Part shown: in pieces, positions 1 through 64,000 of the stretch
Layout: the number at the start of each line of letters is the position of its first letter
Position numbering within the stretch: position 1 is the stretch's first letter
Assembly (NCBI RefSeq): GCF_003633755.1
Contig: NZ_RBIL01000001.1
Span: 1,535,426 to 1,599,425, forward strand
DNA: 64,000 nucleotides
Reading direction: 5' to 3'
Source: Solirubrobacter pauli
Lineage (GTDB): Bacteria > Actinomycetota > Thermoleophilia > Solirubrobacterales > Solirubrobacteraceae
The notes under the pieces: model-generated
What the model was told of the DNA's origin: nothing
Seen by the model: the letters and a program-made list of their open reading frames with translations, nothing else
The model's database searches: none
Program-made: the position numbers and the translations under genes

Positions 1-704
1 TGCCGATCCTCGCCCGCGCCGACGGCACCGCCGCGCCGGTCGGCGACGTCGGCACGCCGCTGGGCATCCTCGAGCGCCCGGAGCTGCCGGAGATCACCGC
101 GACCCTCGAGCCCGGCGACCTGCTCGTCTTCTACACCGACGGCGTGAGCGAGGCCGCCGCGCCGCGCCGGATCCTGACCGAGCACGACCTCGCCGCGCTC
201 GTGGCCGAGAAGGCGGCAGAAGGCCCGCGCGCGGTCGTCGAGCACCTCGAGCGCGTCGCGGTCGAGAACGCCGGCGGCCAGCCGCGCGACGACATCGCCT
301 GCCTGGCGCTGCGGATCGCGGCGCCGCTGCGCGTGTCCGAGCGGTTCCCCGCCGTGCCGCGCGCCGCGCACGACGTCGCCGACGCGCTCGCCCCGGTCGC
401 GGAGGAGCTGGGCGAGCGGCTCGCGCAGGACGTGCGCCTGCTCGCGACCGAGCTCGTCGCCAACGCCGTCCGGCACACGGGCGTCGAGGACGGGACGGTC
501 GCGATCGAGCTGCGGATCGCCCCGCGCACCGTGCACCTGAGCGTCTCCGACGACGGGCCCGGCTTCCCCCTGCCCGAACGCCCGATCGCCAACCCCGAGG
601 GCCCGGGCGGGTGGGGCCTGTACCTCGTCGACCAGTGCGCCGCCCGCTGGGGTGCCGAGCGCACCGACCGCCACCGCGTGTGGCTGGAGCTGGACCGTGG
701 CTGA
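1..704 (+). CDS. SpoIIE-type PP2C phosphatase fused to HATPase_c_2 anti-sigma kinase (5' truncated)
   Basis: The reading frame is already open at the window edge (first full codon at base 3), so the N-terminus is missing. The visible 233 residues begin in the C-terminal half of a SpoIIE/RsbU PP2C phosphatase domain, with the metal-binding motif GDLLVFYTDGVSEA near bases 115-156 and a later DDIACLAL. They continue into a GHKL ATPase of the RsbW/SpoIIAB type: N-box ELVANAVRH, G1 box SDDGPG and G2 box GGWGLYLVD. Such fusions both phosphorylate and dephosphorylate STAS anti-sigma antagonists, and a STAS gene follows with an 8-bp overlap, so a partner-switching module controlling a sigma factor is likely. 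Upstream sensor domains (GAF/PAS), if any, lie outside the window. Confidence 0.9.
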   Translation, partial: PILARADGTAAPVGDVGTPLGILERPELPEITATLEPGDLLVFYTDGVSEAAAPRRILTEHDLAALVAEKAAEGPRAVVEHLERVAVENAGGQPRDDIACLALRIAAPLRVSERFPAVPRAAHDVADALAPVAEELGERLAQDVRLLATELVANAVRHTGVEDGTVAIELRIAPRTVHLSVSDDGPGFPLPERPIANPEGPGGWGLYLVDQCAARWGAERTDRHRVWLELDRG

Positions 705-1035
705 GATCACCACCGAGCCGCTCGGCCCGGGAACGGCCGTCGTCGCCGTGACCGGCGAGATCACGTTCTCGAACGTCGCGGCGCTGGACCGCCAGCTCGC
801 GCTCGCGCTGGCCGAGGCCACCCACCTCGTCGTCGACCTCACGGCCGTGGCCTTCATCGACTCGTCGGGGCTGTCCACGCTGCTCACGGCGAGCGCCCGC
901 GCGCGTGAGGACGGCGGCACCGTCGCCCTCGTGCTCACGCAGGACGAGCCGCCGTCGATCTTCCGCTTCCGCGGCGTGGACCGCCTGCTCGCGCTCTACC
1001 CGAGCCGCGAGGCGGCGCTGGCCGCCGTGTCCTGA
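697..1035 (+). CDS. STAS-domain anti-anti-sigma factor
   Basis: A 112-residue protein starting at a GTG that overlaps the end of the phosphatase/kinase gene by 8 bp, implying translational coupling. It is a complete single STAS domain. The segment VDLTAVAFIDSSGLSTLL holds the DSSG motif whose serine is the usual phosphorylation site in SpoIIAA/RsbV proteins. The expected role is to bind the kinase half of the upstream fusion and release a sigma factor when dephosphorylated. An in-frame ATG at 652 lies inside the upstream gene and would add an unrelated arginine/tryptophan-rich N-terminus, so I prefer 697. Confidence 0.9.
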   Translation: MAEITTEPLGPGTAVVAVTGEITFSNVAALDRQLALALAEATHLVVDLTAVAFIDSSGLSTLLTASARAREDGGTVALVLTQDEPPSIFRFRGVDRLLALYPSREAALAAVS

Positions 1036-1105
1036 CGCGCCCCGCACGATTTCGGCCCTGCGGTCCACACACCGCACGTCCTCCGGTCGGCACGCTGTCG
1101 CGACC

Positions 1106-2377
1106 GTGCAGAACGGTCTGGTCCTCCCCGGCGGCGGGGCGCGCGGCGCGTACGAGGCCGGCGCCCTCTCGATCCTGCTCCCCGCGCTCGAGGCGCGCGG
1201 GGAGCGGGTCGACATCGTCTGCGGGACGAGCGTCGGCGGCATCAACGCGGCGGTCGTCGCGGCCGTGGCGGCGTTGCCCGCGCGTGAGCAGGCGCTGACG
1301 TTCCTGGAGCGCTGGCGCTCCGTCCGCAAGGGGTCGGTGATCCGGCCGGTGATCGGCGTCGGCACCGGGATCGGGCTCGCGCGCCTCGCGGGCGAGCTGC
1401 TCGAGCTGCCGGGGCTGCGGGCGGCCTCGCTGCTGGACCCGTCGCCGCTCGCGCACAGCCTCAGCCGCTGGATCGACTGGGACGCGCTGCACGCCAACGT
1501 CGCGGGGCGCGCGATCGACGCGGTCTGCGTCGTGGCCACGTCGGTCGAGCGCGGCGTGCCGGTGGGGTTCGTCGAGAGCGCGGCCCGGCCACCCCGCGGC
1601 GATCACGAGATCGAGTACGTGCACACGCGGCTCGACGGCCGCCATGTCCGGGCCAGCGCCGCGATCCCGTTGCTGTTCCCGCCGGTCGAGGTGACCGCGC
1701 CGCTCGGCGCCGCGGGGCACTACGTCGACGGCGCCACCCGCTTGAACGCGCCGATCTCCCCCGCTCTGGCGCTCGGCGCCGAACGGGTCATCGTGGTCGG
1801 CTACGAGCCGTTCGCCGTCGCGCACCCACCCGGGCGCGCCGCCACGCCGCGGCTGGCCGACGTCGCCGCCAACGCGCTCGACGGGCTGCTGCTGGACCAG
1901 GTCGCCCATGACGTGCGCCGGATGCTCGCGGTCAACGCGTTCTTCGCCGAGCACGCGACGACGGGCACGTCGCGCGCGGCCCGCGCGTACCGCGAGGCGC
2001 AGGGCCGGCCGCCGTACCGGCGGGTCTCGTACGCCCTGGTGTCGCCGGAGCGGCGGGGCGAGATCGGCGCGCTGGCGGAGGCGACCTACCGCGAGCGCTA
2101 CGGCGGGCTGAAGGCGCTGCGCTCGCTCGACTTCGCGCTGCTGTCACGGCTGCTCGGCGGCGGGGCCGCGGCCGCGCGCGGAGAGCTGCTGTCGTTCATC
2201 TTCTTCGACGAGGTGTTCATCGAGCGGCTGCTCGAGCTCGGCCGCCGGGACGCGCGGCGCTGGCTGGACGCGCACCCGGGGTTCTGGTCGGCCGACGCCG
2301 GCGCGGTCGGGTTCGAGGCGCCGGCCGTCAGCCCCGACGCGATCGCGCTCGACGAGTTCCGCGCGCGCCGCCGTTAG
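1106..2377 (+). CDS. Patatin-like phospholipase
   Basis: About 423 residues if translation starts at the GTG at 1106, placing the oxyanion-hole motif GGGARG at residues 9-14 as is normal for patatins. The nucleophile elbow GTSVGG places the catalytic Ser at residue 42, and the dyad Asp lies in YVDGA at about residue 208. This is a bacterial patatin lipid acyl hydrolase (VipD/RssA-like superfamily). The C-terminal ~150 residues are a less conserved helical extension. The open frame extends upstream to 905, but that part is Arg/Ser-rich and overlaps the STAS gene. No clear Shine-Dalgarno precedes the GTG. The 3' end overlaps the convergent anti-sigma gene by 4 bp. The substrate is unknown. Confidence 0.88.
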   Translation: MQNGLVLPGGGARGAYEAGALSILLPALEARGERVDIVCGTSVGGINAAVVAAVAALPAREQALTFLERWRSVRKGSVIRPVIGVGTGIGLARLAGELLELPGLRAASLLDPSPLAHSLSRWIDWDALHANVAGRAIDAVCVVATSVERGVPVGFVESAARPPRGDHEIEYVHTRLDGRHVRASAAIPLLFPPVEVTAPLGAAGHYVDGATRLNAPISPALALGAERVIVVGYEPFAVAHPPGRAATPRLADVAANALDGLLLDQVAHDVRRMLAVNAFFAEHATTGTSRAARAYREAQGRPPYRRVSYALVSPERRGEIGALAEATYRERYGGLKALRSLDFALLSRLLGGGAAAARGELLSFIFFDEVFIERLLELGRRDARRWLDAHPGFWSADAGAVGFEAPAVSPDAIALDEFRARRR

Positions 2378-3036
2378 CTGGAGGTCGTCGGACCGCGCAG
2401 CACGGACACGCCGGAGTGCCCGGGGTCGCCGTCGCCGGCCTCGAGCGAGACGTCGAAGTACTGGAACGCGCCCGGGTCGACCGGGAGCGGCAGCCGCAAG
2501 GCGGCGGTGCCATCCTGGCCGACGCGGAACGAGCCGAGCCCGACGAGCTCCTTGTCGGCGCCGAGCAGCCACAGCTCGTAGAACTCGTCGCCGTCGGTCG
2601 GCTTGAGCCCGGTCAAGCGCACGGTGACGCGGTCGTCGCGCACACCGACCTTGCCCTTCGCGGCCACGTCGAGGTCGCCGACGGGTTGGAGCACGAGCCG
2701 GGTCGGCGGGTCCGGGTCACGGTCGACCAGCACGCCGAGGCCCGTGCCGACGGCGAGCAGCGCGAACGCGCACAGCCCCGCGACGACGGGGCGCAGCACG
2801 AGGCGACGCGACCGCCGCGACGCCGTCGGCTCGGGTTCCGGGAGACCCGGCAGCTGCAGGGGCGGCGGCGCGGCCGCGTCCCAGCCTTCCGCCGGGAGGC
2901 GCTCGAGCCGCGTGACCACCGGCCGCAGCGCGTCGACCTCGGCCCGCAGCCCGGCGTCCTCGGCCAGCGCCGCCTCGAACGCGGCGATCCGGTCGGGCTC
3001 CATCTCGCCCAGCAGGTAGTCGGTCGCGTCGTTCAC
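2374..3036 (-). CDS. RskA-like anti-sigma factor, single-pass membrane protein
   Basis: 220 residues from a GTG whose GTGA overlaps the stop of the sigma gene, so the two are co-translated. The N-terminal ~45 residues (DYLLGEMEPDR, then AFEAALAED) match the sigma-binding helices of RskA/anti-sigma-K proteins. A Pro-rich linker follows, then one transmembrane segment (VVAGLCAFALLAVGTGLGVL). The extracytoplasmic domain contains DEFYELWLLG and a terminal GDPGHSGVSVLRGP, features of the anti-sigma-K C-terminal domain. There is no zinc-binding HxxxCxxC motif, so sensing is probably by regulated proteolysis rather than redox. The open frame extends to 3219, but only antisense to the sigma gene. Confidence 0.87.
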   Translation of the reverse strand: MNDATDYLLGEMEPDRIAAFEAALAEDAGLRAEVDALRPVVTRLERLPAEGWDAAAPPPLQLPGLPEPEPTASRRSRRLVLRPVVAGLCAFALLAVGTGLGVLVDRDPDPPTRLVLQPVGDLDVAAKGKVGVRDDRVTVRLTGLKPTDGDEFYELWLLGADKELVGLGSFRVGQDGTAALRLPLPVDPGAFQYFDVSLEAGDGDPGHSGVSVLRGPTTSS

Positions 3037-3590
3037 GCGTCTGCCTCCAGCAGCTCGCGCATGCGCCCCAGGGCCCGGGTCATGCGGGTCTTCACCGTTC
3101 CGAGGGGCACGCCCGTCGCCTCCGCGATCTCCGACTGGCTCTGCTCGAGGTAGAAGCGCCGTCGCAGCAGGTCCGCCTCTTCCGGCGGGAGCTGGTCGAG
3201 CACGCCGACCAGCCGCCACTGCTCGAGCAGCTCGTCGATGCGCGCCGCTTCGGCGCCGTCCGCGAGCGCGACCGCCGACACGGGGTCACGCGGCTCGGGC
3301 ACGCGCCGGCGCAGATGGTCGACCGCACGGCTGCGCGCGATCGTGAGCAGCCACGCGAGCAGGTTGCCGCGCGCCGGGTCGTAGCGGTCGCCGCGCTGCC
3401 AGGCCTCCAGGAACACCTGCTGCTGGACGTCCTCGGCGGCCGCGCGGTCGCCCAGCAGGCGCAGGAGGAAGCCGAACGTGGTGCGGCCGTGCAGCGCGTA
3501 GAGCTCGCGGACCGCCGCGGGGTCACGGCGTGCCAGGCGCTTGATGAGGCGCCGCTCTGCCCGGTCTTCGAAGGCCACGTCGACCCGCAT
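3033..3590 (-). CDS. ECF RNA polymerase sigma factor (SigK-like)
   Basis: 185 residues from the ATG at 3590. Region 2 is clear (LYALHGRTTFGFLLRLLGD, then AEDVQQQVFLEAW and LLTIARSRAVDHLRR), and region 4 has ADLLRRRFYLEQSQSEIAEATGVPLGTVKTRMTRAL, shown here in two joined parts, forming the -35-binding helix-turn-helix. Size and domain order fit ECF sigma-70 proteins regulated by the RskA-type anti-sigma encoded immediately downstream. An alternative start at 3683 adds 31 residues that look unstructured. The gene is divergent from a secreted-protein gene at 3704, which makes that gene a candidate target; this is inference from position only. Confidence 0.9.
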   Translation of the reverse strand: MRVDVAFEDRAERRLIKRLARRDPAAVRELYALHGRTTFGFLLRLLGDRAAAEDVQQQVFLEAWQRGDRYDPARGNLLAWLLTIARSRAVDHLRRRVPEPRDPVSAVALADGAEAARIDELLEQWRLVGVLDQLPPEEADLLRRRFYLEQSQSEIAEATGVPLGTVKTRMTRALGRMRELLEADA

Positions 3591-3703
3591 CTTGCCATGC
3601 CCGTCTCTACGTGGCGCATCCGCACCCGGTTGTGCCAAATCCGATCTTGGCGCACCACGCGTATGGCCAGGCACAAACGTCATCCGACCCTTCGGAGGAG
3701 TCC

Positions 3704-4699
3704 TTGACCAGAAACCTCATCGCCGGGGCCGCGGCTGTCCTGCTGCTGGCCGCGGCGCCCGCTGCGCATGCTCAGACCCCGCTCGCGTCAGGCACCACGA
3801 CGCTGAAGCTGGACCGCGCCGTCGCCCGCACGCTGAGCGCGAACGGCGTCCGCGTCGCGCCGATCAAGCCCGCGCGCGGCAACGTGTCGTTCCCGGTCAC
3901 CGGCGGGTCGCTGGACGGTGCGCGCGGCACGATCGAGCACTCCGGCGGCCTGCGCTTCTCGGCCGGCGGCAAGTCGCTGAGCGCCCGCTCATTCACGATC
4001 AAGCTGGCGCGCAGGTCGACCCTCACCGCTCGTGTCGGCAGCACGCGCGTGACGCTGCTGACCGTTGACGCCAAGCGCGCCAAGATCACCCGCGCGGGCC
4101 TCGCCACGCGGATCTCGGGCGTGCGCGTCGCGCTCAGCGCCGCGGCCGCCAAGGCGCTCAACCGGACGTTCGGCGTGCACCTGTTCCGCGCCGGGCTGGA
4201 GCTGGGCAGCGTCAGCGTGCGCGTCGAGCCGGAGACGGTCTCGCTCGCGTCCGGCTCCACCTCGCTCACGCTCGACCCGGGCGCCGGCGCCGCGCTGCAG
4301 AGCCTCGGGATCGCCGCCGCCCCGATCGGCAGCGACGCGCTCGCGTTCCCGATCACGGGCGGGAGCGTCAACGCGAAGACGTACGCCGGCACGATCGAGC
4401 ACTCCGGCGGGATCGCGCTGACCAAGGGCGCCACGCGCGTCGAGCTGACGAGCTTCACCATCGGCATCGACGACACGCCGGAGCTGACCGCGCTCGTCGG
4501 CGGGCAGCGCGTGCCGATCCTGAGCGTCGACCTGTCGGCGCTGAAGGCGTCGGTCAAGGGCCGCACGATCACGCTCGACGGCGCCGCCCTGAAGCTCACC
4601 GCCGCGGCCGCCGGCGCCCTCAACCAGGCGTTCGGCACGACCGCGTTCACCGAAGGCCTGCTGCTCGGCACGGCCACCGTCAAAGCCACCGCGGAGTGA
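3704..4699 (+). CDS. Secreted protein with two copies of an HtaA-like beta domain
   Basis: The likely start is the TTG at 3704, because a strong GGAGGAG lies at 3694-3700 and the product then begins with a standard signal peptide (LTRNLIAGAAAVLLLAAAPA, cleavage near AHA-QT). The mature part holds two ~140-residue repeats. Each runs from a TTLKLDRAVARTL / TSLTLDPGAGAAL start through GTIEHSGG, a T/S-rich strand, LTALVGG or LTARVGS, to a final ALN(R/Q)(A/T)FG and LGSVSV/LGTATV. The repeat pattern resembles the HtaA-type domain of actinobacterial surface proteins, but that assignment is weak. A third copy is encoded by the next gene. The gene is divergent from an ECF sigma gene. Confidence 0.8.
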   Translation: MTRNLIAGAAAVLLLAAAPAAHAQTPLASGTTTLKLDRAVARTLSANGVRVAPIKPARGNVSFPVTGGSLDGARGTIEHSGGLRFSAGGKSLSARSFTIKLARRSTLTARVGSTRVTLLTVDAKRAKITRAGLATRISGVRVALSAAAAKALNRTFGVHLFRAGLELGSVSVRVEPETVSLASGSTSLTLDPGAGAALQSLGIAAAPIGSDALAFPITGGSVNAKTYAGTIEHSGGIALTKGATRVELTSFTIGIDDTPELTALVGGQRVPILSVDLSALKASVKGRTITLDGAALKLTAAAAGALNQAFGTTAFTEGLLLGTATVKATAE

Positions 4700-4704
4700 T
4701 GATC

Positions 4705-5241
4705 ATGCGCAAGCTCTTCTCCACCGTCGCCGCCTTCCTGCTGCTCGCGCCCGCCGCCGCCCAGGCGCGGACCTACGGCGAGACGACGCTCAAGCTCGAC
4801 CCCGGCGCCGTCGCCGCGCTCACCGGCCTCGGCGTCGCGCCCGCCCCGATCGCGCCGGCCGCCGCCACGCCCACCGGCGAGCTGGCCTTCCCGATCACCA
4901 ACAAGCCGTTCGGCGCGCTGCTGTCGGGCACGATCCGTCACAGCGGCGGGATCTCGCTGACGGCGGGCGCCACCACCGTCAAGCTCGAGACGTTCTACAT
5001 CGATCCGCTCCGGCGCCAGCTCACCGCGCTCGTCGGCGGCACGCGCGTGCCGATCCTGAACCTGGACTTCGGCAGCGCACGGGTGGGCCTCAGCAAGGGC
5101 ACGCTCAAGCTCGGCCCGGTGGGCGGCACGCTCACGCCGGTCGCGGCCGGTGCGCTCGACGGCGCGTTCGGGCTCGCGCCCGGCACGATCCCGCCGGGTC
5201 TGAAGCTCGGCGACGCGACCGTCCGCTACCGCCTGTTCTGA
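4705..5241 (+). CDS. Secreted protein with one copy of the HtaA-like domain
   Basis: 178 residues. GTG (4696), ATG (4699) and ATG (4705) are all in frame. The last is best spaced (8 nt) from GGAG at 4693-4696 and directly begins the signal peptide MRKLFSTVAAFLLLAPAAA. The mature protein is a single copy of the domain found twice in the previous gene: TTLKLDPGAVAALTGLGV, then GTIRHSGG, LTALVGGTRVPIL and a terminal LKLGDATV. The two genes are adjacent and probably one transcript. An internal duplication followed by gene splitting, or the reverse, explains the arrangement. Function is unknown; an envelope or extracellular role follows from the signal peptide. Confidence 0.8.
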   Translation: MRKLFSTVAAFLLLAPAAAQARTYGETTLKLDPGAVAALTGLGVAPAPIAPAAATPTGELAFPITNKPFGALLSGTIRHSGGISLTAGATTVKLETFYIDPLRRQLTALVGGTRVPILNLDFGSARVGLSKGTLKLGPVGGTLTPVAAGALDGAFGLAPGTIPPGLKLGDATVRYRLF

Positions 5242-5302
5242 GGGGGGAGATCCGGCCGGGCGCGGCGCTTGCGTCCGGCCGGATCAGCTAACGTCTGGGC
5301 TG

Positions 5303-5485
5303 ATGCTGTTGCTTGCCGATGCGGCTCTGTCCGTCACTCTCGTCAGCCTCGCGATCTGGGTCGTGCTGTTCCCGGTCCTGGTCCAGGGCGCCATTGCCTA
5401 CGCGATCGTCCTCGCGCGCGGTGAGAAGCGCGAGAACGACGAGTACAAGGCCGCCCACGGCTACGGGCCGGCTGACCACAGTTAA
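5303..5485 (+). CDS. Small single-pass membrane protein
   Basis: 60 residues with one hydrophobic helix (about residues 8-38, LSVTLVSLAIWVVLFPVLVQ and onwards) followed by a charged tail rich in Lys/Glu. There is no recognisable family and no strong ribosome-binding site. Support comes from its compact membrane-protein composition and its fit in a gap between two plus-strand genes. A competing minus-strand frame (5288-5479) has worse composition. Treat as a plausible hypothetical. Confidence 0.5.
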   Translation: MLLLADAALSVTLVSLAIWVVLFPVLVQGAIAYAIVLARGEKRENDEYKAAHGYGPADHS

Positions 5486-5545
5486 GGGTGAGGATCAGGG
5501 TGCTCCCTCATGTGGGAGCACCGGGCCGCGACGAGGATCGCGGTC

Positions 5546-6139
5546 ATGCCCTCCCCAGACCTCCTCGCCTTCTTCGCCGCCACCACCCTGGCGCTGCTGC
5601 TGATCCCGGGCCCGTCCGTGCTGTTCATCGTCGCGCGGACGCTCGAGCACGGGCGCCGCGGCGGGCTGACGTCGATGCTCGGCGTCGAGAGCGGCGCGCT
5701 GCTGCACGTGCTGGCGGCGACCGCCGGCCTCGGCGCGCTCGTGGCGGCCTCGCCGAGCGCGCTGCTCGTGCTCAAGCTCGCGGGCGCCGCCTACCTGGTG
5801 TGGCTGGGCGTGCGCGCGCTGCGCGGCCGGACCGACCTCTCGGCGGCCCCGGGCGGTGACGGCAGGCTCTACCGCCAGGGCCTGCTCGTGGACGCGCTGA
5901 ACCCGAAGACCGCGATGTTCTTCGTCGCGTTCCTCCCCCAGTTCGTCGACCCGGCGGGCAACGTCCCGTTGCAGACGCTGATCTTCGGCCTCGTGTTCGT
6001 CGCGCTGGCCACGCTCACCGACACCACCTACGCGCTGCTGGCGGGCGCGGTCGCCGAGCGCGTGCGGCGCCGCACGAAGCACCTGTCGCGCGCGGCGGGC
6101 GCGGCCTACCTGGGCCTCGCCGGGTCGCTGGCGATCTAG
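5546..6139 (+). CDS. LysE/RhtB-family amino-acid exporter
   Basis: 197 residues from the ATG at 5546, with GAGG 9 nt upstream. The start at 5510 would add 12 polar residues before the first membrane helix. The protein has the LysE/RhtB signature: LLLIPGPSVLFIVARTL (the conserved PGP segment in helix 1), GARRG-like GRRGGLTSMLGVESGALLH, LVWLGVRALRG, and GLLVDALNPKTAMFFVAFLPQF, the family's NPK motif. Five to six membrane helices are visible. The family exports amino acids or homoserine lactones from the cytoplasm; the substrate here cannot be told. The gene ends before a palindromic sequence at 6152-6170. Confidence 0.9.
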   Translation: MPSPDLLAFFAATTLALLLIPGPSVLFIVARTLEHGRRGGLTSMLGVESGALLHVLAATAGLGALVAASPSALLVLKLAGAAYLVWLGVRALRGRTDLSAAPGGDGRLYRQGLLVDALNPKTAMFFVAFLPQFVDPAGNVPLQTLIFGLVFVALATLTDTTYALLAGAVAERVRRRTKHLSRAAGAAYLGLAGSLAI

Positions 6140-6151
6140 TTGCGCGAGGAA

Positions 6152-6170
6152 TAAACGTCCAGGACGTTTA
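6152..6170. repeat. Perfect 19-bp palindrome between convergent genes
   Basis: TAAACGTCC-A-GGACGTTTA is a perfect inverted repeat with a single central base. It lies between the LysE stop (6139) and the stop of the convergent minus-strand gene (6188). It is AT-richer than its surroundings. It could be part of a bidirectional terminator or a protein-binding site; no T-tract is obvious. Confidence 0.6.
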
Positions 6171-6197
6171 ACTCTCCTCGAGGACGTTCAACTCTCC
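6161..6197. repeat. Two 17-bp direct repeats, 20-bp period, one covering a stop codon
   Basis: AGGACGTT(T/C)AACTCTCC occurs at 6161-6177 and 6181-6197, differing at one base. The second copy contains the stop codon of the minus-strand gene (6188-6190), and the first shares its left half with the palindrome at 6152-6170. This looks like a recent local duplication of the gene's 3' end. Confidence 0.6.
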
Positions 6198-7138
6198 ACG
6201 ATCGAGAAGCGCTCGGCCACGACGAACGTGTCGCCCAGCTCGAGCAGCGCCAGGCCGGCGCGGCCCGGGCCGGTGACGGTGAGGTTCGTGGCCACGCCGT
6301 GGTGATCGGCGACGTGGGCGTAGCGGCGCAGCAGCGTGACGGGGCCGCTCGCGAGGCGCCCGTAGCCGACCGCGAGCCGCGCCGCGAGGCCCTCTTCGAA
6401 CGCGATGTGCCGCCCGGCCGCCTCGGCGTGCGCGGCGCGCAGGGCGGCTTCGAGCCGCTCGGGCTCCGCGGGCGCGCCCTTGAAGGAGAGCCCGCCGCGC
6501 TCGTCCGCGAACGCCAGCAGGCCCGGATGCTCGGCGTGCAGGAGCGCGGTGGAGAACGGGTCGCTCGTCGCCTGCCAGCGGACGGCGCCGTCGCAGCGCA
6601 CGGTCCGATACCACGCGCGGTCCCGCCACGCGCTCAGGCGCACGTAGAGCTGGAGCGCGTCGCCGCGCACGCGCGTGCCGACGATCGAGCCGAGCGCCTG
6701 CACGCCCTCGTCGTGCAGCAGCGCGGGGATGTCGCCGAGGTCGCTGACGGCGCCCGGCGGGCGCTTGAGCTCCGCCGTCGGTGCCGTGGCCGGTCCGGGC
6801 CACAGCTGGAAGCGGTACTCGCCGCGGGCCGCCGACCAGCGGGCCCGGTAGTCGCCGTTCGCGATCCCGATCCGCGCCGCGCCGACCGTACCCGACGCGA
6901 ACGCGATCGCCTCCGACTCCACCCGCAGCGAGAACTCGACCACGTGCTCCCAGCGCGCGAGGTCGGGCGCCGGCTTGGCGCCGTAGCCCTCGATCCGGAC
7001 CGGGACGCCGAACTCCCCCACGCGCGGCATCCGCAGGTCCACGCGCGCCGGCGTGTCACTCCAGTGCGCCGCGCCGTCGTGGACGTAGAGGTGCCCGAAG
7101 TCGTACGCGATCTCGATCTCGGTCGTCCACGCCGGCAT
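6188..7138 (-). CDS. Hypothetical protein, 316 aa
   Basis: A soluble protein of 316 residues with no signal peptide or membrane segment. It is rich in Trp/Tyr and beta-prone stretches (for example YDFGHLYVHDGAAHWSDTP, WKxx-like YRFQLWPGP, LYVRLSAWRDRAWYRTVRCD), suggesting a beta-rich fold. I recognise no family. It is the last gene of a minus-strand run, 21 bp after the preceding stop, so probably co-transcribed with 7160-7732. The 3' end carries a tandemly duplicated segment. Confidence 0.75.
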   Translation of the reverse strand: MPAWTTEIEIAYDFGHLYVHDGAAHWSDTPARVDLRMPRVGEFGVPVRIEGYGAKPAPDLARWEHVVEFSLRVESEAIAFASGTVGAARIGIANGDYRARWSAARGEYRFQLWPGPATAPTAELKRPPGAVSDLGDIPALLHDEGVQALGSIVGTRVRGDALQLYVRLSAWRDRAWYRTVRCDGAVRWQATSDPFSTALLHAEHPGLLAFADERGGLSFKGAPAEPERLEAALRAAHAEAAGRHIAFEEGLAARLAVGYGRLASGPVTLLRRYAHVADHHGVATNLTVTGPGRAGLALLELGDTFVVAERFSIVES

Positions 7139-7159
7139 GCGGCGCGAAAGGTAGTCCGG

Positions 7160-7732
7160 TCAGAGTTGCTGGAGAAGCTGCGCGAACTCGCCGGTCTGCG
7201 GCAGCACGATCTGCGTCTCGGTCTCCTCCAGCTCGATCAGCTGGAGCTGCCCGCCGCGCAGCAGGTACAGGTTCGGGCTGATCGTGCCCTGCTCGCCGGC
7301 GGCGCCGAAGCGGCGCGCGAGCTGCAGCATCGGCGTCAGCACCGCCAGCGCACCGCGGTCGCGGATCGGGTGCGCGAGCACCACCTGGCGGGTGGGGACC
7401 GCGACGAGCGTGCCGTGCTCGGGCTCGGGCGGGTCGAACTCGTTCGCCCACAGGGCGTGCGTGGCGGTGAAGTACGACTCGCCGCTGAGCATCAGCAGCT
7501 CCGTGCCCGCCACGTCGTGGCGTGTGAGCTCGAGCCCCGGCTCGGCGCGCGTGTTGATCAGCCCGGCCAGGAAGCGCTCCTCGTCGTCCTCGCTCGGCGC
7601 GACCATCTCGATCCGGTCCGGGAAGTCCTCGGCGAGGACGAGCACGAGGTCCTCGGCGGCGCGCCGCGCGACCACGCGCTCGCCGTCGACCAGCGACCGC
7701 GGGACCAGGCGCACCTTCAGGTTCTCCGTCAC
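7160..7732 (-). CDS. Hypothetical soluble protein, 190 aa
   Basis: 190 residues from a GTG at 7732, in a GTGA overlap with the upstream gene's stop. The open frame continues upstream to 8824, but that portion is the shadow of the next gene. The N-terminus VTENLKVRLVPRSLVDGE is followed by alternating acidic and hydrophobic segments and a C-terminal LIELEETETQIVLPQTGEFAQ. No signal peptide, membrane helix or known motif. Translational coupling suggests it acts with the 400-aa protein encoded just upstream. Confidence 0.78.
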   Translation of the reverse strand: MTENLKVRLVPRSLVDGERVVARRAAEDLVLVLAEDFPDRIEMVAPSEDDEERFLAGLINTRAEPGLELTRHDVAGTELLMLSGESYFTATHALWANEFDPPEPEHGTLVAVPTRQVVLAHPIRDRGALAVLTPMLQLARRFGAAGEQGTISPNLYLLRGGQLQLIELEETETQIVLPQTGEFAQLLQQL

Positions 7733-8931
7733 GCCTCCAGTCTGCCAGCCGCGAAGCGCAGCGCCCGCTCGACCAGCTCCTCCTGCTCTTCGCGGTAGAA
7801 GCCGGCCGTGCGCAGGCTCCACAGCACGGCCACGCCGTCGCGCTGCTCGTACACGAGCTGATGCTCCGGGTGGCGCTCGCCGCCGGGCGGGGTGGGAGCG
7901 CCGTGCGCGGCGAGGAGCACCGCGCCGCGGGCCCGCTCGGCGGCCCGCAGGTTGCGCTCGGCGGAGTAGACCAGCCGCCCGTGCACGCCGGGCGCGAGCT
8001 CCCCGCGCATCACCGCGACCGCACGGCCGGGCACGCCGAGCGTCGGGAACGCGCGCTGGTAGTCGTCCGCGTCTTCCTGAGCGAGGCCCAGGCGAGCGGC
8101 GAGCCGCGCGTAGCCGTCGCGCCAAGCGGGGGTCACCTCGGGGTGGTGCGAGTGCGGCGCCGGGAGCGCGGTGGCGAACGGCTCCGCGGCTGACGGCGAG
8201 GCGGCCGCGAACGCGTCCGCGATCGCACAGGCGTCGCGCGCCAGCTCGTCCAGATCTGTCCGGTAGCCGTTGCTGCGCACGATCACGGTGCCCCGTAGCG
8301 CGAGGACCTGGAAGAACGGGTCCCCGGCGTGGCGGTCGAGCACGGGCGCGAGCCCGTCGAGCGACGGCACAGGTCCGTGCGAGCGCAGCCGCCAGCCGCC
8401 CGGCAGGTCCGCCGTGTCCGGGAAGTCGAACGGCGCGTGCCTGTCGCGCCGGTCGATCCGCGTCAGGAAGAACGGCAGCGCGGCCTCCGGCACGTTGATC
8501 GCGACGGTCGTCGTCGGGATCCACACGGCATGGCTGTCGAACGCCTCCGGCTCGCCCGGCTCGGTGCGCGGGTCGAGGAAGTCGCCAATGAACGGGAGAT
8601 CCGTGCGGTCCGGCATCCACCAGCGGCGGCTCTTGACCTTCACCGTGGACGCGTAGAGCGTGCCGCTGATGTTCGGCGAGCCGGTCACCGGCACCTCGAG
8701 CAACTGGTGGAAGAGCACGCCGAAGCGTCCGCCCGGCAGGACGCCCCGGACCGCGTTGTAGCGGTACGCCTCGAAGCCGGGGAACGCCGCCGAGAAGCCC
8801 GCGGCGGACCGGCGGTCGAGCCACTCGAGGCCACGCTCGGCCGCGTACGCCTGCAGGCTGCTGGCCGGGTGGCCACGGCGCGCGTCGGCCACGTCGGCGC
8901 GCGCGAACGCCGCGTAGCCGTGGCTAGCCAC
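7729..8931 (-). CDS. Hypothetical protein, 400 aa
   Basis: The GTG at 8931 is preferred because it overlaps the stop of the secreted-protein gene by 8 bp; an ATG at 8985 would add 18 residues inside that gene. The protein starts with VASHGYAAFARADVADARRG and has a conserved-looking central part (WWMPDRTDLPFIGDFLDP) and a C-terminal part ending in an acidic helix (REEQEELVERALRFAAGRLEA region). No signal peptide or membrane helices are seen. I do not recognise a family. It is coupled on both sides: 8 bp to the secreted beta-helix protein and 4 bp to the 190-aa gene. Confidence 0.75.
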   Translation of the reverse strand: MASHGYAAFARADVADARRGHPASSLQAYAAERGLEWLDRRSAAGFSAAFPGFEAYRYNAVRGVLPGGRFGVLFHQLLEVPVTGSPNISGTLYASTVKVKSRRWWMPDRTDLPFIGDFLDPRTEPGEPEAFDSHAVWIPTTTVAINVPEAALPFFLTRIDRRDRHAPFDFPDTADLPGGWRLRSHGPVPSLDGLAPVLDRHAGDPFFQVLALRGTVIVRSNGYRTDLDELARDACAIADAFAAASPSAAEPFATALPAPHSHHPEVTPAWRDGYARLAARLGLAQEDADDYQRAFPTLGVPGRAVAVMRGELAPGVHGRLVYSAERNLRAAERARGAVLLAAHGAPTPPGGERHPEHQLVYEQRDGVAVLWSLRTAGFYREEQEELVERALRFAAGRLEA

Positions 8932-10498
8932 GCCGGACCCGCTTGCTCGCGCCGGCGAGGACGTGGCCCTTGGCGTCCAGGGCACGCATCCGCACGAGGT
9001 AGCGGCCGCGCGGGAGCGCGCGCTTGAAGCTCAGTCGCCAGCTGCCCGTCCCCTGGACGGCGAGCCAGCTGCACGTCTTCGCCTTGCGCAGCGTCCCCCG
9101 CCCGCTCACGCAGGTTCCGCCCCGCTTGAGCGTGACCTGCACGCGCTTGACGGTTCCGGTCGAGCGGCCGCGCAGCGTGCGGGCCTTGAGCGACGCGAGC
9201 GAGACGGTCGGCTTCGGCGAGGCGATCGGTGTCGGCGTCGGGGTGACCTGCGGGGTCGCGACGGGCGTGACCTCCGGCGTCGCGGTCGGTGTCGCGGTGG
9301 GCGTCGGCACCACCTTCGGCGTGGGGTCGATCAGCACCACCTTCGCGGGCTGCACGCTCGTGCCCACGGCCGCCTCGAGCGCGCCGATGTCCCGGCGCTT
9401 GACGCCGTCCTGGTCGCCGTCGAGCGGGCGGCTGCGGTTCTGGAGGTCGATCCCGGCCTCGGCGCCCGGGGTGCCGGAGTCGATCAGCGCGCTGCCGGCG
9501 GCGGGCGCGAACACGCCCGCCTCGAAGCTCGGCAGGCCGAGATACGAGCGCGACAGGTCGACGTTGTCCGCGCCGGGCTGCTCGACCGGGCCGACCGTCC
9601 GCTCGGGCCGGAAGGCGCTGTAGCGCAGCTCGAGCGGCGCGTCGGTGGCCACGTCGGAGCCGAGGTCGGCGCCGATCAGCACGCTGTCGCGGACCGTCAG
9701 CCGCGAGCCGGCGGCACGCAGCGCGGTCGCGCCCTCCTGGCGCGCGGCGACGGTCGCGTGGCGGAGCGTGCCGGTCGAGTCGACCGCGTGCACACCGGTG
9801 CCGCCGCCGAACACGCTCAGCTCCTCCGCGACCAGGGCGCCGACGTCGCGCACGAGCACGCCGGTCAGCGTCGCCGACAGCGCCGCGTGGCTGATCCACA
9901 CCGGCTTGCTCCAGCCGTCGACCTTGATCGCGGTCTCCGCGTGCAGCGACAGGTTGCGCAGCTGCAGTGGCAGCTCCGGCTGCCCGGCCGCGACGATCGC
10001 CGCCGACCCGGGCGTGTAGAACGTCGCCCACACGGTGTCGAGCTGCGCGCCGCGGCGCACCATGATCCCCGTCTGCTGCTGCACCCCGGGCGCGCCGTTG
10101 ACGCTCACCCGCGTGAGCTCCGCGCCGGCCGCGACGACGTCGATCCCGATCGCGCCGTCGACCGCCTTGACCTGCACGCTCACGTTGCGCACGGTCGAGT
10201 CGCCGTTGGCGATCACGAGCGCGGTGCCGGTCTTCGCGACGATCCGCGCGCTGTCGTTCTCGGGTCCGATCACGTCGACCGGGTTGTTGGACGTGATCGC
10301 GTAGGTCCCGGTGAACGGCCCCTTGCCGAGGACGATCGTGTCCTTGCCCGGGCTGGTCGCGGCGGCACCCAGCGCGATGTCGAGCGTCGGCTTGGCCTGG
10401 CCGTCGCAGGCCGTGTCGACGCAGAACGTCGCGCCGCGTGCCACGGGCGCTACGAGGAGCAGCGTGAGGAGCGCTGCGAGCAGGAGTCTGGGGAGCAT
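8924..10498 (-). CDS. Secreted right-handed beta-helix-like protein with Thr-Pro linker
   Basis: 524 residues beginning with a signal peptide (MLPRLLLAALLTLLLVAPVA, cleavage near RGA). The mature N-terminal ~350 residues show imperfect Val/Asn/Asp-rich repeats such as ARIVAKTGTALVIANGDSTV and VRNVSVQVKAV, typical of parallel beta-helix (pectate-lyase-like) proteins. They end in the marker RSRPLDGDQDG followed by RRDIGALE, common in actinobacterial choice-of-anchor/beta-helix exoproteins. A Thr/Pro/Val linker (about residues 395-430) leads to a small C-terminal domain with two cysteines (GGTCVSGRG and KTCSWL). It heads the minus-strand operon. The ligand or polysaccharide target is unknown. 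Confidence 0.82.
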   Translation of the reverse strand: MLPRLLLAALLTLLLVAPVARGATFCVDTACDGQAKPTLDIALGAAATSPGKDTIVLGKGPFTGTYAITSNNPVDVIGPENDSARIVAKTGTALVIANGDSTVRNVSVQVKAVDGAIGIDVVAAGAELTRVSVNGAPGVQQQTGIMVRRGAQLDTVWATFYTPGSAAIVAAGQPELPLQLRNLSLHAETAIKVDGWSKPVWISHAALSATLTGVLVRDVGALVAEELSVFGGGTGVHAVDSTGTLRHATVAARQEGATALRAAGSRLTVRDSVLIGADLGSDVATDAPLELRYSAFRPERTVGPVEQPGADNVDLSRSYLGLPSFEAGVFAPAAGSALIDSGTPGAEAGIDLQNRSRPLDGDQDGVKRRDIGALEAAVGTSVQPAKVVLIDPTPKVVPTPTATPTATPEVTPVATPQVTPTPTPIASPKPTVSLASLKARTLRGRSTGTVKRVQVTLKRGGTCVSGRGTLRKAKTCSWLAVQGTGSWRLSFKRALPRGRYLVRMRALDAKGHVLAGASKRVRRG

Positions 10499-10572
10499 GA
10501 CGGCGAGCCTGCCGGTTGCCCGGCCGGCCCGCCACGGGACCCCACCCTGCTCTTAACCCTGCTCGCCGCGAC

Positions 10573-10669
10573 GTCGTCGTACGTTGACTTGTTGGAGTTG
10601 TCGCCGTACGACGACATGCTTATGGTGTCGCCGTACGTTGACACATGCAGATAGTCGCCGTACGCTGAC
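10573..10669. promoter_or_regulatory. Array of four palindromic operators at exact 27-bp spacing, upstream of hipB
   Basis: Four copies of a 16-bp element begin at 10573, 10600, 10627 and 10654, each 27 bp apart. The shared 18-bp form is TGTC-N2-CGTACG-N2-GACA, an inverted repeat with a strictly conserved CGTACG core. The intervening 11 bp are not conserved. Copies 3 and 4 cover the -35 and -10 boxes of the hipB promoter, so occupancy should block RNA polymerase. E. coli HipB is known to bind four operators upstream of hipBA; the motif here is different, but number and placement match. Confidence 0.85.
10638..10666 (+). promoter_or_regulatory. hipBA promoter, probably leaderless
   Basis: A consensus -35 box TTGACA (10638-10643) is followed after 17 bp by TACGCT (10661-10666), a TAnnnT-type -10 box. 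The predicted start site is about 10673-10674, which is the G of the GTG start codon of hipB, so the message would have no leader. Both boxes are embedded in operator copies 3 and 4. Confidence 0.7.
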
Positions 10670-10673
10670 ATTC

Positions 10674-10967
10674 GTGCCGACGATCAACACGCTCAGGGAC
10701 CTGGCGTTGGCTGCCAAGCGACGACGACTCGACCTTCATCTCAGCCAGGCCGAGGTGGCGCATCGTGCGGAGGTGTCGCGGCAGTGGGTGAACGCATTCG
10801 AACGCGGGAAGGGCACTTCCGAGCTGCAACTGGTGCTTCGACTGCTCAGCGCGCTGGATCTGCGTCTCAGCGTCGACGTGCACGGCGAGAACCAGGAGGT
10901 CGACCGGACCACAAGCAGACGGGTGGATCTGGACGCGGTGCTCGACGACCTTCGTCGACATGAGTGA
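10674..10967 (+). CDS. hipB: HipB-like antitoxin, XRE-family HTH repressor
   Basis: 97 residues from the GTG at 10674. Residues ~10-65 form a Cro/CI-type helix-turn-helix: LRDLALAAKRRRLDLHLSQA, then EVAHRAEVSRQWVNAFERGK, where the SRQWVNAFE recognition helix matches the usual HipB pattern. The C-terminal ~30 residues are acidic and probably contact HipA. Its stop overlaps hipA by 8 bp. The open frame extends upstream through the operator array, but those residues encode the DNA repeats and are not expected to be translated. HipB-type antitoxins bind HipA and repress the operon. Confidence 0.88.
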   Translation: MPTINTLRDLALAAKRRRLDLHLSQAEVAHRAEVSRQWVNAFERGKGTSELQLVLRLLSALDLRLSVDVHGENQEVDRTTSRRVDLDAVLDDLRRHE

Positions 10968-12237
10968 CGCGCTGGTGGTGCTGCTCGAGGACCAGGTCGC
11001 CGGGACGCTCACGCGGCGACGAGGCGGCGGTCTGCGCTTCTCGTACGAGGAGACGTACCGGGGCACCGCCGACGCCACGCCGCTGTCACTCTCGATGCCG
11101 CTTGCGCTGGGGGAGCACGGCGACGCTGTGGTCACGCCGTGGCTATGGGGGCTGCTGCCCGACAACGATCAAGTGCTGGAGCGCTGGGCGAAGCGGTTCC
11201 AAGTGAGTCCTGCGTCACCGTTCTCGCTGCTCGCGAGCCCGGTCGGCGAAGACTGTGCCGGCGCAGTGCGGTTCGTGGACGCCAAGGACGTCGACGGCGC
11301 GCTCGCACGGACGGGCACGGTGGCATGGCTCACGGATGAGGAGGTCGCGAAGCGGCTCCGCGATCTGCAGGCTGACGCGACGACGTGGCTCGGTCGCAAC
11401 TTCACCGGCCAATTCAGCCTCGGCGGCGCACAGGCGAAAACCGCCCTGCTGCTCCAAGACGGACGCTGGGGCGTTCCCGGGGGCGCACTGCCCACCACAC
11501 ATATCCTCAAGCCCGCCGTCGCCGGCCTCGACGATCACGACCTCAACGAGCACCTCTGCCTCGACGCAGCCTCCCGAACGGGACTCATCGTCGCGCGTAC
11601 CACCGTGTCGCGGTTCGAGAGCGAGACGGCGATCGTGGTGACCCGATACGACCGCCGCGAGAGTGCCCCTCGCGAGTTGACGAGGATTCACCAAGAAGAC
11701 CTCTGCCAGGCGTTGGGCACGCCACCGTCACGCAAGTACCAGAACGAAGGGGGGCCGAACCCCCGCCAGATCGCGGACCTGTTCCGGGCCGTGATGCCGC
11801 CGTCGATCGCGCGTGACGCGGTCCAGCGATTCGCCGACGCCCTGATCTGGAACTGGTTGATCGCGGGCACGGACGCGCACGCGAAGAACTACTCGCTACT
11901 GCTGGCGGGCGACCAAGTGCGGCTCGCGCCGCTCTACGACATCGCTTCGGCGCTCCCATACGACGAGCATGAGCGCAAGCTCAAGCTCGCGATGAAGCTG
12001 GGCAGCTCCTACGACGTCTACTCGCGCCAGAATCCATGGCCGGGCGCCGCGCGCGACCTCGGCCTCGACGGCGACGCTCTGACCGCCCGGGCGCACGAGC
12101 TGGCGATGAGAGCGCCGGGGGCATTCGCTGAAGCGGCGACCGCGCCGGACGTGGTGGCGCTGGAGCGCCCGCTGCCAGAACGGCTCGCCGAGTTGGTGGC
12201 CGAGCGCGCGGCGCGATGCGCCGCGCTCCTCGACTAG
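10960..12237 (+). CDS. hipA: HipA-like serine/threonine kinase toxin
   Basis: 425 residues with the HipA fold. The N-subdomain (LSLSMPLALGEHGDAVVTPW, then LWGLLPDN) is followed by FSLGGAQAKTALL, the P-loop-like motif carrying the expected autophosphorylation Ser153 and a Lys at 160. ATP-binding Lys is in THILKP (~184). The catalytic loop GTDAHAKNYSLL has Asp305 and Asn310, and the metal-binding Asp lies in APLYDIAS (~327). All key residues are present, so it should be an active kinase; in E. coli the target is GltX, here unknown. Base composition is slightly less extreme than neighbouring genes, consistent with a mobile toxin-antitoxin module. The 3' end overlaps the convergent lipoprotein gene by 4 bp. 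Confidence 0.92.
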   Translation: MSDALVVLLEDQVAGTLTRRRGGGLRFSYEETYRGTADATPLSLSMPLALGEHGDAVVTPWLWGLLPDNDQVLERWAKRFQVSPASPFSLLASPVGEDCAGAVRFVDAKDVDGALARTGTVAWLTDEEVAKRLRDLQADATTWLGRNFTGQFSLGGAQAKTALLLQDGRWGVPGGALPTTHILKPAVAGLDDHDLNEHLCLDAASRTGLIVARTTVSRFESETAIVVTRYDRRESAPRELTRIHQEDLCQALGTPPSRKYQNEGGPNPRQIADLFRAVMPPSIARDAVQRFADALIWNWLIAGTDAHAKNYSLLLAGDQVRLAPLYDIASALPYDEHERKLKLAMKLGSSYDVYSRQNPWPGAARDLGLDGDALTARAHELAMRAPGAFAEAATAPDVVALERPLPERLAELVAERAARCAALLD

Positions 12238-13277
12238 CCCTGCTGGTCCGTCGACGTCTTCGGGTCGCCGTCGACGGCGGCCGCGAGGCGCGGCACGAAC
12301 TCCTTCAGCAGCGTCGGCATGCTCAGCACCGACGGGAAGGAGAGCGCCTCGTAGACGCGGTCCTGCTCGAGGATGAAGATGTCCCGGCCCTCCTTGCGGA
12401 CGCGCAGCTTCGAGTACACCGGGTCCTTCTTGATGCCCTCGGGGCCGCGGTCGCCGTCGGCGAACCAGACGAGCGTGTCGACGTCGATCGCGTCCGTCTT
12501 CTCGTCCGACAGCTGGCCGCCGAACTCGTCCTTGAACGCGTCCCGCAGCGACTGCGGGTACGTGAACCCGAGCGCCTCGAGCGTGTAGGTGCGCACGTCC
12601 TGCGGGCCGTAGACGAAGGTGCCCTGGTAGTCGGAGACGTTCGCGGCGGTCTTGCCCTTGAACTCGGGGTGCGCGGCGGCGGCGTCGGCGATCAGCTTCT
12701 CGGTCTCGTCGACGAGCTGCTGCGCCTTCTCCGGCTGGCCGACGGCCTTGCCGGCCGTCAGCTGCTCCTCCTGCCAGGTGGAGCCGTAGTCGACCTTGTC
12801 CTTGGGCTGCGCGACGACCGGCGCGAGCTTGGAGAGCGCGTCGTACTCCTTCTGGGTCAGGCCGGAGTAGACCCCGAGGATCAGGTCGGGGCGTTGCGCG
12901 GCGACCTTCTCGATCTGGACGCCGTCGGTGTTCGTGAGCACGGTCGGCACCGTCGCGTCGCCCAGCGCCTCCTTGGCCCACGGGAAGATCGCGCCCGGGT
13001 GCTTGCCGAACCACTCGGTGGTGGCGACCGGCACGACGCCCAGCGCGAGCAGCGCGTCCTGGTCACGCAGGCCGACCACGACGACGCGCTTGGGCTCGCT
13101 CTTGATCGTCGTCGAGCCGTACTTGTGCTCGATGGTCACCGGGAACGCGCCCGACTCGGCGGCTCCCTGCTGCTCCGCGGCGGGCTGGGCACCCGACGTG
13201 GACTCGGAGTCATCGGACCCGCAGGCGGCAAGGACGAGGGCGCACAGACATGTGAGGAAGATGAACGGCAGACGCAT
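12234..13277 (-). CDS. Iron-siderophore ABC transporter binding lipoprotein
   Basis: 347 residues with a lipoprotein signal: hydrophobic MRLPFIFLTCLCALVLAAC with a lipobox LAAC, followed by GSDDS. The mature protein is a type III (FepB/FecB-like) substrate-binding protein, with FPVTIEHKYGSTTIKSEPKR at the start of the first lobe, VVVVGLRDQDALLALGVVPV and RPDLILGVYSGLTQKEYDAL. It should capture a ferric siderophore outside the membrane for the divergently encoded FecCD permeases. An iron-box-like palindrome lies immediately upstream of its ATG. It closely resembles the second lipoprotein at 19622-20653, suggesting duplication and specialisation. Confidence 0.92.
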   Translation of the reverse strand: MRLPFIFLTCLCALVLAACGSDDSESTSGAQPAAEQQGAAESGAFPVTIEHKYGSTTIKSEPKRVVVVGLRDQDALLALGVVPVATTEWFGKHPGAIFPWAKEALGDATVPTVLTNTDGVQIEKVAAQRPDLILGVYSGLTQKEYDALSKLAPVVAQPKDKVDYGSTWQEEQLTAGKAVGQPEKAQQLVDETEKLIADAAAAHPEFKGKTAANVSDYQGTFVYGPQDVRTYTLEALGFTYPQSLRDAFKDEFGGQLSDEKTDAIDVDTLVWFADGDRGPEGIKKDPVYSKLRVRKEGRDIFILEQDRVYEALSFPSVLSMPTLLKEFVPRLAAAVDGDPKTSTDQQG

Positions 13278-13295
13278 GGGTTAGGCCACCCTAAC
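13276..13295 (-). promoter_or_regulatory. DtxR/IdeR-type iron box overlapping the start of the binding-protein gene
   Basis: On the minus strand TTAGGGTGGCCTAACCCAT matches about 15 of 19 positions of the remembered DtxR/IdeR consensus TTAGGTTAGSCTAACCTAA. Its core is the palindrome GTTAGG-N4-CCTAAC. TAGGGT within it also fits a -10 hexamer, which would give a leader of only a few bases. It lies in the 46-bp gap between the divergent lipoprotein and permease genes, so it could control both. Confidence 0.65.
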
Positions 13296-13323
13296 AACCT
13301 CCCTGTTAAGGTCGCGCTGCGGA

Positions 13324-14364
13324 ATGAGCGTCCCCATGGCCACTCAAGCCACGCCCGCCCGTGCCCGCGGCGGCCGGTTCACCCGCAGCGCCGGGCTCGC
13401 GATCGCGTTCGCGCTGCTCACCTTCGCGGCCCTGCTCAGCCTCGCGGTGGGCGCGCGGTCGATCCCGCTCGGGGACGTGGTCAACGCCCTGCTGCACTCG
13501 GGCAGCTCGCAGGAGGAGACGATCATCCGCGACCTGCGCGTGCCGCGCACGCTGCTCGGGATCGTCGTCGGCGCGGCGATCGGCGTGGCCGGTGCGCTGA
13601 TGCAGGCGCTCACGCGCAACCCGCTCGCGGATCCGGGTCTGCTGGGCGTCAACGCGGGCGCGTCGGCGGCGGTCGTGATCGCGCTCGCGCTCGGCCTGGC
13701 GGGCGCGGCGAGCTCGGTGTGGTTCGCGTTCATCGGCGCCGCGATCGCCTCGGTCGCCGTGTACGTGATCGGCACGGCCGGCCGCGGCGGCGCCACGCCC
13801 GTGCGGCTCGCGCTGGCCGGCACCGCGATCACCGCGGCGCTGACCGCGCTGATCTACGGCGTCGCGCTCGCGGACGTCAAGCTGCTGCAGCAGTACAACT
13901 TCTGGTCGGTGGGCGCGCTCGGCGGCCGCGGCCGCACGCAGCTGGACGCGGTCGTGCCCTTCGTCGCCGTCGGGCTCTTGATCGCGCTCGCGCTCGCCCG
14001 CTCGCTGAACGCGCTCGCGCTCGGCGACGACTCGGCGCGCGCGCTCGGCACCAAGGTCGGCCCGACCCGGATCGGCGGCGCGGTCGCGATCGTGCTGCTC
14101 TGCGGGTCCGCCACCGCGGCGGCCGGTCCCATCTACTTCCTCGGCCTGACCGTCCCGCACGCGGCACGCGCCCTGTGCGGCCCCGACCAGCGCTGGATCC
14201 TCGCCTACTCCGCCGTCCTCGGCGGCGCGCTGATCCTCGTCGCCGACGTCATCGGCCGGGTGATCGTGCGGCCGGCCGAGATGCCGGCGGGCGTGATGAT
14301 GGCCGTCGTCGGCACGCCGTTGTTCGTCGCGCTCGTGCGCCGCAAGCGGATCGCGCAGCTGTGA
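13324..14364 (+). CDS. FecCD-family siderophore permease, subunit 1
   Basis: 346 residues with about nine to ten membrane helices. Family features: SIPLGDVVNALL near the N-terminus, LRVPRTLLGIVVGAAIGVAG, the FecCD signature LMQALTRNPLADPGLLGVNA, and the coupling region LGDDSARALG facing the ATPase, ending in PAEMPAGVMMAVVGTPLFV. It forms half of the membrane channel for ferric siderophore import. ATGs at 13324 and 13336 are both possible; neither has a good Shine-Dalgarno. The next permease gene overlaps it by 4 bp (GTGA). Confidence 0.93.
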   Translation: MSVPMATQATPARARGGRFTRSAGLAIAFALLTFAALLSLAVGARSIPLGDVVNALLHSGSSQEETIIRDLRVPRTLLGIVVGAAIGVAGALMQALTRNPLADPGLLGVNAGASAAVVIALALGLAGAASSVWFAFIGAAIASVAVYVIGTAGRGGATPVRLALAGTAITAALTALIYGVALADVKLLQQYNFWSVGALGGRGRTQLDAVVPFVAVGLLIALALARSLNALALGDDSARALGTKVGPTRIGGAVAIVLLCGSATAAAGPIYFLGLTVPHAARALCGPDQRWILAYSAVLGGALILVADVIGRVIVRPAEMPAGVMMAVVGTPLFVALVRRKRIAQL

Positions 14365-15422
14365 GCGCCGCGCCGTACACGCTGCCCGGCCGGGTCGTGC
14401 GCGTCGGCGAGGCGGTGTCGCTGCGCATCCGCGCGCGCACGGTGTTGGTGAGCCTGGCGCTCGTCGTGATCGTGCTGGCGCTGTCGGTGTTCGCGATCGG
14501 GACGGGCGAGTTCGACATCCCGCCGGGCACGGTCGTGAGCACGCTGCTCGGCGGCGGCGACCCCGGGTCGGCGTTCATCGTGCGCGAGCTGCGGCTTCCG
14601 CGCGTGCTCTGCGCGCTGCTCGTCGGCGCCGCGCTCGGCGTGTCCGGCGCGGTCTTCCAGTCGCTGACGCGCAACCCGCTCGGCTCGCCGGACATCGTCG
14701 GCTTCCCGCAGGGCGCGACCGTCGGCGCGCTGATCGTCATCACGGTCCTCGCGGGGTCCGGGTTCGCGGTCACCGTCGGCGCGCTGACCGGCGGCGTGGC
14801 CACCGCGTTCACGGTCTACCTGCTCGCGTTCAAGCGCGGCGGGACGTCCGGCTTCCGGATCGTGCTGATCGGCATCGCGATCTCGTACCTGATGATCTCG
14901 ATCACGGACTACCTGCTCGCCCGCGCGCGGATCGAGGAGGCGCAGGAGGCGACGCGCTGGCTGCTCGGCTCGCTGAACGGACGCACGTGGGAGGACGTCG
15001 GGCCGCTAGCGCTCTCGCTCGCCGTGCTGCTGCCGCTGCTGGTGCCCGCGGCCCGCTCGCTGCGCGCGCTCGAGCTCGGCGACGACTCCGCGCACGCGCT
15101 CGGGCTCAACGTCGAGCGCGCGCGGCTAGGCCTGGTCGCGCTGGCGGTCGGGCTCGTGTCGGTGACGACGGTCGCCGTCGGCCCGATCGGCTTCATCGCG
15201 CTCACTGCGCCGCAGATCGCGCGCCGCGTCGCGCGGACCGCCGGACTGCCGCTCGTATGCTCGGCGCTGATGGGCGCCACCCTGACGCTGGCCTCGGACA
15301 TCGGCGCCCAGCGGCTCGTGCCCGACCGGGCGCTTCCGGTCGGCGTGATGACGGGCCTGTTCGGCGGGCTGTACCTGGCGTGGCTGCTGACCATGGAGTG
15401 GAGAAAGGGACGACGCGGATGA
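14361..15422 (+). CDS. FecCD-family siderophore permease, subunit 2
   Basis: 353 residues from GTG 14361, overlapping the first permease by 4 bp. Same family and topology as its neighbour: LRLPRVLCALLVGAALGVSG, VFQSLTRNPLGSPDIVGFPQ, ELGDDSAHALGLNVERARLG and DRALPVGVMTGLFGGLYLAW. It pairs with subunit 1 as a heterodimeric channel, as in FepD/FepG. A spurious open frame extends back to 12216 through the antisense of the lipoprotein gene. The ATPase start overlaps its stop by 4 bp. Confidence 0.93.
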   Translation: MSAAPYTLPGRVVRVGEAVSLRIRARTVLVSLALVVIVLALSVFAIGTGEFDIPPGTVVSTLLGGGDPGSAFIVRELRLPRVLCALLVGAALGVSGAVFQSLTRNPLGSPDIVGFPQGATVGALIVITVLAGSGFAVTVGALTGGVATAFTVYLLAFKRGGTSGFRIVLIGIAISYLMISITDYLLARARIEEAQEATRWLLGSLNGRTWEDVGPLALSLAVLLPLLVPAARSLRALELGDDSAHALGLNVERARLGLVALAVGLVSVTTVAVGPIGFIALTAPQIARRVARTAGLPLVCSALMGATLTLASDIGAQRLVPDRALPVGVMTGLFGGLYLAWLLTMEWRKGRRG

Positions 15423-16207
15423 GCGCTGCGCCGCTACGAGCCGAATCGGTGACGCTGGCCTACGACGCGCGCGTGGTCGCCGAGCGGTTGACGGTCGACA
15501 TCCCCGAGGGCGGCTTCACCGCGATCGTCGGCCCGAACGCGTGCGGCAAGTCGACCCTGCTGCGCGCGCTCGTGCGGATGCTCAAGCCGCGCGCGGGCAG
15601 CGTCCTGCTCGACGGGCAGGAGATCTCGTCGCTGCCGACCAAGCAGGTCGCGCGCCGGCTCGGCCTGCTCCCCCAGTCCTCGGTCGCACCGGACGGGATC
15701 ACGGTCGTCGACCTCGTCGCGCGCGGTCGCCATCCCTACCAGCGGCTGCTGCGCCAGTGGTCGCACGAGGACGAGCGCGCCGTGAACGAGGCGATGGCGC
15801 AGACGCACATCGAAGAGCTCGCCACGCGTCTGGTCGACGAGCTCTCCGGTGGGCAGCGCCAGCGCGTCTGGATCGCGATGGCGCTCGCGCAGGAGACGCC
15901 GCTGCTGCTGCTCGACGAGCCGATCACCTTCCTCGACATCGCCCACCAGGTCGAGGTGCTCGACCTGTGCGCGAAGCTCCACGTCGAGGGCCGGACGCTC
16001 GTCGCGGTGCTGCACGACCTCAACCACGCGTGCCGCTACGCGACGCACCTGATCGCGATGCGCGACGGCGCGGTGGTCGCCGAAGGACCGCCGGCGGAGA
16101 TCGTCACCGCGGAGCTGGTCGAGCGCGTCTTCGGCCTCAAATGCCTCGTCGTGCCGTGCCCTGCGACGGGGGCGCCGATGGTCGTCCCCGCCGCCTCGCA
16201 GGCGTGA
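15419..16207 (+). CDS. FepC-like ABC transporter ATPase for siderophore uptake
   Basis: 262 residues with all ABC motifs: Walker A GPNACGKST (~residues 36-44), Q-loop LGLLPQSS, signature LSGGQRQRVWIAMALAQ, Walker B LLLLDEPITFLDIAHQ and switch His in AVLHDLNHACRYATH. The VARGRHPYQRL segment after the Q-loop is typical of FepC/BtuD-type siderophore ATPases. Cytoplasmic; powers the two FecCD permeases. ATG at 15419 overlaps the permease stop by 4 bp, and its own TGA overlaps the GTG of the following exporter gene. Confidence 0.95.
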   Translation: MSAAPLRAESVTLAYDARVVAERLTVDIPEGGFTAIVGPNACGKSTLLRALVRMLKPRAGSVLLDGQEISSLPTKQVARRLGLLPQSSVAPDGITVVDLVARGRHPYQRLLRQWSHEDERAVNEAMAQTHIEELATRLVDELSGGQRQRVWIAMALAQETPLLLLDEPITFLDIAHQVEVLDLCAKLHVEGRTLVAVLHDLNHACRYATHLIAMRDGAVVAEGPPAEIVTAELVERVFGLKCLVVPCPATGAPMVVPAASQA

Positions 16208-17961
16208 CGGGCGGCGCGCTGCTCCGGGGCGTCGTGCGCGCCCACCGGTGGCGCGTGGCTCTCGCGGCCGCGTTGCTGGGCTCACACCAGGGCTTCGAAG
16301 CGCTCGTGCCGGTGGTCGTCGGCGCGGCGATCGACGACGCGGTCGCGCCCGGGGACGGCGGCGCCCTGCTGCTCTGGGTCGGGCTCCTGGCCGGGTTGTT
16401 CGTGCTGCTGTCGACGGCCTACCGCGAGGGCGCGCGGGCCGAGGAGCGGGCGCGCGAGACCGCGGCCCACGGGCTGCGGATGCGGGTGCTGCGGCGCGTC
16501 GTCGACCCGCGCGGCGGCGGCGAGGCCGGGCTCATGCCGGGCCAGCTGCTGAGCGTGACCACCGCCGACGTGGACGCGTCGGCCGGCGTGATCGCGGGGA
16601 TCGGCTACGGCGCGGGCGTCGTCGTCGCGCTGGTGGCAGGGACGGTCGTGCTGCTGGTGACGTCGGTGACGCTCGGCCTGACCGTGCTCGTCGGGCTGCC
16701 GGTGATCGTCTGGGCCGGCGGCCGGCTGGGCGCCCTGCTCAGCCGTCGGGCCGCGGGCCAGCAGGCCGAGGCCGCGGACGCGTCGGGCGTGGCGGCCGAC
16801 CTCGTGACCGGGCTGCGCGTGCTCCAGGGCATCGGCGCGGCGGAGACGGCCGCGGAGCGCTACCGGGCGGCGAGCCGGTCGTCGCTGCGGGCGACGCTGG
16901 CCGCGGCCCGCGCGGAGATCGCGCTGGGCGCGGTCGCCGTCCTCGTCGGCGGCCTCGCCGTCGCCGGCGTGGCGTTCGTCGGAGGCCGGCTCGCGCTGGA
17001 CGGCGAGCTCTCGCTCGGCGAGCTGATCGCGGCCGCCGGCGTCACGCAGTTCCTGGTCGGGCCGCTGAGCCGGCTCGCGTGGGTCGGCGGGTTGCTGGCA
17101 CGGGCGCGCGCGTCGTCGGCGCGGCTGGCCGAGGTGCTGTCGGCGCCGCCGGCCGTGCCCGCACCCGCTGAGCCGGTCGCCTTGCGGTGCAGCGCGGCGC
17201 CGACCGTGGCGATCGGAGGAGCGCAGACGCCGTGGGAGCCGGGAGCGCGCGACCCCGGTCGCGCGGAACCGGCTTCGCCGCAAGAGGGGGATGTTCCGCG
17301 CGGACCGGGGTCGCGCGCTCCCGGCCGGGGCGCCACGCCGGACGCTGACGACGCCGCACCGCGGGTGCACGTGCCCGCGGGCTCGCTGTTCGGCGTCGTC
17401 GCCGACGACCCGGCTCCGCTGCTGGCCGCGCTCGCTCGGGAGGGTCAGGACCTCGCGGTGTTCGTCGACGGCGTGGCGCTGGCGGCGCTCGATCCGGCCG
17501 CGGCGCGCGCGACCGTCGTCGTGGCCCCGCACGAGGCCACGCTGCTGTCGGGCACGGTGCGCGACAACGTGCCCGGCGGGGCCGACACCGCGCTCGCCGC
17601 CGCGGCCGCCACCGACGTGATCGCCGCGCTGCCGGACGGGCTGGACACCGAGCTCACCGACGCCGGCAGCTCGCTGTCGGGCGGCCAGCGCCAGCGGATC
17701 GCGCTCGCCCGCGCACTGGCGACCGACGCGCCGGTGCTCGTCCTGCACGACCCCACGACCGCGCTCGACGCGGCGACCGAGGCCCGCGTCGCCGCCGCCC
17801 TGCGCGACGCCCGGCGCGGCGCCACGACGATCCTGGTGACCACGAGCCCGCTTCTCCTGGCCGCCTGCGACCAGGTCGCGCACATCACCGGTGGCACCGT
17901 CACCACGGCCAGCCACGCCGCCCTGCTCGAGGACGAGGCCTACCGGGAGGCGGTCGCGTGA
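16204..17961 (+). CDS. ABC exporter-type half-transporter with degenerate ATPase domain (partner A)
   Basis: 585 residues from GTG 16204 (4-bp overlap). Residues ~1-310 form a six-helix type IV exporter membrane domain. The nucleotide-binding domain is degenerate: the Walker A position reads FGVVADDPAPLL (~396-407) instead of GxxGxGKST, the Q-loop Gln is His (~443, VVAPHEATLLSGTVRDN), and Walker B has LHDPTTALD with His515 and Asp516 replacing Asp-Glu. The ABC signature LSGGQRQRIALARAL (~491) is perfect. This half therefore contributes only a signature motif to a heterodimer with the next gene. The ~60-residue linker before the ATPase domain contains a palindromic insertion (17238-17325). Possible role in siderophore export or IrtAB-like import. 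Confidence 0.88.
   Translation: MTGGALLRGVVRAHRWRVALAAALLGSHQGFEALVPVVVGAAIDDAVAPGDGGALLLWVGLLAGLFVLLSTAYREGARAEERARETAAHGLRMRVLRRVVDPRGGGEAGLMPGQLLSVTTADVDASAGVIAGIGYGAGVVVALVAGTVVLLVTSVTLGLTVLVGLPVIVWAGGRLGALLSRRAAGQQAEAADASGVAADLVTGLRVLQGIGAAETAAERYRAASRSSLRATLAAARAEIALGAVAVLVGGLAVAGVAFVGGRLALDGELSLGELIAAAGVTQFLVGPLSRLAWVGGLLARARASSARLAEVLSAPPAVPAPAEPVALRCSAAPTVAIGGAQTPWEPGARDPGRAEPASPQEGDVPRGPGSRAPGRGATPDADDAAPRVHVPAGSLFGVVADDPAPLLAALAREGQDLAVFVDGVALAALDPAAARATVVVAPHEATLLSGTVRDNVPGGADTALAAAAATDVIAALPDGLDTELTDAGSSLSGGQRQRIALARALATDAPVLVLHDPTTALDAATEARVAAALRDARRGATTILVTTSPLLLAACDQVAHITGGTVTTASHAALLEDEAYREAVA
17238..17325. repeat. 88-bp palindromic element inside a coding sequence
   Basis: Arms 17238-17269 and 17293-17325 are reverse complements apart from a single unpaired base, separated by a 23-nt loop. 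The left arm begins GCCGGGAGCGCGCGACCCCG and the right arm ends with its complement. It is read in frame as a Pro/Gly/Arg/Asp-rich stretch in the linker between membrane and ATPase domains. Palindromes of this length are not expected by codon choice and suggest a small mobile or REP-like element tolerated inside the protein. Confidence 0.8.
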
Positions 17962-19625
17962 AGGCGTTGCCGACCGCGACCCCGCGCGAGTCCTGGGCCG
18001 TCGTCCGCGAACTCCTGCGCCCGCGTCGCCGCCAGGCCGCGATCGCCCTCGGGGTGCTCGTCGCGGCGGCCGCGCTCGGCCTCGCCGGTCCGCTGCTCCT
18101 GGGCGAGATCGTCGACCGCGTCGACGAGCAGCGCTCGATCACCGGGCCCGCGCTGGCGCTCGTGGGGGTCGCGATCGGCGAGGCGCTGCTGTTCGCCGTC
18201 GGCCTGATCCTGATCTCGAACCTCGGCCAGCCGGTCCTCGCGGCCCTGCGCGAGCGCGTCGTCGCGCGCGCCCTCAAGCTCCCCGCCGAGCAGGTCGAGC
18301 GCGGCGGGCGCGGCGACCTGCTCTCGCGCCTGGGTGACGACATCGCGGTCCTCAGCGAAGCCGTCGTCGAAGCCGTCCCGCCGCTGGCCGCGGCGAGCCT
18401 GACGCTCGGGCTGACGTTCGTCGGCCTCGCCACGATCGATCCGCGGCTCACGCTCGCGGCGCTGCTCGTCGTGCCCGTGCAGGTCTGGGCGGTCCGCTGG
18501 TACGCGAAGCGAGCGGGCCCCGCCTACGCCGACGAGCGCCGGGTCAGCGGCGAGCGCGCGCAGGCGATCCTCGACGTCGTCGGTGGCGCCCGGACGATCC
18601 GCGCGCTCGGCCTGCAGCCGACGGCGCTGCCGCGCGTCGAGGCGCGCTCGCTGTCCAGCGTCGCCGCGGTCGTCCGGACGATCCGCATCTCCACGCACTT
18701 CAGCTCGCGCCTGAACGCGGCCGAGTTCGTCGGCACCGCCTCGACGCTCGTCGCCGGCTACTTCCTCGTCAAAGCCGACAGCATCTCGGTCGGCGCGGCC
18801 ACCGCCGCCGCGCTGCTGTTCATCCGCACGTTCGACCAGTTCAACATCGTGCTGGGCACGATCGACGAGGCGAACCGCGCGCTCGCCGCGCTCGCCCGGC
18901 TCGTCGGCGTCCTCCAGGTGCCGGAGCCGCCGCCAGCCGAGCCGCATCCCGGCGCGCACGTCGCCCTCGACGGGATCCGGCACGCGTACGACGGCGGGCC
19001 GACCGTCCTGCACGACGTCGACCTGCACATCGCCGCGGGCGAGCGGGTGGCGGTCGTGGGCGTGTCGGGCTCGGGCAAGACGACGCTGGCGAAGGTCGTC
19101 GCGCGCTTCCACACGCCCACGGACGGCACGGTCGACGTCGGCCAGGTCGCGCTCGTCACGCAGGAGGTGCACGTGTTCGCGGGCACGCTCGCGGACGACC
19201 TGCGGCTGGCGAAGCCGGACGCCACCGACGAGCAGTTGCAGCGCGCGCTCGACGCGGTCGACGCCGGCTGGGCCCGCCTGGACGCCGTCGTCGGCCACGG
19301 CGGCGTCGAGCTCACGCCCGCGCAGGCGCAGCAGCTCGCGCTCGCGCGCCTTCACCTCGCCGACCCGAGGATCGCCGTCCTCGACGAGGCGACGGCCGAG
19401 GCGGGCAGCGCCGGCGCGCGCGTCCTCGAACGCGCCGCCGACACGGTCCTGCGCGGCCGCACGGCGCTGGTCGTCGCGCACCGCCTCACGCAGGCGGCCC
19501 GCGCCGACCGGATCATCGTCATGGACGCGGGCCGGATCGTCGAGAGCGGCACGCACGCGGAGCTCGTGGCGGCCGAGGGCGCCTACGCCGCCCTCTGGCA
19601 CGCCTACACCGCCGACCGGGCCTAG
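17958..19625 (+). CDS. ABC exporter-type half-transporter with degenerate signature motif (partner B)
   Basis: 555 residues, ATG overlapping the previous stop by 4 bp. An exporter membrane domain (residues ~1-310) is followed by an ATPase domain with intact Walker A GVSGSGKTT (Lys ~374), Q-loop VALVTQEVHVFAGTLADD, Walker B AVLDEAT (Asp476, Glu477) and switch His in VVAHRLTQAARADR. The ABC signature is lost: VELTPAQAQQLALARL (~452) replaces LSGGQ. It complements partner A exactly, so the heterodimer would have one complete ATP site (Walker motifs of B with signature of A) and one dead site. The 3' end overlaps the convergent lipoprotein gene by 4 bp. Confidence 0.9.
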   Translation: MKALPTATPRESWAVVRELLRPRRRQAAIALGVLVAAAALGLAGPLLLGEIVDRVDEQRSITGPALALVGVAIGEALLFAVGLILISNLGQPVLAALRERVVARALKLPAEQVERGGRGDLLSRLGDDIAVLSEAVVEAVPPLAAASLTLGLTFVGLATIDPRLTLAALLVVPVQVWAVRWYAKRAGPAYADERRVSGERAQAILDVVGGARTIRALGLQPTALPRVEARSLSSVAAVVRTIRISTHFSSRLNAAEFVGTASTLVAGYFLVKADSISVGAATAAALLFIRTFDQFNIVLGTIDEANRALAALARLVGVLQVPEPPPAEPHPGAHVALDGIRHAYDGGPTVLHDVDLHIAAGERVAVVGVSGSGKTTLAKVVARFHTPTDGTVDVGQVALVTQEVHVFAGTLADDLRLAKPDATDEQLQRALDAVDAGWARLDAVVGHGGVELTPAQAQQLALARLHLADPRIAVLDEATAEAGSAGARVLERAADTVLRGRTALVVAHRLTQAARADRIIVMDAGRIVESGTHAELVAAEGAYAALWHAYTADRA

Positions 19626-20653
19626 CCGCCGACCAACTCCTCAGGGGACTGGCCGGCGACGGCGTCCTTGAGGGCGGGCGTGAGCTTCTCGAGGATGTAC
19701 TTGAACGACAGCGGCGTGACGAAGTACATCGCGCCGCTGAGGATCGGGTCCGTGTAGACGGCACGGGAGCCCTCGACGGCCTCGAGGAAGCCGAAGGTCG
19801 GCACCTTCTTGAGGTTCGCGATGTCGCTCGCCTTCTCGGTCGCGAACACGATCACGTCCGCGTCGATGACGTCGAGGCGCTCCTCGGCGACCGCGACCTG
19901 CTCGCCCGGGTTCTTGACCAGCGGCGTGAGCTTCGGGTTGATGGTGAAGCCGAGGTACTCGAGGAACTCCGTGCTCAGGCCCTGCGGGTAGACGTAGATC
20001 TCGCCGTCGTAGAACGCGTTCTGGGCGAAGGTGGCCGTCTTGCCCTTGAAGTCGGGGTTCTCGGCCGCGACGGCGGCGTAGTCGTCCTTGACCTGCTGGA
20101 TCAGCTTGGCGCCTTCCTCCGGCTTGCCGAGCGCCTTGGCGACGACCTCGACCTGGTCGTCCCAGGGCGAGAAGTACTGCGTGCCGCCCTTGGGCGTGGC
20201 GATCGTCGGCGCGATCCGCGAGAGCTGCTCGTAGTCCTTCTTCTCCATGCCGGCGTTCGCGCCGATGATCAGGTCCGGCCGCAGCGCCGCGATCTTCTCG
20301 AACTGGAAGCCGTCCGCGTTGCTGAGGACCTCGGGCTTGGCGTCGCCGAGCGCCTCCTGCGCCCACGGCCACACGGCGTACGGCTGGTCGCCGTACCACT
20401 CGGTGGTGGCGACCGGCTTGTAGCCGAGCTCGAGCACGATGTCCTGCTCGGTCAGCCCGACGACGACGATCCGCTCCGGCTTCTTCTCCACGGTCGTGGT
20501 GCCGAAGGTGTGCTCGACGGTCTGGGGGAACGTCTCGGTCGCGGTCTCGACCGTGGCGGTGCTGCCCTCGAGGGCGCGGTCTTCGGGCTCGTCGGATGAA
20601 CCGCAGCCTGCGAAGACGAGCAGGATCGCGGCCAAGATGAGAGTCAGGCGCAT
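19622..20653 (-). CDS. Second iron-siderophore ABC binding lipoprotein
   Basis: 343 residues, lipobox at VFAGC in the signal MRLTLILAAILLVFAGC, then GSSDEPED. The mature region parallels the first lipoprotein: FPQTVEHTFGTTTVEKKPER, VVVGLTEQDIVLELGYKPV, TEWYGDQPYAVWPWAQEAL and RPDLIIGANAGMEKKDYEQL. It closes the locus opposite the first copy, so one FecCD permease may be served by two receptors with different siderophores. Its ATG sits inside an iron-box-like palindrome, predicting near-leaderless iron-controlled expression. It follows the LuxR gene on the same strand after 19 bp. Confidence 0.92.
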   Translation of the reverse strand: MRLTLILAAILLVFAGCGSSDEPEDRALEGSTATVETATETFPQTVEHTFGTTTVEKKPERIVVVGLTEQDIVLELGYKPVATTEWYGDQPYAVWPWAQEALGDAKPEVLSNADGFQFEKIAALRPDLIIGANAGMEKKDYEQLSRIAPTIATPKGGTQYFSPWDDQVEVVAKALGKPEEGAKLIQQVKDDYAAVAAENPDFKGKTATFAQNAFYDGEIYVYPQGLSTEFLEYLGFTINPKLTPLVKNPGEQVAVAEERLDVIDADVIVFATEKASDIANLKKVPTFGFLEAVEGSRAVYTDPILSGAMYFVTPLSFKYILEKLTPALKDAVAGQSPEELVGG

Positions 20654-20667
20654 TAGGGCACCCTAAC
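20652..20667 (-). promoter_or_regulatory. Iron-box-like palindrome at the start of the second binding protein
   Basis: TTAGG-N4-CCTAA (20653-20666), the same spacing and nearly the same sequence as the site at 13281-13294 in front of the first lipoprotein (minus strand shared core GTTAGGGTG-N-CCTAA). TAGGGT can serve as a -10 box, which would start the message at or next to the ATG. The match to the full 19-bp DtxR/IdeR consensus is weaker (about 10 of 19). Confidence 0.5.
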
Positions 20668-20672
20668 TCAGG

Positions 20673-23444
20673 TCAGGCCGCGGCCGCTTCGCCCTCCAGG
20701 CCGAGTGCGCCCGCCAGGTCACGCCGGGAGGAGATCCCGAGCTTGCTGTAGGAGCGGCCGAGATGCACCTCGACCGTCTTGAGCGTCACCCACAGCGTCT
20801 CGGCGATCTGGCGGTTCGTGAGGCCTTCGGCGGCGAGCTGGGCGACGCGCCGCTCGGCCGGCGTGAGCGCCCCGACACCCTCGAGCCGCTCGCGCCGCGG
20901 CCGTGCGCCGGAGGCCTCGAGCTCCTCATGCGCGAGCCGGGCGAGCAGCGCCGACTCCGTGCGCGCGGCCAGCTCGAGCGCGCGCCGCAGCGGCTCGCGC
21001 GCCTCCACCCGGTCGCCGCGGATGCGCAGCCGCGCGCCGAGGTCGTGCAGCGCCCAGCCGTGCTCGCGCTGCAGGTCGGTCGGCTCGAGCGCGGCGACCG
21101 CGTCGCGCAGCGTGTCGATCGCCTCGTCGCCGAGCTGGGCGAGCGCGCGCCGGCGGAGCGCCATGCCCAGGCAGCCGGGACGCTCGGCCGTGCGCGCGGC
21201 GGCGATGTCGTGGTCCATCAGCTCTAGCGCCTCGTCCGCCCGGCCGGTCGCGGCGAGTACCTCGGCGAGCCGGAGCCGGCCGAAGACCGCGTTCGGCGAC
21301 GCCCAGCCGCGCGCGTCGGCGAAGGCGACGACGCGCCGCAGGTCCGTCTCGGCCTCGTCGAAGCGGCGCAGCAGGAAGCGCACGCGGCCGCGGATGGTCA
21401 GCGCGAACGGCTCGATGAACGTGCCCGCCGCGGCGCCCAGGTCGACGTCGATCTCGGCGGCCGCCTCGTCGAGGCGGTCGAGCTCGACCAGGTTCTCGGC
21501 GAGGATCGCGCTCAGCGCCGGCACGGTCGTGACCATGCCCTGGGCGCGGATCGCCTCCAGGCCGCTGCGGGCGCGCGCCGCGCCGAGCGCGACCGAGCCG
21601 AAGTCGCGGTGCCAGTACCCCCAGGCCTGCTCGACGAACAGCGTCGCGGCGAGCAGGCCCTGCTCGCGAACGGCGCGGTCGCCGGCCTGCAGCGCCCGCT
21701 CGGCGCCGCGCGCGTCCTCGGCGAAGCGCAGCGCGTGGGTGACCAGGTTCCACGTCGAGCTCGCGGGCCCGACCGTCGCCAGCAGCTCCCCGCCGCCGAG
21801 GGCCCGCTCGCACAGCGCGATCAGCTCGTCGGTCGGCAGGTTCCCGCGCAGCGCCCGGTCGTTCGCGGCGGCGGCGAGCGCGGCGAGCGACGGCGGATCC
21901 TGCTCGAGGCCACGATCGATCCGGGCGCGCAGGCGCACGGGGTCGACGTCGGCGAGCAGCAGCGCCTCCAGCAGCCCGGCCTCCAGCCGCAGCGCGAGCG
22001 TCGGGTCGGCCGCGTCCACGGTCGCCTGCTCGAGCTCGCTCACGGCCGCGGCAGGGTCCGTGTGCACGAGATGGTTGGCGAGCGCGGCGTGGGCGCGCGC
22101 CGCCGCGTCGCCGTCGAGCCCGTCGCGCAGCAGCCGCCGCAGCCGCGACGGCCCCTCCGGCCGCTGGACGCGCACCTCCAGCTCGCCGAGCTCGAGCGCG
22201 ACGTCGAGCCGCTCCGCCGCCGTGCTCGGCGGCTCGTCCAGCGCCCGCGCGAGCTGGTCCGCGGCCAGGTCGGTCGCGCCCTCGGTCACCGCTTCCCGCG
22301 CCGCGGCGCGCAGGTCCGCCACCGCGCGCTCGTCCCCGGCGGGCTCCGCGGCCCGCCAGTGGGGCGCGACGGCACCGGGCCGGAGGCCACGATCGCGGAG
22401 GCGCAGCGCGGCCGCCCGGTGCAACGCCGCACGCTCTCCGGCGGGCATGGCGTCGAGCACGGCCGCGCGCACGAGCGGATGCACGAACGCGCGTCCGACG
22501 AGCACGTCGGCGGCGGCGAGCCTGTCGAGCGCCTCGACGACGGCGCCGCGCGCGGCCTCCAGGCCCGCGACGATGGCGACGTCGTCCGCCGTCGCGCGTT
22601 CGCCCAGCACGGCGACCGCGCGGGCCGTGGCCACGGCGTCCGGGCCGAGCGGGCGCAGGCGGCGCTCGACCGCGGGCGCGACGCCACGCGCGCCCAGCTC
22701 GGCGAGCTGCTCGGGCGACTGCGCGCCCGCGTTGGAGGCCTCGCGGGCCAGCACGGAGAGCAGGAGCGGGTTGCCGCCCGTCACTTCCAGGGCGGTCTCG
22801 ACCATGGCCGGGGTCGGCGTCGCGCCGAGCTCGGCCGCGAGCAGGTCGGCGACCGCTTCGCGCGGGAGCGGCCCCGGGCGGACGACGGTCGCGGAGATGC
22901 GCAGCTCGTCGAGCAGCTCGGCCGGGGCGCCCGGCTCCTGCGGGCGGGTGGTGGCGACGACCGTGACGGCGAGGCCGTCGATCCGCCGCGCGAGGTACTC
23001 GAGGAAGCGCAGCGAGGGCACGTCGGCCCAGTGGAGGTCGTCGGCGAGGAGGACGACCGGGCGCTCCTCGGCGAGGTTGGCCGCGAGCCAGTACAGGCCG
23101 TGCAGGACGGCGAAGCCGGCGTCCTCGGCGGCGCCCGCGGACGGGTCGAGCACGAGCTTCGCGTGCGCGGCGGCGCCGACGAGCAGCTCGGGACGGGCGG
23201 CGCGGTCCAGCAGTTGGTGGACGAGGCCGAACCCGAACGTGCGGTCCAGCTCGGACGCGCGGGCGGAGAGCACCAGCGCGTCGCGCTCGCCCGCGATCCG
23301 GCGGGCGGCTTCGAGCACGGTGGTCTTGCCGATGCCCGCGGGACCTTCGAGCAGGAGGACAGCGCCGGAGCCGGTGAACGCGGCGTCGACCGCCCGCGTC
23401 ACCGCGGCCAGCTCGTCCTCGCGCGAGAGCAGGCCGCCGGACAT
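20673..23444 (-). CDS. Large LuxR-family (LAL-type) ATPase transcription regulator
   Basis: 923 residues from ATG 23444. An N-terminal AAA/AAA_16 ATPase has Walker A LLEGPAGIGKTTVLEAA and a Walker B-like region PVVLLADDLHWADVPS. A long Ala/Leu/Arg-rich tetratricopeptide-like middle region follows, and the C-terminus has a LuxR helix-turn-helix: LTPAERRVAQLAAEGLTNRQ, then IAETLWVTLKTVEVHLGRSY and SKLGISSRRDLA. This layout is that of the LAL/MalT-like regulators. The open frame extends 14 codons upstream, but those codons are the terminator hairpin of the preceding gene. Ligand and targets are unknown; proximity to the iron locus is suggestive only. Confidence 0.9.
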   Translation of the reverse strand: MSGGLLSREDELAAVTRAVDAAFTGSGAVLLLEGPAGIGKTTVLEAARRIAGERDALVLSARASELDRTFGFGLVHQLLDRAARPELLVGAAAHAKLVLDPSAGAAEDAGFAVLHGLYWLAANLAEERPVVLLADDLHWADVPSLRFLEYLARRIDGLAVTVVATTRPQEPGAPAELLDELRISATVVRPGPLPREAVADLLAAELGATPTPAMVETALEVTGGNPLLLSVLAREASNAGAQSPEQLAELGARGVAPAVERRLRPLGPDAVATARAVAVLGERATADDVAIVAGLEAARGAVVEALDRLAAADVLVGRAFVHPLVRAAVLDAMPAGERAALHRAAALRLRDRGLRPGAVAPHWRAAEPAGDERAVADLRAAAREAVTEGATDLAADQLARALDEPPSTAAERLDVALELGELEVRVQRPEGPSRLRRLLRDGLDGDAAARAHAALANHLVHTDPAAAVSELEQATVDAADPTLALRLEAGLLEALLLADVDPVRLRARIDRGLEQDPPSLAALAAAANDRALRGNLPTDELIALCERALGGGELLATVGPASSTWNLVTHALRFAEDARGAERALQAGDRAVREQGLLAATLFVEQAWGYWHRDFGSVALGAARARSGLEAIRAQGMVTTVPALSAILAENLVELDRLDEAAAEIDVDLGAAAGTFIEPFALTIRGRVRFLLRRFDEAETDLRRVVAFADARGWASPNAVFGRLRLAEVLAATGRADEALELMDHDIAAARTAERPGCLGMALRRRALAQLGDEAIDTLRDAVAALEPTDLQREHGWALHDLGARLRIRGDRVEAREPLRRALELAARTESALLARLAHEELEASGARPRRERLEGVGALTPAERRVAQLAAEGLTNRQIAETLWVTLKTVEVHLGRSYSKLGISSRRDLAGALGLEGEAAAA

Positions 23445-23457
23445 CGCCAACAGAGTA

Positions 23458-23483
23458 GGCGGCCACCATCGCTGGTGGCCGCC
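23458..23483 (-). terminator. Rho-independent-type hairpin
   Basis: GGCGGCCACC and GGTGGCCGCC form a perfect 10-bp stem around a 6-nt loop. It lies after the secreted-propeller gene and 13 bp before the LuxR start on the same strand. No strong T-run follows. Confidence 0.6.
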
Positions 23484-23542
23484 CACTGGGCCCCCTCAGG
23501 CCGTCCGGGTGAGCGTCGGCGGCGCCAGATCGGCGCCCGCGC

Positions 23543-24940
23543 TCAGCGCTTGAGCGTCACGGTCAGGCTCGCGCCCGCGCCGGTGATGCTCAGCTTCACG
23601 GTCTTCTTGCCCTTCAGCTTGGCCTTGCCGGCCTTCGTGAAGCGCAGCGTCGCCTGGCCCTCGCCCCGCTTGACGGTCACGCTGCCCTTGGCCACGGTCG
23701 TCTTGCCGTACTTGGCGGCCACGGCCTGCTTGCCGTTGGTCGCGCCCTTGAGCTTGATCACGAGGCCCCGCTTGAGCGCCGCCGCGAGCTTGACCTTCGT
23801 CACGCTCAGCGTGGTGCCGGAGCCGCCGCCGGGCTGGCCGGGCGTCGGGGTCGTCCCGCCGCCGCCACCGGGGCCGCCCTTGCCGGGACCACCCGGGTTG
23901 CCGGGGGCGGGCGGAGCGGGCCGCGCGGCCGGCACGTCGGCCGGGCCCCACGACGGGTAGCTCGCGCCGGCGACCAGCAGCTTGCCGCCGTCGGTCAGCG
24001 GCGTGCACTCACCCTTGACGGTGTAGTGCGGCAGCGCGGCGGTGTGGATGCCGTCGCCGGAGTCGGCCCAGAAGATCCGCGTGCCGTCGGCGTTGAACGT
24101 CGGGCTCGCGATCTTGCCGTCGGTGAAGTCGGTCGTCGCCTGGGCGCAGCGCTCCGGGTAGGCGGGGTGGTAGCCACCGACCAGGTTGGAGATGCTCATG
24201 CTCTTGCCGTCGTCCGTGACGGTGGCGAGCACGGACTTGTCGCGCGACATGATCGAGTCCTTGACCTTGCCGTGGAAGTGGTAGTCCTCGAACCAGCGCT
24301 TGAGGCCCTGGCTGTCGTCCGGCGAGTCCGGCGTCCACAGCACCGTGTCCTCGTTGGGCATGATGTACGGGTCGCTGAGGAGCACCGTGCTGTTGTCGAC
24401 CCACGAGGCGTCGATCCAGCCCGAGCGGCGACGGAAGCCCGGCTCGTCCCACGCGGTCAGGCGGTTCGGGTCCGTGAACGCCGTGCCGTGGTAGAGGCGC
24501 TTGAGGTAGCAGCCGTTGGACGGGTTGCAGTACGGGTCCTGGCCGACGTACTGCCAGTAGTACGTGTACGCCACGCGTCGGCCGTCGGGGGAGATCGCCG
24601 GGTCGAACGGGCCCTTGAACTGCAGCGTCGGGTCCGTCGAGGTGGAGACCGGCGTGGCGATGTCCGCGATCACCGAGCCGTCGCGCTCCAGGTGGCGGAT
24701 GCGATCACCGCGCAGCGCGACCATGCGGCCGCTGTCGGCCTGGGAGACGGTCGAGTAGCCGCCGTCGAACGTCACCTGGTACTCGCGAGCACCGTCCGTG
24801 GTGGCGAGGAACACGTTGCCCGCCTTGATGTAGGCGATCGAGTCGGCCTGCGCCGCGGCGGGCGCGCCGAGCGCGAGCAGCGCCAGAGCGGCGGCGGCGC
24901 CGGCGATCCGTCGCCGGCTGAAGAGGGGTGCGTCGTGCAT
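23543..24940 (-). CDS. Secreted beta-propeller (TolB/PD40-like) protein
   Basis: 465 residues from ATG 24940. The N-terminus LFSRRRIAGAAAALALLALG followed by APAAAQA is a signal peptide with a twin-arginine-like SRR motif, so Tat export is possible. The mature part has repeated blades of the WD40-like PD40/TolB type (AYIKAGNVFLATTDGAREYQ, FDPAISPDGRRVAYTYYWQY, SPTFNADGTRIFWADSGDG). A Pro/Gly-rich linker (~residues 330-375) joins a Lys-rich C-terminal domain with regular beta strands ending in TVTLKR. The upstream ATG (25033) lies in the intergenic region. Function unknown. Confidence 0.82.
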   Translation of the reverse strand: MHDAPLFSRRRIAGAAAALALLALGAPAAAQADSIAYIKAGNVFLATTDGAREYQVTFDGGYSTVSQADSGRMVALRGDRIRHLERDGSVIADIATPVSTSTDPTLQFKGPFDPAISPDGRRVAYTYYWQYVGQDPYCNPSNGCYLKRLYHGTAFTDPNRLTAWDEPGFRRRSGWIDASWVDNSTVLLSDPYIMPNEDTVLWTPDSPDDSQGLKRWFEDYHFHGKVKDSIMSRDKSVLATVTDDGKSMSISNLVGGYHPAYPERCAQATTDFTDGKIASPTFNADGTRIFWADSGDGIHTAALPHYTVKGECTPLTDGGKLLVAGASYPSWGPADVPAARPAPPAPGNPGGPGKGGPGGGGGTTPTPGQPGGGSGTTLSVTKVKLAAALKRGLVIKLKGATNGKQAVAAKYGKTTVAKGSVTVKRGEGQATLRFTKAGKAKLKGKKTVKLSITGAGASLTVTLKR

Positions 24941-25014
24941 GGACCGCACTCTCGCGCCGCACCGCCGCACCGGCATCAGGGCTCGACCCAAATGTTGGTC
25001 GACCCGTACTGGTT

Positions 25015-25036
25015 GGGGTGCGGAGATCCGCACCCC
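25015..25036 (-). terminator. Hairpin terminator after the Wadjet-like operon
   Basis: GGGGTGCGG-AGAT-CCGCACCCC, a perfect 9-bp stem with a 4-nt loop, 11 bp beyond the stop of the SMC gene. It marks the end of the operon and shows that nothing further is cotranscribed. Confidence 0.65.
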
Positions 25037-25047
25037 GATCCTCGTGC

Positions 25048-28000
25048 CTACTCGTCCGCGACGAGCTGGCTGCCGGTCCAGACCGACCGCTGACCGACCA
25101 CCACGCGCTGCGAGCGGAACCGGCGCAGGTTGATCAGCGCGAACCGGTGCGTGGGCACGAACGGCCGCAGCTTGTAGGAGGCCATCATGAAGTCCAGGTC
25201 GAGCTCGCCGAGCACCTCGAGCATCTGCCGCGCGTGCGCGTCGTCGATGCCCTCGAACGCCTCGTCGAGCACGAGCGCCCGCGGGGACGGCAGCGCCGCG
25301 CCGTCGAAGAAGCCCGCGAGCGCGGCGAACAGCGGCAGCTGGAGCATGATCGCCCGCTCGCCGCCGGAGCCGGCGACGAGCAGCCGGTTGGTGAGCTTGC
25401 GCGTCGGCCCGCCGTCGCGCGTGACCTGCACCCAGAACCGGTGCCAGGCGCGGTAGTCGAGCGCCCGCGCGATCTGCTCGGCGGTCGTGCCCTCACCGCG
25501 GTCGCGCTCGGCGTCGATCAGCGCCTGCAGCTGGTCGCCGAGCTGCGCCTGCGCGTCGGCGTCGAGCATGCCCGGCCCGCGCTTGAGCAGCGCGACGGTG
25601 TCGCGCAGCGCGTCCGCCGCCTCCGCCTCGATCTCCCACTGCAGGCCGACGCGGATGCCGAAGTGCGTCCGGCAGCGGGCGAGCACCCGGTTCGTGCGCT
25701 CGACCTGCTCGCGGACCTCGGCCAGCCGCACGGCGAGCGCGTCGGCGAGGCCGTCGACGATCCACTTGCGCATCAGCTGCTGCTCCTGCTCGGAGATGCT
25801 CGCCTTCAGCGATTCGAGCTCGGTGGCGAGCTGCTCGGCGAGGTCGCGCACGCGCTGGTGCTCGCCGGAGCGGGCGACCGTCACGACGATCAGATCGCGG
25901 TCGTCGCCCGGGTACTCCTGCGCGACGACGTACCCGCGCGAGGGTGAGAGCGCCTCCCGCAGCGCGGTGATCTGCGCGCTCACGCGCGTGCTGAGCTGCG
26001 TCAGGCTGTCGGTCGGCGCGCCGCGGGCGACCAGCGCGCGGGCCGCGTCGAGCGGCTCGCCCGGCAGCTCCAGCAGCCCGTGGGCGCCGAGCACGGCCAG
26101 CGCCGCGCGCGCGGCGTCGCGACCGGCGACCGCCGCCTTCACCCGGCCGCCGACGACCTCGACCTGCGCGTCCAGCACCGCGGCCCGCTTGGTCAGCTCC
26201 GCGCCCTGGTCGGCGAGCGCCTTGAGCGCGGCCTTGACCTCGGCCAGCGCCGGCTCGGTGCGGTCGAGCTCGTCCTGGACGCTGAGCAGCTCCGGGCCTT
26301 CGAGCTGCTTGACCATCTCCAGCTCGCCGGCGCGGCGCTCGCGCTCCTCGTCCGCGAGCTCGAGCTCCGCTTCGGCCGCGACGAGCCCCTGCTCCTTGCC
26401 GCCAAGCTTCGCCGCGACCGCCTCGTGCTGGCGCCGGTCACGCGTGAGCCGCTCGGCCGGCCCGCCCAGCTCCCGCAGCTGCGTGCGCAGCTCGGCGAGG
26501 CCCTCGGCCAGCGTCTGGCGCCCCGCGCGGTCGGGAAGCTCGTGCTCGCGCTGGAAGCTGCTGGCGACCAAGCGGGCGTCGCGGGCCGCGGCGCGCGCGC
26601 CGACGACATCCTCCTCGGCGACGCGCACGGCGTCCCGCGCGACCTCGGCCGCCGCCTCCGCCGTGTGCTGGCGACTGCGCGCCGCGGCGTACCCACGGTC
26701 CTTGCCGAGCAGCGCCTGCGCCTCGGCGGTCGCCCGACCCGCCTTCGCCTCCAGCGCGCGCAGCGCCTGCCGGATGCGCTCGGCCTCGGCCTGGAGCGCC
26801 ACGACGTCGCCGTCCAGTTGCTCCTGGCGCGCGAGCCGGCCCCGCTCGCGCGCGGTCGCCCCGACCCACGCGGCAGGCCGGACGTCGCGCTGCGCGCGCA
26901 GCGGGCCGACCGCGCACGAGCCGTCGAGCCCGAGCACCACCGGGCCGCGCTTGGCCGCGGCCGCGCCGGCGTCCTTGGGCGCGATCGCCACGCTCGCGAG
27001 GGCGGCGCGCAGCGCGTCGATGTCCACCGTCGGCGTGTCCGTGCGTTCGAGCGCGGCGCCGAGGGCGTCCGGGTCGATCGCGAGCACGTCGGCGAGGCTC
27101 TTGCCCGAGACCGGCTCGGCCGCCACGAGCAGCAGCTGCCCGTCCGCCGTGCGCACGCCGTCGGCCGCGGGGACGGCCGTGAGCAGGCCGCTCGCGTCCA
27201 GCGCCGCCTCGAGCCCGTCGCGCTGCGCGGCGGTCAGGCCGTCCTTGAAGTCGACCAGCTCCCACAGCGCGGGACCGTCGGCGTCGTCGCGCCACGCCGC
27301 CAGGTCGGGGCGCCCGTTGACGCCGCGCGCCAGCCGGGCGAGCTCCTCGCGGGCCGCGCCCAGCTCGCCGTCGATGCGCGCGAGGGCGTGCTCGGCGGCC
27401 GCGCGGTCGGCGCCGACGCGTTCGCGGTGCGCGTCGTGGGCGACCGCGATCGGCGCGAGGTCGAGCAGCGCGCTCTCCCCGTCGAGGCCCGCGAGGATGT
27501 CCTCGACGACGTCCGCGGTCAGCGACAGCTCCGCCAGGTCCCCCGCCCACCAGCGCACCTGGTCCTCGACCTCCTCACGGGCCGCGGTCGCCGACTCGGC
27601 GGCGGTGAGCGCGTCCGCCTGCTTGCCCTCCAGCGCGCCGACGAGCCGCTCGGCGTGCCGCTCCGCCCGCTCGAGCACGTCGACGACGCGGTCCAGCTCG
27701 GCGTCGAGCTGCGCGGCGCGGGAGAGCAGCTGCTCACGGTGCCGGCGCTCGCGCTCGATCGTCTCCACGTGCGCGGTGAGCGCGTCCAGCGCAGCCGGCC
27801 AGGGCCGCGGCGGCACGCCGCACTCGCCCGCGCGGGTGTCGATCCCCGCCTGCGCCGCGCGCAGCTGCGCCTCGGCGCCGTCGGCGTCCGCGCTCAGCCG
27901 CTGCAGCTCGGCGCGCCGCTCGTCGAGGTCCTCGCGCAGCTCCAGCACGCGGCGGTTGAGCGCGCTGTAGGTCTTCTCGGCCGCCTGCGCGGCCGCGGTC

Positions 28001-29040
28001 GCCTCGTTGAGCCGCTGCGCGCCGGGGCTGTTGAGCTTGCGCAGCAGCGCCTCGCGCTGGCCTTCCAACCGCTCACGGCGCGCGTCGGCGTCGACGAGCT
28101 GCTCGGTGTGGCGGACCTGGTCGCGCTCGAGCTGCTCGCGGTCCGCGCGCAGGCCCGCCGCGGCCTGCTCGGCCGACTCGCGGATCCGCTCGGTGTCCAG
28201 CAGCCGCGTCGCGCGCTCGTGGCCGAGCCGCAGCACGTACCGCTCGTAGACCTCGCCGAACGCGACCGCCGCGTCCCGGTCGGCCTGCAGGCCGTCGATC
28301 CGCTCGCGCATCCGCTCGAGCATGTCCAGCCGGTCGGCGCCCTCCTTGACGAGGGTGAGGTCCAGCTCCGGCAGCGAGTTCGTGAGCTGCTCGTCGAACA
28401 CCTCGGGCGTGAGCACCTCGGCGAGCTTCGGCCGGCGCAGCAGGAACAGCAGGTTGACCATCGACTGGTACGCGTCCATCGACGCGAACCCGAACAGCGC
28501 GTCGTTGACGGCGCGGCGGTAGTCCATCGCGGCCGTGAACGTGCGCCCGCTCGGCCCGAGCGCGCCCCCGAGCGCCCGGCGGCTGAGCGGCTGGCCGTCC
28601 GGCGCCAGGTCGACCTCGCCGACGCCGCGCGCGGGGTCGAGGATGCGCGCGCCGCGCAGCAGGAAGAACCACGTGCTGTCGGTCGTCTGGCTGCCGCCCG
28701 ACTGGCCGCCCGACGCGCCCATACCGACCGTGACGTACTCCGTCTCGCCGTCCTCGCCGACCGGCATCAGCGTCTCCAGCCAGACGTACCCGACACGGCG
28801 CGTGTAGACGTCGCCGAGCGACAGGTTCCAGGCGAACGGGCGGCCCTGCTTGCCGGAGGTGTCGACGCGGTACTCGGCGATGTTCCCCTCCAGCAGGAGC
28901 GGGAACGTGAGCTCCAGCGCGCGTGACTTGCCGACGCCGTTGGCGCCCTTGATCACGAGCTTGCCGTCCTCGAAGACGAAGACCTCGTTGGCGTACTCGT
29001 AGAGGTTGATCACGCCCATGCGCGTGAAGCGACCGCGCAT
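25048..29040 (-). CDS. JetC-like SMC ATPase (TIGR02680 family) of a Wadjet-type system
   Basis: 1330 residues from ATG 29040 (a GTG at 29043 is equally possible; both overlap the previous stop). It has a MukB/SMC-like layout: N-terminal Walker A GANGVGKSRALEL (Lys ~38) after INLYEYANEVFVFEDGKLVI, very long Ala/Glu/Arg/Leu coiled coils, a central hinge region around residues 550-700, and C-terminal signature AGSGGERAIMLQLP (~1225) with Walker B ALVLDEAFEGIDD (~1255). The family belongs to a known four-gene neighbourhood (TIGR02677-02680) that includes Wadjet anti-plasmid systems, in which the SMC extrudes DNA loops. Here only three of the four genes are adjacent. Confidence 0.9.
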   Translation of the reverse strand: MRGRFTRMGVINLYEYANEVFVFEDGKLVIKGANGVGKSRALELTFPLLLEGNIAEYRVDTSGKQGRPFAWNLSLGDVYTRRVGYVWLETLMPVGEDGETEYVTVGMGASGGQSGGSQTTDSTWFFLLRGARILDPARGVGEVDLAPDGQPLSRRALGGALGPSGRTFTAAMDYRRAVNDALFGFASMDAYQSMVNLLFLLRRPKLAEVLTPEVFDEQLTNSLPELDLTLVKEGADRLDMLERMRERIDGLQADRDAAVAFGEVYERYVLRLGHERATRLLDTERIRESAEQAAAGLRADREQLERDQVRHTEQLVDADARRERLEGQREALLRKLNSPGAQRLNEATAAAQAAEKTYSALNRRVLELREDLDERRAELQRLSADADGAEAQLRAAQAGIDTRAGECGVPPRPWPAALDALTAHVETIERERRHREQLLSRAAQLDAELDRVVDVLERAERHAERLVGALEGKQADALTAAESATAAREEVEDQVRWWAGDLAELSLTADVVEDILAGLDGESALLDLAPIAVAHDAHRERVGADRAAAEHALARIDGELGAAREELARLARGVNGRPDLAAWRDDADGPALWELVDFKDGLTAAQRDGLEAALDASGLLTAVPAADGVRTADGQLLLVAAEPVSGKSLADVLAIDPDALGAALERTDTPTVDIDALRAALASVAIAPKDAGAAAAKRGPVVLGLDGSCAVGPLRAQRDVRPAAWVGATARERGRLARQEQLDGDVVALQAEAERIRQALRALEAKAGRATAEAQALLGKDRGYAAARSRQHTAEAAAEVARDAVRVAEEDVVGARAAARDARLVASSFQREHELPDRAGRQTLAEGLAELRTQLRELGGPAERLTRDRRQHEAVAAKLGGKEQGLVAAEAELELADEERERRAGELEMVKQLEGPELLSVQDELDRTEPALAEVKAALKALADQGAELTKRAAVLDAQVEVVGGRVKAAVAGRDAARAALAVLGAHGLLELPGEPLDAARALVARGAPTDSLTQLSTRVSAQITALREALSPSRGYVVAQEYPGDDRDLIVVTVARSGEHQRVRDLAEQLATELESLKASISEQEQQLMRKWIVDGLADALAVRLAEVREQVERTNRVLARCRTHFGIRVGLQWEIEAEAADALRDTVALLKRGPGMLDADAQAQLGDQLQALIDAERDRGEGTTAEQIARALDYRAWHRFWVQVTRDGGPTRKLTNRLLVAGSGGERAIMLQLPLFAALAGFFDGAALPSPRALVLDEAFEGIDDAHARQMLEVLGELDLDFMMASYKLRPFVPTHRFALINLRRFRSQRVVVGQRSVWTGSQLVADE

Positions 29041-30233
29041 CACAGCAGCGACTCCTGGGGATCGGTGGGTTCTTCGGTGGTGCCGACCGCCTCGCGGAAG
29101 CGGCCGAACGCGGGCCGCAGCTGCAGCGTCGTGCCGTCGGTGGCCAGCAGGTCCAGCGCCTCGAGCTGCTCGACCGCCTCGCGCGCCATCACGTCCTCGG
29201 GCTTGGCGAAGTACTTGGGGTGCGCGGTCAGCAGGTCACGCGCCGCCCGGCGGACGTCCTCGGCCGTGAAGCCCGTGCGGCCGTGCTCGGCGGCCAGGCC
29301 GGCGCCGATCAGCAGCGCCGCCTGGCGGTCGCGCTGGAAGGTCGGGAAGCGCAGGTCCGTGGCCTCCGACGCGGTCGGGTCGATCAGGCACGTGCCCTCC
29401 TGGCGGTGCTCGGCGACCAGGCCGGTGAGCGCGCATACGCGGTCGGCGATCGCCCGCCGCTGATGGCGGAAGTGCAGCTGCTCCTCCATCGAAAGGTCCT
29501 TGAAGTAGACGGCCGGATGCTCGGCCAGGCGGCGCGCGGTGTGCAGTCGCAGGCGGGTGCGGCGGGCGTCCTCGGAGGGCGGCGTCGGCTCGGCGAGCGC
29601 GCGGCGGCGGATCTCCTCGCGGTCGGCGTCGGCGATCAGGAAGCTCGGCGCCAGCCGCTCGAGCCGGACGCGGTCGATGTTGTAGAGCGCCTCGACCGCG
29701 CGCGGGTCGGCGGTGGCGAACGCCTCACGGTCGCCGTCGACGACCTGCAGCACGCCGTGGTCCTCGAGCCAGCGGAGCACGTCGCAGAGCACGCGCCGGT
29801 GCGCGGCCTGCGTGTAGTCGAGCGCCTCGCCCTGGTCCATGACCGCGCGGCGGACGTCCTCGGCGAGCGTCGAGATCAGCGCCTGCGGGCGGGTGGCGTC
29901 GCGCTCGAGCTCGGCCAGCAGGCAGAACAGCACGAGGTAGTGCCGGTAGCGGAACGCGGGCCACCAGTCGCGGGTCGGGCCGCCCTTCGCCTCCGGACGC
30001 ACGCGCGGGACACGGCCCTGCGGGTCGGCCTGGAGCGGGCGCTTGCGCAGGCGCGCCATGTCGCGCTCGACGTCCAGCCGGTAGCCCAGCACCTCGAACA
30101 CCTCCGCGATGAGCGCCTCGCGCTCGCGCCAGACGACCTCCATCAGCTCGGGCTCGTCGCGCCGCTCGATCCAGCCATCGCGCAGCAGCAGCCGCACGGC
30201 GCGCTGCCGCGTCGCCAACGTGTCGTCGTTCAC
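29040..30233 (-). CDS. JetB-like protein (TIGR02678 family)
   Basis: 397 residues from GTG 30233, overlapping the JetA-like stop by 4 bp; its own stop overlaps the SMC start. The N-terminus VNDDTLATRQRAVRLLLRDG and the helical middle with KGGPTRDWWPAFRYRHYLVL are typical of TIGR02678 proteins, the MukE/kite-like winged-helix subunit of these complexes. It should bridge the kleisin-like JetA and the SMC arms. Paralogous features such as DLSMEEQLHFRHQRRAIADR are visible. Upstream codons to 30272 overlap JetA and are unlikely to be used. Confidence 0.87.
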   Translation of the reverse strand: MNDDTLATRQRAVRLLLRDGWIERRDEPELMEVVWREREALIAEVFEVLGYRLDVERDMARLRKRPLQADPQGRVPRVRPEAKGGPTRDWWPAFRYRHYLVLFCLLAELERDATRPQALISTLAEDVRRAVMDQGEALDYTQAAHRRVLCDVLRWLEDHGVLQVVDGDREAFATADPRAVEALYNIDRVRLERLAPSFLIADADREEIRRRALAEPTPPSEDARRTRLRLHTARRLAEHPAVYFKDLSMEEQLHFRHQRRAIADRVCALTGLVAEHRQEGTCLIDPTASEATDLRFPTFQRDRQAALLIGAGLAAEHGRTGFTAEDVRRAARDLLTAHPKYFAKPEDVMAREAVEQLEALDLLATDGTTLQLRPAFGRFREAVGTTEEPTDPQESLL

Positions 30234-31795
30234 GCCGCCGCGACCTCGAGCTGCAGGTCGTCGAGCTCCCACGTGCCGGCGGCGGTGCGGATGCGCGCGC
30301 GCCCGTCCACCGGCGTGAGGGCGACGGCGAGCTCACGGCCGGTGTCCACGTGCCGCCACGGGCCACGGTCGTCCGGACCGGTCGCGCGGGTGCCGCACTC
30401 CATGATCCACTCGTCGACCGCCGCCAGCGAGTCCTCGTCGAGCAGGTGGAGCTGCGAGAGCCGCTTCCCGTCCAGCGACAGCAGCCGCTTGCGCAGCGCG
30501 TCGACGGCCTTCGCGTCCTGCTCGGCCTCCACGCGCGCAAGCTCCCGCGCCTGGGTGACGTCCGGGATCCGCGGCGTCCGGCCCTGGGTGCCGCTGCGGC
30601 TGGACGGCAGCCGCAGCGTGCGGTCCATCAGCAGGCCGGGGACGCTCCACCATGACTGGGTGGCGCCACTGTCGAGCTGGTCCTCGTCGGGGTCGGGCAC
30701 CGCGAGGTGGCGGGCGGGCGACATCGCGAACGCCAGGTGGAACAGCTCCGGGCCCGAGTCCGGGTCCTCGACGAGCAGCTGTGCCAGGCGCCGGTAGTCG
30801 CTCGAGCGGTCCAGCCGGCCCGATTGCTCGGACGCCATCCGGCTCCACGTGTCCAGCAGCCAGTCGACGGCGCCGTTGATGGTCCGGCGCAGCTGCTCCC
30901 ACGGGGTCGTCTCGCCCCGGCCGACGAGCCAGTCGTGCGCCTGGCGCCACTCCTCGCGGATGGCGGCGGCGCGCAGCTGGTCGGCCTGCTCGGGCGCCTG
31001 GCGGTACCCCGCCACCTGGCCGCCCGTGGCGACCATCGCGCCGACAAGCGCCTCCAGGTGCGCCTCGACCGCACGTGCGGCGACGGTGAAGCGCGCGTGC
31101 GACTCACGCTGCACGGGGTCGAAGTGCTGCAGGTGGTCGACGACGCGCGCCTTGTAGGCCAGGAACGGCTCGCGCTCGAGCCGCTCGCCGAGCGTCATCA
31201 CCTCGCCCAGCTCGCGCATGAACGCGGAGATGCCCTGCACGGTGTCGGCGATCTCCGCGCGCAGCGTGACGAGCAGCTGCTCGGCGCGCTGGCCGTCGAC
31301 GGGGGTCTGCTGGACGGTCTCCGCGAGCGCGTCCAGCGTGCCCGCGATCCGGCGCAGGCGCTGGTTGCCCAGCGAGGCGACGCGCCGCTCGAGCGCGAGC
31401 ACCCGCTGCGCCGCCTCCCACGAGGCTTCACCGGCCGCGGTGATGTCGTACGTGTTCCGCGCGCGCTTGAACTCCGCCGTGCTGCCGGCGCGGCCCGTGT
31501 CGGCCTGCCGGTCCACCGCCTCCCACTCGTAGAGCTGCTCGAGCAGGGCGATCAGCTCGTCCTGGGTGGGCGCCGTGTCCGGTGCGGCGTCCAGCCACAT
31601 CTGCAGCAGCTCGCGCGGCGCGAGCCGCAGCCCGAAGCGCCGCTTGTGCACGACGAACAGCTCCATGATCTGCACGTACCGCTCGGCGTGCGGCGCCGTC
31701 AGGTAGGCGAAGACCTTGAAGCGGCCGCTGCCGGCGGCGAGCTCCTCCGGCGCCGCGGGCGCGAAGTCGGGGACGTGGAAGTCGAGATCGGACAT
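30230..31795 (-). CDS. JetA-like protein (TIGR02677 family)
   Basis: 521 residues from ATG 31795, first gene of the operon. Begins with FKVFAYLTAPHAERYVQIME and FVVHKRRFGLRLAPRELLQM, characteristic of TIGR02677, the kleisin/MukF-like subunit. Long helices (residues ~140-330) and a C-terminal beta-rich segment (ARIRTAAGTWELDDLQLEVA) follow. Together with the next two genes it forms the JetABC motor of a Wadjet-like complex. A terminator-like hairpin lies between it and the upstream hydrolase gene, so the operon promoter probably lies just before 31795, but no clear boxes were found. Confidence 0.87.
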   Translation of the reverse strand: MSDLDFHVPDFAPAAPEELAAGSGRFKVFAYLTAPHAERYVQIMELFVVHKRRFGLRLAPRELLQMWLDAAPDTAPTQDELIALLEQLYEWEAVDRQADTGRAGSTAEFKRARNTYDITAAGEASWEAAQRVLALERRVASLGNQRLRRIAGTLDALAETVQQTPVDGQRAEQLLVTLRAEIADTVQGISAFMRELGEVMTLGERLEREPFLAYKARVVDHLQHFDPVQRESHARFTVAARAVEAHLEALVGAMVATGGQVAGYRQAPEQADQLRAAAIREEWRQAHDWLVGRGETTPWEQLRRTINGAVDWLLDTWSRMASEQSGRLDRSSDYRRLAQLLVEDPDSGPELFHLAFAMSPARHLAVPDPDEDQLDSGATQSWWSVPGLLMDRTLRLPSSRSGTQGRTPRIPDVTQARELARVEAEQDAKAVDALRKRLLSLDGKRLSQLHLLDEDSLAAVDEWIMECGTRATGPDDRGPWRHVDTGRELAVALTPVDGRARIRTAAGTWELDDLQLEVAAA

Positions 31796-31812
31796 GGACC
31801 CGACCCGACACT

Positions 31813-31840
31813 AGGGGCCGGATCGGCGGACCCGGCCCCT
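31813..31840 (-). terminator. Hairpin between the hydrolase gene and the Wadjet-like operon
   Basis: AGGGGCCGG and CCGGCCCCT form a 9-bp stem with a 10-nt loop, located after the hydrolase stop (31866) and before the jetA-like start (31795). It separates the two minus-strand units. Confidence 0.55.
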
Positions 31841-31865
31841 TTCGGTGCTCTTTGCGGGAAGGGCG

Positions 31866-32699
31866 TCAGCGCGCGCTGTGCGCGAGCGCCCACTCCAGGG
31901 CCTCGTCGGCCACGCGCTCCCAGCCCGGCCAGGCGGGCAGCAGGTGCGGCCCGTCGAACACCTTGACCTCGGTCACGACGTCGTCGTTGTAGTGCTTGGC
32001 GTTGGAGGCCTGGATCGACGGCGGCATCAGGTGGTCCTCGCTGCCGGAGATGAACAGCAGCGGCGCCCGCCCGCGGTTGCCGTAGTCCACCCAGGTGTCG
32101 TCCTTGCCCGGGTGCACGTTCGCCAGCGCGCTGCCCCAGAAGATCGAGCCCGAGGCGGGGACGTGGTAGCGCTCGTACAGCCGGCGCGCCTCCTCCTCCG
32201 GGAAGCCGTTGGTGAACGCGTAGTTGAACTGCTCGAACGTGAAGCCGACGGCCTTGTGGCGGTTGGACGGGTTCTTGAGCACCGGGAACGTCGCGCGCAC
32301 CTGCGAGAGCGGGATCCGCTTGACGCCCTCGGTCGGGGCGGAGTTCATGGCCACGCCGGCCGCGCCGAAGCCGTGGTCGAGCAGCACCTGCGTGAAGACG
32401 CCGCCGGCCGAGTGGCCCATGATGATCGGCGGCGACTCGAGCTCGCCGACGACGCGCTCCAGGTGCTCGATGATCTGCGGGACGGTGACCTGCTCGATCG
32501 GCGTCGGGTCGGCGTTCAGCGCCTCCACCTCGACCTCGAGGCCGGGGTAGGCGGGCACGAGGACCTGGAAGCCCTTGGCCTCGTAGTGCTCGACCCAGTG
32601 CTCCCAGCTGCGCGGGGTGACCCAGAAGCCGTGGACGAGGACGATCGTGTCGGGCGTGCTCATGCGGGCACCGTCGCCGCGGACCAGGTGAGTCGTCAT
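31866..32699 (-). CDS. Alpha/beta-hydrolase
   Basis: 277 residues from ATG 32699, or 265 from ATG 32663, which begins MSTPDTIVLVHGFWVTPRSW and fits the family better. The HGFW oxyanion region (~22 residues after the first ATG), nucleophile elbow MGHSAGGVFTQ (GxSxG) and a late Asp/His pair (FISGSEDHLMPP and FDGPHLLPAW) give a complete Ser-Asp-His triad. This is a non-haem-peroxidase/lipase-type soluble hydrolase. It is 16-52 bp downstream of the MalT-like regulator gene, so both are probably one transcript. Substrate unknown. Confidence 0.88.
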   Translation of the reverse strand: MTTHLVRGDGARMSTPDTIVLVHGFWVTPRSWEHWVEHYEAKGFQVLVPAYPGLEVEVEALNADPTPIEQVTVPQIIEHLERVVGELESPPIIMGHSAGGVFTQVLLDHGFGAAGVAMNSAPTEGVKRIPLSQVRATFPVLKNPSNRHKAVGFTFEQFNYAFTNGFPEEEARRLYERYHVPASGSIFWGSALANVHPGKDDTWVDYGNRGRAPLLFISGSEDHLMPPSIQASNAKHYNDDVVTEVKVFDGPHLLPAWPGWERVADEALEWALAHSAR

Positions 32700-32715
32700 C
32701 CCCTGGGTGGCCGAA

Positions 32716-34935
32716 TCACCTAGGGGATCTGGCGATCGCGTCGGCGCGCGAGGAGACGCCGAGCTTGCGGTAGATCGACTTCACGTGGCTGTGCAGCGTG
32801 TTGTAGGAGACGAACAGCTCGGCGGCGATCTCGCGCTCGGAGCGGCCGCTCCCGAGCAGGCGCAGGACGGTCAGCTCACGGTCGCTGAGCTCCGCGCGCG
32901 GAGCCGGCGCGCTCACCCGCGCCGCACGCCGGGCGAGCGCGAGCCGGGTGGGCAGCGCGCCGGGGTCGGGGCAGCGGCCCAGGATCGCCTCGGCCTCGTC
33001 CAGCGCGGCCACCGCGCGCCCGCGGTCGCCGGTCGAGGCGGCCACCGGCGCCAGTGCGAGCAGGCCGTCGACGAGGTCGAGCGGCTGTGCCCACAGGCGG
33101 CGGAGCATGATCCCGCGCTCGAGCTCGGGCAGCGCCTCGTGCGGCAGGCCGCGCGCGGCGAGCGCGACGCCACGCGCGGTGTGGATCTCGCCCACCTCGA
33201 CCGAGTCCAGCAGCCCGCACGTGCGCGCGAGCTCGATCGCCTCGTCGGCGAGCCGCGCCTGCTCCTCGCGCCGCCCGCGCAGGCCGGCGATCAGCGACAG
33301 GTCGGCGAGCGACGCGACCGACACGATCCACTGCTCGGCGCGCGGGCCCAGCACGACGGTCTCCCGCAGGCGCGCCTCGGCCTGGTCGAGGTCGTCGTTG
33401 CAGTAGTGCGCCCAGCCCAGCGCCCACGTGAGCACCGGGTACCAGGGTGAGCCTGGACCTTCGAGCTCGGCCGAGCGCGTGCCGTGCTCGAGCACGCCCG
33501 CCACGTCGCCCCACGCGAACGTCGCCCGCAGGATCGACAGGCTCGACCGCACCGACGCCATCCCGTCGGGCAGCGGGCCGTCGTCGAGCCCGTCGAGCGC
33601 GCGCAGCCGCGCGATCACGGCGCGCATCTCGTCCTCGCGCCCGCACAGCGCGACCACCCACGCCTTCACCGCGAGCAGGCGGCGGTCGCGGTGCAGCACG
33701 TCGTCCGGGAAGCGGGTGAGCCATTCGAGCACGGACGCCGTGCGACCGGCGTTGGCGTAGTGCACCCACGTCTCGGCGATCAGCGCACTCACCTCGTCGA
33801 ACAGGCGCGCGGCGAGCGCGTGGTGGATGGCCTCGTCGGTCGTGCCCGAGGCCCGGTGCCAGACGTGCGCGCGGCGGTGCAGCTCGTCGACCAGCTCGGG
33901 CTCGCGGCGCTGCAGCTCCGCGCGCAGGAGCTGCGCGAACAGGTGATGGAAGCGGAACCACTCGTGCCGCTCGTCGAGCGGCACGAGGAAGAGGTTCGAC
34001 CGGGCGAGCGTCGCGAGGACCTCCGACGAGCCCGAGGCGTCGAGCACCGCGTCGCAGAGCGACGCGCACACGCGCTCGAGCACCGCGGTGCGCAGCATGA
34101 AGGCCTGCTGCTCCGGCGCGTACCCCGCGAGCACCTCGGCGGCGAGGAAGTCGACGACGTGGGCGGTCGTGCCGTCGAACGCCTGCACGCGCGCGTGCTT
34201 GTCGGGCTTGTCCGCGAGCGAGAGCGCCGCCAGATAGAGCCCGGCCGGCCAGCCCTCGGTGCGGGCGACGAGCAGCGCGACGTCCTCGGGCGCGAGGTCC
34301 AGCGCCAGCCGGTCGTTGAGGAACTCCGCCGCCTCGGCCTCGGTGAACCGGAGCTCCTGCGCGCGCAGCTCCAGCAGCTGGCCGCGGGCGCGCAGCCGGG
34401 CGAGCGGGAGCGGCGGATCGCTCCGGCTCGCGATGACGATCTGCACGGTCGCCGGGACGTGCTCGATCAGCCAGGCGACGCTCGCTCGCGCCGCCTCGCT
34501 CGAGAGCCGGTGGAAGTCGTCCAGCACCAGCACGAGCTCGCCCTGCTCCAGGAGCGCGTTGACGAGCCCCGGGAGCACGACCTCGGTCAAGGGCGCCGCG
34601 GGGACGGTGGCCGCGAGCGCGGCCGCGTCGAAGGCCGGGCAGGCGCGCCCGAGCGCCTCGACGACGTGCGACCACAGCACCACGACGTCGTCGTCGCCCT
34701 CGTCGAGCGAGACCCACGCGGTCGGCCGGTCGGCCGCCGCGCGCCACGCTGCCAGCAGCGTCGTCTTGCCGAAGCCGGCGGGGCAGGCCACGAGGCTGAG
34801 CCGGCGTCCGCGCCCGGCGTGCAGCCGGCTCAGCAGGCGCTCGCGCGCGATCGCCTGCGCCGGCACCACCGGCGGGTGCAGCTTCGTCAGGAGCAGGATC
34901 GGGGTGTCGGGGCGGCCTGGCGCTTGGGCGCTCAC
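32716..34935 (-). CDS. MalT-like LuxR-family ATP-dependent regulator
   Basis: 739 residues from GTG 34935. Walker [16 protein letters not shown] (~residues 51-65) and Walker [15 protein letters not shown] identify the MalT-type STAND ATPase. The middle is a helical TPR-like repeat region, and the C-terminus is a LuxR HTH ([53 protein letters not shown]). It differs from the 923-aa regulator at 20.7 kb, which has an AAA_16 domain. Likely senses a small molecule and activates transcription; the adjacent hydrolase is the nearest candidate target. Confidence 0.9.
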
Positions 34936-34944
34936 CCCGCGATC

Positions 34945-35718
34945 CTATTGGTGAGCCGTGATCAGCCAGGTGGCCGCGACGTACCGGACCTCGTCGCCGT
35001 CGACGTACGGCTCGAACGCAGGCCGGACCGCCGCGACGACTCGCTCGCGTGTGCGCTCGTCGTGATCGTTGAGCGCGATCCCGACCGGCCCGATCCGCGT
35101 GAAGTACGTCTCCAGCGCGCTCGCCGGCAGGGTGCACTCGACGTCGAGCTCGTGCACCTCCACGCCGTGCCAGCCGGCCTCGGCGAGGATGCGCTCGACC
35201 TTCCCGCGGTCCCCGAACGCGAACTGCCCGGGCGCGTCGTGGTCGCGCTCGGGCAGGTCCGGCAGCACCGGCTTCGCCGCCCGCTCGGCGGCGAGGTGGA
35301 ACGGGTTCTCCTCCGGGCCGCGCCAGGCGATCACCCGCAGCTGGCGTCCGGCCCGGCCCAGGTTGGCGAACGCCGCGACCGGGTCGTCGAAGAACATCAC
35401 CCCGAAGCGCGAGATCACGTGGTCGAAGCGCTCATCGAACCCGTGCGTCTGCGCGTCGGCGACGACGAACTCGGCCTTGTCCGTGCGGGCCCGCGCCGCC
35501 TCGATCATCGGCGCGGACACGTCGACGCCGACCACACGGGTCGCGACCTGCGCCGCCGCTTCAGTCGTCGCGCCCGTGCCGCAGCCGACGTCCAGCACCG
35601 CGCCCTCCACGCCGTCCAGCAGCGGCGCGACGAACGGCGCCAGCGCCCGGTCGGTCACCGCCTGCAGCTCCACCCACGCGTTGCCGCCGGTCGTGTTCCA
35701 CCGCGTCTTCTGATCCAT
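34945..35718 (-). CDS. SAM-dependent class I methyltransferase
   Basis: 257 residues with the Rossmann methyltransferase core: motif I VLDVGCGTGATTEAAAQ, motif II acidic residue in VVGVDVSAPMIEAAR, motif III VVADAQTHGF and FDHVISRFGVMFFDDPVAAF. It most resembles UbiE/type 11 enzymes. Starts at ATG 35718 just beyond a palindromic operator shared with the divergent MerR gene, so probably regulated by it. Substrate unknown. Confidence 0.9.
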   Translation of the reverse strand: MDQKTRWNTTGGNAWVELQAVTDRALAPFVAPLLDGVEGAVLDVGCGTGATTEAAAQVATRVVGVDVSAPMIEAARARTDKAEFVVADAQTHGFDERFDHVISRFGVMFFDDPVAAFANLGRAGRQLRVIAWRGPEENPFHLAAERAAKPVLPDLPERDHDAPGQFAFGDRGKVERILAEAGWHGVEVHELDVECTLPASALETYFTRIGPVGIALNDHDERTRERVVAAVRPAFEPYVDGDEVRYVAATWLITAHQ

Positions 35719-35733
35719 GTCGGCTACCGTGCC

Positions 35734-35753
35734 ACCTCAAGTCGACTTGAGGT
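35734..35753. promoter_or_regulatory. SoxR-box-like palindrome between methyltransferase and MerR genes
   Basis: A perfect 20-bp palindrome with core CCTCAAGTCGACTTGAGG, differing from the classical SoxR box CCTCAAGTTAACTTGAGG only in the two central bases. On the minus strand TTGACC (35756-35751) precedes it and CACGGT follows after 19 bp, the long spacer typical of MerR-regulated promoters. The MerR start codon is 11 bp away on the other side. Confidence 0.8.
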
Positions 35754-35763
35754 CAAGGAACGA

Positions 35764-36147
35764 ATGGACATCGGCGAAGTCTCTCGCACCGCGGGCGTGC
35801 CGCCCTCCACGCTGCGCTACTACGAGCAGCGCGGCCTGATCGAGTCGACCGGCCGGCACGGCCTCCGCCGCCAGTTCGACCCCTCGGTCGTCCAGCGCCT
35901 CGCGCTGATCGCCCTCTGGCGAGGCGCCGGCTTCTCCCTCGACGAGATCACCGGCATGTTCGCCCCCGACGGCGAGCCACGGATCGACCGCGCCGCGCTC
36001 TCCGCCAAGGCCGACGACCTCGACGAGCGCATCCGCGAGCTCACCGCGCTGCGCGACGGCCTCCGCCACGCGGCCGCCTGCCGCGCGCCGTCGCACCTGG
36101 AGTGCCCGACGTTCCAGCGCGCGCTCGCCGACGCCGCCTTCCCCTAG
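35764..36147 (+). CDS. MerR-family transcriptional regulator
   Basis: 127 residues from ATG 35764. The winged HTH is standard: MDIGEVSRTAGVPPSTLRYY, then EQRGLIESTGRHGLRRQFDP. A dimerisation helix follows (AALSAKADDLDERIRELTAL), and a C-terminal segment CRAPSHLECPTFQRAL has only two cysteines. It lacks the four-cysteine iron-sulfur motif of SoxR although its operator is SoxR-like, so the inducer must be something else. It probably controls itself and the divergent methyltransferase. A long upstream open frame (from 33484) is antisense. Confidence 0.9.
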   Translation: MDIGEVSRTAGVPPSTLRYYEQRGLIESTGRHGLRRQFDPSVVQRLALIALWRGAGFSLDEITGMFAPDGEPRIDRAALSAKADDLDERIRELTALRDGLRHAAACRAPSHLECPTFQRALADAAFP

Positions 36148-36157
36148 GCTCCGCGCC

Positions 36158-36358
36158 ATGGCGAGCTACGAGTACCGCACCGACGTGATCACCCACGGCT
36201 TCCTCGGGCGCAAGGACGAGGAGCTGGACCGCGGCGCGCTGGAGAAGAAGCTCAACGAGCTCGGCGCGGAGGGCTGGGAGTTCGACAAGCTGCTGCCCAA
36301 CCTCGCGCTGCACGGCGAGAAGGACGGGCACCTGCTGGTGTTCCGGCGCGAGCGCTGA
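36158..36358 (+). CDS. DUF4177 family small protein
   Basis: 66 residues beginning MASYEYRTDVITHGFLGRKD, with LEKKLNELGAEGWEFDKLLP, the characteristic helix and WE motif of DUF4177, and a C-terminal strand HLLVFRRER. Complete and of normal length. Ten bp after merR, so possibly cotranscribed. Function of the family is not known. Confidence 0.8.
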   Translation: MASYEYRTDVITHGFLGRKDEELDRGALEKKLNELGAEGWEFDKLLPNLALHGEKDGHLLVFRRER

Positions 36359-36414
36359 CAGTGCGCAACGCCGGCTGGTCGAGGCCCTGACGAGCTACGC
36401 GATGGCGTCGCGCG

Positions 36415-37242
36415 TCAGCCGGGACCCAGCGCGAGGATATCGCCGGCCAGCGCGGACGCAGCGGCCGCGACTGTCGCAGGATCACCCCCTGGAGCACCGA
36501 GCTCCGCGCGTCCCGCCATCTGCGCTCCGACGTCCTCCGGAGCGCCGAACAGCTGCTCGAGGTAGCGCAGCCCTTCCTGAGTGATTTCGCGTGAGCGCGT
36601 GTCATCCAGCAGGAGCTGGTAGCTGACGGCCAAGTCCTCGGTCTCGACGGCTCGCAGCAGGCGGTAGAGATCATGCGCGTCCTTGTCGAGCAGCCGCCCC
36701 GGGGCGTTGGCCTCCCGCTCACCGAGCTTGTGCAGCTTCGCCACGGTGAGTGCCGCCGGGCCGGCGACCTTGATGTCGTAGCGCTGCCCCGGCGAATCGT
36801 CCGCTGGGCCGATGGACATCACGCGGTGGTCGACCACCGCCGCTTCGAGCCCGCGTACCTTGCGCGTTGCGTGCTTCGAGTGCGGGGGAATGCGCGCTCC
36901 TCGGCTCCCTGCCGCTGACACGAGCCCCTCTGGGACGAGGAGATCGACCGGGATGCCATCGGCGTCGAGCCACTCGCCGGGCTGCCCGGTCTTGAGGTTA
37001 CGGTGAAAACCGGCCCGGCTCATTGCTCGCTCGAGCAACGGATCGTCCTCCAGCAAGGCGGGGTCGACCGCCAGGTCGCTGTCCTTCGTACTCGTGGCGA
37101 TCGGGACGTCGGCGACACCGGTGTGCAAGTACACGGCTTGCGCACCGACGAGGATGATCGCGTCTCGCTGGCCGCTCAGCCCTTCGAGAGCGACCAGCAG
37201 CGCGCGACGCGCTCGGATCAGGAGGTCATCGGCGCCAGGCAC
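36415..37242 (-). CDS. AbiEii-like nucleotidyltransferase (type IV toxin candidate)
   Basis: 275 residues. The nucleotidyltransferase core has IILVGAQAVYLHTG followed by a DxD-type metal site TSTKDSDLAVD, then GIPVDLLVPEGLV. A later KDAHDLYRLLRAV helix resembles the K-D motif of AbiEii/COG-type minimal nucleotidyltransferases. Its start overlaps the 3' end of the winged-helix gene by 17 bp. AbiEii toxins paired with AbiEi antitoxins transfer nucleotides to cell targets such as tRNA; this pair has the same gene order and domain types. Family assignment is moderate, since the GSxxK/R motif is atypical. Confidence 0.72.
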   Translation of the reverse strand: MPGADDLLIRARRALLVALEGLSGQRDAIILVGAQAVYLHTGVADVPIATSTKDSDLAVDPALLEDDPLLERAMSRAGFHRNLKTGQPGEWLDADGIPVDLLVPEGLVSAAGSRGARIPPHSKHATRKVRGLEAAVVDHRVMSIGPADDSPGQRYDIKVAGPAALTVAKLHKLGEREANAPGRLLDKDAHDLYRLLRAVETEDLAVSYQLLLDDTRSREITQEGLRYLEQLFGAPEDVGAQMAGRAELGAPGGDPATVAAAASALAGDILALGPG

Positions 37243-38317
37243 GTTCGTTCTCCACCATCCAGTACAAGAGCCCTTCGCCTTCTGCCGGGGAGCGTCCCGG
37301 CCCCGTCAAGAGGTCCACCGCGGTCTGGCTCCACGCGCAGAAGGTGACGCCGTCAACCAGGTCGGCCCGTTCGTAGACCACCGGATCAGGCGGGCGCGCA
37401 ATCACGACGTTGGCTGGACCGTTGTCGCGGAGCCGTAGACCACCCGCGACGCGCTCCGGCTCATCCGCGTATACGAGCGCCATGGCTGGAGGCGCGAGCT
37501 CCACGACTCGTCTGGCGGACAGCGAGCCGGTCACCGCCGATCGTGCTGCGATGCCGGGGAGTCGCTCGAGGACGCGCAGTGGGCCTCGCGGCTCGAACCC
37601 AGTGACCGACGGGCGGACGCGACCGCCGAAGTAGTCACCACTCCACTGCCTCAGAAGAGCGACGATGTCGACATCGGTGACCGTTCCCCGCTCGTCGCGT
37701 CTCACGAGCGTCTCTCGGTCGAGGTAGTCCACGACGCGCGAGACCGTCGCCGGCGAGGCGCCAGACCGTGCGGCCAACTCACGGACGCCCACCGGGGGCC
37801 TGAAGTCGACCAGCGCGCGCACGATCTTGGCAGCGGGACGCCCGCTCAACGAGCGAGTGGCCTTTTCCGGCCCGCGCCATGGGTCCGCATCGGCTCCGGC
37901 GGCCTCGACATAGATCGCGGGGCGTTCGCTCGTCAGCCTGAGATTGCCCGTGGCGTCGGCATACGACAGACCTTGCTCGACCAAGCTGGCTCTGACCCTT
38001 GGGTTCAGGTACCGGGCGACGATGAGCGGAGGGGCGGTCATCGCCGGGTCTTCTGCGACAAGCCGTCTCACCTGTTCGAGCATCAGCGGTAGATCTCGTG
38101 GTGAGACCGCCAGCTTGGCCTCAACAGGGATGATCGCGGTCTGGTGGTCCGGGGCTCTGACGATCAGCACGCCGTCAAGTCGTCCGGGCCCTGAGCTGAC
38201 TTCGCGATCCATCGAGACGGACCACGATCGCGGCATCCGCTCGGCCACCCGCCGCTCCACGCTCCTGAGGAGGTCGAGCTCGCTCTCGGGACGGATGTCG
38301 CCAGTCACCCGTTTCAC
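37226..38317 (-). CDS. AbiEi-like winged-helix antitoxin/regulator
   Basis: 363 residues if started at GTG 38317, 360 from GTG 38308; the second leaves the whole operator array upstream. The N-terminal ~130 residues (DGVLIVRAPDHQTAIIPVEA with KL, then RDLPLMLEQVRRLVAED) look like a restriction-endonuclease-type fold. A winged helix follows: VGVRELAARSGASPATVSRV with VDYLDRETLVRRDE. The C-terminal half has the mixed alpha/beta region seen in AbiEi_3-type proteins. It precedes the nucleotidyltransferase in an overlapping pair, and an extraordinary operator array lies directly upstream, as expected of an autoregulating antitoxin. Codon use is less GC-biased than the surroundings. Confidence 0.72.
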   Translation of the reverse strand: MKRVTGDIRPESELDLLRSVERRVAERMPRSWSVSMDREVSSGPGRLDGVLIVRAPDHQTAIIPVEAKLAVSPRDLPLMLEQVRRLVAEDPAMTAPPLIVARYLNPRVRASLVEQGLSYADATGNLRLTSERPAIYVEAAGADADPWRGPEKATRSLSGRPAAKIVRALVDFRPPVGVRELAARSGASPATVSRVVDYLDRETLVRRDERGTVTDVDIVALLRQWSGDYFGGRVRPSVTGFEPRGPLRVLERLPGIAARSAVTGSLSARRVVELAPPAMALVYADEPERVAGGLRLRDNGPANVVIARPPDPVVYERADLVDGVTFCAWSQTAVDLLTGPGRSPAEGEGLLYWMVENERAWRR

Positions 38318-38426
38318 GCTAGCACCTGTTTCGTTGATTTCGAAACAGGTCGCGCTGTGAAACGGCCGGCGGCGTTTCACCGTCGGCGGCGTTTCGTGCG
38401 CCGCGAAACGGTAACTCATGTGAAAC
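38311..38426. promoter_or_regulatory. Eight half-site operator array (two nested palindromes, 63-bp period)
   Basis: Half-sites: GTTTCAC 38311, GTTTCG 38328, CGAAAC 38341, GTGAAAC 38357, then the same series at 38374, 38391, 38404 and 38420. Spacers are 10-7-10-10-10-7-10 bp. Each four-site unit is a nested palindrome, and the two units are exactly 63 bp apart (six helical turns). Spacer bases are mostly unconserved apart from an extended arm ACCTGTTTCG/CGAAACAGGT at 38324-38350, so protein binding, not recent duplication, is what is conserved. It ends at the AbiEi-like start. Confidence 0.85.
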
Positions 38427-38487
38427 GGACGGCAAGACGTCGCTTCACGGCTACCGACCCCACCCGGGCCGTTCGCCCGAAACGACG

Positions 38488-38511
38488 AAAGGCCCGCAAA
38501 CGCGGGCCTTT
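38488..38511 (-). terminator. Terminator hairpin beyond the tRNA-derived att site
   Basis: AAAGGCCCGC and GCGGGCCTTT form a 10-bp stem around a 4-nt loop, seven bases beyond the duplicated tRNA 3' end. It is probably the original terminator of the initiator tRNA gene, displaced when the island inserted. Confidence 0.7.
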
Positions 38512-38517
38512 CGGCGT

Positions 38518-38561
38518 ATAGCGGGGGCAGGATTCGAACCTGCGACCTTCGCGTTATGAGC
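38518..38561. repeat. Distal attachment site: duplicated 3' end of initiator tRNA-Met
   Basis: 43 of 44 bases match 42385-42428 in the intact tRNA gene (one mismatch at 38552), with 34 uninterrupted identities. The duplicate covers the tRNA from the edge of the anticodon loop to its 3' end, the usual crossover segment of tyrosine-recombinase islands. The remaining 5' half of the tRNA is absent here. Confidence 0.9.
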
Positions 38562-38639
38562 TTTCGCCACGTCGTTGGCGAGGATTGTGAGGGGTTCGAG
38601 CTTGGCCTAGGGCCGCGCTTCCAGCTGACGGGCGCGTGC

Positions 38640-39280
38640 ACGGCGGTTGGTCTCGATGCGAGGGCGTTGTTGCCCTGAAGTTGCCCCGAACTGAGGTCAA
38701 GCGCCGGAGCCTCATCGCCCTCGAGCAGGTGCACACAGACCTGGAGCGTGAATGCGGCCGAATTGATGTCCTAGGGCGCGCGAGAGCGCGACGATGTTGA
38801 CGCCGTTAGCGAGCTGGATTGAGGCGAACGTGTGCCGCAGCGTGTGCCACCCGGCCCACGGCACATTGATCTCCTCGAACAGCGGCTTCAATGTGCGCTT
38901 CCGCAGGTTGTCCGGGTCGAGGGGCGTCTCGGATCTCGATGGGAAGACGAGGGCATCGGGTCCGTCGGGCAGGCCTTGCATGTGCTTTCGGAGCTTGGAC
39001 ACCAGGGGAGGTGCGAGTGGGACGAGGCGTTGCCGTGCCGGCTCTTTGGCGGCTCTTCCCTGCGGCGCACGATGGCTCGCCGAACCTTGACGTGCGGTCG
39101 CGAGCCGTCGAGCGCGAGGTGCTTGCGCTAAAGCCCAATGGCTTCCGAGATTCGGAGCCCAGTCGAGGCAACCACTTCGATGAGTAGCCGATGCGGTTCG
39201 GGAGCCATCTCGAGCAGCGCGCGCAGTTGAGCGGGACAGCGCCTTGATGTCCTCCTCGAGCCCGACGATGCGCTGCTCGG
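38640..39280 (-). pseudogene. Decayed tyrosine recombinase (phage-type integrase)
   Basis: Recognisable integrase pieces occur in different minus-strand frames. LRALLEMAPEPHRLLIEVVA with STGLRISEAIGL (catalytic Arg) lies near 39131-39230. A basic REEPPKSRHG piece lies near 39040. LDPDNLRKRTLKPLFEEINV with WHTLRHTFASIQLANGV (HxxR) and ALGH lies near 38770-38930. TLQVCVHLLEGDEAPALDL follows in a third frame near 38700-38750. At least four frameshifts are needed to join them, and the catalytic Tyr expected in the TYAHLLEGDE-type segment is Cys. The island can therefore no longer excise by itself. The N-terminal arm-binding region is not recognisable. Confidence 0.85.
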
Positions 39281-39546
39281 TCTCGAGCGCCTGAGCTTCA
39301 GCGGCGGGTAGGTCGGGTCGCGACTGGCCGTAGCGGTCGTCGTCGCCGTCCCACACGCGCACCGCATTGCGGAAGCCCCCGTCCCGCGGCTCGCGCCTCT
39401 CTGGCAGGGGGTGCAAGGTACGCCTCGACGGCGCATTGCGCAAGGGCCAGTTCTCGCACTGCGGCGGGAGCAATGCAGCCGGTGCAATGCGAGTCCAATC
39501 CGCCGCGTTCGAGGCGGCCTTTCAGAAGTGCGCCCACGTCCGGGTT

Positions 39547-40200
39547 CTACGCGTTCTCCGCACGCGCAAGCGCGCGGTTCACCGCGTTATACGCATGGTC
39601 CAGAGCCTTGCGGAGTTCGTCGACTCGCGCGCCGCCAGGGGCCGTATGGATCGGCTCGCCGGGGATGGCGTATGGAGCAACCCTTTCCAGTTCCGAGTAC
39701 GCGAAGGACGCCTTCCGGGAAGCGTCGGTGAGCGAAGGCTCATGCGAGATGAGATCGCCATATCGCGACCACGCTGCGCTTGGAAGTGCGCTAGCCCAAA
39801 ACTCGTCCCACGTAAGAGCATGCGCGACTTGCAACCGTGCGGTCTCTAACTCGCTTGCGACGGACACGAGGGCGCGGTGTATGTCCTTCGCATGCGCTCG
39901 TTCCTCGCGCGTGGCTGTTAGCTCAGCTCGGCGCAGTTCGAGTGCCGCTGAGGCGTCTTCCCGCCAACGATCGAGCTTCGCCCTGTGGTAAGGAGCCAGG
40001 ACCGTGTGAAAGACCGGACGAAGGAGGGCAACGGAAAGCACGAACGTGCCCGCAGCGAAGAGCAGGGCTAAGCCGAGCGGAGCGTCTACTGCCCGGTCGA
40101 CGATGTACGAAACGACCGAGACGATCAACGTCGCCGCGCCGATCGCGGCGAGTAGCTCGTTACCGTCGAGCCACTTGATGAGTGCGCGAACAGGTCCCAT
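39547..40200 (-). CDS. Island-encoded membrane protein with coiled-coil tail
   Basis: 217 residues. Two membrane helices near the N-terminus (LLAAIGAATLIVSVVSYIV and GLALLFAAGTFVLSVALL) are followed by a charged helical cytoplasmic domain (ELRRAELTATREERAHAKDI and onward). No known family. It lies between the integrase remnant and the DUF262 gene on the opposite strand. Its protein-like composition supports it as real; whether it works with the DUF262 protein is unknown. Confidence 0.68.
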   Translation of the reverse strand: MGPVRALIKWLDGNELLAAIGAATLIVSVVSYIVDRAVDAPLGLALLFAAGTFVLSVALLRPVFHTVLAPYHRAKLDRWREDASAALELRRAELTATREERAHAKDIHRALVSVASELETARLQVAHALTWDEFWASALPSAAWSRYGDLISHEPSLTDASRKASFAYSELERVAPYAIPGEPIHTAPGGARVDELRKALDHAYNAVNRALARAENA

Positions 40201-40222
40201 GCGGCGTGCGGTTCGAGACGAC

Positions 40223-40426
40223 CTAGCGGTGAGCCGGACCTAGGCGCGAGACGGGGATTCTGGGCCGCATGACACGCTGCCGGAGGTGTGTGGCGGGACC
40301 CAGTCGGAGTCTGCGAGTACGGCCGTGAGTAACAGCTCTCGCCATTGCGACGGCCCACTCAGCGGCCAGCGAGGCCACCGCGGCAATGCCGCACCATGTC
40401 AAGACCTGAAGCACATTCACGAGCAT
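40223..40426 (-). CDS. Possible small membrane protein in the island
   Basis: A 67-residue frame with one hydrophobic helix (VLQVLTWCGIAAVASLAAEW) and an Arg-rich tail, inside the 317-bp gap between the membrane protein and the DUF262 gene. No ribosome-binding site or homology can be claimed. Otherwise this gap should hold the promoter of the DUF262 gene, for which I see no convincing boxes. Confidence 0.3.
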   Translation of the reverse strand: MLVNVLQVLTWCGIAAVASLAAEWAVAMARAVTHGRTRRLRLGPATHLRQRVMRPRIPVSRLGPAHR

Positions 40427-40517
40427 ACGGCCGTGAGCGGACCGCACGCAACCGCTGACGGTGTGTATGCATCCTCGAGCGCTTGGCGTCCGCTTCGCTG
40501 GTTAGAGTTCGCGATCC

Positions 40518-42161
40518 GTGGCGTCAGAAGCCATCCGCTCTCTCATGGACCATCTCGTTGGTGGTCGGCTCCGTATCCCGGCGTTTCAGCGCGGGTTCGT
40601 CTGGGACGCCGAGCGCGTCGCTTTCTTCATGGACAGCGTCTACAAGGGGTATCCCTTCGGCAACCTGCTGCTTTGGAGGACGCGTCAAGAGCTAACGCAC
40701 GAGCGCGACCTGGGGCCGTATCAGCTCCCGGCCGGCGACCCGGAATATCCGATCGACTACGTGCTTGACGGGCAACAGCGGCTCACGTCGCTCTTCGGCG
40801 TATTCCAGAATTCGCTGCAAGCGCGCGAACCTGACGAGAGGTTCAACGTCTACTTCGACAGGCAGGCCGAGGACAGCTTGCAGTCGAGTCAGTTCTTCGC
40901 GCTCCCGCTCGACCAACCCGTCGACTCCGCGCGCTACTTCCCGCTTCGAGTCCTGTTCGACGTCGTCGCCTACCGGCAGGCGACGGAGCCGCTCGAGGGT
41001 GACGACCTATTGCTCATCGACGAGATGCAGACGCGCTTCAAGGAAGTTCAGGTACCAACTCAGACGTTCGAGACCGACGACCGCGGACGCGTGGCGATCG
41101 TCTTCGAGCGCGTGAATCGCCTAGGCGTCGAGCTGGACACGTTGCAGCTCCTTTCGGCATGGACCTGGAGCGACGACTTCTTTCTCCAGGAGAAGTTCGA
41201 AGACCTGGGCGAGGATCTCGAGCCCTTCGGATTCAAGCTCGTCGGCGAGGACACGAACCTCCTACTGCGCTGCTGCTCGGCGATCATCCAGGGGGAGGCA
41301 GCTCCGGCCGCGTTGATGCAGCTCGACGGTGACGAGGTGCGCGAGAGGTTCGACGAAATCTCGAACGGAATCCTCGGGGCGATCGACTTCCTGAGGACCA
41401 ACCTACACGTCGGATCGATGGCCAACTTGCCGTTCGGAACCCTCATCGTTCCGTTGGCCGTGTTCTTCAGCGCCAAGGGGAACTCTTCGGTCGTGTGCAC
41501 ATCGGCTCAGCGCAAGGCCCTGCTGAAGTGGTTCTGGCGTTCATCCTTCTCCCGTCGATACAGCAGCGACGTGATCCGGAAGCTTGAACTCGACATCCAG
41601 GCCATGTTGCAGCTCAAAGGCGACGTCGACGACTCCCTAATCGACATCGACGCGCCTGTGTGGCGCAGCTTCTTCACGGGTTCCATGTTCAACACGTCCT
41701 CAGTGAACACGAAGACGTTTGTGCTCCTTCTTACCCAGGCGCAACCTCGCAGCTTCGTTTCCGGGGCTCCCATATCGCTCCAACGCGTCTTGAAGGACTA
41801 CAACCGAAACGAATTTCACCACCTGTATCCCCGGCGCTACCTGAAAGATCTTGGCTATGAGACGAGCGACATCAATGGGCTCGCCAATTTCGTCTTCATG
41901 GCGCGCGCCGACAACAACAAGCTTGGGGGAGAAGCCCCGTCCATGTATCGTCGTCACCTCCCGGGGGACGGGCAAGCGGCGATCCTGCGTCATGCGCTGT
42001 GCCCCGCTTCGCTGTTTAGCGACGACTACGACCTGTTCCTCGAGGCGCGCGGCGAGACCCTAACCCGCGCAGCCAAGGCGCTCGTAGCCGATGGCGAATT
42101 GGACGTCGCCCTCTCGTCGTACATCGCGGACGACTGGGACCCGGACGACATCCCGTTCTAG
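40518..42161 (+). CDS. GmrSD-type DUF262 protein with C-terminal HNH-like domain
   Basis: 547 residues from GTG 40518. The N-terminal DUF262 (ParB-like/GmrS) domain is textbook: RLRIPAFQRGFVWDAERVAF, FMDSVYKGYPFGNLLLW and YVLDGQQRLTSLFGVFQ, with the DGQQR motif. A helical middle follows (FERVNRLGVELDTLQLLSAW). The C-terminus has FHHLYPRRYLKDLG and NGLANFVFMARADNNKLGG, resembling the DUF1524/HNH nuclease part of GmrSD-like type IV restriction enzymes that cut modified DNA. As a single-chain GmrSD-like protein on a tRNA island, a phage-defence role is likely. Lower GC and mixed third-base use mark it as acquired. Confidence 0.88.
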   Translation: MASEAIRSLMDHLVGGRLRIPAFQRGFVWDAERVAFFMDSVYKGYPFGNLLLWRTRQELTHERDLGPYQLPAGDPEYPIDYVLDGQQRLTSLFGVFQNSLQAREPDERFNVYFDRQAEDSLQSSQFFALPLDQPVDSARYFPLRVLFDVVAYRQATEPLEGDDLLLIDEMQTRFKEVQVPTQTFETDDRGRVAIVFERVNRLGVELDTLQLLSAWTWSDDFFLQEKFEDLGEDLEPFGFKLVGEDTNLLLRCCSAIIQGEAAPAALMQLDGDEVRERFDEISNGILGAIDFLRTNLHVGSMANLPFGTLIVPLAVFFSAKGNSSVVCTSAQRKALLKWFWRSSFSRRYSSDVIRKLELDIQAMLQLKGDVDDSLIDIDAPVWRSFFTGSMFNTSSVNTKTFVLLLTQAQPRSFVSGAPISLQRVLKDYNRNEFHHLYPRRYLKDLGYETSDINGLANFVFMARADNNKLGGEAPSMYRRHLPGDGQAAILRHALCPASLFSDDYDLFLEARGETLTRAAKALVADGELDVALSSYIADDWDPDDIPF

Positions 42162-42356
42162 CGCCGTAGCTCTGAAGGGGGGCGGCCCGGGACTAGGCCG
42201 GCCGGGCACCGTGAGTCACCGCCGCTACGGACCGCAAGTGGCGAGCGCTCTGCCGCTGAGGCGATCGCGGGGGTTGCGCTCCTCGCCAGCGCTTGTTGCC
42301 CTATCCGTTGCCCTCGGGCAGGTTTGCAAACTCGCGCAGACCGTCCAACAACGAAA

Positions 42357-42380
42357 AAAGGCCCCGTTTCCGGGACCTTT
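42357..42380 (-). terminator. Terminator of the initiator tRNA gene
   Basis: Read on the minus strand, AAAGGTCCCG-GAAA-CGGGGCCTTT is a 10-bp stem with one mismatch and a GAAA tetraloop, followed by a run of T. It lies just past the tRNA 3' end and was probably supplied by the island. Confidence 0.75.
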
Positions 42381-42384
42381 CTCG

Positions 42385-42459
<75 letters not shown>

Positions 42460-42484
42460 GCGGACGGAAAACAATAGCAGCGGG

Positions 42485-42883
42485 TCAGCGGGCTTCAAGG
42501 CGCGGAAGCTCGATCGCGGGGCAGCGGTTCATGACCACGCGCAGGCCCGCGGCACGCGCGCGCGAGGCGGCTGCCTCGTCGATCACGCCGAGCTGCATCC
42601 AGACCGCCTTGGCGCCGATCGCGATCGCCTCGTCGACGTGCGGGCCGACCGCCGAAGAGCGCCGGAAGAGGTCGACGACCTCGATGCCCTCGCCCGCGGG
42701 CAGCGCCGGGAACACGCGCTCGCCCAGCAGCTCGTCGCCCGCCTCGGGGTTGACGGGGATGACCCGGTAGCCGCGCGACTGGAGCATCGCGGCGATCCGG
42801 TGCGAGTCCCGCCACGGCTGGGGCGAGCAGCCGACGACGGCCCAGGTCCGGTACTGCGTGAGGACGTGCTCGACGTCGGTCAC
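42485..42883 (-). CDS. CoA-binding domain protein (YccU-like)
   Basis: 132 residues from GTG 42883, in a GTGA overlap with the DUF72 gene. Rossmann-type CoA-binding fold: TWAVVGCSPQPWRDSHRIAA, GYRVIPVNPEAGDELLGE, VDLFRRSSAVGPHVDEAIAI, KAVWMQLGVIDEAAA and VVMNRCPAIE near the end. This is the short CoA_binding_2 family. Function is undefined, with CoA or nucleotide binding predicted. The open frame extends upstream only as antisense or shadow of DUF72. Confidence 0.9.
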   Translation of the reverse strand: MTDVEHVLTQYRTWAVVGCSPQPWRDSHRIAAMLQSRGYRVIPVNPEAGDELLGERVFPALPAGEGIEVVDLFRRSSAVGPHVDEAIAIGAKAVWMQLGVIDEAAASRARAAGLRVVMNRCPAIELPRLEAR

Positions 42884-43605
42884 AGCAGTGCTCGCAGGCG
42901 CTTCGCGTTGCGGGGCGCGAAGCACTCCCAGTCGTTGTTGAAGTAGACGAACACCTCCGCGGAGGTTCGCACCTCGCGCAGGCGGGCGGCCCACTCGCGC
43001 AACTCGGACTCGCTGTAGTTCCCGCGCCGCCCCCGCCGGCCGTAGTGGAAGCGCACGAACGTCCAGTCCGCGGTCAGCTCGAGCGGTTGCCAGGGGCGCT
43101 CGGGGTGGTCGCCGTAGACGAGCGCCATGCCGAACTGGCGCAGGATCTCGAACACGTCCTCGGTGAACCAGGACTCGTCGCGGAACTCCCAGCAGTGCCG
43201 GCCGGGCGGCAGGAGCGCGCAGGCCTCGGCCAGCCGGTCCTCGTCGCGCTTGAAGTTCGCCGGCAGCTGCCACAGGACCGGGCCGAGCTTGGGGGAGCCG
43301 ACGAGCGGCCGGATCGCGTCGTAGTAGCGGCCGACGCCCTCCTCGATGTCCGTCAGGCGGCGCACATGCGTGAGGTAGCGGGACGACTTGACCGTGAAGA
43401 TGAAGTCCGCCGGCGTGTCCTCGAGCCAGCGGGCGACGGCGTCGGGCCGGGCGAGCCGGTAGAAGGTCGAGTTGACCTCGACGGTCTCGAACTCGCTCGC
43501 GTAGTGCGACAGCCAGGCCCGCTGCGGCAGCTTCGGCGGGTAGAAGACGTCACGCCAGGACTTGTATTGCCAGCCCGAGCAGCCGACATGCACGGGCCGG
43601 TCCAT
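42880..43605 (-). CDS. DUF72 (YecE-like) protein
   Basis: 241 residues. Starts VHVGCSGWQYKSWRDVFYPP, with LSHYASEFETVEVNSTFYRL, FIFTVKSSRYLTHVRRL, LWQLPANFKRDEDRL, WEFRDESWF and FVYFNNDWECFAPRNA, all DUF72 hallmarks of its TIM-barrel-like fold. Coupled to the CoA-binding gene. Function of the family is unknown. Confidence 0.92.
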   Translation of the reverse strand: MDRPVHVGCSGWQYKSWRDVFYPPKLPQRAWLSHYASEFETVEVNSTFYRLARPDAVARWLEDTPADFIFTVKSSRYLTHVRRLTDIEEGVGRYYDAIRPLVGSPKLGPVLWQLPANFKRDEDRLAEACALLPPGRHCWEFRDESWFTEDVFEILRQFGMALVYGDHPERPWQPLELTADWTFVRFHYGRRGRRGNYSESELREWAARLREVRTSAEVFVYFNNDWECFAPRNAKRLRALL

Positions 43606-43625
43606 CCTGCGACCCTACCCACGAC

Positions 43626-44549
43626 ATGGCCCGCGTCTTCATCACCCGCGAGCTGCCGTTCCCGGCGCTCGACCGGCTCAAAGCGGAGCACGACGTCGAC
43701 GAGTGGGAGGAGAAGACCCCGCCGCCCGCCGACGCGTTCCTGGCCCGCGCCCAGCAGGCCGACGCGCTGCTGACGACCGTCACGGACAAGGTCGACGGCG
43801 CCTTCCTGGACGCCGCGCCGAGCGTGAAGGCCGTCGCGAACCTCGCGGTCGGCACCGACAACATCGACCTCGACGCGGCCTCCGAGCGCGGCATCCCGGT
43901 CGGCAACACGCCCGGCGTCCTCACCGACTCGACCGCCGACATCGCCTTCGCGCTCCTGCTCGCGGTCGCGCGCCGCCTGTCCGAGGGCGAGCGGGAGGTC
44001 CGCGAGGGTCGCTGGGCGCCGTGGCACCCGAGCCACATGCTCGGCGGCGACCTCGCCGACACGACGCTCGGCATCATCGGCTGGGGCCGGATCGGCCAGG
44101 CGATGGCGCGTCGCGGCGAGGGCTTCGGCATGCGGATCCTCCACAGCTCACGCTCGTCGGGCATCCCGCTGGACGAGCTGCTCGAGCAGAGCGACCACGT
44201 GTCGCTGCACACACCGCTCACGCCCGAGACGCGCCACCTGATGGGCGCGCCGCAGTTCGCGCGGATGAAGAAGACCGCCTACTTCATCAACACGAGTCGC
44301 GGCGGCACGGTCGACCAGGAGGCGCTGCGCGCGGCGCTCGTCGACGGGCAGATCGCCGGCGCCGGCCTCGACGTCACCGAGCCCGAGCCGCTGACCGCCG
44401 ACGACCCGCTGCTCAGCGCGCCGAACCTGCTGGTCGTCCCGCACGTCGGCAGCGCCACCGTCCGCACGCGCTCGCGGATGGCGGACCTCGCCGTGGACAA
44501 CTTGCTCGCCGCGCTCGCCGGCGACGAGATGCCCAACCGGGTCGCATGA
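43626..44549 (+). CDS. D-2-hydroxyacid dehydrogenase (glyoxylate/hydroxypyruvate reductase type)
   Basis: 307 residues from ATG 43626. NAD(P) motif LGIIGWGRIGQAMARR, catalytic Arg in INTSRGGTVDQEAL, Glu in LDVTEPEPL, and His in VVPHVGSATVRTR form the family's Arg-Glu-His set. LAVGTDNIDLDAASERGIPV is also typical. It should reduce 2-ketoacids such as glyoxylate or hydroxypyruvate. The stop overlaps the next gene by 4 bp, linking it with a Ppx/GppA-like phosphatase, an unusual pairing. Confidence 0.92.
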   Translation: MARVFITRELPFPALDRLKAEHDVDEWEEKTPPPADAFLARAQQADALLTTVTDKVDGAFLDAAPSVKAVANLAVGTDNIDLDAASERGIPVGNTPGVLTDSTADIAFALLLAVARRLSEGEREVREGRWAPWHPSHMLGGDLADTTLGIIGWGRIGQAMARRGEGFGMRILHSSRSSGIPLDELLEQSDHVSLHTPLTPETRHLMGAPQFARMKKTAYFINTSRGGTVDQEALRAALVDGQIAGAGLDVTEPEPLTADDPLLSAPNLLVVPHVGSATVRTRSRMADLAVDNLLAALAGDEMPNRVA

Positions 44550-45412
44550 AGCGGGTCGCGGCCGTCGACATCGGCACGAACTCGACCCGCCTGCTGATCA
44601 CCGACGGGACGCGCCGGTCGACCGTCACCCGCCTCGGGGAGGGCGTCGACGCCACCGGCCGGCTCGGCGAGGCGCCGATGCAGCGCGTGCTGGACGTGCT
44701 CGCCGACTACGCCCGGCTGATCGGCGACGCGCCCGCCGCCGCGGTCATGACGTCGGCGGTCCGCGACGCCGAGAACGGCGCCGCGTTCGCCGCCCGCGTG
44801 CACGAGGCACTCGGCTTCCCGGCCCGGATCCTGTCCGGCGACGAGGAGGCGGAGCTCACGTTCACCGGCGCGACCGCGCAGCGCGACGACCGCGGCCCCG
44901 TGCTCGTGATCGACATCGGCGGCGGCTCGACCGAGCTCGTCATCGGCGAGGCCGGCCGGATCACGTTCCACGTCTCCACCCAGATCGGCGTCGTGCGCCA
45001 CGGCGAGCGCCATCTGCGCAGCGATCCTCCGGCCGCGGCCGAGCTGGCCGCGCTGCGCGCCGACATCCGGCTCCCCGACCACCCGGCGGCGACGCGCGCC
45101 ATCGCCGTCGCCGGCACGCCGACCCAGTGCGCGGCGATCGACCTGGGACTGGAGGAGTACGACCCCGAGCGGATCGAGGGCCACGTCCTCACCCGCACGC
45201 GGCTCGAGGCGCTCTACGCGGACCTCGCGAGCAAGCCGCTCACCGAGCTGCGCAAGACGCGCGGGCTGGACCCCGCACGCGCCCCGGTGATCGTCGCCGG
45301 GATCGCCATCTTGCTAGAAGTGATGGGGTCCTTCGGCCTCGATCAGGTCGAAGCCTCCGAGCACGACATCCTCTACGGACTCGCGCTCTCAACCGCTGCC
45401 GACGCACCCTGA
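44546..45412 (+). CDS. Short Ppx/GppA-family phosphatase
   Basis: 288 residues, only the Ppx/GppA ASKHA domain. VAAVDIGTNSTRLLI is the first phosphate loop, and VIDIGGGSTELVIGEAGRI is the second, with the catalytic Glu segment DEEAELTFTGA before it. The C-terminal HD-like domain of long exopolyphosphatases is absent, as in actinobacterial Ppx1/2. Predicted to degrade polyphosphate or convert pppGpp. ATG overlaps the dehydrogenase stop (ATGA). Confidence 0.92.
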   Translation: MKRVAAVDIGTNSTRLLITDGTRRSTVTRLGEGVDATGRLGEAPMQRVLDVLADYARLIGDAPAAAVMTSAVRDAENGAAFAARVHEALGFPARILSGDEEAELTFTGATAQRDDRGPVLVIDIGGGSTELVIGEAGRITFHVSTQIGVVRHGERHLRSDPPAAAELAALRADIRLPDHPAATRAIAVAGTPTQCAAIDLGLEEYDPERIEGHVLTRTRLEALYADLASKPLTELRKTRGLDPARAPVIVAGIAILLEVMGSFGLDQVEASEHDILYGLALSTAADAP

Positions 45413-45632
45413 TCCGGTCCAAAATGTCCGCGGATGGACATGTGTTCGATTGGCAGTGCCGAGCGTCAAGGTGGAGAATCCTGCCTGTCGGAAGGGCGGT
45501 CGTGCCTCCCGCCGCCGTCCGCCGACGCATAGGTCCAGGCGATGCCGCAACATCGGCGCCTCCCGCCGCTTGGACCACCCAATAAGGCCCCATCAAGGCA
45601 CGTACCCCTGCCCGTCCTGACGGGGCCATTTT
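45413..45632 (+). other. Intergenic region with several hairpins, possible non-coding RNA
   Basis: No credible ORF. Contains ATGTCC-N6-GGACAT (45424-45441) and an irregular stem-loop bounded by GGTCCA and TGGACC (about 45530-45575) with a nested GCGATG/CATCG hairpin. It ends at a strong plus-strand terminator. This could be the 3' UTR of the phosphatase gene or an independent RNA. I could not match it to 6S, SRP or tmRNA. Confidence 0.35.
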
Positions 45633-45663
45633 GAAGCCGCCCGCCCCCGCCGCGGGCGGCTTC
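45633..45663 (+). terminator. Strong rho-independent terminator
   Basis: GAAGCCGCCCGC and GCGGGCGGCTTC form a perfect 12-bp stem with a 7-nt loop, followed by TCTTT on the plus strand. It lies between the convergent phosphatase and ThDP-enzyme genes and can also stop the minus-strand gene. Confidence 0.85.
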
Positions 45664-45679
45664 TCTTTAAGGGGTCGTT

Positions 45680-47308
45680 TCAGGCCAGGTTGGCCGAGCG
45701 CGGGTAGGCGACGGTCGGGTCGGTGGAGACGTTCACGAGCGCCGGCCGGCCGGCGCTGAACGCGCGGTCGAGCGCGCCGCGCAGCTCGCCGGCCTCGCGC
45801 ACGAGCTCGCCGTGCCCGCCGAGCGCGGCCACGACCTCGTCGTAGCGCGTCTCCGGCCGCAGGTCCGCCGCGACCGACCAGCCGTCGTAGAGGAACTCCA
45901 TCGGGTGCTTCTCGAGTGCCCAGATGCCGTTGTTGCCCATCACCGCGACGACGTTCACGCCGTGGCGGGCGAGCGTGTCGAACTCCATGCCGCTGAAGCC
46001 GAACGCGCCGTCGCCGACCAGCAGGACCACCTGCCGGCCCGGGTGGGCGAGCTTGGCCGCCAGCGCGTAGCCGGGGCCGGAGCCGAGGCAGCCGAACGGC
46101 CCGGGGTCGAGCCAGCAGCCCGGCTCGTAGGAGTCGACGACCCGCCCCGCGAAGGACACGAAGTCACCGCCGTCGCCGATCACGATCGCGTCGCGGTCGA
46201 GCACCTGGGCGAGCTCGCCGTACACGCGCATGGGATGCAGCGGCGAGCGGTCGTCGGCGAGCTGCTCGCGCTCGGCCTCGCGCTTGGCGGTCTCCTCCGC
46301 GCGCAGCTTCTCCACCCACGTGCGCGTGGACGGTCCGTCGCCCAGCAGCCCGCGCAGGGACGTCGTCAGGTCGCCGTAGAGCTCGGCCGCGACCCCGCGC
46401 GGGTGCTCGCGCTCGGGTTCGGCCGTGTCGATCACGACGATCTCGACCTCCGCGCCGAACGCCTCGCCGAAGCCGAGCCGGAAGTCCATCGGCACGCCGA
46501 TCACGAGCGCGACGTCGGCCTCGGTCAGCGCCGTCCGCCGCGCCCGCGCGAACGCGAGCTCGTGGTCGGCGGGCAGGCAGCCGCGCCCCAGCCCGTTGAG
46601 GAACACGGGGATGCCGCGGCGCTCGACCAGCTCGCGCAGCGCGGCCTCGCCGCGGCCCCAGTAGAGGTCGGTGCCGGCCATCACGACCGGCCGCTCCGCC
46701 TCATCCAGCAGCGCGAGCGCGCGCTCCACCGCCGCGCCGTCGGGGGCCGCGGCGCGCGGGGCCTGCACCTCGGGCGCATCCGCGACGTCGGCGTCCATGA
46801 ACACCACGTCGAGCGGGAAGTCGAGGAACACCGGGCCGGTGTGCGGGCGCCCCGCGACCGCGAACGCCTCGTCCACGAGGCCCGGGATCTCCGGCGTCGC
46901 GCCGGCGGTGGCCGCGAGCTTGACGACCGGCCGCACGAACGGCACGTGGTCGATCTCCTGCAGCGAGCCGCGTCCCCACCGGAACGCGGGCGCGCGGCCG
47001 CCGAGCACGATCATCGGCGAGTGGTTCTGCTTCGCGCTCGCCATCGCGCTCATGCCGTTGGTGACGCCGGGGCCGGCGGTGAGCGCCGCGACGCCCGGCT
47101 GGCGCGTGACCTTCGCCCACCCCTCGGCGGCGAACGCGGCCGTCTGCTCGTGCCGGGTGTCGACGATCTCGATGCCCTCGGCCCGGCAGCCCTCGTAGAT
47201 CGAGAACAGATGGCCGCCCGAGAGCGTGAACAGGCGGGAGACGCCGTGCGCCTTCAGGCGGCGGGCGATGAGGCGGCCGCCGTGCAGCCGCGTGGCTTCG
47301 TCGTCCAT
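45680..47308 (-). CDS. Thiamine-diphosphate-dependent enzyme (acetolactate-synthase-like)
   Basis: 542 residues from ATG 47308; the open frame to 47503 overlaps a divergent small gene. N-terminal PYR domain with the catalytic Glu in [20 protein letters not shown] and a [12 protein letters not shown] segment. The central domain has [20 protein letters not shown]. The C-terminal PP domain holds the ThDP-Mg motif [20 protein letters not shown] through VMGNNGIW. Related to acetolactate synthase, oxalyl-CoA decarboxylase and similar enzymes. No small regulatory subunit or ilv gene is nearby, so a catabolic or specialised 2-ketoacid reaction is as likely as branched-chain synthesis. Confidence 0.9.
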
Positions 47309-47376
47309 ATGCGCGGCGGAATCTATCCCCCCGGGCGGGGGGTCGCGCCGCCCGGGGGCTATCCGCGCGCCCCGCG

Positions 47377-47392
47377 TGTGACTAGCGTCACG
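47377..47392. promoter_or_regulatory. CRP/GlxR-like palindrome
   Basis: TGTGA-N6-TCACG matches the CRP/GlxR consensus TGTGA-N6-TCACA at all but the last base. It lies in the divergent gap between the ThDP enzyme (47308) and a 53-aa gene (47400), overlapping a TAGCGT -10-like hexamer for the latter. Confidence 0.45.
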
Positions 47393-47399
47393 GAGCGTG

Positions 47400-47561
47400 A
47401 TGGACGAGCCCACCTTCAGCTTCACCGACGCCGACCTGGAGCTGCTGCTCGCCGAAGCCGACCGCGAGGACCCGATCCTGCGCGACGGCCGCCCGGGGAA
47501 CAACGAGCAGCCGCGCGAGTCGTTGGACGCGCAGATCCTGGCTGCGCTCGTCAGCCCTTAG
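47400..47561 (+). CDS. Small acidic protein, 53 aa
   Basis: ATG 47400 with GGAG at 47392-47395. The product starts [20 protein letters not shown] and is rich in Asp/Glu, ending [12 protein letters not shown]. No family is recognised. Composition, the ribosome-binding site and a promoter-like TAGCGT upstream support it modestly; it is divergent from the ThDP enzyme. Confidence 0.5.
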
Positions 47562-47646
47562 CGGCGGACGCAGCGCCCAGGGGCGATGCTTCGGCGAGCT
47601 CGACGGGGCGGGGGTAAGGGCCCCCGCCGGTCGCGAGCTCGCGCCG

Positions 47647-48291
47647 CTATCTACCGGCAGCCGCGGCGTGCAGGCGCGCGGTCGCGGCCGCGTCGCCTAC
47701 TCGGTCCTCGCCCCAGAACACGCCTCGATCGACCCATAGGGCCGGGAGCCGGTCCGCGCCGGCGCCGAGCAGACGGCGCGACGCCGCCTCCATCGCCCCG
47801 TCGCGACGCTCCTCGCGCGCGGCCTTCAGGCAGCCGTCCAGGCGCAGGCCGGCCGCGGCGGCCGCCTCGGTGAGGATCTCCAGGTCGTCGAGGTCGAACC
47901 CGCCCGCGAACGCGAGCCGGGTCGCCGCCAGCACGAACGCGCCCCCGCGCCCCTGCTGGGCGGCGTAGTGCGCGACGCGCATCGCGGCCGGGACCGCCGT
48001 GGGCCAGCGCTCGGGCCACTGCAGCGGCAGGCGCAGCGCCGCCGCGCGCTCCTCGGCGTGGTCGACGATCTCCTGGACGTCGCCGAAGTCCGCGGGCATG
48101 GATGCGCATCGCAGCGTGCGCGAGCACGCCGGCGTCCATGTCACCTCGTCAAATGCTCGTTCCACCCGCTCCGCCGCCAAGTACGTAAACGGCGACGCGA
48201 GGTCGAACAGGAACTCCGCCCTAACGGCGTCCCCCACTGTCTCCGGCCGGCGCCGCGCGCGGCGGTCCTCCAGCCGTATGACCTCACCCAT
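47647..48291 (-). CDS. DsbA-family (HCCA-isomerase-like) thioredoxin-fold protein
   Basis: 214 residues from ATG 48291 (GAGG nine bases upstream); ATGs at 48300 and 48351 are alternatives. EFLFDLASPFTYLAAERVER is the first strand-helix of the 2-hydroxychromene-2-carboxylate isomerase/DsbA-like fold, with Ser in place of the CxxC active-site cysteines. The C-terminal LPALWVDRGVFWGEDRVGDA carries the cis-Pro region. Probably a glutathione- or mycothiol-dependent isomerase or a redox-inactive relative. Divergent from an HxlR regulator. Confidence 0.82.
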   Translation of the reverse strand: MGEVIRLEDRRARRRPETVGDAVRAEFLFDLASPFTYLAAERVERAFDEVTWTPACSRTLRCASMPADFGDVQEIVDHAEERAAALRLPLQWPERWPTAVPAAMRVAHYAAQQGRGGAFVLAATRLAFAGGFDLDDLEILTEAAAAAGLRLDGCLKAAREERRDGAMEAASRRLLGAGADRLPALWVDRGVFWGEDRVGDAAATARLHAAAAGR

Positions 48292-48386
48292 TCCGTGCAT
48301 CCTCGATCTCGTGTCGTTCCCCAGACGCGAGAGCAACTGCCCCCGTCGCATGCATACAACGTGCGAAGAGACGGGAACTTGCGCTC

Positions 48387-49181
48387 GTGATCACATTCCT
48401 GTCATCGGCCGTAATTGTCGATACCAGCAACCTTCCGTCGGAGAAACAGGTATTCTGCGCGCACTTCAAGGCCGCATCAGGGAGGCCTCTCATACCACCA
48501 GTTCCACCGCCCAAACGTCATCCATACGATCAGTGGTCGCCGGACGCGCGCGCCCTCGATCTCGTGGGTGACAAATGGACGCTACTCATCATCCGTGATC
48601 TCGCCGCCGGTCCGCGCCGATTCGTCGAGCTTCAACGCGTTCTGCCCGGAATCTCGACGGAGCAACTCCGTTCCCGGCTTAACCGCATGGTCGCCGACGG
48701 CCTGCTCACACGCCAGCGGTACCGGGAGGTACCGCCACGCGTGGATTATGAGCTGACGGAGCGCTCGCGTGAGTTGATCCCCGTGCTCGGGGCGCTCGCG
48801 CAATGGGGCTACGACTGGACCTGGAGCGCGCCGCGCCCGGGCGAGGACGTCAACGTCGGCGCGATCTTCCGCTTGGCACCGGGCATCTTGCAGCCGCCCG
48901 CGGGCCTCGAGGGCACGGTCGAGCTGATCGTCGAAGCCGAAGGCGACCAGCCCGAGCGTCAATATCTGGTGACGCTCAAGGGCGGTGGCGTCGAGGTGTC
49001 CGAGGTCGGCGGCGCGCAGCCCACGGCGACGGTGCGCGGCACCGTGGCCGCGTGGGTCCGGGCGCTCGGCCCGGAGGGCTCCACCGAATCGCTGCAGATC
49101 TCCGGCCGCGACGGCCTCGCCAACGCCGTGCTGAGCGGCTTCGCCCGCAAGGGCGCCGGCGCCGCCTCCGCGGCGGCGTAG
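48387..49181 (+). CDS. HxlR-family regulator with C-terminal SCP2-like domain
   Basis: 264 residues if GTG 48387 is used. HxlR winged helix: YDQWSPDARALDLVGDKWTL, LIIRDLAAGPRRFVELQRVL and PGISTEQLRSRLNRMVADGL. The C-terminal ~110 residues form an SCP2-type sterol-carrier domain (VELIVEAEGDQPERQYLV, GTVAAWVRALGPEG), a common combination in actinobacteria. The first ~35 residues are unlike HxlR proteins and of lower GC. GGGAGG at 48480-48485 sits six bases before an in-frame ATA (48492), so a non-standard start is possible; no ATG/GTG/TTG lies between. The divergent DsbA-family gene is a likely target. Confidence 0.88.
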   Translation: MITFLSSAVIVDTSNLPSEKQVFCAHFKAASGRPLIPPVPPPKRHPYDQWSPDARALDLVGDKWTLLIIRDLAAGPRRFVELQRVLPGISTEQLRSRLNRMVADGLLTRQRYREVPPRVDYELTERSRELIPVLGALAQWGYDWTWSAPRPGEDVNVGAIFRLAPGILQPPAGLEGTVELIVEAEGDQPERQYLVTLKGGGVEVSEVGGAQPTATVRGTVAAWVRALGPEGSTESLQISGRDGLANAVLSGFARKGAGAASAAA

Positions 49182-49255
49182 GTCCGACTGCTGACCTGGC
49201 GGCACGCGTTGCAAGGCGCGTTGCCGCTGGTGTCCGCACTCAGACAAAATCCGGC

Positions 49256-49519
49256 CTATCGGCCCAAGAGAGCTTCGCGAACCGCGTCCTCAGAAGCTCC
49301 CACGACGCGGACGATCTTGTCACGCGATGTCTGTCCACGGACCACGTCCACGGACGACGCCGACACGCCGACCGCCTTGGCGACGAACGCGCACAGCGCC
49401 GCGTTGGCCTTCCCGTCCACCGGCGGCGCGGTGACGCGGACGACGATCGCCCCGGCTCGCTCGCCGACGACCTCGGAGCGCTTCGCGCGAGGTTGGAGTC
49501 GAATCGCCACGTCAGCCAT
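49256..49519 (-). CDS. DUF167 (YggU-like) protein
   Basis: 87 residues from ATG 49519, beginning MADVAIRLQPRAKRSEVVGE, with VRVTAPPVDGKANAALCAFV and GQTSRDKIVRVVG, the defining motifs of DUF167. The open frame continues upstream into the tRNA gene, which is not coding. Function unknown. The start is four bases from the tRNA-Leu 3' end on the same strand. Confidence 0.9.
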   Translation of the reverse strand: MADVAIRLQPRAKRSEVVGERAGAIVVRVTAPPVDGKANAALCAFVAKAVGVSASSVDVVRGQTSRDKIVRVVGASEDAVREALLGR

Positions 49520-49522
49520 CGA

Positions 49523-49607
49523 TGCCCGGGGTGGGACTCGAACCCACACGCTCCAAAGAACAATCGGGTTTAAGCCGATCGCGTCTGACCAATTCCGCCA
49601 CCCGGGC
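49523..49607 (-). tRNA. tRNA-Leu(TAA)
   Basis: 85 bases, a class II tRNA with a long variable arm. Acceptor GCCCGGG/CCCGGGC, anticodon stem ATCGG/CCGAT around loop CTTAAAC (anticodon TAA), T-loop TTCGAGT, discriminator A, no encoded CCA. Confidence 0.95.
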
Positions 49608-49729
49608 GCGGCACGGCAGTTTAGGCGTCCGCAAGGTACGGCTCGCTAGCCTGCGTCGGGCAACGCCGCAACTTCCCCGTGTGCCGTCGGTTCTGCACAT
49701 GGGCAACGTTCTGCCGCTCCGCACTTCGC

Positions 49730-51292
49730 TTGGAAGCTTCAGCTCTACAGCACTCGGGCCTATACGGCCGCTCGCCTCTGCTGCGCCTGCAGTCGGATGA
49801 GCGCCTGGTCGCGCTGATCCGGCGCGGGAACCACGGCGCCTTCGAGGCCCTGGTCGCGCGCTACCAGTCGCGGCTGCTGGCGTTCTGCCGGCACATGCTG
49901 TCATCCCGGGAGGACGCCGAGGACGTGCTGCAGGAGGTCTTCGCCGCAGCGTTCAACGCGATGCTCGCCGATGAGCGCGAGATCAACGTGCGCCCGTGGC
50001 TGTACCGGATCGCGCGCAACCGCTCGCTCAACCACCTGCGGCGCACGCAGGCGGTCGGCATGGACTCAATGGACGTCCACCTGTCCGAGGGCGGCCTCAC
50101 GACCGCCGACAAGGTGCACAAGCGGGAGGAGTTCCGGCTCCTGATCGCCGACGTGCAGGACCTGCCGGAGACGCAGCGCACCGCGCTGCTGCTGCGCGAG
50201 ATCGACGCGCTCTCCTACGAGCAGATCGCCGAGGCGATGGAGACCACGGTCCCGTCGGTCAAGTCGCTGCTCGTGCGGGCCCGCGTGTCGCTCGCCGAGG
50301 CCGCCGAGGCGCGCCTGCTCTCCTGCGAGGAGGTCCGGATCGAGCTCGGCGAGGTCGCCGAAGGCCTCAAGCGCACCACCGCCCCGGTCCGCCGGCACCT
50401 GCGCACGTGCGAGCGCTGCGCGACCTTCCGCAAGCACCTGCGCACGAACAACAAGGCGCTTGCCGCGCTGTTCCCGCTCGGGCCGCTGCTGATCTTCAAG
50501 AAGCTCCTCGTCACCCACATCGGCGCGGGCGCCGCGGCCACGGGCACCACCGCCGCCGCCACCGGCGCGAGCACCGCCGGTGCGGGTGCGGCGCTGCAGG
50601 TCGGCTTCGGCACGGTCGCGTCCAAGGTGGGCGCGGGCCTGGCCGCCGCGGCGATCGTCACGGCCGGCGCCGTCGAGGTGCAGCACGCGACGAAGCCCGC
50701 CGAGTCCGCCCAGCAGGTCGCCAAGGTCGAGTCGGCACCGCAGGCCAACGCGCCGGCCGCGACCGCGACGACCGCCCCGGTGCCGGTCGCCTCCGCGCCG
50801 CAGCCGATCACGGCGACCGACGAGCGCAAGATCGTCACGCCGGTCGAAGGCGCGGACAAGGGCAAGGACGAGGCCAAGCCGAAGGCGACCGCCACGGCGA
50901 CGCCGTCCGCCACCGGCACGCCGTCGGCCACCGGCACGCCCGCCGCGACCGGCACGGCCACGCCCGCCGCTCCCGCCGAGGGCCGCGGCGGCGACACGAC
51001 CGCGCTGCCGACGGACACGCAGGGCACGGCCGAGAGCGGCACGGGCACGCTGACGCCCACCCCGGCGCCGAGCACCCCGACCGGCCCGGCGTTCGCCACG
51101 GCCCCGCCGGCTCCGACGCCGCAGCCGGAGCCGACCCCCGCTTCGACGCCCGAGCAGACCGCGACGCCCGAGGCGCCGCCCGCTCCGGTCACGACGCCCG
51201 CGCCTGAGGTCCAGTCGCCGACGCCGACGCCGAGCGTGTCCGAGCAGGCTCCGGCGCTCGACTCGGTCGCCACGCCCGACGGCGACGAGTAA
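49730..51292 (+). CDS. ECF sigma factor fused to zinc-finger anti-sigma module and Thr-Pro-rich extracytoplasmic tail
   Basis: About 520 residues; the start is uncertain. TTG 49730 avoids a Cys/Trp/Arg-rich extension from GTG 49679. Region 2 (RLVALIRRGNHGAFEALVAR, AEDVLQEVFAAAFNAML, WLYRIARNRSLNHLRR) and region 4 (LPETQRTALLLREIDALSYE, QIAEAMETTVPSVKSLLVRA) form a full ECF sigma. It continues into LSCEEVRIELGEVAEGLKRT and HLRTCERC, an HxxxCxxC zinc-finger anti-sigma motif. A hydrophobic Ala/Gly segment (KVGAGLAAAAIVTAGAVEV) may be a membrane helix, followed by ~200 residues rich in Ala/Pro/Thr. Sigma and anti-sigma therefore share one chain. Confidence 0.85.
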   Translation: MEASALQHSGLYGRSPLLRLQSDERLVALIRRGNHGAFEALVARYQSRLLAFCRHMLSSREDAEDVLQEVFAAAFNAMLADEREINVRPWLYRIARNRSLNHLRRTQAVGMDSMDVHLSEGGLTTADKVHKREEFRLLIADVQDLPETQRTALLLREIDALSYEQIAEAMETTVPSVKSLLVRARVSLAEAAEARLLSCEEVRIELGEVAEGLKRTTAPVRRHLRTCERCATFRKHLRTNNKALAALFPLGPLLIFKKLLVTHIGAGAAATGTTAAATGASTAGAGAALQVGFGTVASKVGAGLAAAAIVTAGAVEVQHATKPAESAQQVAKVESAPQANAPAATATTAPVPVASAPQPITATDERKIVTPVEGADKGKDEAKPKATATATPSATGTPSATGTPAATGTATPAAPAEGRGGDTTALPTDTQGTAESGTGTLTPTPAPSTPTGPAFATAPPAPTPQPEPTPASTPEQTATPEAPPAPVTTPAPEVQSPTPTPSVSEQAPALDSVATPDGDE

Positions 51293-51300
51293 GCCGTCGC

Positions 51301-51630
51301 TCAGTGGATGCGCGCGCCGAGCGGCACGTCGGTGTCCGGCGCGAGCAGGATCACGCGACCCGCTTCGTCGGACGCGCCGAGCACGAGCACCTCTGAGCGC
51401 ACCGGCCCGATCTGGCGCGGCGGGAAGTTGACGACGCCGACGATCCGCCGGCCGATCAGCTCGTCCCTGCCGTAGTTGGTGATCTGCGCGCTCGAGCGCT
51501 TCTCGCCGATCTCGGGGCCGAAGTCGATCGTCAGCTTCCAGGCGGGCTTGCGCGCCTCCGGGAAGTCCTCGACGGCGACGATCCGGCCGACGCGCATGTC
51601 GACCGCGGCGAAGTGGTCGTAGTCGATCAC
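51301..51630 (-). CDS. CsaA-like tRNA-binding domain protein
   Basis: 109 residues from GTG 51630, overlapping the preceding stop by 4 bp. DYDHFAAVDMRVGRIVAVED and KPAWKLTIDFGPEIGEKRSS, then QITNYGRDELIGRRIVGVVN match the OB-fold tRNA-binding domain of CsaA/MetG C-terminus. Probably a homodimeric tRNA-binding or chaperone-like protein. Last gene of a four-gene coupled run. Confidence 0.9.
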   Translation of the reverse strand: MIDYDHFAAVDMRVGRIVAVEDFPEARKPAWKLTIDFGPEIGEKRSSAQITNYGRDELIGRRIVGVVNFPPRQIGPVRSEVLVLGASDEAGRVILLAPDTDVPLGARIH

Positions 51631-52253
51631 GGGCCCTCGGTCCCGAACCGGAAGGAGCGGTACGGCGTCTTCAGCAGGCCGTTGGTGCCGACGTCGCGCG
51701 CCTTGTCGGCGCCGCCCTCGGGCGTGGCCAGCATCAGCAGCTTCACGCCGCGGCGCGAGCCCGGAACCGGCTCGGGCAGCAGCACCAAGCGGCCGTACAG
51801 GCGGGGGGAGCGCGACGCGCGGAACACGAGCGAGTAGCCCGCCGCGCGGTTGATGCGCACCTTGCCCTCCTCGACGAGCTCGAGCTGCGGGAAGCGCTGC
51901 TTGAGCGCCTCCACCTGGCGGGAGCCCTCGACGGGCAGCAACCCGCCGACGTCGCCGCGGTACTCCGGCAGCGCCAACGGCTCGACGATGAACTCGTCGA
52001 GCCCTTCGCGCTGGAGGTGGAACAGGTTGTCGTCCTTCACCCGCTGCATCGCGTCCGGGTAGCGCAGGTTGAACGCGATCGGCTCGCGGACGACCGTGCG
52101 CGTCCCGTCCTCGGTCGACCCGCGCAGCAGCGTCACCGCCGCGGCCAGGGCGAGCAGCGCCAGGATGGCGATGGCCACCCACCGCGAGCGCGACGGGAGG
52201 CCTTTGAGCTCCTCCTGGAGCGTCGGGCGGTGGGACGGCGCGACGAGGGTCAA
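51627..52253 (-). CDS. Membrane-anchored hypothetical protein
   Basis: 208 residues from TTG 52253, in a TTGA overlap with the Lrp-type gene. One membrane helix (WVAIAILALLALAAAVTLL, residues ~25-43) with an extracytoplasmic C-terminal domain containing IAFNLRYPDAMQRVKDDNLF and INRAAGYSLVFRASRSPRLY. No known family. The coupled position between an Lrp regulator and CsaA suggests co-expression only. Confidence 0.78.
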   Translation of the reverse strand: MTLVAPSHRPTLQEELKGLPSRSRWVAIAILALLALAAAVTLLRGSTEDGTRTVVREPIAFNLRYPDAMQRVKDDNLFHLQREGLDEFIVEPLALPEYRGDVGGLLPVEGSRQVEALKQRFPQLELVEEGKVRINRAAGYSLVFRASRSPRLYGRLVLLPEPVPGSRRGVKLLMLATPEGGADKARDVGTNGLLKTPYRSFRFGTEGP

Positions 52254-52525
52254 TTGCCGATGCTGAAGAGCGCTTCCAAGTCGTGCTGGGAGAACGCCTC
52301 GAAGGCGACCATCGTCTCGGTGTCCTTGACGCCCGTGAGCTCGGCGAACCGGGACGTCACGACCTCCTGGACCTCCTTCTGGTCCCGCACGCGCAGGATC
52401 GCGACGAAGTCCCAGTGGCCGGTGACCGAGTAGGCCTCGGCGACGCCGTCGATGTCGGCGAGCTGGCTGCCGAGCGTCGCCAGACCCTCACGCTCCGCCT
52501 TGATCAGGACGACCGCGTGGGTCAT
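52250..52525 (-). CDS. Lrp/AsnC effector-binding (RAM) domain protein without HTH
   Basis: 91 residues. THAVVLIKAEREGLATLGSQ, ADIDGVAEAYSVTGHWDFVA, then RDQKEVQEVVTSRFAELTGV and DTETMVAFEAFSQHDLEALF match the alpha/beta RAM sandwich of Lrp/AsnC proteins. The usual N-terminal DNA-binding domain is missing, so it is a stand-alone ligand sensor that may act by co-assembling with full-length Lrp proteins. ATGA overlap with the hydrolase gene. Confidence 0.9.
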   Translation of the reverse strand: MTHAVVLIKAEREGLATLGSQLADIDGVAEAYSVTGHWDFVAILRVRDQKEVQEVVTSRFAELTGVKDTETMVAFEAFSQHDLEALFSIGN

Positions 52526-53211
52526 TTCACGTGGTGGGTGTCGCCGGGCTCGAGCACGTACACCTGCGAGAAGCCGGCGTCCTGGACGTCATGCTTGAAC
52601 GCCTGCGCGTCCGTCTCCACGGGCGGGAAGGTGCCGTAGTGGATCGGGATGACCTGCGCCGGGCTGATCAGCTCGACGGCAGTCACGGCGTCGAAGCGGT
52701 CCATCGTGAAGTGGCCGCCGATCGGCACCAGCGCGAGGTCGACCTTGTCGCCGCGGCGCGCGACGAGCTTGAGGTCGCTGAACAGCGCCGTGTCACCCAG
52801 GTGGTAGATCAGGTGGCCGCCGTAGTGGATCAGCAGGCCGGCCGGCATGTGCGCGGTGCCGCTGGGCGAGACCGCCGTGTGCCAGGCGGGGACGAGCTTG
52901 ACCCAGCCCCAGTCGAACTGGACCGTGCCCCCGAGGTTCGGGTTGCGGACGTCGGCGACGCCGGCCGCCTCGATCTCGGCGGCCAGCTCGACGATCGCGA
53001 GGACGGTCGCGCCGGTGCGCTTGGCGATGTCGACCGTGTCACCCAGGTGGTCGCCGTGGCCGTGCGTGAGCAGGATCACGTCGGCCGGCAGCTCGTCGGC
53101 GGTCGCGGCCGCCTTCGGGTTGCCGGTCAGCCACGGGTCGACGAGGACGTCGGCCCCGCCGCCGGAGAGGTGGAAGGCCGAGTGGCCGAGCCACCGCACG
53201 TCTGCTGGCAT
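52522..53211 (-). CDS. UPF0173-type metallo-beta-lactamase-fold hydrolase
   Basis: 229 residues. Starts VRWLGHSAFHLSGGGADVLV, with the metal motif LTHGHGDHLGDTVDIA (HxHxDH), PAWHTAV, YHLGDTALFSDLKL and a final IPIHYGTFPPV. These are the UPF0173/YtkL-type metal-dependent hydrolases. Substrate unknown. Its start abuts the stop of the 109-aa gene. Confidence 0.92.
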   Translation of the reverse strand: MPADVRWLGHSAFHLSGGGADVLVDPWLTGNPKAAATADELPADVILLTHGHGDHLGDTVDIAKRTGATVLAIVELAAEIEAAGVADVRNPNLGGTVQFDWGWVKLVPAWHTAVSPSGTAHMPAGLLIHYGGHLIYHLGDTALFSDLKLVARRGDKVDLALVPIGGHFTMDRFDAVTAVELISPAQVIPIHYGTFPPVETDAQAFKHDVQDAGFSQVYVLEPGDTHHVK

Positions 53212-53541
53212 CTAGCTGTCCTCCTTGTCGATCAGCTGGTGGGCGAGCTCGAAGCCCACCGCCGCCCCGATCATCATGGTCACGCGGATCTCCTCCGCGA
53301 GCAGCGTCTGCACGGCCTGGAGCCGTTCCTCGATGTCCGCCTTGCCGGCGGCCTCGAGCACCTGCTGGTGGTGCGCGGAGCCGAACCAGTCGGCTTCGTT
53401 GAGCGCGATGTTGAGGATGCGCTGGAGCGTCGGGGCGTTGGCCGCGACGATCCGCTGGGCTTGGTCGAGCTGCTCGGGGTCGGTCAGCGCCTGGACGGCG
53501 GCCTCGACCTCGGCCTCGGTGTACGCACGGCGTTCGGCCAC
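53212..53541 (-). CDS. Hypothetical 109-aa helical protein
   Basis: 109 residues starting MAERRAYTEAEVEAAVQALT. Mostly helical, with ADWFGSAHHQQVLEAAGKAD and RVTMMIGAAVGFELAHQLID. No family recognised with confidence. First gene of the minus-strand run and divergent from selD by only 19 bp. Confidence 0.78.
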   Translation of the reverse strand: MAERRAYTEAEVEAAVQALTDPEQLDQAQRIVAANAPTLQRILNIALNEADWFGSAHHQQVLEAAGKADIEERLQAVQTLLAEEIRVTMMIGAAVGFELAHQLIDKEDS

Positions 53542-53560
53542 AGAAGGCCATCATACGAGC

Positions 53561-54568
53561 GTGACCTCCGTCCCCCTCACCTCGCTGAGCCACGGCGCGG
53601 GCTGCGGCTGCAAGCTGTCGGCCGGCGACCTGCGCCCGATCGTCGCCGGATTGCCCGTCCCGAGCGACCCGCGCGTGCTCGTCGCCACCGACACGTCCGA
53701 CGACGCGGGCGTCGTGCGTCTGACGGCGGAGCTGGCGATCGTGCAGACCGTCGACTTCTTCACGCCGATCGTCGACGACCCGTACGCGTTCGGCCGGATC
53801 GCGGCCACGAACGCGCTCAGCGACATCTACGCCATGGGCGGGACGCCGGTCAGCGCGCTCAACCTCGTCGCGTACCCGCTCGAGACGCTCGGCCCTGACG
53901 TGCTGCGCGAGATCCTGCGCGGCGGGTCCGACGCGGTCGCGGCGGCGGGCGCCTCGATCGTCGGCGGCCACTCGATCGACGACCCCGAGCCCAAGTACGG
54001 CCTCGCCGTCACCGGCACCGTCCACCCGGACCAGGTGCTGACCAACGCGGGCGGCCGTGAGGGCGACGAGCTGTGGCTGAGCAAGCCGCTCGGCGCGGGC
54101 ACGATCGCCACCGCGATCAAGCGCGGCCTCGCCGACGACGCCCTGATCGCCCGCGGCATCGAGGTCATGACGACGCTCAACGCCGCCGCCGCCGCGGCCG
54201 CCCGCGCAGCCGGCGCGCACGCGCTCACGGACGTGACCGGCTTCGGCCTGCTCGGCCACGCGCACGAGCTGGCGGCGGCCTCCGGCCTGGCGGCCGAGAT
54301 CGACGCGGACGCCGTCCCGGCCATCGACGGCGTGCTCGACCTGCTCAGCGACGAGCGTGCGCTCGCCGGCGGCTCCAAGCGCAACCGCCGCGACGCCGAC
54401 GCCTTCACCTCGTGGGCCGACGACGTGGACCCGGCACGCGCCCGCCTGGTCTGCGACGCGATGACCTCCGGCGGCCTGCTCGCGGCCCTCCCCGCGGGCG
54501 CCTCGATCGACGGCTGGCGCGTCGGCCGCCTCGTCGCCGGCGAGCCCGGCACCCTCCGCGTGACCTAA
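53561..54568 (+). CDS. selD: Selenide, water dikinase (selenophosphate synthetase), Cys form
   Basis: 335 residues from GTG 53561. The N-terminal active-site loop LSHGAGCGCKLSAGDL has Cys where some homologues carry selenocysteine. PurM-like motifs follow: VATDTSDDAGVVRLTAELAI, VDFFTPIVDDPYAFGRIAAT, NALSDIYAMGG, SIVGGHSIDDPEPKYGLAVT and TDVTGFGLLGHAHELA. It makes selenophosphate from selenide and ATP. No selA, selB, tRNA-Sec or selU lies in the window, so the downstream use of selenium is unknown. Confidence 0.95.
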   Translation: MTSVPLTSLSHGAGCGCKLSAGDLRPIVAGLPVPSDPRVLVATDTSDDAGVVRLTAELAIVQTVDFFTPIVDDPYAFGRIAATNALSDIYAMGGTPVSALNLVAYPLETLGPDVLREILRGGSDAVAAAGASIVGGHSIDDPEPKYGLAVTGTVHPDQVLTNAGGREGDELWLSKPLGAGTIATAIKRGLADDALIARGIEVMTTLNAAAAAAARAAGAHALTDVTGFGLLGHAHELAAASGLAAEIDADAVPAIDGVLDLLSDERALAGGSKRNRRDADAFTSWADDVDPARARLVCDAMTSGGLLAALPAGASIDGWRVGRLVAGEPGTLRVT

Positions 54569-54576
54569 AGCAACCT

Positions 54577-54595
54577 AAAGGGGTCTGACCCCTTT
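54577..54595 (+). terminator. Inverted repeat after selD
   Basis: AAAGGGGTC-T-GACCCCTTT is a perfect palindrome nine bases after the selD stop, likely a terminator hairpin with a small effective loop. Confidence 0.6.
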
Positions 54596-54623
54596 ATGAA
54601 GTCAAGGGGGCGTTTTCCGCGCA

Positions 54624-54662
54624 TTGACAGCTAGATACTCGATATGTATAACGAGTATCTAG
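54624..54662 (+). promoter_or_regulatory. PadR promoter with embedded palindromic operator
   Basis: Consensus -35 TTGACA (54624-54629), 17-bp spacer, -10 TATAAC (54647-54652). A perfect inverted repeat, CTAGATACTCG-N10-CGAGTATCTAG (54631-54662), brackets the -10 box, and the ATG of padR follows immediately. The predicted start site is within about three bases of the ATG, so the message is effectively leaderless. The layout and ATACT/AGTAT half-sites fit PadR autoregulation. Confidence 0.85.
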
Positions 54663-55169
54663 ATGCGTTTCCCGCTGCTCGCACTCCTCGCCGAAGGGCC
54701 CGCCCATGGCTATGAGCTCAAGCAGGCGATGGAGCAGCGGTTCGGGTCGGTCCTGCCACCGCTGAACGCCGGGCAGATCTACACGACGCTCTCGCGCCTG
54801 GAGCGCGACGGGTTCGTGGAGGACGACGCCGTGGCCCAGAACGGGCGCCCGAACAAGCGCGTCTACCGGCTCACCGAGAACGGGCGGCTGGAGCTGCGGG
54901 GCTGGGTGGCCGAGGCCACGCCGGCCGTGCGGCTCAAGGACGACTTCTTCATCAAGCTGGTGCTCGCGCGGGCCGCGAAGATCGCGGACCCGCTCATGCT
55001 CATCGCCCGTCAGCGCGACGCCTACCTGCAGGCGCTGCGCGAGCTGGACGACGTCGCGCTCGCCACCAACGGCGACGAGACCGCCGCGCTGCTGATCGAG
55101 GGCGCGGCCCTGCACCTCGAGGCCGACCTGAAGTGGCTGGACCTCTGCGAACAACGACTGGGGAGCTGA
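54663..55169 (+). CDS. PadR-family transcriptional repressor
   Basis: 168 residues. PadR winged helix: MRFPLLALLAEGPAHGYELK, QAMEQRFGSVLPPLNAGQIY, TTLSRLERDGFVEDD and NKRVYRLTENG, followed by a C-terminal dimerisation helix pair (AALLIEGAALHLEADLKWLD). Starts at ATG right after its operator. The ABC transporter follows three bases later, making this a typical ligand-inducible PadR/ABC efflux operon. Inducer unknown. Confidence 0.92.
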   Translation: MRFPLLALLAEGPAHGYELKQAMEQRFGSVLPPLNAGQIYTTLSRLERDGFVEDDAVAQNGRPNKRVYRLTENGRLELRGWVAEATPAVRLKDDFFIKLVLARAAKIADPLMLIARQRDAYLQALRELDDVALATNGDETAALLIEGAALHLEADLKWLDLCEQRLGS

Positions 55170-55172
55170 CCC

Positions 55173-55898
<726 letters not shown>

Positions 55899-55899
55899 G

Positions 55900-58110
55900 G
55901 TGCGCACGGCGTTTCTGCGGCTCGCCCGCGCGGACCTCCTCGCGCGGCCGGGCCAGACCGTCCTGACCGCGGTCGCGATCTTCGCCGCCGCCACCGCGCT
56001 CGTCGTCACGCTCGCGCTGCGGGCCGGACTGGACGATCCCTTCGCCCATGCCCAGGCGGAGACGCGCGGGGCGCACATGGCCGTCCACGGCGATCTCAGC
56101 GACGCCGACGTCGCCGCCCTCGCCGCGCTGCCGGGCGTGGTCGCCGCGGACGCACGGGCCCACGACCACGAGCAGGCGACGCTGAACGACACGACCGTAG
56201 AGGTCGGCCTCGAGGCCCTGCCCGCCGCGGACGCCGCTGTCGACCGCCCGCACGTCACCGAAGGCCGGCGCCCGCAGGCGCCCGGCGAGCTGCTCGTCGA
56301 GCGCAGCTTCGCGCGCGAGACGGGCCTGCGGGTGGGCGACCGGTTCGCGCTCGGCACGGTCGTCGGCCTCGCGGTGACGACCGAGCAGGCGACCTATCCC
56401 CGCTGGGACCCGGGGCTCATCTGGACGCCCGACGTCACCGCGCCCGGCCGGCGCGTGGGCGTGCGGCTCGAGGATCCCGAGGCCACCGACGCGTTCGCCG
56501 CCGCCGCGCGCCGCGCGCTCCCGGGGACGCGGCTCGAGTTCACCGACTGGCACGGCGTCCGCGACACGATCACCGACCAGACCCGCACGAACGCGATCGT
56601 GATCGGCATCAACACGCTGCTGGCGCTGTTCGCGGTCGGCTTCACGGTGGCGACGGTGATCAGCGGGCGCGTGCTCGCGCAGCGCCGTGAGATCGGGATG
56701 CTCAAGGCGGTCGGGTTCACGCCGCGGGGCGTCGTCGCGCTGCTGGTCGGGGAGTACCTCGCGATCGGGCTCGTCGCCGCCCTGCTCGGGCTGGTCGCCG
56801 GCGCCGCGATCGCGCCACTGCTGCTCGAGCCGATGGCGAACGTCCTCGCCACGCCCACGCCGAGCGCGCTCGCCCCCGCGCCACTCGCGCTCGCGCTCGC
56901 GGCGATCCTCGCGGCGGTGGCGCTCTTCACCGCGGTCCCCGCGCTTCGGGCGGGCCGGGTGAACACGGTCGACGCGCTCGCGCTGGGCCGCTCCGGAGCC
57001 ACCGGGCGGGCCTCCCGCGCCGCGGGGGTCGCCGCCGCCCTGCGGCTGCCCACGGTCGCCCGGCTCGGCGTCAAGGACGCCTTCACGAGCCGCTCGCGCG
57101 CGACGCTGACGATCGCGGCGCTGACGTTCATGGTCGTCACGCTCGTGGCGGCGCTGTCGGTCGAGGCGACGTTCCACCGCGTGATCGACGACCCCGCCCT
57201 GCGCGCCAAGCCGTGGGACGTGCGCGTCGAGGCGCCGTCCGCGCTCGCCGCCGTCGCCGACGACCCCGACGTCGCGGCCGCGACCACCATCACCGGTCTC
57301 CAGGTGACCGGCCCGCGCGGCGAGATCGAGGCCCGCGCGCTCGGCGACGGCTTCGGCGCGTTCCCCTACGCCGTCCCCGACGGCCGGATGTTCGCCAAGC
57401 CGGGCGAGGCGATCGCCGGACGCGGCCTCTACGACGAGCTCGGGCTGAAGGTCGGCGACGAGCTGACGGTGCAGGCCGCCGGCGGCCCGGTGACGCTCAC
57501 GCTCGTCGGCCGCCACGTCGAGCCCGACGACGACGGGCGCGTCCTGATCTTCCCCGCCGCGTCGCTGCCGGAGCCGCTGGAGCCGAGCGCGGTGATCGCC
57601 ACCTTCACGCCGCAGGCCGACCAGGCCGCCGCCGCCGACCGGCTGGAGCGCGCCACCGGCGCGGCCGCCGAGCTGCCGGAGGAGGAGGTCCGCGGCGAGC
57701 GCGCCGACGTGCGCCCGATCCTGCTCGGCTCGAGCCTGCTGCTCGTCGCCATCGGCCTCGTCAACCTGCTCGCGACGCTCCTGCTCGTGACCCGCGAGCG
57801 CGCCCGGGACTTCGCGATCTTCAAGGCGGTCGGCCTCACGCCGCGCGGGGTGCTCGGCGTCGTCAACGCGGGCGGCGCGGCGCTCGGGGCCATCGCGATC
57901 GTCGTCGGCATCCCGCTCGGCCTGCTGATCTTCCGCGGGGTGATGATCGGGATGAACCCGAGCGAGGGCACCGACGTGATCGGCACGCCCGGACCGTTCG
58001 CGCTCGCGCTGACGATCCCGTTCGTGCTCGCGGTCACGGCGCTCGCCAGCTCGCTGCCGGGCCGCAAGGCCGCGCGCACGCCGGCCGCGACCGTGCTCAG
58101 GGCCGAATGA
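55900..58110 (+). CDS. FtsX-domain ABC transporter permease (two FtsX repeats)
   Basis: 736 residues from GTG 55900. An N-terminal helix (LTAVAIFAAATALVVTLALR) precedes an extracytoplasmic MacB_PCD-like domain. A first FtsX domain (~residues 240-350; ALFAVGFTVATVISGRVLAQ, RREIGMLKAVGFTPRGVVAL) is followed by a second soluble domain and a second FtsX domain at the C-terminus (LLVTRERARDFAIFKAVGLT, PRGVLGVVNAGGAALGA). This duplicated layout is usual for actinobacterial DUF214/FtsX permeases. It partners the ATPase just upstream. Confidence 0.92.
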   Translation: MRTAFLRLARADLLARPGQTVLTAVAIFAAATALVVTLALRAGLDDPFAHAQAETRGAHMAVHGDLSDADVAALAALPGVVAADARAHDHEQATLNDTTVEVGLEALPAADAAVDRPHVTEGRRPQAPGELLVERSFARETGLRVGDRFALGTVVGLAVTTEQATYPRWDPGLIWTPDVTAPGRRVGVRLEDPEATDAFAAAARRALPGTRLEFTDWHGVRDTITDQTRTNAIVIGINTLLALFAVGFTVATVISGRVLAQRREIGMLKAVGFTPRGVVALLVGEYLAIGLVAALLGLVAGAAIAPLLLEPMANVLATPTPSALAPAPLALALAAILAAVALFTAVPALRAGRVNTVDALALGRSGATGRASRAAGVAAALRLPTVARLGVKDAFTSRSRATLTIAALTFMVVTLVAALSVEATFHRVIDDPALRAKPWDVRVEAPSALAAVADDPDVAAATTITGLQVTGPRGEIEARALGDGFGAFPYAVPDGRMFAKPGEAIAGRGLYDELGLKVGDELTVQAAGGPVTLTLVGRHVEPDDDGRVLIFPAASLPEPLEPSAVIATFTPQADQAAAADRLERATGAAAELPEEEVRGERADVRPILLGSSLLLVAIGLVNLLATLLLVTRERARDFAIFKAVGLTPRGVLGVVNAGGAALGAIAIVVGIPLGLLIFRGVMIGMNPSEGTDVIGTPGPFALALTIPFVLAVTALASSLPGRKAARTPAATVLRAE

Positions 58111-58113
58111 GGA

Positions 58114-58896
58114 CTACCGCTCGCGCAGCCGCGCGAACACGACGCCGAAGACCATGCCGACGACGCCGCCGACGATCCCCGCGATGCCCGACGCCTCGGA
58201 CGAGGCCAGCGGCAGCAGGACGAGCACGGCGGCGATCGCCAGCACGCCGAGCAGGTCGCTCTCGTCCTCTCGGCCCTTGCGGCGGCCGAGCACGTCGCGC
58301 ATGACCCAGGCGGCCAGCAGGCCGAGCGCCGCGCCGTTGGCGCCGCGCGCGATGCCCTCGTCCGCGAGCTCGACGGCCACGTACGCGCCACCGGCGCCGC
58401 AGACGAAGAACACGAGCAGCACCGCCCACCAGCCGTGGCGCTTCTCGAGCAGGAAGCCGAACAGCGCGATCGCGCCGACCGTGACGAACTCGTAGCCCGT
58501 GGCCGAGACGATCTGCAGCTGGTCGTTGACCCGCGCGTAGCCGAACAGCGACGTGAACGCACGCCACGGGTCGTCAAGGCCCTGGCCGTACGTGAACGGC
58601 CCGATCGAGATCAGCCCGGAGATGATCCCGACGGTGACGATCAGCGGCGCCAGCACGAGCAACCAGACGGCCCAGGCACGCCGGTCGGCGCGGATCCCGG
58701 GGATCTCACCCGGCCGCAGGCGCGGCAGCTGGGGCCGGTTGCGCTTGGCCTTCTGCGCCTTGGGCACACCGCCACGGTCCAACTTGGGCGCGCGCTTCTG
58801 GATCCGCGTGCCGCAGTACGGGCACTCGGTGATGTACGGCGACACCTCGGCGCCACAGCTCTTGCAGACGAGGTAGAGGTCTGGACCGCTGCTCAT
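58114..58896 (-). CDS. Rhomboid-like membrane protein with N-terminal zinc ribbon and no catalytic residues
   Basis: 260 residues from ATG 58896. The N-terminus has a zinc ribbon (LVCKSCGAEVSPYITECPYC with CxxC pairs), a basic linker and about six membrane helices. The hydrophobic part follows the rhomboid pattern: PWRAFTSLFGYARVNDQLQI, LFGFLLEKRHGWWAVLLVFF and GANGAALGLLAAW. The GxSG serine is Asn, and the expected His of the last helix is missing in GIAGIVGGVVGMVFG. It is therefore probably a pseudoprotease. Convergent with the ABC permease gene, 3 bp apart. Confidence 0.8.
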   Translation of the reverse strand: MSSGPDLYLVCKSCGAEVSPYITECPYCGTRIQKRAPKLDRGGVPKAQKAKRNRPQLPRLRPGEIPGIRADRRAWAVWLLVLAPLIVTVGIISGLISIGPFTYGQGLDDPWRAFTSLFGYARVNDQLQIVSATGYEFVTVGAIALFGFLLEKRHGWWAVLLVFFVCGAGGAYVAVELADEGIARGANGAALGLLAAWVMRDVLGRRKGREDESDLLGVLAIAAVLVLLPLASSEASGIAGIVGGVVGMVFGVVFARLRER

Positions 58897-58950
58897 GAGG
58901 GGCAATCAAGTCTACGCCGCCCGCGCGCCCGCTTCGACGCGAGTTGGCGT

Positions 58951-60051
58951 CTACGAGCCGCTGGCCTCGACGATGTCCTGCAAGAGCTCGGTGAAGTCGC
59001 GGTTCGCCTCGAACACCTTGCGCTGCCGCGAGGCGCCGTTGCCGCGCTCCAGGAGGTCGCTGACGCCGTCCAGCGCGTCCGCCGACCCGAGGTCCTGCGC
59101 GTGCTCGCGGAGCCGGTCCAGGAGCCGCTGCGCCAGGGCCTTCGTCGGCACCGTCGAGCGGTCCGGGAGGTCGACCAGCTCGCCGTCGAGCCCGTGCCGC
59201 GAGGCGAGCCACTTGTTCTCGTCGAGCATCTCATGCGGGTAGGCGGTGAGCTGCTTGCCGGCGTCGAAGTGCTCGGCGAGCTCCTTGACCATCGCCTGGA
59301 TGAGCGCCGCGAGGCCGAGCGTGTGCTCGACGTGGGTCTGCGCGTCCATCGCCCGGATCTCGACCGTGCCGAAGTTCGGATGCGGACGCACGTCGTACCA
59401 GAGCCAGGTGTAGTCCTCCATCACCCCGGTGTCGACCATGAACGCGATCCGCTGCTCGTAGTCGTCCCAGCCGTCGTAGTACGGCGGGATGCCCACGCGC
59501 GGGAAGGCGCGGAAGATCGGCATCCGCGTGGAGGCGAGGCCGGTGTCGTCGCCGCGCCAGTAGGGCGAGTTGGCGCTCAGCGCGAGCAGGATCGGCACGT
59601 GCACGCGCATGCCGTTGGCGACGTGGATGGCCTTGTCGGCGTCGTCGAGCCCGATGTGGACGTGGAGGCCGAAGATGATCTCCTGGCGCGCGACGAAGCG
59701 CAGCTCCTGGACGAGGTCGCGGTAGCGCGGCGCGGCCGTGATCCGCTGGTCCTCCCAGCGCGCGAGCGGGTGCGTTCCCGCCGAGCCGATGACGAGGCCC
59801 TTCTTGTCCGCGGTGTCTCGAACCTGACGTCGCAGTGAACGCAGCGCGACACCCGCCTCGCGCACGTCCGCGCACGGGTTGGTCGAGATCTCGAGGACGG
59901 ACTCCATCAACTCCGGCTTGATGGCGCCGTCCGGCGACTCCTCCAGCAGGTCGTCGATGGCGTTGACCAGCGCATAGGAGTCGGGATCGAGGATCATCAG
60001 CTCTTCCTCGATGCCGACCGTGTAGGCGGGCCCGCTGAACTTCGGCTCCAT
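58951..60051 (-). CDS. YbdK-type carboxylate-amine ligase (GCS2 family)
   Basis: 366 residues from ATG 60051, beginning MEPKFSGPAYTVGIEEELMI. VGIEEELMILDP is the GCS2 ATP/Mg motif, with ELMESVLEISTNPCADVRE, GLHVHIGLDDADKAIHVANG, ANSPYWRGDDTGLASTRMPI and NFGTVEIRAMDAQTHVEHTL. It forms gamma-glutamyl-type amide bonds (weak glutamate-cysteine ligase). In actinobacteria related enzymes (EgtA) make gamma-Glu-Cys for ergothioneine, but no egt genes are present here. The frame extends to 60105 without a better start. Confidence 0.93.
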   Translation of the reverse strand: MEPKFSGPAYTVGIEEELMILDPDSYALVNAIDDLLEESPDGAIKPELMESVLEISTNPCADVREAGVALRSLRRQVRDTADKKGLVIGSAGTHPLARWEDQRITAAPRYRDLVQELRFVARQEIIFGLHVHIGLDDADKAIHVANGMRVHVPILLALSANSPYWRGDDTGLASTRMPIFRAFPRVGIPPYYDGWDDYEQRIAFMVDTGVMEDYTWLWYDVRPHPNFGTVEIRAMDAQTHVEHTLGLAALIQAMVKELAEHFDAGKQLTAYPHEMLDENKWLASRHGLDGELVDLPDRSTVPTKALAQRLLDRLREHAQDLGSADALDGVSDLLERGNGASRQRKVFEANRDFTELLQDIVEASGS

Positions 60052-60124
60052 GTGGTCGGGAAGGGTACGAGCCCAGCAAGCGTTCATACTTGCTCCGGGT
60101 TCCAAGCAAAAGAGGAGAACGAAG

Positions 60125-61048
60125 ATGGCCCTCGGTTACGACGGGAAGCTGTACATCTTGGCCTTCGATCACCGAGGGTCGTTCCAGAAGAAGATGTTCG
60201 GGATCGAGGGTGACCCCACGCCCGAAGAGACCGCGACGATCGTCGACGCGAAGCAGCTGATCTACGAAGGCATGGAGAAGGCCGTCAAGGCCGGTCTCGA
60301 CGCCAAGTCCGCGGGCGTGCTCGTCGACGAGCAGTTCGGCGGCACGATCCCGGAGACCAGCAAGAAGCACGGCCTGTCGCTCACGATGCCGGCCGAGAAG
60401 TCGGGCGTCGACGAGTTCCAGTTCGAGTACGGCGAGGACTTCCCCGCCCACATCGAGAAGTACGACCTGCTCGCCACCAAGGTGCTGGTGCGCTTCAACC
60501 CGGACGGCGACGCCGAGATGAACCAGCGTCAGACCGCCCGCCTGAAGGAGCTCGCGGACTGGCTGCACGCCAACGACCGCCTGTTCCTCTTCGAGCTGCT
60601 CGTGCCGGCCGAGCCGGCCCAGCTGGAGTCCGTCGGCGGCGACGCCGACCGCTACGACGCCGAGCTGCGCCCGGAGCTGATGCGCCGCGCGATCGAGCAC
60701 TTCCAGAACGAGGGCGTCGAGGTCGACATCTGGAAGATCGAGGGCGTCGACACCCGCGAGGACGCGCAGATGCTCGCCGAGCAGACCCGCAAGGGCGAGG
60801 GCCGCGACAACGTCAAGACCGTCCTCCTCGGCCGTGGCGCCTCCAACGACAAGGTCGACCAGTGGCTGCAGGCCGCCGCGCCGGTCGAGGGCTTCATCGG
60901 CTTCGCCATCGGCCGCTCGATCTGGTGGAACCCGCTGAAGGCCTACCTCGACGGTGGCGACCGCGAGGAGCAGTCGCAGGCGATCGCCGACAACTACCTG
61001 CGCTTCATCAAGGTCTACGACGAGGCTTCCTCGTCGGTCAGCGCCTAG
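60125..61048 (+). CDS. DUF2090 / IolC-C-terminal-like aldolase-fold protein
   Basis: 307 residues from ATG 60125 with a near-perfect ribosome-binding site AGAGGAG seven bases upstream, one of the best in the window, suggesting high expression. Begins MALGYDGKLYILAFDHRGSF and has VDEQFGGTIPETSKKHGLSL, FLFELLVPAEPAQLE, VDIWKIEGVDTREDAQ, LGRGASNDKVDQWL and GFAIGRSIWWNPLKAYLDGG. These match DUF2090, the 2-deoxy-5-keto-gluconate-6-phosphate aldolase-like domain fused to IolC in some bacteria. Here it is stand-alone, with no inositol genes around. The third-base pattern is also very biased. Confidence 0.88.
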   Translation: MALGYDGKLYILAFDHRGSFQKKMFGIEGDPTPEETATIVDAKQLIYEGMEKAVKAGLDAKSAGVLVDEQFGGTIPETSKKHGLSLTMPAEKSGVDEFQFEYGEDFPAHIEKYDLLATKVLVRFNPDGDAEMNQRQTARLKELADWLHANDRLFLFELLVPAEPAQLESVGGDADRYDAELRPELMRRAIEHFQNEGVEVDIWKIEGVDTREDAQMLAEQTRKGEGRDNVKTVLLGRGASNDKVDQWLQAAAPVEGFIGFAIGRSIWWNPLKAYLDGGDREEQSQAIADNYLRFIKVYDEASSSVSA

Positions 61049-61051
61049 GGC

Positions 61052-62533
<1,482 letters not shown>

Positions 62534-62575
62534 GACGCCTGAGAATGCCACGCCGAGCGTTATGGTTACTCCGTC

Positions 62576-62821
62576 ATGCGCATGCGCCAGAGCATCGCCG
62601 AGATCGAAGACCAGTTCTTCGAGGAGATCGAAGACGACCGCGAGCGCCGCGAGAACCTGCGCAAGCGCGCCGAGCGTCGGGCGGCCGAGCGGCACGCGAA
62701 GCGCACCCACCGCCACGGGTCGATGCGCTTCTGGCTCCTCTGCCTGGTGCTGATCGCCACCGCCGCGATCGTCACCTACGCGATGTTCACGACGCTGTAC
62801 TACGTGCTCAGCCCGAGCTAA
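62576..62821 (+). CDS. Small basic coiled-coil protein with C-terminal membrane helix
   Basis: 81 residues. A very charged helix (residues 1-48, rich in Arg/Glu) precedes one membrane helix (FWLLCLVLIATAAIVTYAMF). No family. TATGGT at 62561-62566 is a plausible -10 box, giving a leader of only a few bases. Divergent from the malic enzyme. Confidence 0.7.
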   Translation: MRMRQSIAEIEDQFFEEIEDDRERRENLRKRAERRAAERHAKRTHRHGSMRFWLLCLVLIATAAIVTYAMFTTLYYVLSPS

Positions 62822-62850
62822 GACTCGCCCTGCGGGCTCGCTCAGCTTGT

Positions 62851-62879
62851 GGAGTTATGGCCCAGGGGGCCAGAACTCC
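62851..62879. terminator. Bidirectional hairpin terminator
   Basis: GGAGTT-A-TGGCCC and GGGCCA-G-AACTCC form a 12-pair stem with one A-G mismatch and a 3-nt loop, between the convergent small membrane gene and csrA. Confidence 0.65.
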
Positions 62880-62891
62880 CAAGTCCCCTGT

Positions 62892-63125
62892 CTATTTGTT
62901 CGCGCTGAGACGCTTGAGGGCGTCGTCCACCTCGGCACGCGCGCTCGCGCCCGCCGCCACGTTCTCCTGCTGGATCTCCAGGTAGACCTCCTTGCGGAAC
63001 ACCGGGATGTCCCGAGGGGCCTGGATGCCGATGCGGACCTTCTCGCCCATGATCGACAGGACGGAGACCTCGATGTCGTCGCCGATCATGATCGACTGGT
63101 TGGACTTACGTGTCAGTACCAGCAT
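62892..63125 (-). CDS. csrA: Carbon storage regulator CsrA
   Basis: 77 residues from ATG 63125, with GGGAGG ten bases upstream. [40 protein letters not shown] and [13 protein letters not shown] are near-consensus CsrA. The two RNA-binding faces (LTRK and [12 protein letters not shown] with the key Arg) are intact. It binds GGA loops in mRNA leaders to block or alter translation. In Gram-positives it is often tied to flagellin and FliW; neither is in the window. The upstream 13 codons in frame are a Gly-rich artefact over the ribosome-binding site. Confidence 0.95.
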
Positions 63126-63295
63126 GCTGCCGCCGCCTCCCTGGCGAATTCTGACTCGTCCCACGGGGCAGACCCGCTTCTGTCCGCGTGGTGAGCACTG
63201 GTGAGGCTAGTAGTGGTTGGAGTATCCGGTATGGGGCTTGCACCCGATGAGCCCCCTGAGCAATTGGACCCTATGCGCTAGTCTCCGGGCCTCTT

Positions 63296-63886
63296 ATGAG
63301 CCGCCGGTCCCTGCGTCCTCAGCTTAACCAGATCCGCGGGTGGGTGCGACAGGGTCGCACCGACGCGTGGATCGCACACCAGCTGGAAGTGACCGTCCAG
63401 CAGATCCAAGCCTTCAAGCGCGAGCAGGGCCTCGAGCCCGACGCTGAAGACAACGGCACCGCCGTCGAGGAGGTGGACCTGCGCGCGGAAGACGACGCGC
63501 AGATCGCCGCCGAACTCGAGGCGGAGGCCAAGCGTCGCGCTGAAGAAGAGGCTCGTGCCGCCGAAGAGGCAGCACGGAAAGCCGCGGAAGAAGAGGCCGC
63601 TGCAGCTGAGGCAGCCGCCACCGCGGATGACGAAGACGACAAGCCCAAGCGCGGTTCACGCCGCCGGGGTGGGCGCTCTCGGCGCCGGTCCGCACCTGCG
63701 GGTCCGCTCGAGGGCACGTTCGACCATGGCGAGGAGGGCTACGGACTGTGGCTCGACCCCGCCATCCAGGACGATCCGATCTACGCCGAGCACTGGGCGG
63801 GTCACCGCCCGATCGAGATCACGGTCGAGGAAGACCAGATCGTGATCCGCCGTGCCGGCGCCAGCGAGGACTCCGACGAAGACTGA
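63296..63886 (+). CDS. Hypothetical protein with N-terminal HTH-like segment and charged coiled coil
   Basis: 196 residues. The N-terminus LRPQLNQIRGWVRQGRTDAW, IAHQLEVTVQQIQAFKREQG looks like a short helix-turn-helix. A Glu/Ala/Lys-rich coiled coil follows (residues ~65-110), then an Arg/Ser-rich basic patch (KRGSRRRGGRSRRRSAPAG), and a compact C-terminal domain ends with GYGLWLDPAIQDDPIYAEHW and IEITVEEDQIVIRR. Possibly a nucleic-acid-binding protein. The 170-bp gap to csrA holds both promoters, though I see no clear boxes. Confidence 0.75.
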   Translation: MSRRSLRPQLNQIRGWVRQGRTDAWIAHQLEVTVQQIQAFKREQGLEPDAEDNGTAVEEVDLRAEDDAQIAAELEAEAKRRAEEEARAAEEAARKAAEEEAAAAEAAATADDEDDKPKRGSRRRGGRSRRRSAPAGPLEGTFDHGEEGYGLWLDPAIQDDPIYAEHWAGHRPIEITVEEDQIVIRRAGASEDSDED

Positions 63887-63895
63887 CGCCTTCCC

Positions 63896-63917
63896 GCGGT
63901 CGCCTGAAGGCGGCCGC
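63896..63917 (+). terminator. Hairpin terminator
   Basis: GCGGTCGCC-TGAA-GGCGGCCGC, a 9-bp stem with one G-T pair and a 4-nt loop, ten bases after the stop of the preceding gene. Confidence 0.65.
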
Positions 63918-63941
63918 AGGATGCGTTGTATGTGACAGCGT

Positions 63942-63963
63942 CGAGCCGTGGCGACACGGCTCG
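63942..63963. other. GNRA-capped hairpin of unknown role
   Basis: CGAGCCGTG-GCGA-CACGGCTCG is a perfect 9-bp stem closed by a GNRA-type tetraloop, near the window end. It may belong to a structured RNA or a terminator of a minus-strand gene beyond the window. Confidence 0.45.
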
Positions 63964-64000
63964 GTGCGTCGCACCCTCTAGCTGATCCGGCGGCCGCCGG

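What the first reader, a model, noticed from the sequence alone, without database searches (positions are those of the whole stretch)
17238..17325. Long palindromic element inserted in frame inside an ABC transporter gene
Arms of 32-33 nt with one unpaired base lie in the inter-domain linker of a half-transporter. The encoded peptide is Pro/Gly/Arg/Asp-rich and unlike the family. In-frame palindromic elements inside proteins are known mainly from Rickettsia; a GC-rich actinobacterial counterpart would be notable. The transcript would also form a very stable hairpin between the membrane and ATPase coding parts.
Basis: partly seen in the sequence, partly recalled or inferred. Interest (0 to 1): 0.75.

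Follow-up and report, generated by a model that had tools for sequence, protein, structure and literature searches.

The report
Mobile palindrome inserted within transporter gene
A roughly 140-base piece of DNA that folds into a long hairpin has inserted itself into the middle of a transporter gene of the soil bacterium Solirubrobacter without breaking it, adding 48 amino acids to a linker; the same element sits in frame inside five other unrelated genes of the genus, a habit best known from Rickettsia.

Summary
Window 17238-17325 is a hairpin with a 32-bp stem and one bulged base, inside an intact ABC half-transporter gene. It belongs to a dispersed repeat family: a second copy (91% over 105 bp) in the same genome, eight in Solirubrobacter deserti CPCC 204708, one in a third species, one diverged in a fourth, and none in 225 other genomes of the order. 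The nearest orthologues of this transporter lack the whole 144-nt (48-codon) stretch 17218-17361, so it is a recent in-frame insertion. Six of 11 distinct sites are inside genes without breaking the frame: ABC half-transporter, DUF2339, LysR regulator, GT4 glycosyltransferase, FtsX permease, PMT. Empty orthologous sites are clear for four. Arm positions co-vary almost without G-U-type intermediates, which points to a DNA palindrome. It works like a Rickettsia palindromic element but is a different family: no CGTC or GTAG tag, longer stem, several reading phases. No mobiliser was identified; Y1 transposase genes of the genus carry unrelated hairpins. Target-site duplication was not resolvable.

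The parts
17218..17361 (+). whole inserted stretch relative to orthologous transporters, 144 nt = 48 codons (GAQTPWEPGARDPGR...DDAAP)
   Evidence: absent from G003 and G004 orthologues; ends defined by protein alignment, so good to a few codons
17238..17325 (+). conserved 88-nt hairpin of the repeat family
   Evidence: inverted repeat and fold; family alignment and covariance model
17238..17269 (+). left arm, 32 paired bases
17293..17325 (+). right arm, 32 paired bases plus bulged G at 17302
17270..17292 (+). apical part with small hairpin 17270-17280 and the invariant stretch GGGGGAT
   Evidence: fold and family alignment
17218..17237 (+). left tail; about 18 nt conserved among copies (GAGCGCCGNCGCCGTGGTG-like)
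   Evidence: flank comparison
17326..17361 (+). right tail, weakly conserved
   Evidence: flank comparison and empty site
16204..17961 (+). host gene, ABC half-transporter (TMD then NBD without Walker A)
   Evidence: Pfam ABC_membrane 28-288, ABC_tran 420-518 of 585 aa
17958..19625 (+). partner ABC half-transporter, overlapping start
   Evidence: Pfam ABC_membrane and full ABC_tran

Best explanation
This is a copy of a short, non-autonomous, palindromic mobile element of the genus Solirubrobacter, about 110-145 bp long: an 88-90 nt hairpin with short tails and no gene of its own. After this species split from its nearest sequenced relative, a copy entered the flexible linker between the membrane and ATPase domains. 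Its length there is a multiple of three and it has no stop in any frame, so it was kept as a translated 48-residue spacer. Copies landing out of frame or in essential folds are presumably lost; those in loops, linkers and intergenic gaps survive. Shown: the repeat family, genus restriction, empty orthologous sites, open in-frame reading in six genes, paired arm changes. Inferred: that copies spread by transposition, probably with the single-stranded hairpin recognised by an enzyme acting in trans; that the arms stay matched by DNA-level correction or by descent from perfect source copies; that the peptide is a passive spacer and the mRNA hairpin is unwound by ribosomes.
For: Second copy in the genome, E 5.8e-37. 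Copies at 11 distinct, unrelated loci of the genus and none in 225 other genomes of the order. Empty sites at the window gene, LysR, GT4 and PMT. In-frame reading with family domains beside the insert. Both-sided changes at 12 of 35 pairs against 4.2 in shuffles, no one-sided changes. All six frames open in 11 of 11 copies. Three reading phases in six genes, so the DNA rather than a peptide is what spreads.
Against: No transposase or autonomous partner was found; Y1 genes of the genus carry other hairpins. No target-site duplication could be read, because even the closest empty sites have diverged. Copy number is low (0-8 per genome). FtsX has no tested empty site, the DUF2339 linker is variable, and translation of the insert is not shown experimentally.
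Confidence: 0.85

Rival explanations
1. The hairpin is kept as a functional RNA element (mRNA stabiliser, attenuator or translation pause between the two domains), and its positions reflect regulation rather than spread of a selfish element.
For: Very stable RNA fold. One intergenic copy lies between livH-like and livM-like genes, a place typical of REP-like stabilisers.
Against: Host genes and positions are unrelated, orientation and phase vary, orthologues do without it, no Rfam family, and arm changes avoid the G-U intermediates expected of an RNA under selection.
Confidence: 0.07
2. The copies did not transpose as a discrete element but were spread by recombination, for example gene conversion between copies or import of DNA from relatives.
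For: Low copy number, no target-site duplication or transposase seen.
Against: Flanking genes are unrelated and sequence similarity ends shortly outside the hairpin, so there is no homology for recombination; empty sites differ from filled ones only by the element-sized insert.
Confidence: 0.06
3. Local origin: the linker grew by slippage and template switching, making a palindrome in place without any mobile element.
For: The linker is variable; S. deserti has an unrelated Pro/Ala-rich stretch at the same place.
Against: The same 88-nt sequence recurs at unrelated loci at 82-93% identity, including a LysR effector domain and intergenic gaps, which local mutation cannot explain.
Confidence: 0.02

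Closest known systems
Rickettsia palindromic elements (RPEs) and Wolbachia palindromic elements
   Same: Palindromes of roughly 100-150 bp, dispersed, some of them inside ORFs without destroying the frame (PMC3767692; PMC10969869)
   Different: No sequence relation seen; GC about 80%; free-living actinobacterium; no CGTC tag at the ends; [quoted passage not shown]
GTAG- and CGTC-tagged REPs, with RAYT transposases for the GTAG kind
   Same: Dispersed hairpins, some intragenic in several species; half-copies and clusters occur (PMC3733652)
   Different: Stem 32 bp against 5-13 bp; no GTAG or CGTC tag at the foot; no element beside the Y1 genes of the genus; Actinobacteria not among the phyla listed in that survey
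MITEs (for example ERIC, RUP, NEMIS, BOX)
   Same: Short, non-autonomous, palindromic, able to land inside genes and give in-frame fusions (PMC10969869)
   Different: No parent insertion sequence with matching ends and no readable target-site duplication here
Mycobacterial interspersed repetitive units (from general knowledge, not checked here)
   Same: Actinobacterial dispersed short repeats compatible with reading frames, often within operons
   Different: Tandem direct repeats at gene junctions, not long palindromes inside domains

Membership tests
Protein-coding palindromic repeat (the RPE kind, taken as a way of working) | Dispersed palindromic family found in frame inside unrelated genes | tested here: met
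   Six genes, orthologues without the insert in at least four
RPE families of Rickettsia | End tag CGTC (reported for RPE-4 and RPE-6) | tested here: not met
   No CGTC at a constant place at the foot of the hairpin in the aligned copies and flanks (read by eye)
RPE families of Rickettsia | Conserved encoded peptide within a family | tested here: not met
   Six coding copies use one sense and two antisense phases
GTAG REP | GTAG tetranucleotide at one end, stem of 5-13 bp | tested here: not met
   No GTAG at the foot; stem of 32 bp
REP/RAYT system | Element flanks a Y1 (RAYT) transposase gene | tested here: not met
   Hairpins beside the Y1 genes of the genus have another sequence, CTAAAGAGGGAC..GTCCCTCTTTAG
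MITE | Target-site duplication at insertion | tested here: inconclusive
   Empty and filled sites too diverged at the junctions
MITE | Ends matching an autonomous insertion sequence | tested here: inconclusive
   Left-end pattern in seven genomes hit only the elements and one half copy; a parent with diverged ends would be missed
Known structured RNA family | Match above an Rfam gathering score | tested here: not met
   Only two microRNA models far below their cut-offs

The most novel reading that the evidence does not exclude
Solirubrobacter hosts an independent, GC-rich class of protein-coding palindromes that spreads by a hairpin-recognising enzyme not yet identified, is readable in all six frames, and is kept palindromic in place by DNA-level arm-to-arm correction even inside genes, so that it is a recurrent source of new protein linkers in a free-living actinobacterium.
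Probability: 0.35. Interest if true: 0.7.

Novelty: new variant of a known kind. Interest (0 to 1): 0.52.

Why it matters
In-frame palindromic inserts in proteins have been treated mainly as a peculiarity of Rickettsia and its kin, with some shorter tagged REPs elsewhere. A clear case in a large-genome, free-living actinobacterium, with empty sites in close relatives, shows that the route from selfish DNA to protein segment does not need an AT-rich, reduced genome. It also gives culturable bacteria in which to test how such inserts move, whether the mRNA hairpin matters, and whether the added peptide is neutral.

Tried and rejected
Link to Y1/RAYT transposases: such genes exist in the genus but carry unrelated hairpins, and one Y1-bearing genome (G004) has no element. 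Known RNA family: none. Phage or plasmid origin: no phage hit, one 42-bp Streptomyces plasmid hit taken as chance, no exact core in viral contigs. Wider spread in the order: none in 225 genomes. Target-site duplication: not resolvable. Selection for stop-free frames: small effect once GC is allowed for. Single-sequence AlphaFold model of the host protein: mean pLDDT 45, not used. G001 and G006 were first counted as two species; scaffold names and lengths indicate two assemblies of strain CPCC 204708, so their copies are counted once.

Full report
Check of the observation. The palindrome is at the stated place and is far beyond chance. Arms 17238-17260 and 17303-17325 match perfectly; after one bulged G at 17302, nine more pairs close a 23-nt apical part that itself holds a small hairpin. 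The RNA fold of the stretch is -96.2 kcal/mol against a shuffled mean of -70.9 (z -5.6). No other inverted repeat of comparable quality exists in the 64-kb window. The gene 16204-17961 reads through it without a stop, with ABC_membrane before and ABC_tran after the insert.

A repeat family. Searching the whole genome gave a second full copy at C1:3886744-3886848, 91% identical over 105 bp, E 5.8e-37. It lies in the opposite orientation inside a DUF2339 membrane-protein gene, again in frame. Relatives of the same genus carry more: eight in G001 and the same eight in G006, one in G003, a diverged one in G005; G002 and G004 have none. An exact core pattern in the named genome collection hit Solirubrobacter deserti CPCC 204708 and Solirubrobacter sp. 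CPCC 204708. The scaffold length of the first (141072) equals that of G001:C32, so the genus is Solirubrobacter, and G001 and G006 are very probably two assemblies of one strain; their copies are counted once. A covariance model built from 12 copies run over 232 genomes of the order found only genus members. Nothing convincing was found in phages, plasmids, viral contigs or Rfam.

Anatomy. In the close copies the core is GGAACCGG(G)CTTCGCC(C)G..RGAGGGGGATGTTCC, flanked by a stem such as GCCGGGNGCGCGCGACCCC. Of 35 model pairs, 12 have changes on both sides in nine copies (shuffled mean 4.2, 0 of 500 shuffles as high); 22 cells change on both sides and none on one side only. With all 12 copies the counts are 34 against 3. 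An RNA under selection would be expected to pass through G-U pairs, so their near absence points to a DNA palindrome, either because source copies were already perfect or because arms are corrected against each other. Cells count sequences, not events, so this remains an inference. The DUF2339 copies of G000 and G003, which sit at the same place in the same gene, differ at 11 positions that include two paired changes (7/82 and 26/62), which hints at change in place. About 18 nt left of the hairpin are conserved and the right side weakly. At three S. deserti sites the left half or tail is repeated outward, in one case as a 27-bp tandem array.

Insertion, not ancestry. The closest orthologues of the window transporter, in G003 (86% identical) and G004 (81%), lack residues 339-386, that is 17218-17361, 144 nt. 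S. deserti has an unrelated Pro/Ala-rich stretch in the same linker. A LysR regulator of S. deserti has an insertion of about 45 residues that is absent from five orthologues in the genus; its GT4 glycosyltransferase and its PMT protein have insertions that orthologues lack. The DUF2339 insertion is shared by G000 and G003 and not seen in the others, although that linker is variable. FtsX orthologues could not be searched, so there only the open frame and the position just after the first FtsX domain are known. Of 11 distinct sites, six are in frame inside genes: ABC, DUF2339, LysR, GT4, FtsX, and PMT (the last near the N-terminus, after the predicted start). Five are between genes: livH/livM-like, pfkB/phosphoesterase, upstream of a DUF5691 gene, between ORFs upstream of an Nramp gene, and the G005 copy.

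How it can be tolerated. Every copy is open in all six frames (11 of 11), but shuffled copies average 5.6 of 6, so high GC explains most of this. The coding copies are read in three different phases and in both orientations, so no particular peptide is being spread; the product is a Pro/Gly/Arg/Ala-rich spacer. Insert sites are linkers, loops or termini as judged from the alignments; no usable structure model was obtained. In a gene-dense genome (about nine tenths coding, general knowledge) six of 11 is no enrichment for genes. The simplest reading is random insertion followed by loss of harmful copies.

Mobiliser. Unknown. Y1 (HUH) transposase genes exist in six of seven genomes, but the hairpins beside them have another sequence, and G004 has such genes and no element. 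No insertion sequence with matching left ends was found, and target-site duplication could not be resolved.

Comparison with the known. The habit is that of Rickettsia palindromic elements: palindromes of 100-150 bp, some inside ORFs without destroying the frame (PMC3767692; PMC10969869). Intragenic REPs tagged GTAG or CGTC are reported from several other bacteria, and Actinobacteria are not among the phyla listed there (PMC3733652). The present element lacks these tags, has a much longer stem and no constant peptide. I therefore call it a separate family that works like an RPE: a new variant of a known kind. No report of such elements in Solirubrobacter was found in the papers searched, which cover open-licence papers only.

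Noticed in passing
window 16204-17961 and 17958-19625: The host half-transporter has lost the Walker A motif (GVVADDPAPLL where GxxGxGKT is expected) but keeps LSGGQ; the partner keeps Walker A and Walker B but has a changed signature (LTPAQ). The loss is shared by the orthologues, so this is a heterodimeric transporter with one dead ATP site, downstream of FecB/FecCD-like uptake genes.
   Followed up: partly
L078, L080, L087 (S. deserti copies): The left half or tail of the element is repeated outward next to three copies, in one case as a 27-bp tandem array (GGCCCACCACGGGGCCGGCCTCACCGC).
   Followed up: partly
L088-L099 (Y1_Tnp loci of the genus): Y1 transposase genes of the genus have their own short hairpins of the type CTAAAGAGGGAC-N-GTCCCTCTTTAG nearby, a separate REP-like system.
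   Followed up: partly
L119/L124 (S. deserti transporter orthologue): The same linker has gained an unrelated Pro/Ala-rich repeat stretch (SPPAATAAGSATVPSPPAATVPAP), so this linker accepts inserts repeatedly.
   Followed up: no
L085:4082-4168 (G005): A diverged relative keeps mainly the apical core (GAAATCGGGCTTCGCCCGGGGAGGGGGGACATTTC) with different arms, just after a gene end; the family may be older and more varied than the close copies suggest.
   Followed up: partly

What the first reader, a model, noticed from the sequence alone, without database searches (positions are those of the whole stretch)
25048..31795. Wadjet-like JetABC operon without an adjacent JetD nuclease
The three coupled genes match the TIGR02677, TIGR02678 and TIGR02680 families. 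The fourth family of that neighbourhood (TIGR02679, the topoisomerase-VI/Toprim-like JetD that cuts plasmid DNA) is not upstream (alpha/beta hydrolase) or downstream (terminator, then a secreted propeller). All ATPase motifs are intact and the frames are clean, so this is not an obvious decay product. It may use a remote or different nuclease, or be an SMC condensin with a non-cutting role.
Basis: partly seen in the sequence, partly recalled or inferred. Interest (0 to 1): 0.72.

Follow-up and report, generated by a model that had tools for sequence, protein, structure and literature searches.

The report
Plasmid-defence SMC operon lacking its nuclease
A Solirubrobacter chromosome carries the three DNA-motor genes of a type II Wadjet plasmid-defence system but no recognisable DNA-cutting subunit anywhere in the genome, and three other species of the genus share this trait, so the motor has probably been kept for a job that does not need its usual nuclease.

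Summary
Window 25048-31795 (minus strand) encodes JetA-JetB-JetC of type II Wadjet (TIGR02677, TIGR02678, TIGR02680; above cut-offs, full length). No JetD (TIGR02679) follows, and none was detected in this 7.1 Mb genome or the six other genomes held for the genus, with three JetD profiles. JetC2 occurs in 4 of those 7. Elsewhere JetD follows jetC directly: 43 of 54 relatives found among 84,980 species; the 11 others include all four Solirubrobacter contigs. JetABC is an orthologous cassette in the window genome, S. taibaiensis and S. phytolaccae; two JetC-less congeners show a clean empty site. S. soli has a deeply diverged JetABC at another locus, also without JetD. Motifs, frames and codon-position patterns show selection on protein sequence; one species lacks the JetA N-terminus. 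Nested among JetD-bearing relatives, this looks like a stable JetD loss: an SMC motor comparable to nuclease-free MksBEF. I favour an auxiliary non-cutting motor (0.6); a substitute nuclease is not excluded. New variant of a known kind; function untested.

The parts
30230..31795 (-). JetA2 (kleisin subunit, DUF2397/TIGR02677), 521 aa
   Evidence: TIGR02677 182.3 bits, residues 28-519 on 2-490/494; PADLOC JetA2; PDB 9qe0_E JetA E 4.1e-08
29040..30233 (-). JetB2 (KITE subunit, DUF2398/TIGR02678); likely GTG start at 30233 in a GTGA overlap with the JetA stop (longest ORF starts at 30272)
   Evidence: TIGR02678 171 bits; JetB2; PDB 9qe0_D JetB E 1.9e-06; overlap read
25048..29043 (-). JetC2 (SMC ATPase, TIGR02680), 1331 aa, Walker A, signature and Walker B intact; start GTG overlaps the JetB stop
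   Evidence: TIGR02680 579.7 bits, residues 5-1326 on 3-1354/1356; SbcC_Walker_B; motifs; PDB 9qe0_A JetC E 5.1e-66
25015..25036 (-). GC-rich hairpin (GGGGTGCGGATCTCCGCACCCC) just after the jetC stop; no T run
   Evidence: sequence read; terminator scan found none
23543..25033 (-). secreted-propeller-like gene; conserved border of the cassette, NOT specific to JetABC (also present in species without JetABC)
34945..35718 (-). class I methyltransferase-like gene; other conserved border of the cassette (in S. taibaiensis and S. phytolaccae directly next to jetA)
31866..34935 (-). alpha/beta hydrolase and MalT-like LuxR regulator between the methyltransferase and jetA in the window; not at this place in S. 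taibaiensis or S. phytolaccae, so not a conserved partner

Best explanation
It is a type II Wadjet JetABC core (SMC + kleisin + KITE) that has dispensed with the JetD nuclease and is maintained as an auxiliary ATP-driven SMC motor beside the canonical Smc. Likely mechanism: JetC dimers bridged by the JetA kleisin and JetB KITE load on DNA and extrude loops as in Wadjet, but without JetD the end point is compaction, tethering or silencing rather than cleavage. Shown here: intact genes and ATPase motifs, no detectable JetD in the genus, selection on protein sequence, ancestry among JetD-bearing systems, canonical Smc also present. Inferred: complex assembly, loop extrusion, and whether the target is the chromosome (as for MksBEF) or extrachromosomal circles (as for Smc5/6 silencing).
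For: Full-length family matches and motifs. No credible JetD in 7 of 7 genus genomes with TIGR02679, JetD profile A3 or JetD_C PF09983, while TIGR02679 rings in 20 of 201 genomes of the order and 40 of 48 JetC2-bearing genomes. Of the 16 genomes of the order sample with JetC2 over the cut-off, 14 have TIGR02679; the two without are both Solirubrobacter. JetABC cassette orthologous in 3 species at 70-88% identity. Codon-position differences far from even (p 7e-07 to 1e-27); NG86 dN/dS 0.21-0.48 for JetABC against 0.46-0.58 for the two flanking genes. Family-wide conserved positions lost in JetA/B/C are 1/34, 2/36 and 9/108, within or at the low end of the JetD-bearing control clades. Trees place it among JetD-bearing systems. 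Canonical SMC over the cut-off in 6 of 7 genomes; in the seventh, S. phytolaccae, it appears split over two contigs. Neighbours are not JetABC-specific. PMC10586767 (sections 4 and 7 read) states that MksBEF of P. [quoted passage not shown]
Against: No functional data. S. taibaiensis JetA lacks the first ~25 residues and has no usual start codon before the 28th residue of its frame (GTG), so that copy may be damaged or use a rare start. The patchy distribution (4 of 7 species, clean empty site) suits an accessory or defence gene as well as a condensin. Conservation of JetABC family positions would also be expected if a substitute nuclease were still triggered. NG86 is crude at 74% GC, and YN00 failed for most pairs.
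Confidence: 0.6

Rival explanations
1. JetABC still restricts plasmids by cutting, but recruits a non-JetD nuclease encoded elsewhere in the genome (for example a housekeeping or unrelated Toprim or PD-(D/E)XK enzyme).
For: Family-wide conserved positions of JetA/B/C are as well kept as in JetD-bearing clades. Patchy distribution with an empty site. In S. soli the JetABC operon is followed on the same strand by ynfA and recC, so a nuclease-complex gene lies beside one copy.
Against: No gene is found only with JetABC: in the window-type locus both borders persist in species without it. No JetD-like profile match anywhere. RecBCD acts on DNA ends (general knowledge), so it could not make the first cut.
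Confidence: 0.2
2. A relict: the system lost JetD and the remaining genes are drifting towards loss.
For: Missing JetA N-terminus in S. taibaiensis. JetC2 absent from three of seven species. A Moorella MAG shows how JetD decays: a 26-bit JetD remnant lies just after jetC.
Against: Open frames over ~2250 codons in the window genome; third-position excess and dN/dS below 0.5 between species at 72-87% protein identity. No JetD remnant in any Solirubrobacter JetABC locus. S. soli keeps a deeply diverged JetABC, also without JetD.
Confidence: 0.12
3. JetD exists but has diverged beyond profile recognition, or sits in an unassembled gap.
For: G000 is 96.5% complete, and profile searches have limits.
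Against: JetD is adjacent in 43 of 54 relatives, across several phyla, and detectable by one profile. Absence recurs in seven assemblies. The weak hits were read and look like RecJ (G196) or non-coding frames.
Confidence: 0.08

Closest known systems
Wadjet type II (JetABCD / EptABCD; PDB 9qe0, 9qe1)
   Same: JetA2, JetB2 and JetC2 families, gene order A-B-C, coupling, ATPase motifs
   Different: No JetD (TIGR02679) adjacent or elsewhere in the genome
MksBEF of Pseudomonas aeruginosa (nuclease-free SMC complex)
   Same: Three-subunit SMC/kleisin/KITE complex without the Toprim nuclease, beside the canonical Smc; MksBEF is said to have arisen by loss of JetD (PMC10586767, section 4 read)
   Different: A different Jet/Mks lineage (general knowledge); the present proteins are of the type II families, so this would be a separate loss. 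Its role in Solirubrobacter is untested
Smc5/6 restriction of extrachromosomal DNA
   Same: SMC motor that can silence circular DNA without cutting it (PMC10586767, figure legend read)
   Different: Eukaryotic; no sequence relation was tested

Membership tests
Wadjet type II | JetA of TIGR02677 / DUF2397 | tested here: met
   over cut-off; PF09660 E 4.4e-76
Wadjet type II | JetB of TIGR02678 / DUF2398 | tested here: met
   over cut-off; PF09661 E 3e-62
Wadjet type II | JetC of TIGR02680 with intact ABC/SMC ATPase motifs | tested here: met
   over cut-off; motifs
Wadjet type II | JetD of TIGR02679 (Toprim nuclease) in the operon | tested here: not met
   no match next to jetC nor in the genome
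Wadjet type II | Restriction of small circular plasmids by cleavage | not testable with these tools
   needs a plasmid assay
MksBEF-like nuclease-free SMC complex | SMC, kleisin and KITE genes without nuclease, beside the canonical Smc | tested here: met
MksBEF-like nuclease-free SMC complex | Role in chromosome organization | not testable with these tools
   needs Hi-C or segregation assays
MksBEF-like nuclease-free SMC complex | MksB/MksE/MksF sequence families | tested here: inconclusive
   No Mks model was run by name; PADLOC best hits are JetA2/B2/C2 and JetC1 hits are weak, 43.8 bits or less, which speaks against membership of that lineage

The most novel reading that the evidence does not exclude
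One bacterial genus has turned a type II Wadjet DNA cutter into a nuclease-free SMC machine, separately from MksBEF. Two deeply diverged versions at two loci both lack JetD, so the loss is old or happened twice. This would make Solirubrobacter a natural comparison of cutting and non-cutting Wadjet, in which the motor alone may silence, cluster or exclude circular DNA, or organize the chromosome.
Probability: 0.45. Interest if true: 0.7.

Novelty: new variant of a known kind. Interest (0 to 1): 0.55.

Why it matters
How defence SMC complexes and chromosome-organizing SMC complexes turned into one another is an open question; MksBEF is thought to be a Wadjet that lost its nuclease. A JetD-free type II lineage, with JetD-bearing sister systems in the same family and JetABC-free sister species with a clean empty site, would let the effect of losing the nuclease be tested directly. 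It is also a practical caution: annotation that calls JetABC 'Wadjet' would predict plasmid cutting here without the cutter.

Tried and rejected
Fused nuclease: rejected, since JetA, JetB and JetC align end to end with their families and have ordinary lengths.

Alpha/beta hydrolase, MalT-like regulator, methyltransferase or propeller as replacement effector: rejected. The first two are not at this place in S. taibaiensis or S. phytolaccae, and the last two stay when JetABC is absent. A PADLOC scan of five further window genes and five S. soli neighbours gave only generic methyltransferase, ABC-transporter-like and HTH-type matches (the reading of these as generic is mine).

Weak JetD-like hits: G000:C2 (E 0.006, stop inside) and G000:C1 (12.9 bits) lie in frames that look non-coding; the G196 hit (19 bits) reads HGDYDVDG, which I recall as a RecJ motif and did not confirm by a call.

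Lost JetD-binding surface: conserved-position analysis showed no excess loss over control clades. Only family-wide conserved positions were tested, not a known interface; I had no structure with type II JetD.

One or two losses of JetD: JetC alone joins S. soli with the window clade (98% SH-aLRT). JetA+B+C leaves it open, and the AU test does not reject one clade (p 0.47). Long branches meet, so this stays open.

Gain or loss of the cassette in the window-type locus: not polarised; flank identities conflict.

Structure prediction, fold search and viral-contig scans were not used. JetC relatives on plasmids: 19 of 72,556 records match, none over 80% of the query; JetD on them was not checked. 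Papers: full-text searches in the held open-access library for JetD-less Wadjet or MksG-less Mks systems and for the TIGR names and for Solirubrobacter with Wadjet (0 papers); in the listings and the passages I read I saw no description of JetD-less type II systems. The type II structure paper and several main Wadjet and MksBEF papers are not held, so I cannot say it is nowhere in print.

Full report
Observation. The minus strand of window 25048-31795 carries three coupled genes. They match TIGR02677, TIGR02678 and TIGR02680 above their curated cut-offs and over nearly their full length. PADLOC's best matches are JetA2, JetB2 and JetC2, and all three match the chains of PDB entry 9qe0, named JetA, JetB and JetC. 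PMC12647877 (passages and one reference-list entry seen) cites a type II Wadjet structure from Neobacillus vireti; that 9qe0 is this structure is my inference. JetA and JetB share GTGA, and the JetC start overlaps the JetB stop. Walker A (GANGVGKS), signature (SGGE) and Walker B (LVLDEAFEGID) are intact. No extra domain is present.

JetD is missing from the genome, not only from the locus. TIGR02679 gave no match in the 7.1 Mb, 4-contig genome. The genus holds 7 genomes here: JetC2 in 4 of 7 (3 of 7 over the cut-off; the fourth is split over two contigs) and TIGR02679 in 0 of 7 at E <= 0.001 (one hit at E 0.006 was rejected). A profile of 17 diverse JetD2 proteins and the JetD_C family PF09983 gave nothing credible; the few weak hits were read and rejected. 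The same TIGR02679 model rings in 20 of 201 genomes of the order and in 40 of 48 genomes that carry a JetC2, so it is sensitive. In the order sample 16 genomes have JetC2 over the cut-off; 14 also have a TIGR02679 match, and the two without (G000, G194) are both of this genus.

Named relatives. A scan of 84,980 species returned 54 loci. A local JetD profile hits directly downstream of jetC in 43 of the 54. Six lack it in the readable flank: the S. taibaiensis, S. phytolaccae (3' contig) and S. soli contigs, and three MAGs. Of the MAGs, the Moorella one keeps a 26-bit JetD remnant; a Bacillota MAG has only 1.1 kb downstream and a partial JetD on another contig; and a Chloroheliaceae MAG has 9.8 kb without JetD. 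The other five loci cannot be judged: the contig ends within or right after jetC, or the locus is the 5' half of S. phytolaccae.

Conserved cassette and empty site. In S. taibaiensis and S. phytolaccae the order is methyltransferase-jetA-jetB-jetC-propeller-LuxR regulator (for S. phytolaccae over two contigs), at 70-88% identity for the Jet proteins. The window has an alpha/beta hydrolase and a MalT-like gene between the methyltransferase and jetA. Two other genomes of the genus (G117, G179, with the same identities in this region) lack JetC2. In G117, read base by base, the methyltransferase stop lies about five bases before the sequence that in S. taibaiensis follows jetC: a clean empty site. 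The neighbours are therefore not dedicated partners. Whether the cassette was gained or lost there is open.

A second, distant copy. S. soli carries a JetABC only about 30% identical to the window's, with different neighbours: a YnfA-family gene and recC follow it, again without JetD. JetC alone groups it with the window clade (98% SH-aLRT, 57 rows), next to JetD-bearing systems of the same family. JetA+B+C (31 of 44 rows; 13 near-duplicates dropped) leaves its place among these open, and the AU test does not reject one clade (p 0.47). JetD was lost once long ago, or twice.

Selection. Between the window genome and S. taibaiensis or S. phytolaccae, third codon positions of jetA, jetB and jetC differ 1.7 to 3.8 times more often than first or second (p 7e-07 to 1e-27). 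NG86 dN/dS is 0.29-0.35 for JetA, 0.27-0.48 for JetB and 0.21-0.41 for JetC, against 0.46-0.58 for propeller and methyltransferase (YN00 failed for most pairs). Positions conserved in at least 85% of 36 JetD-bearing systems are changed in all three Solirubrobacter rows (window, S. taibaiensis, S. soli) in 1 of 34 (JetA), 2 of 36 (JetB) and 9 of 108 (JetC); seven JetD-bearing control clades, of one to four rows each, range over 1-18, 1-9 and 9-28. Against this, JetA of S. taibaiensis lacks about 25 N-terminal residues and any usual start before residue 28 of its frame.

Reading. The best-supported reading is a nuclease-free SMC motor beside canonical Smc, which is over the cut-off in 6 of 7 genomes and appears split over two contigs in the seventh. 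PMC10586767 (sections 4 and 7 read) says MksBEF of P. [quoted passage not shown] this would be a parallel case in type II. The patchy distribution would also fit a defence role without cutting. A substitute nuclease (0.2), a relict (0.12) and an unrecognised JetD (0.08) remain. By the membership test it is a type II Wadjet core but not a complete Wadjet: the JetD criterion was tested and not met.

Noticed in passing
L051:7469-17650 (S. soli, G201:C23): JetABC is followed on the same strand by a YnfA/UPF0060 gene and recC (Exonuc_V_gamma); whether the other RecBCD subunits follow, and whether the link is functional, is unknown.
   Followed up: partly
L093:7636-7752 (Moorella sp. UBA4076 MAG): Remnant of JetD (26 bits, E 9e-07) just after an open jetC frame: JetD decay caught in progress in another phylum.
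   Followed up: partly
L088:1310-9029 (Candidatus Chloroheliaceae MAG): JetABC without JetD in 9.8 kb downstream; the JetC signature reads SGAE and the residues after Walker B DEAF differ from the family, so its ATPase may be altered.
   Followed up: partly
L040:7464-8966 (S. taibaiensis): The JetA frame begins right after an in-frame stop, without the first ~25 residues and without a usual start codon before residue 28; damaged, mis-assembled or a rare start.
   Followed up: partly
window 31795-31870: A strong inverted repeat (GGGGCCGG...CCGGCCCC) and a TAGTGT element lie just before jetA; TAGTCT and TAGCCT stand at the matching place in S. taibaiensis and S. phytolaccae, a possible -10 element.
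   Followed up: no
G105:C24 (L101:11088-12068): A second, partial JetC (about 235 C-terminal positions) on the opposite strand a few kb from a complete JetABCD in a Solirubrobacterales genome.
   Followed up: no
window 18183-18662: ARAGORN calls a tmRNA with an implausible tag ([17 protein letters not shown]); probably a false call in GC-rich sequence.
   Followed up: no
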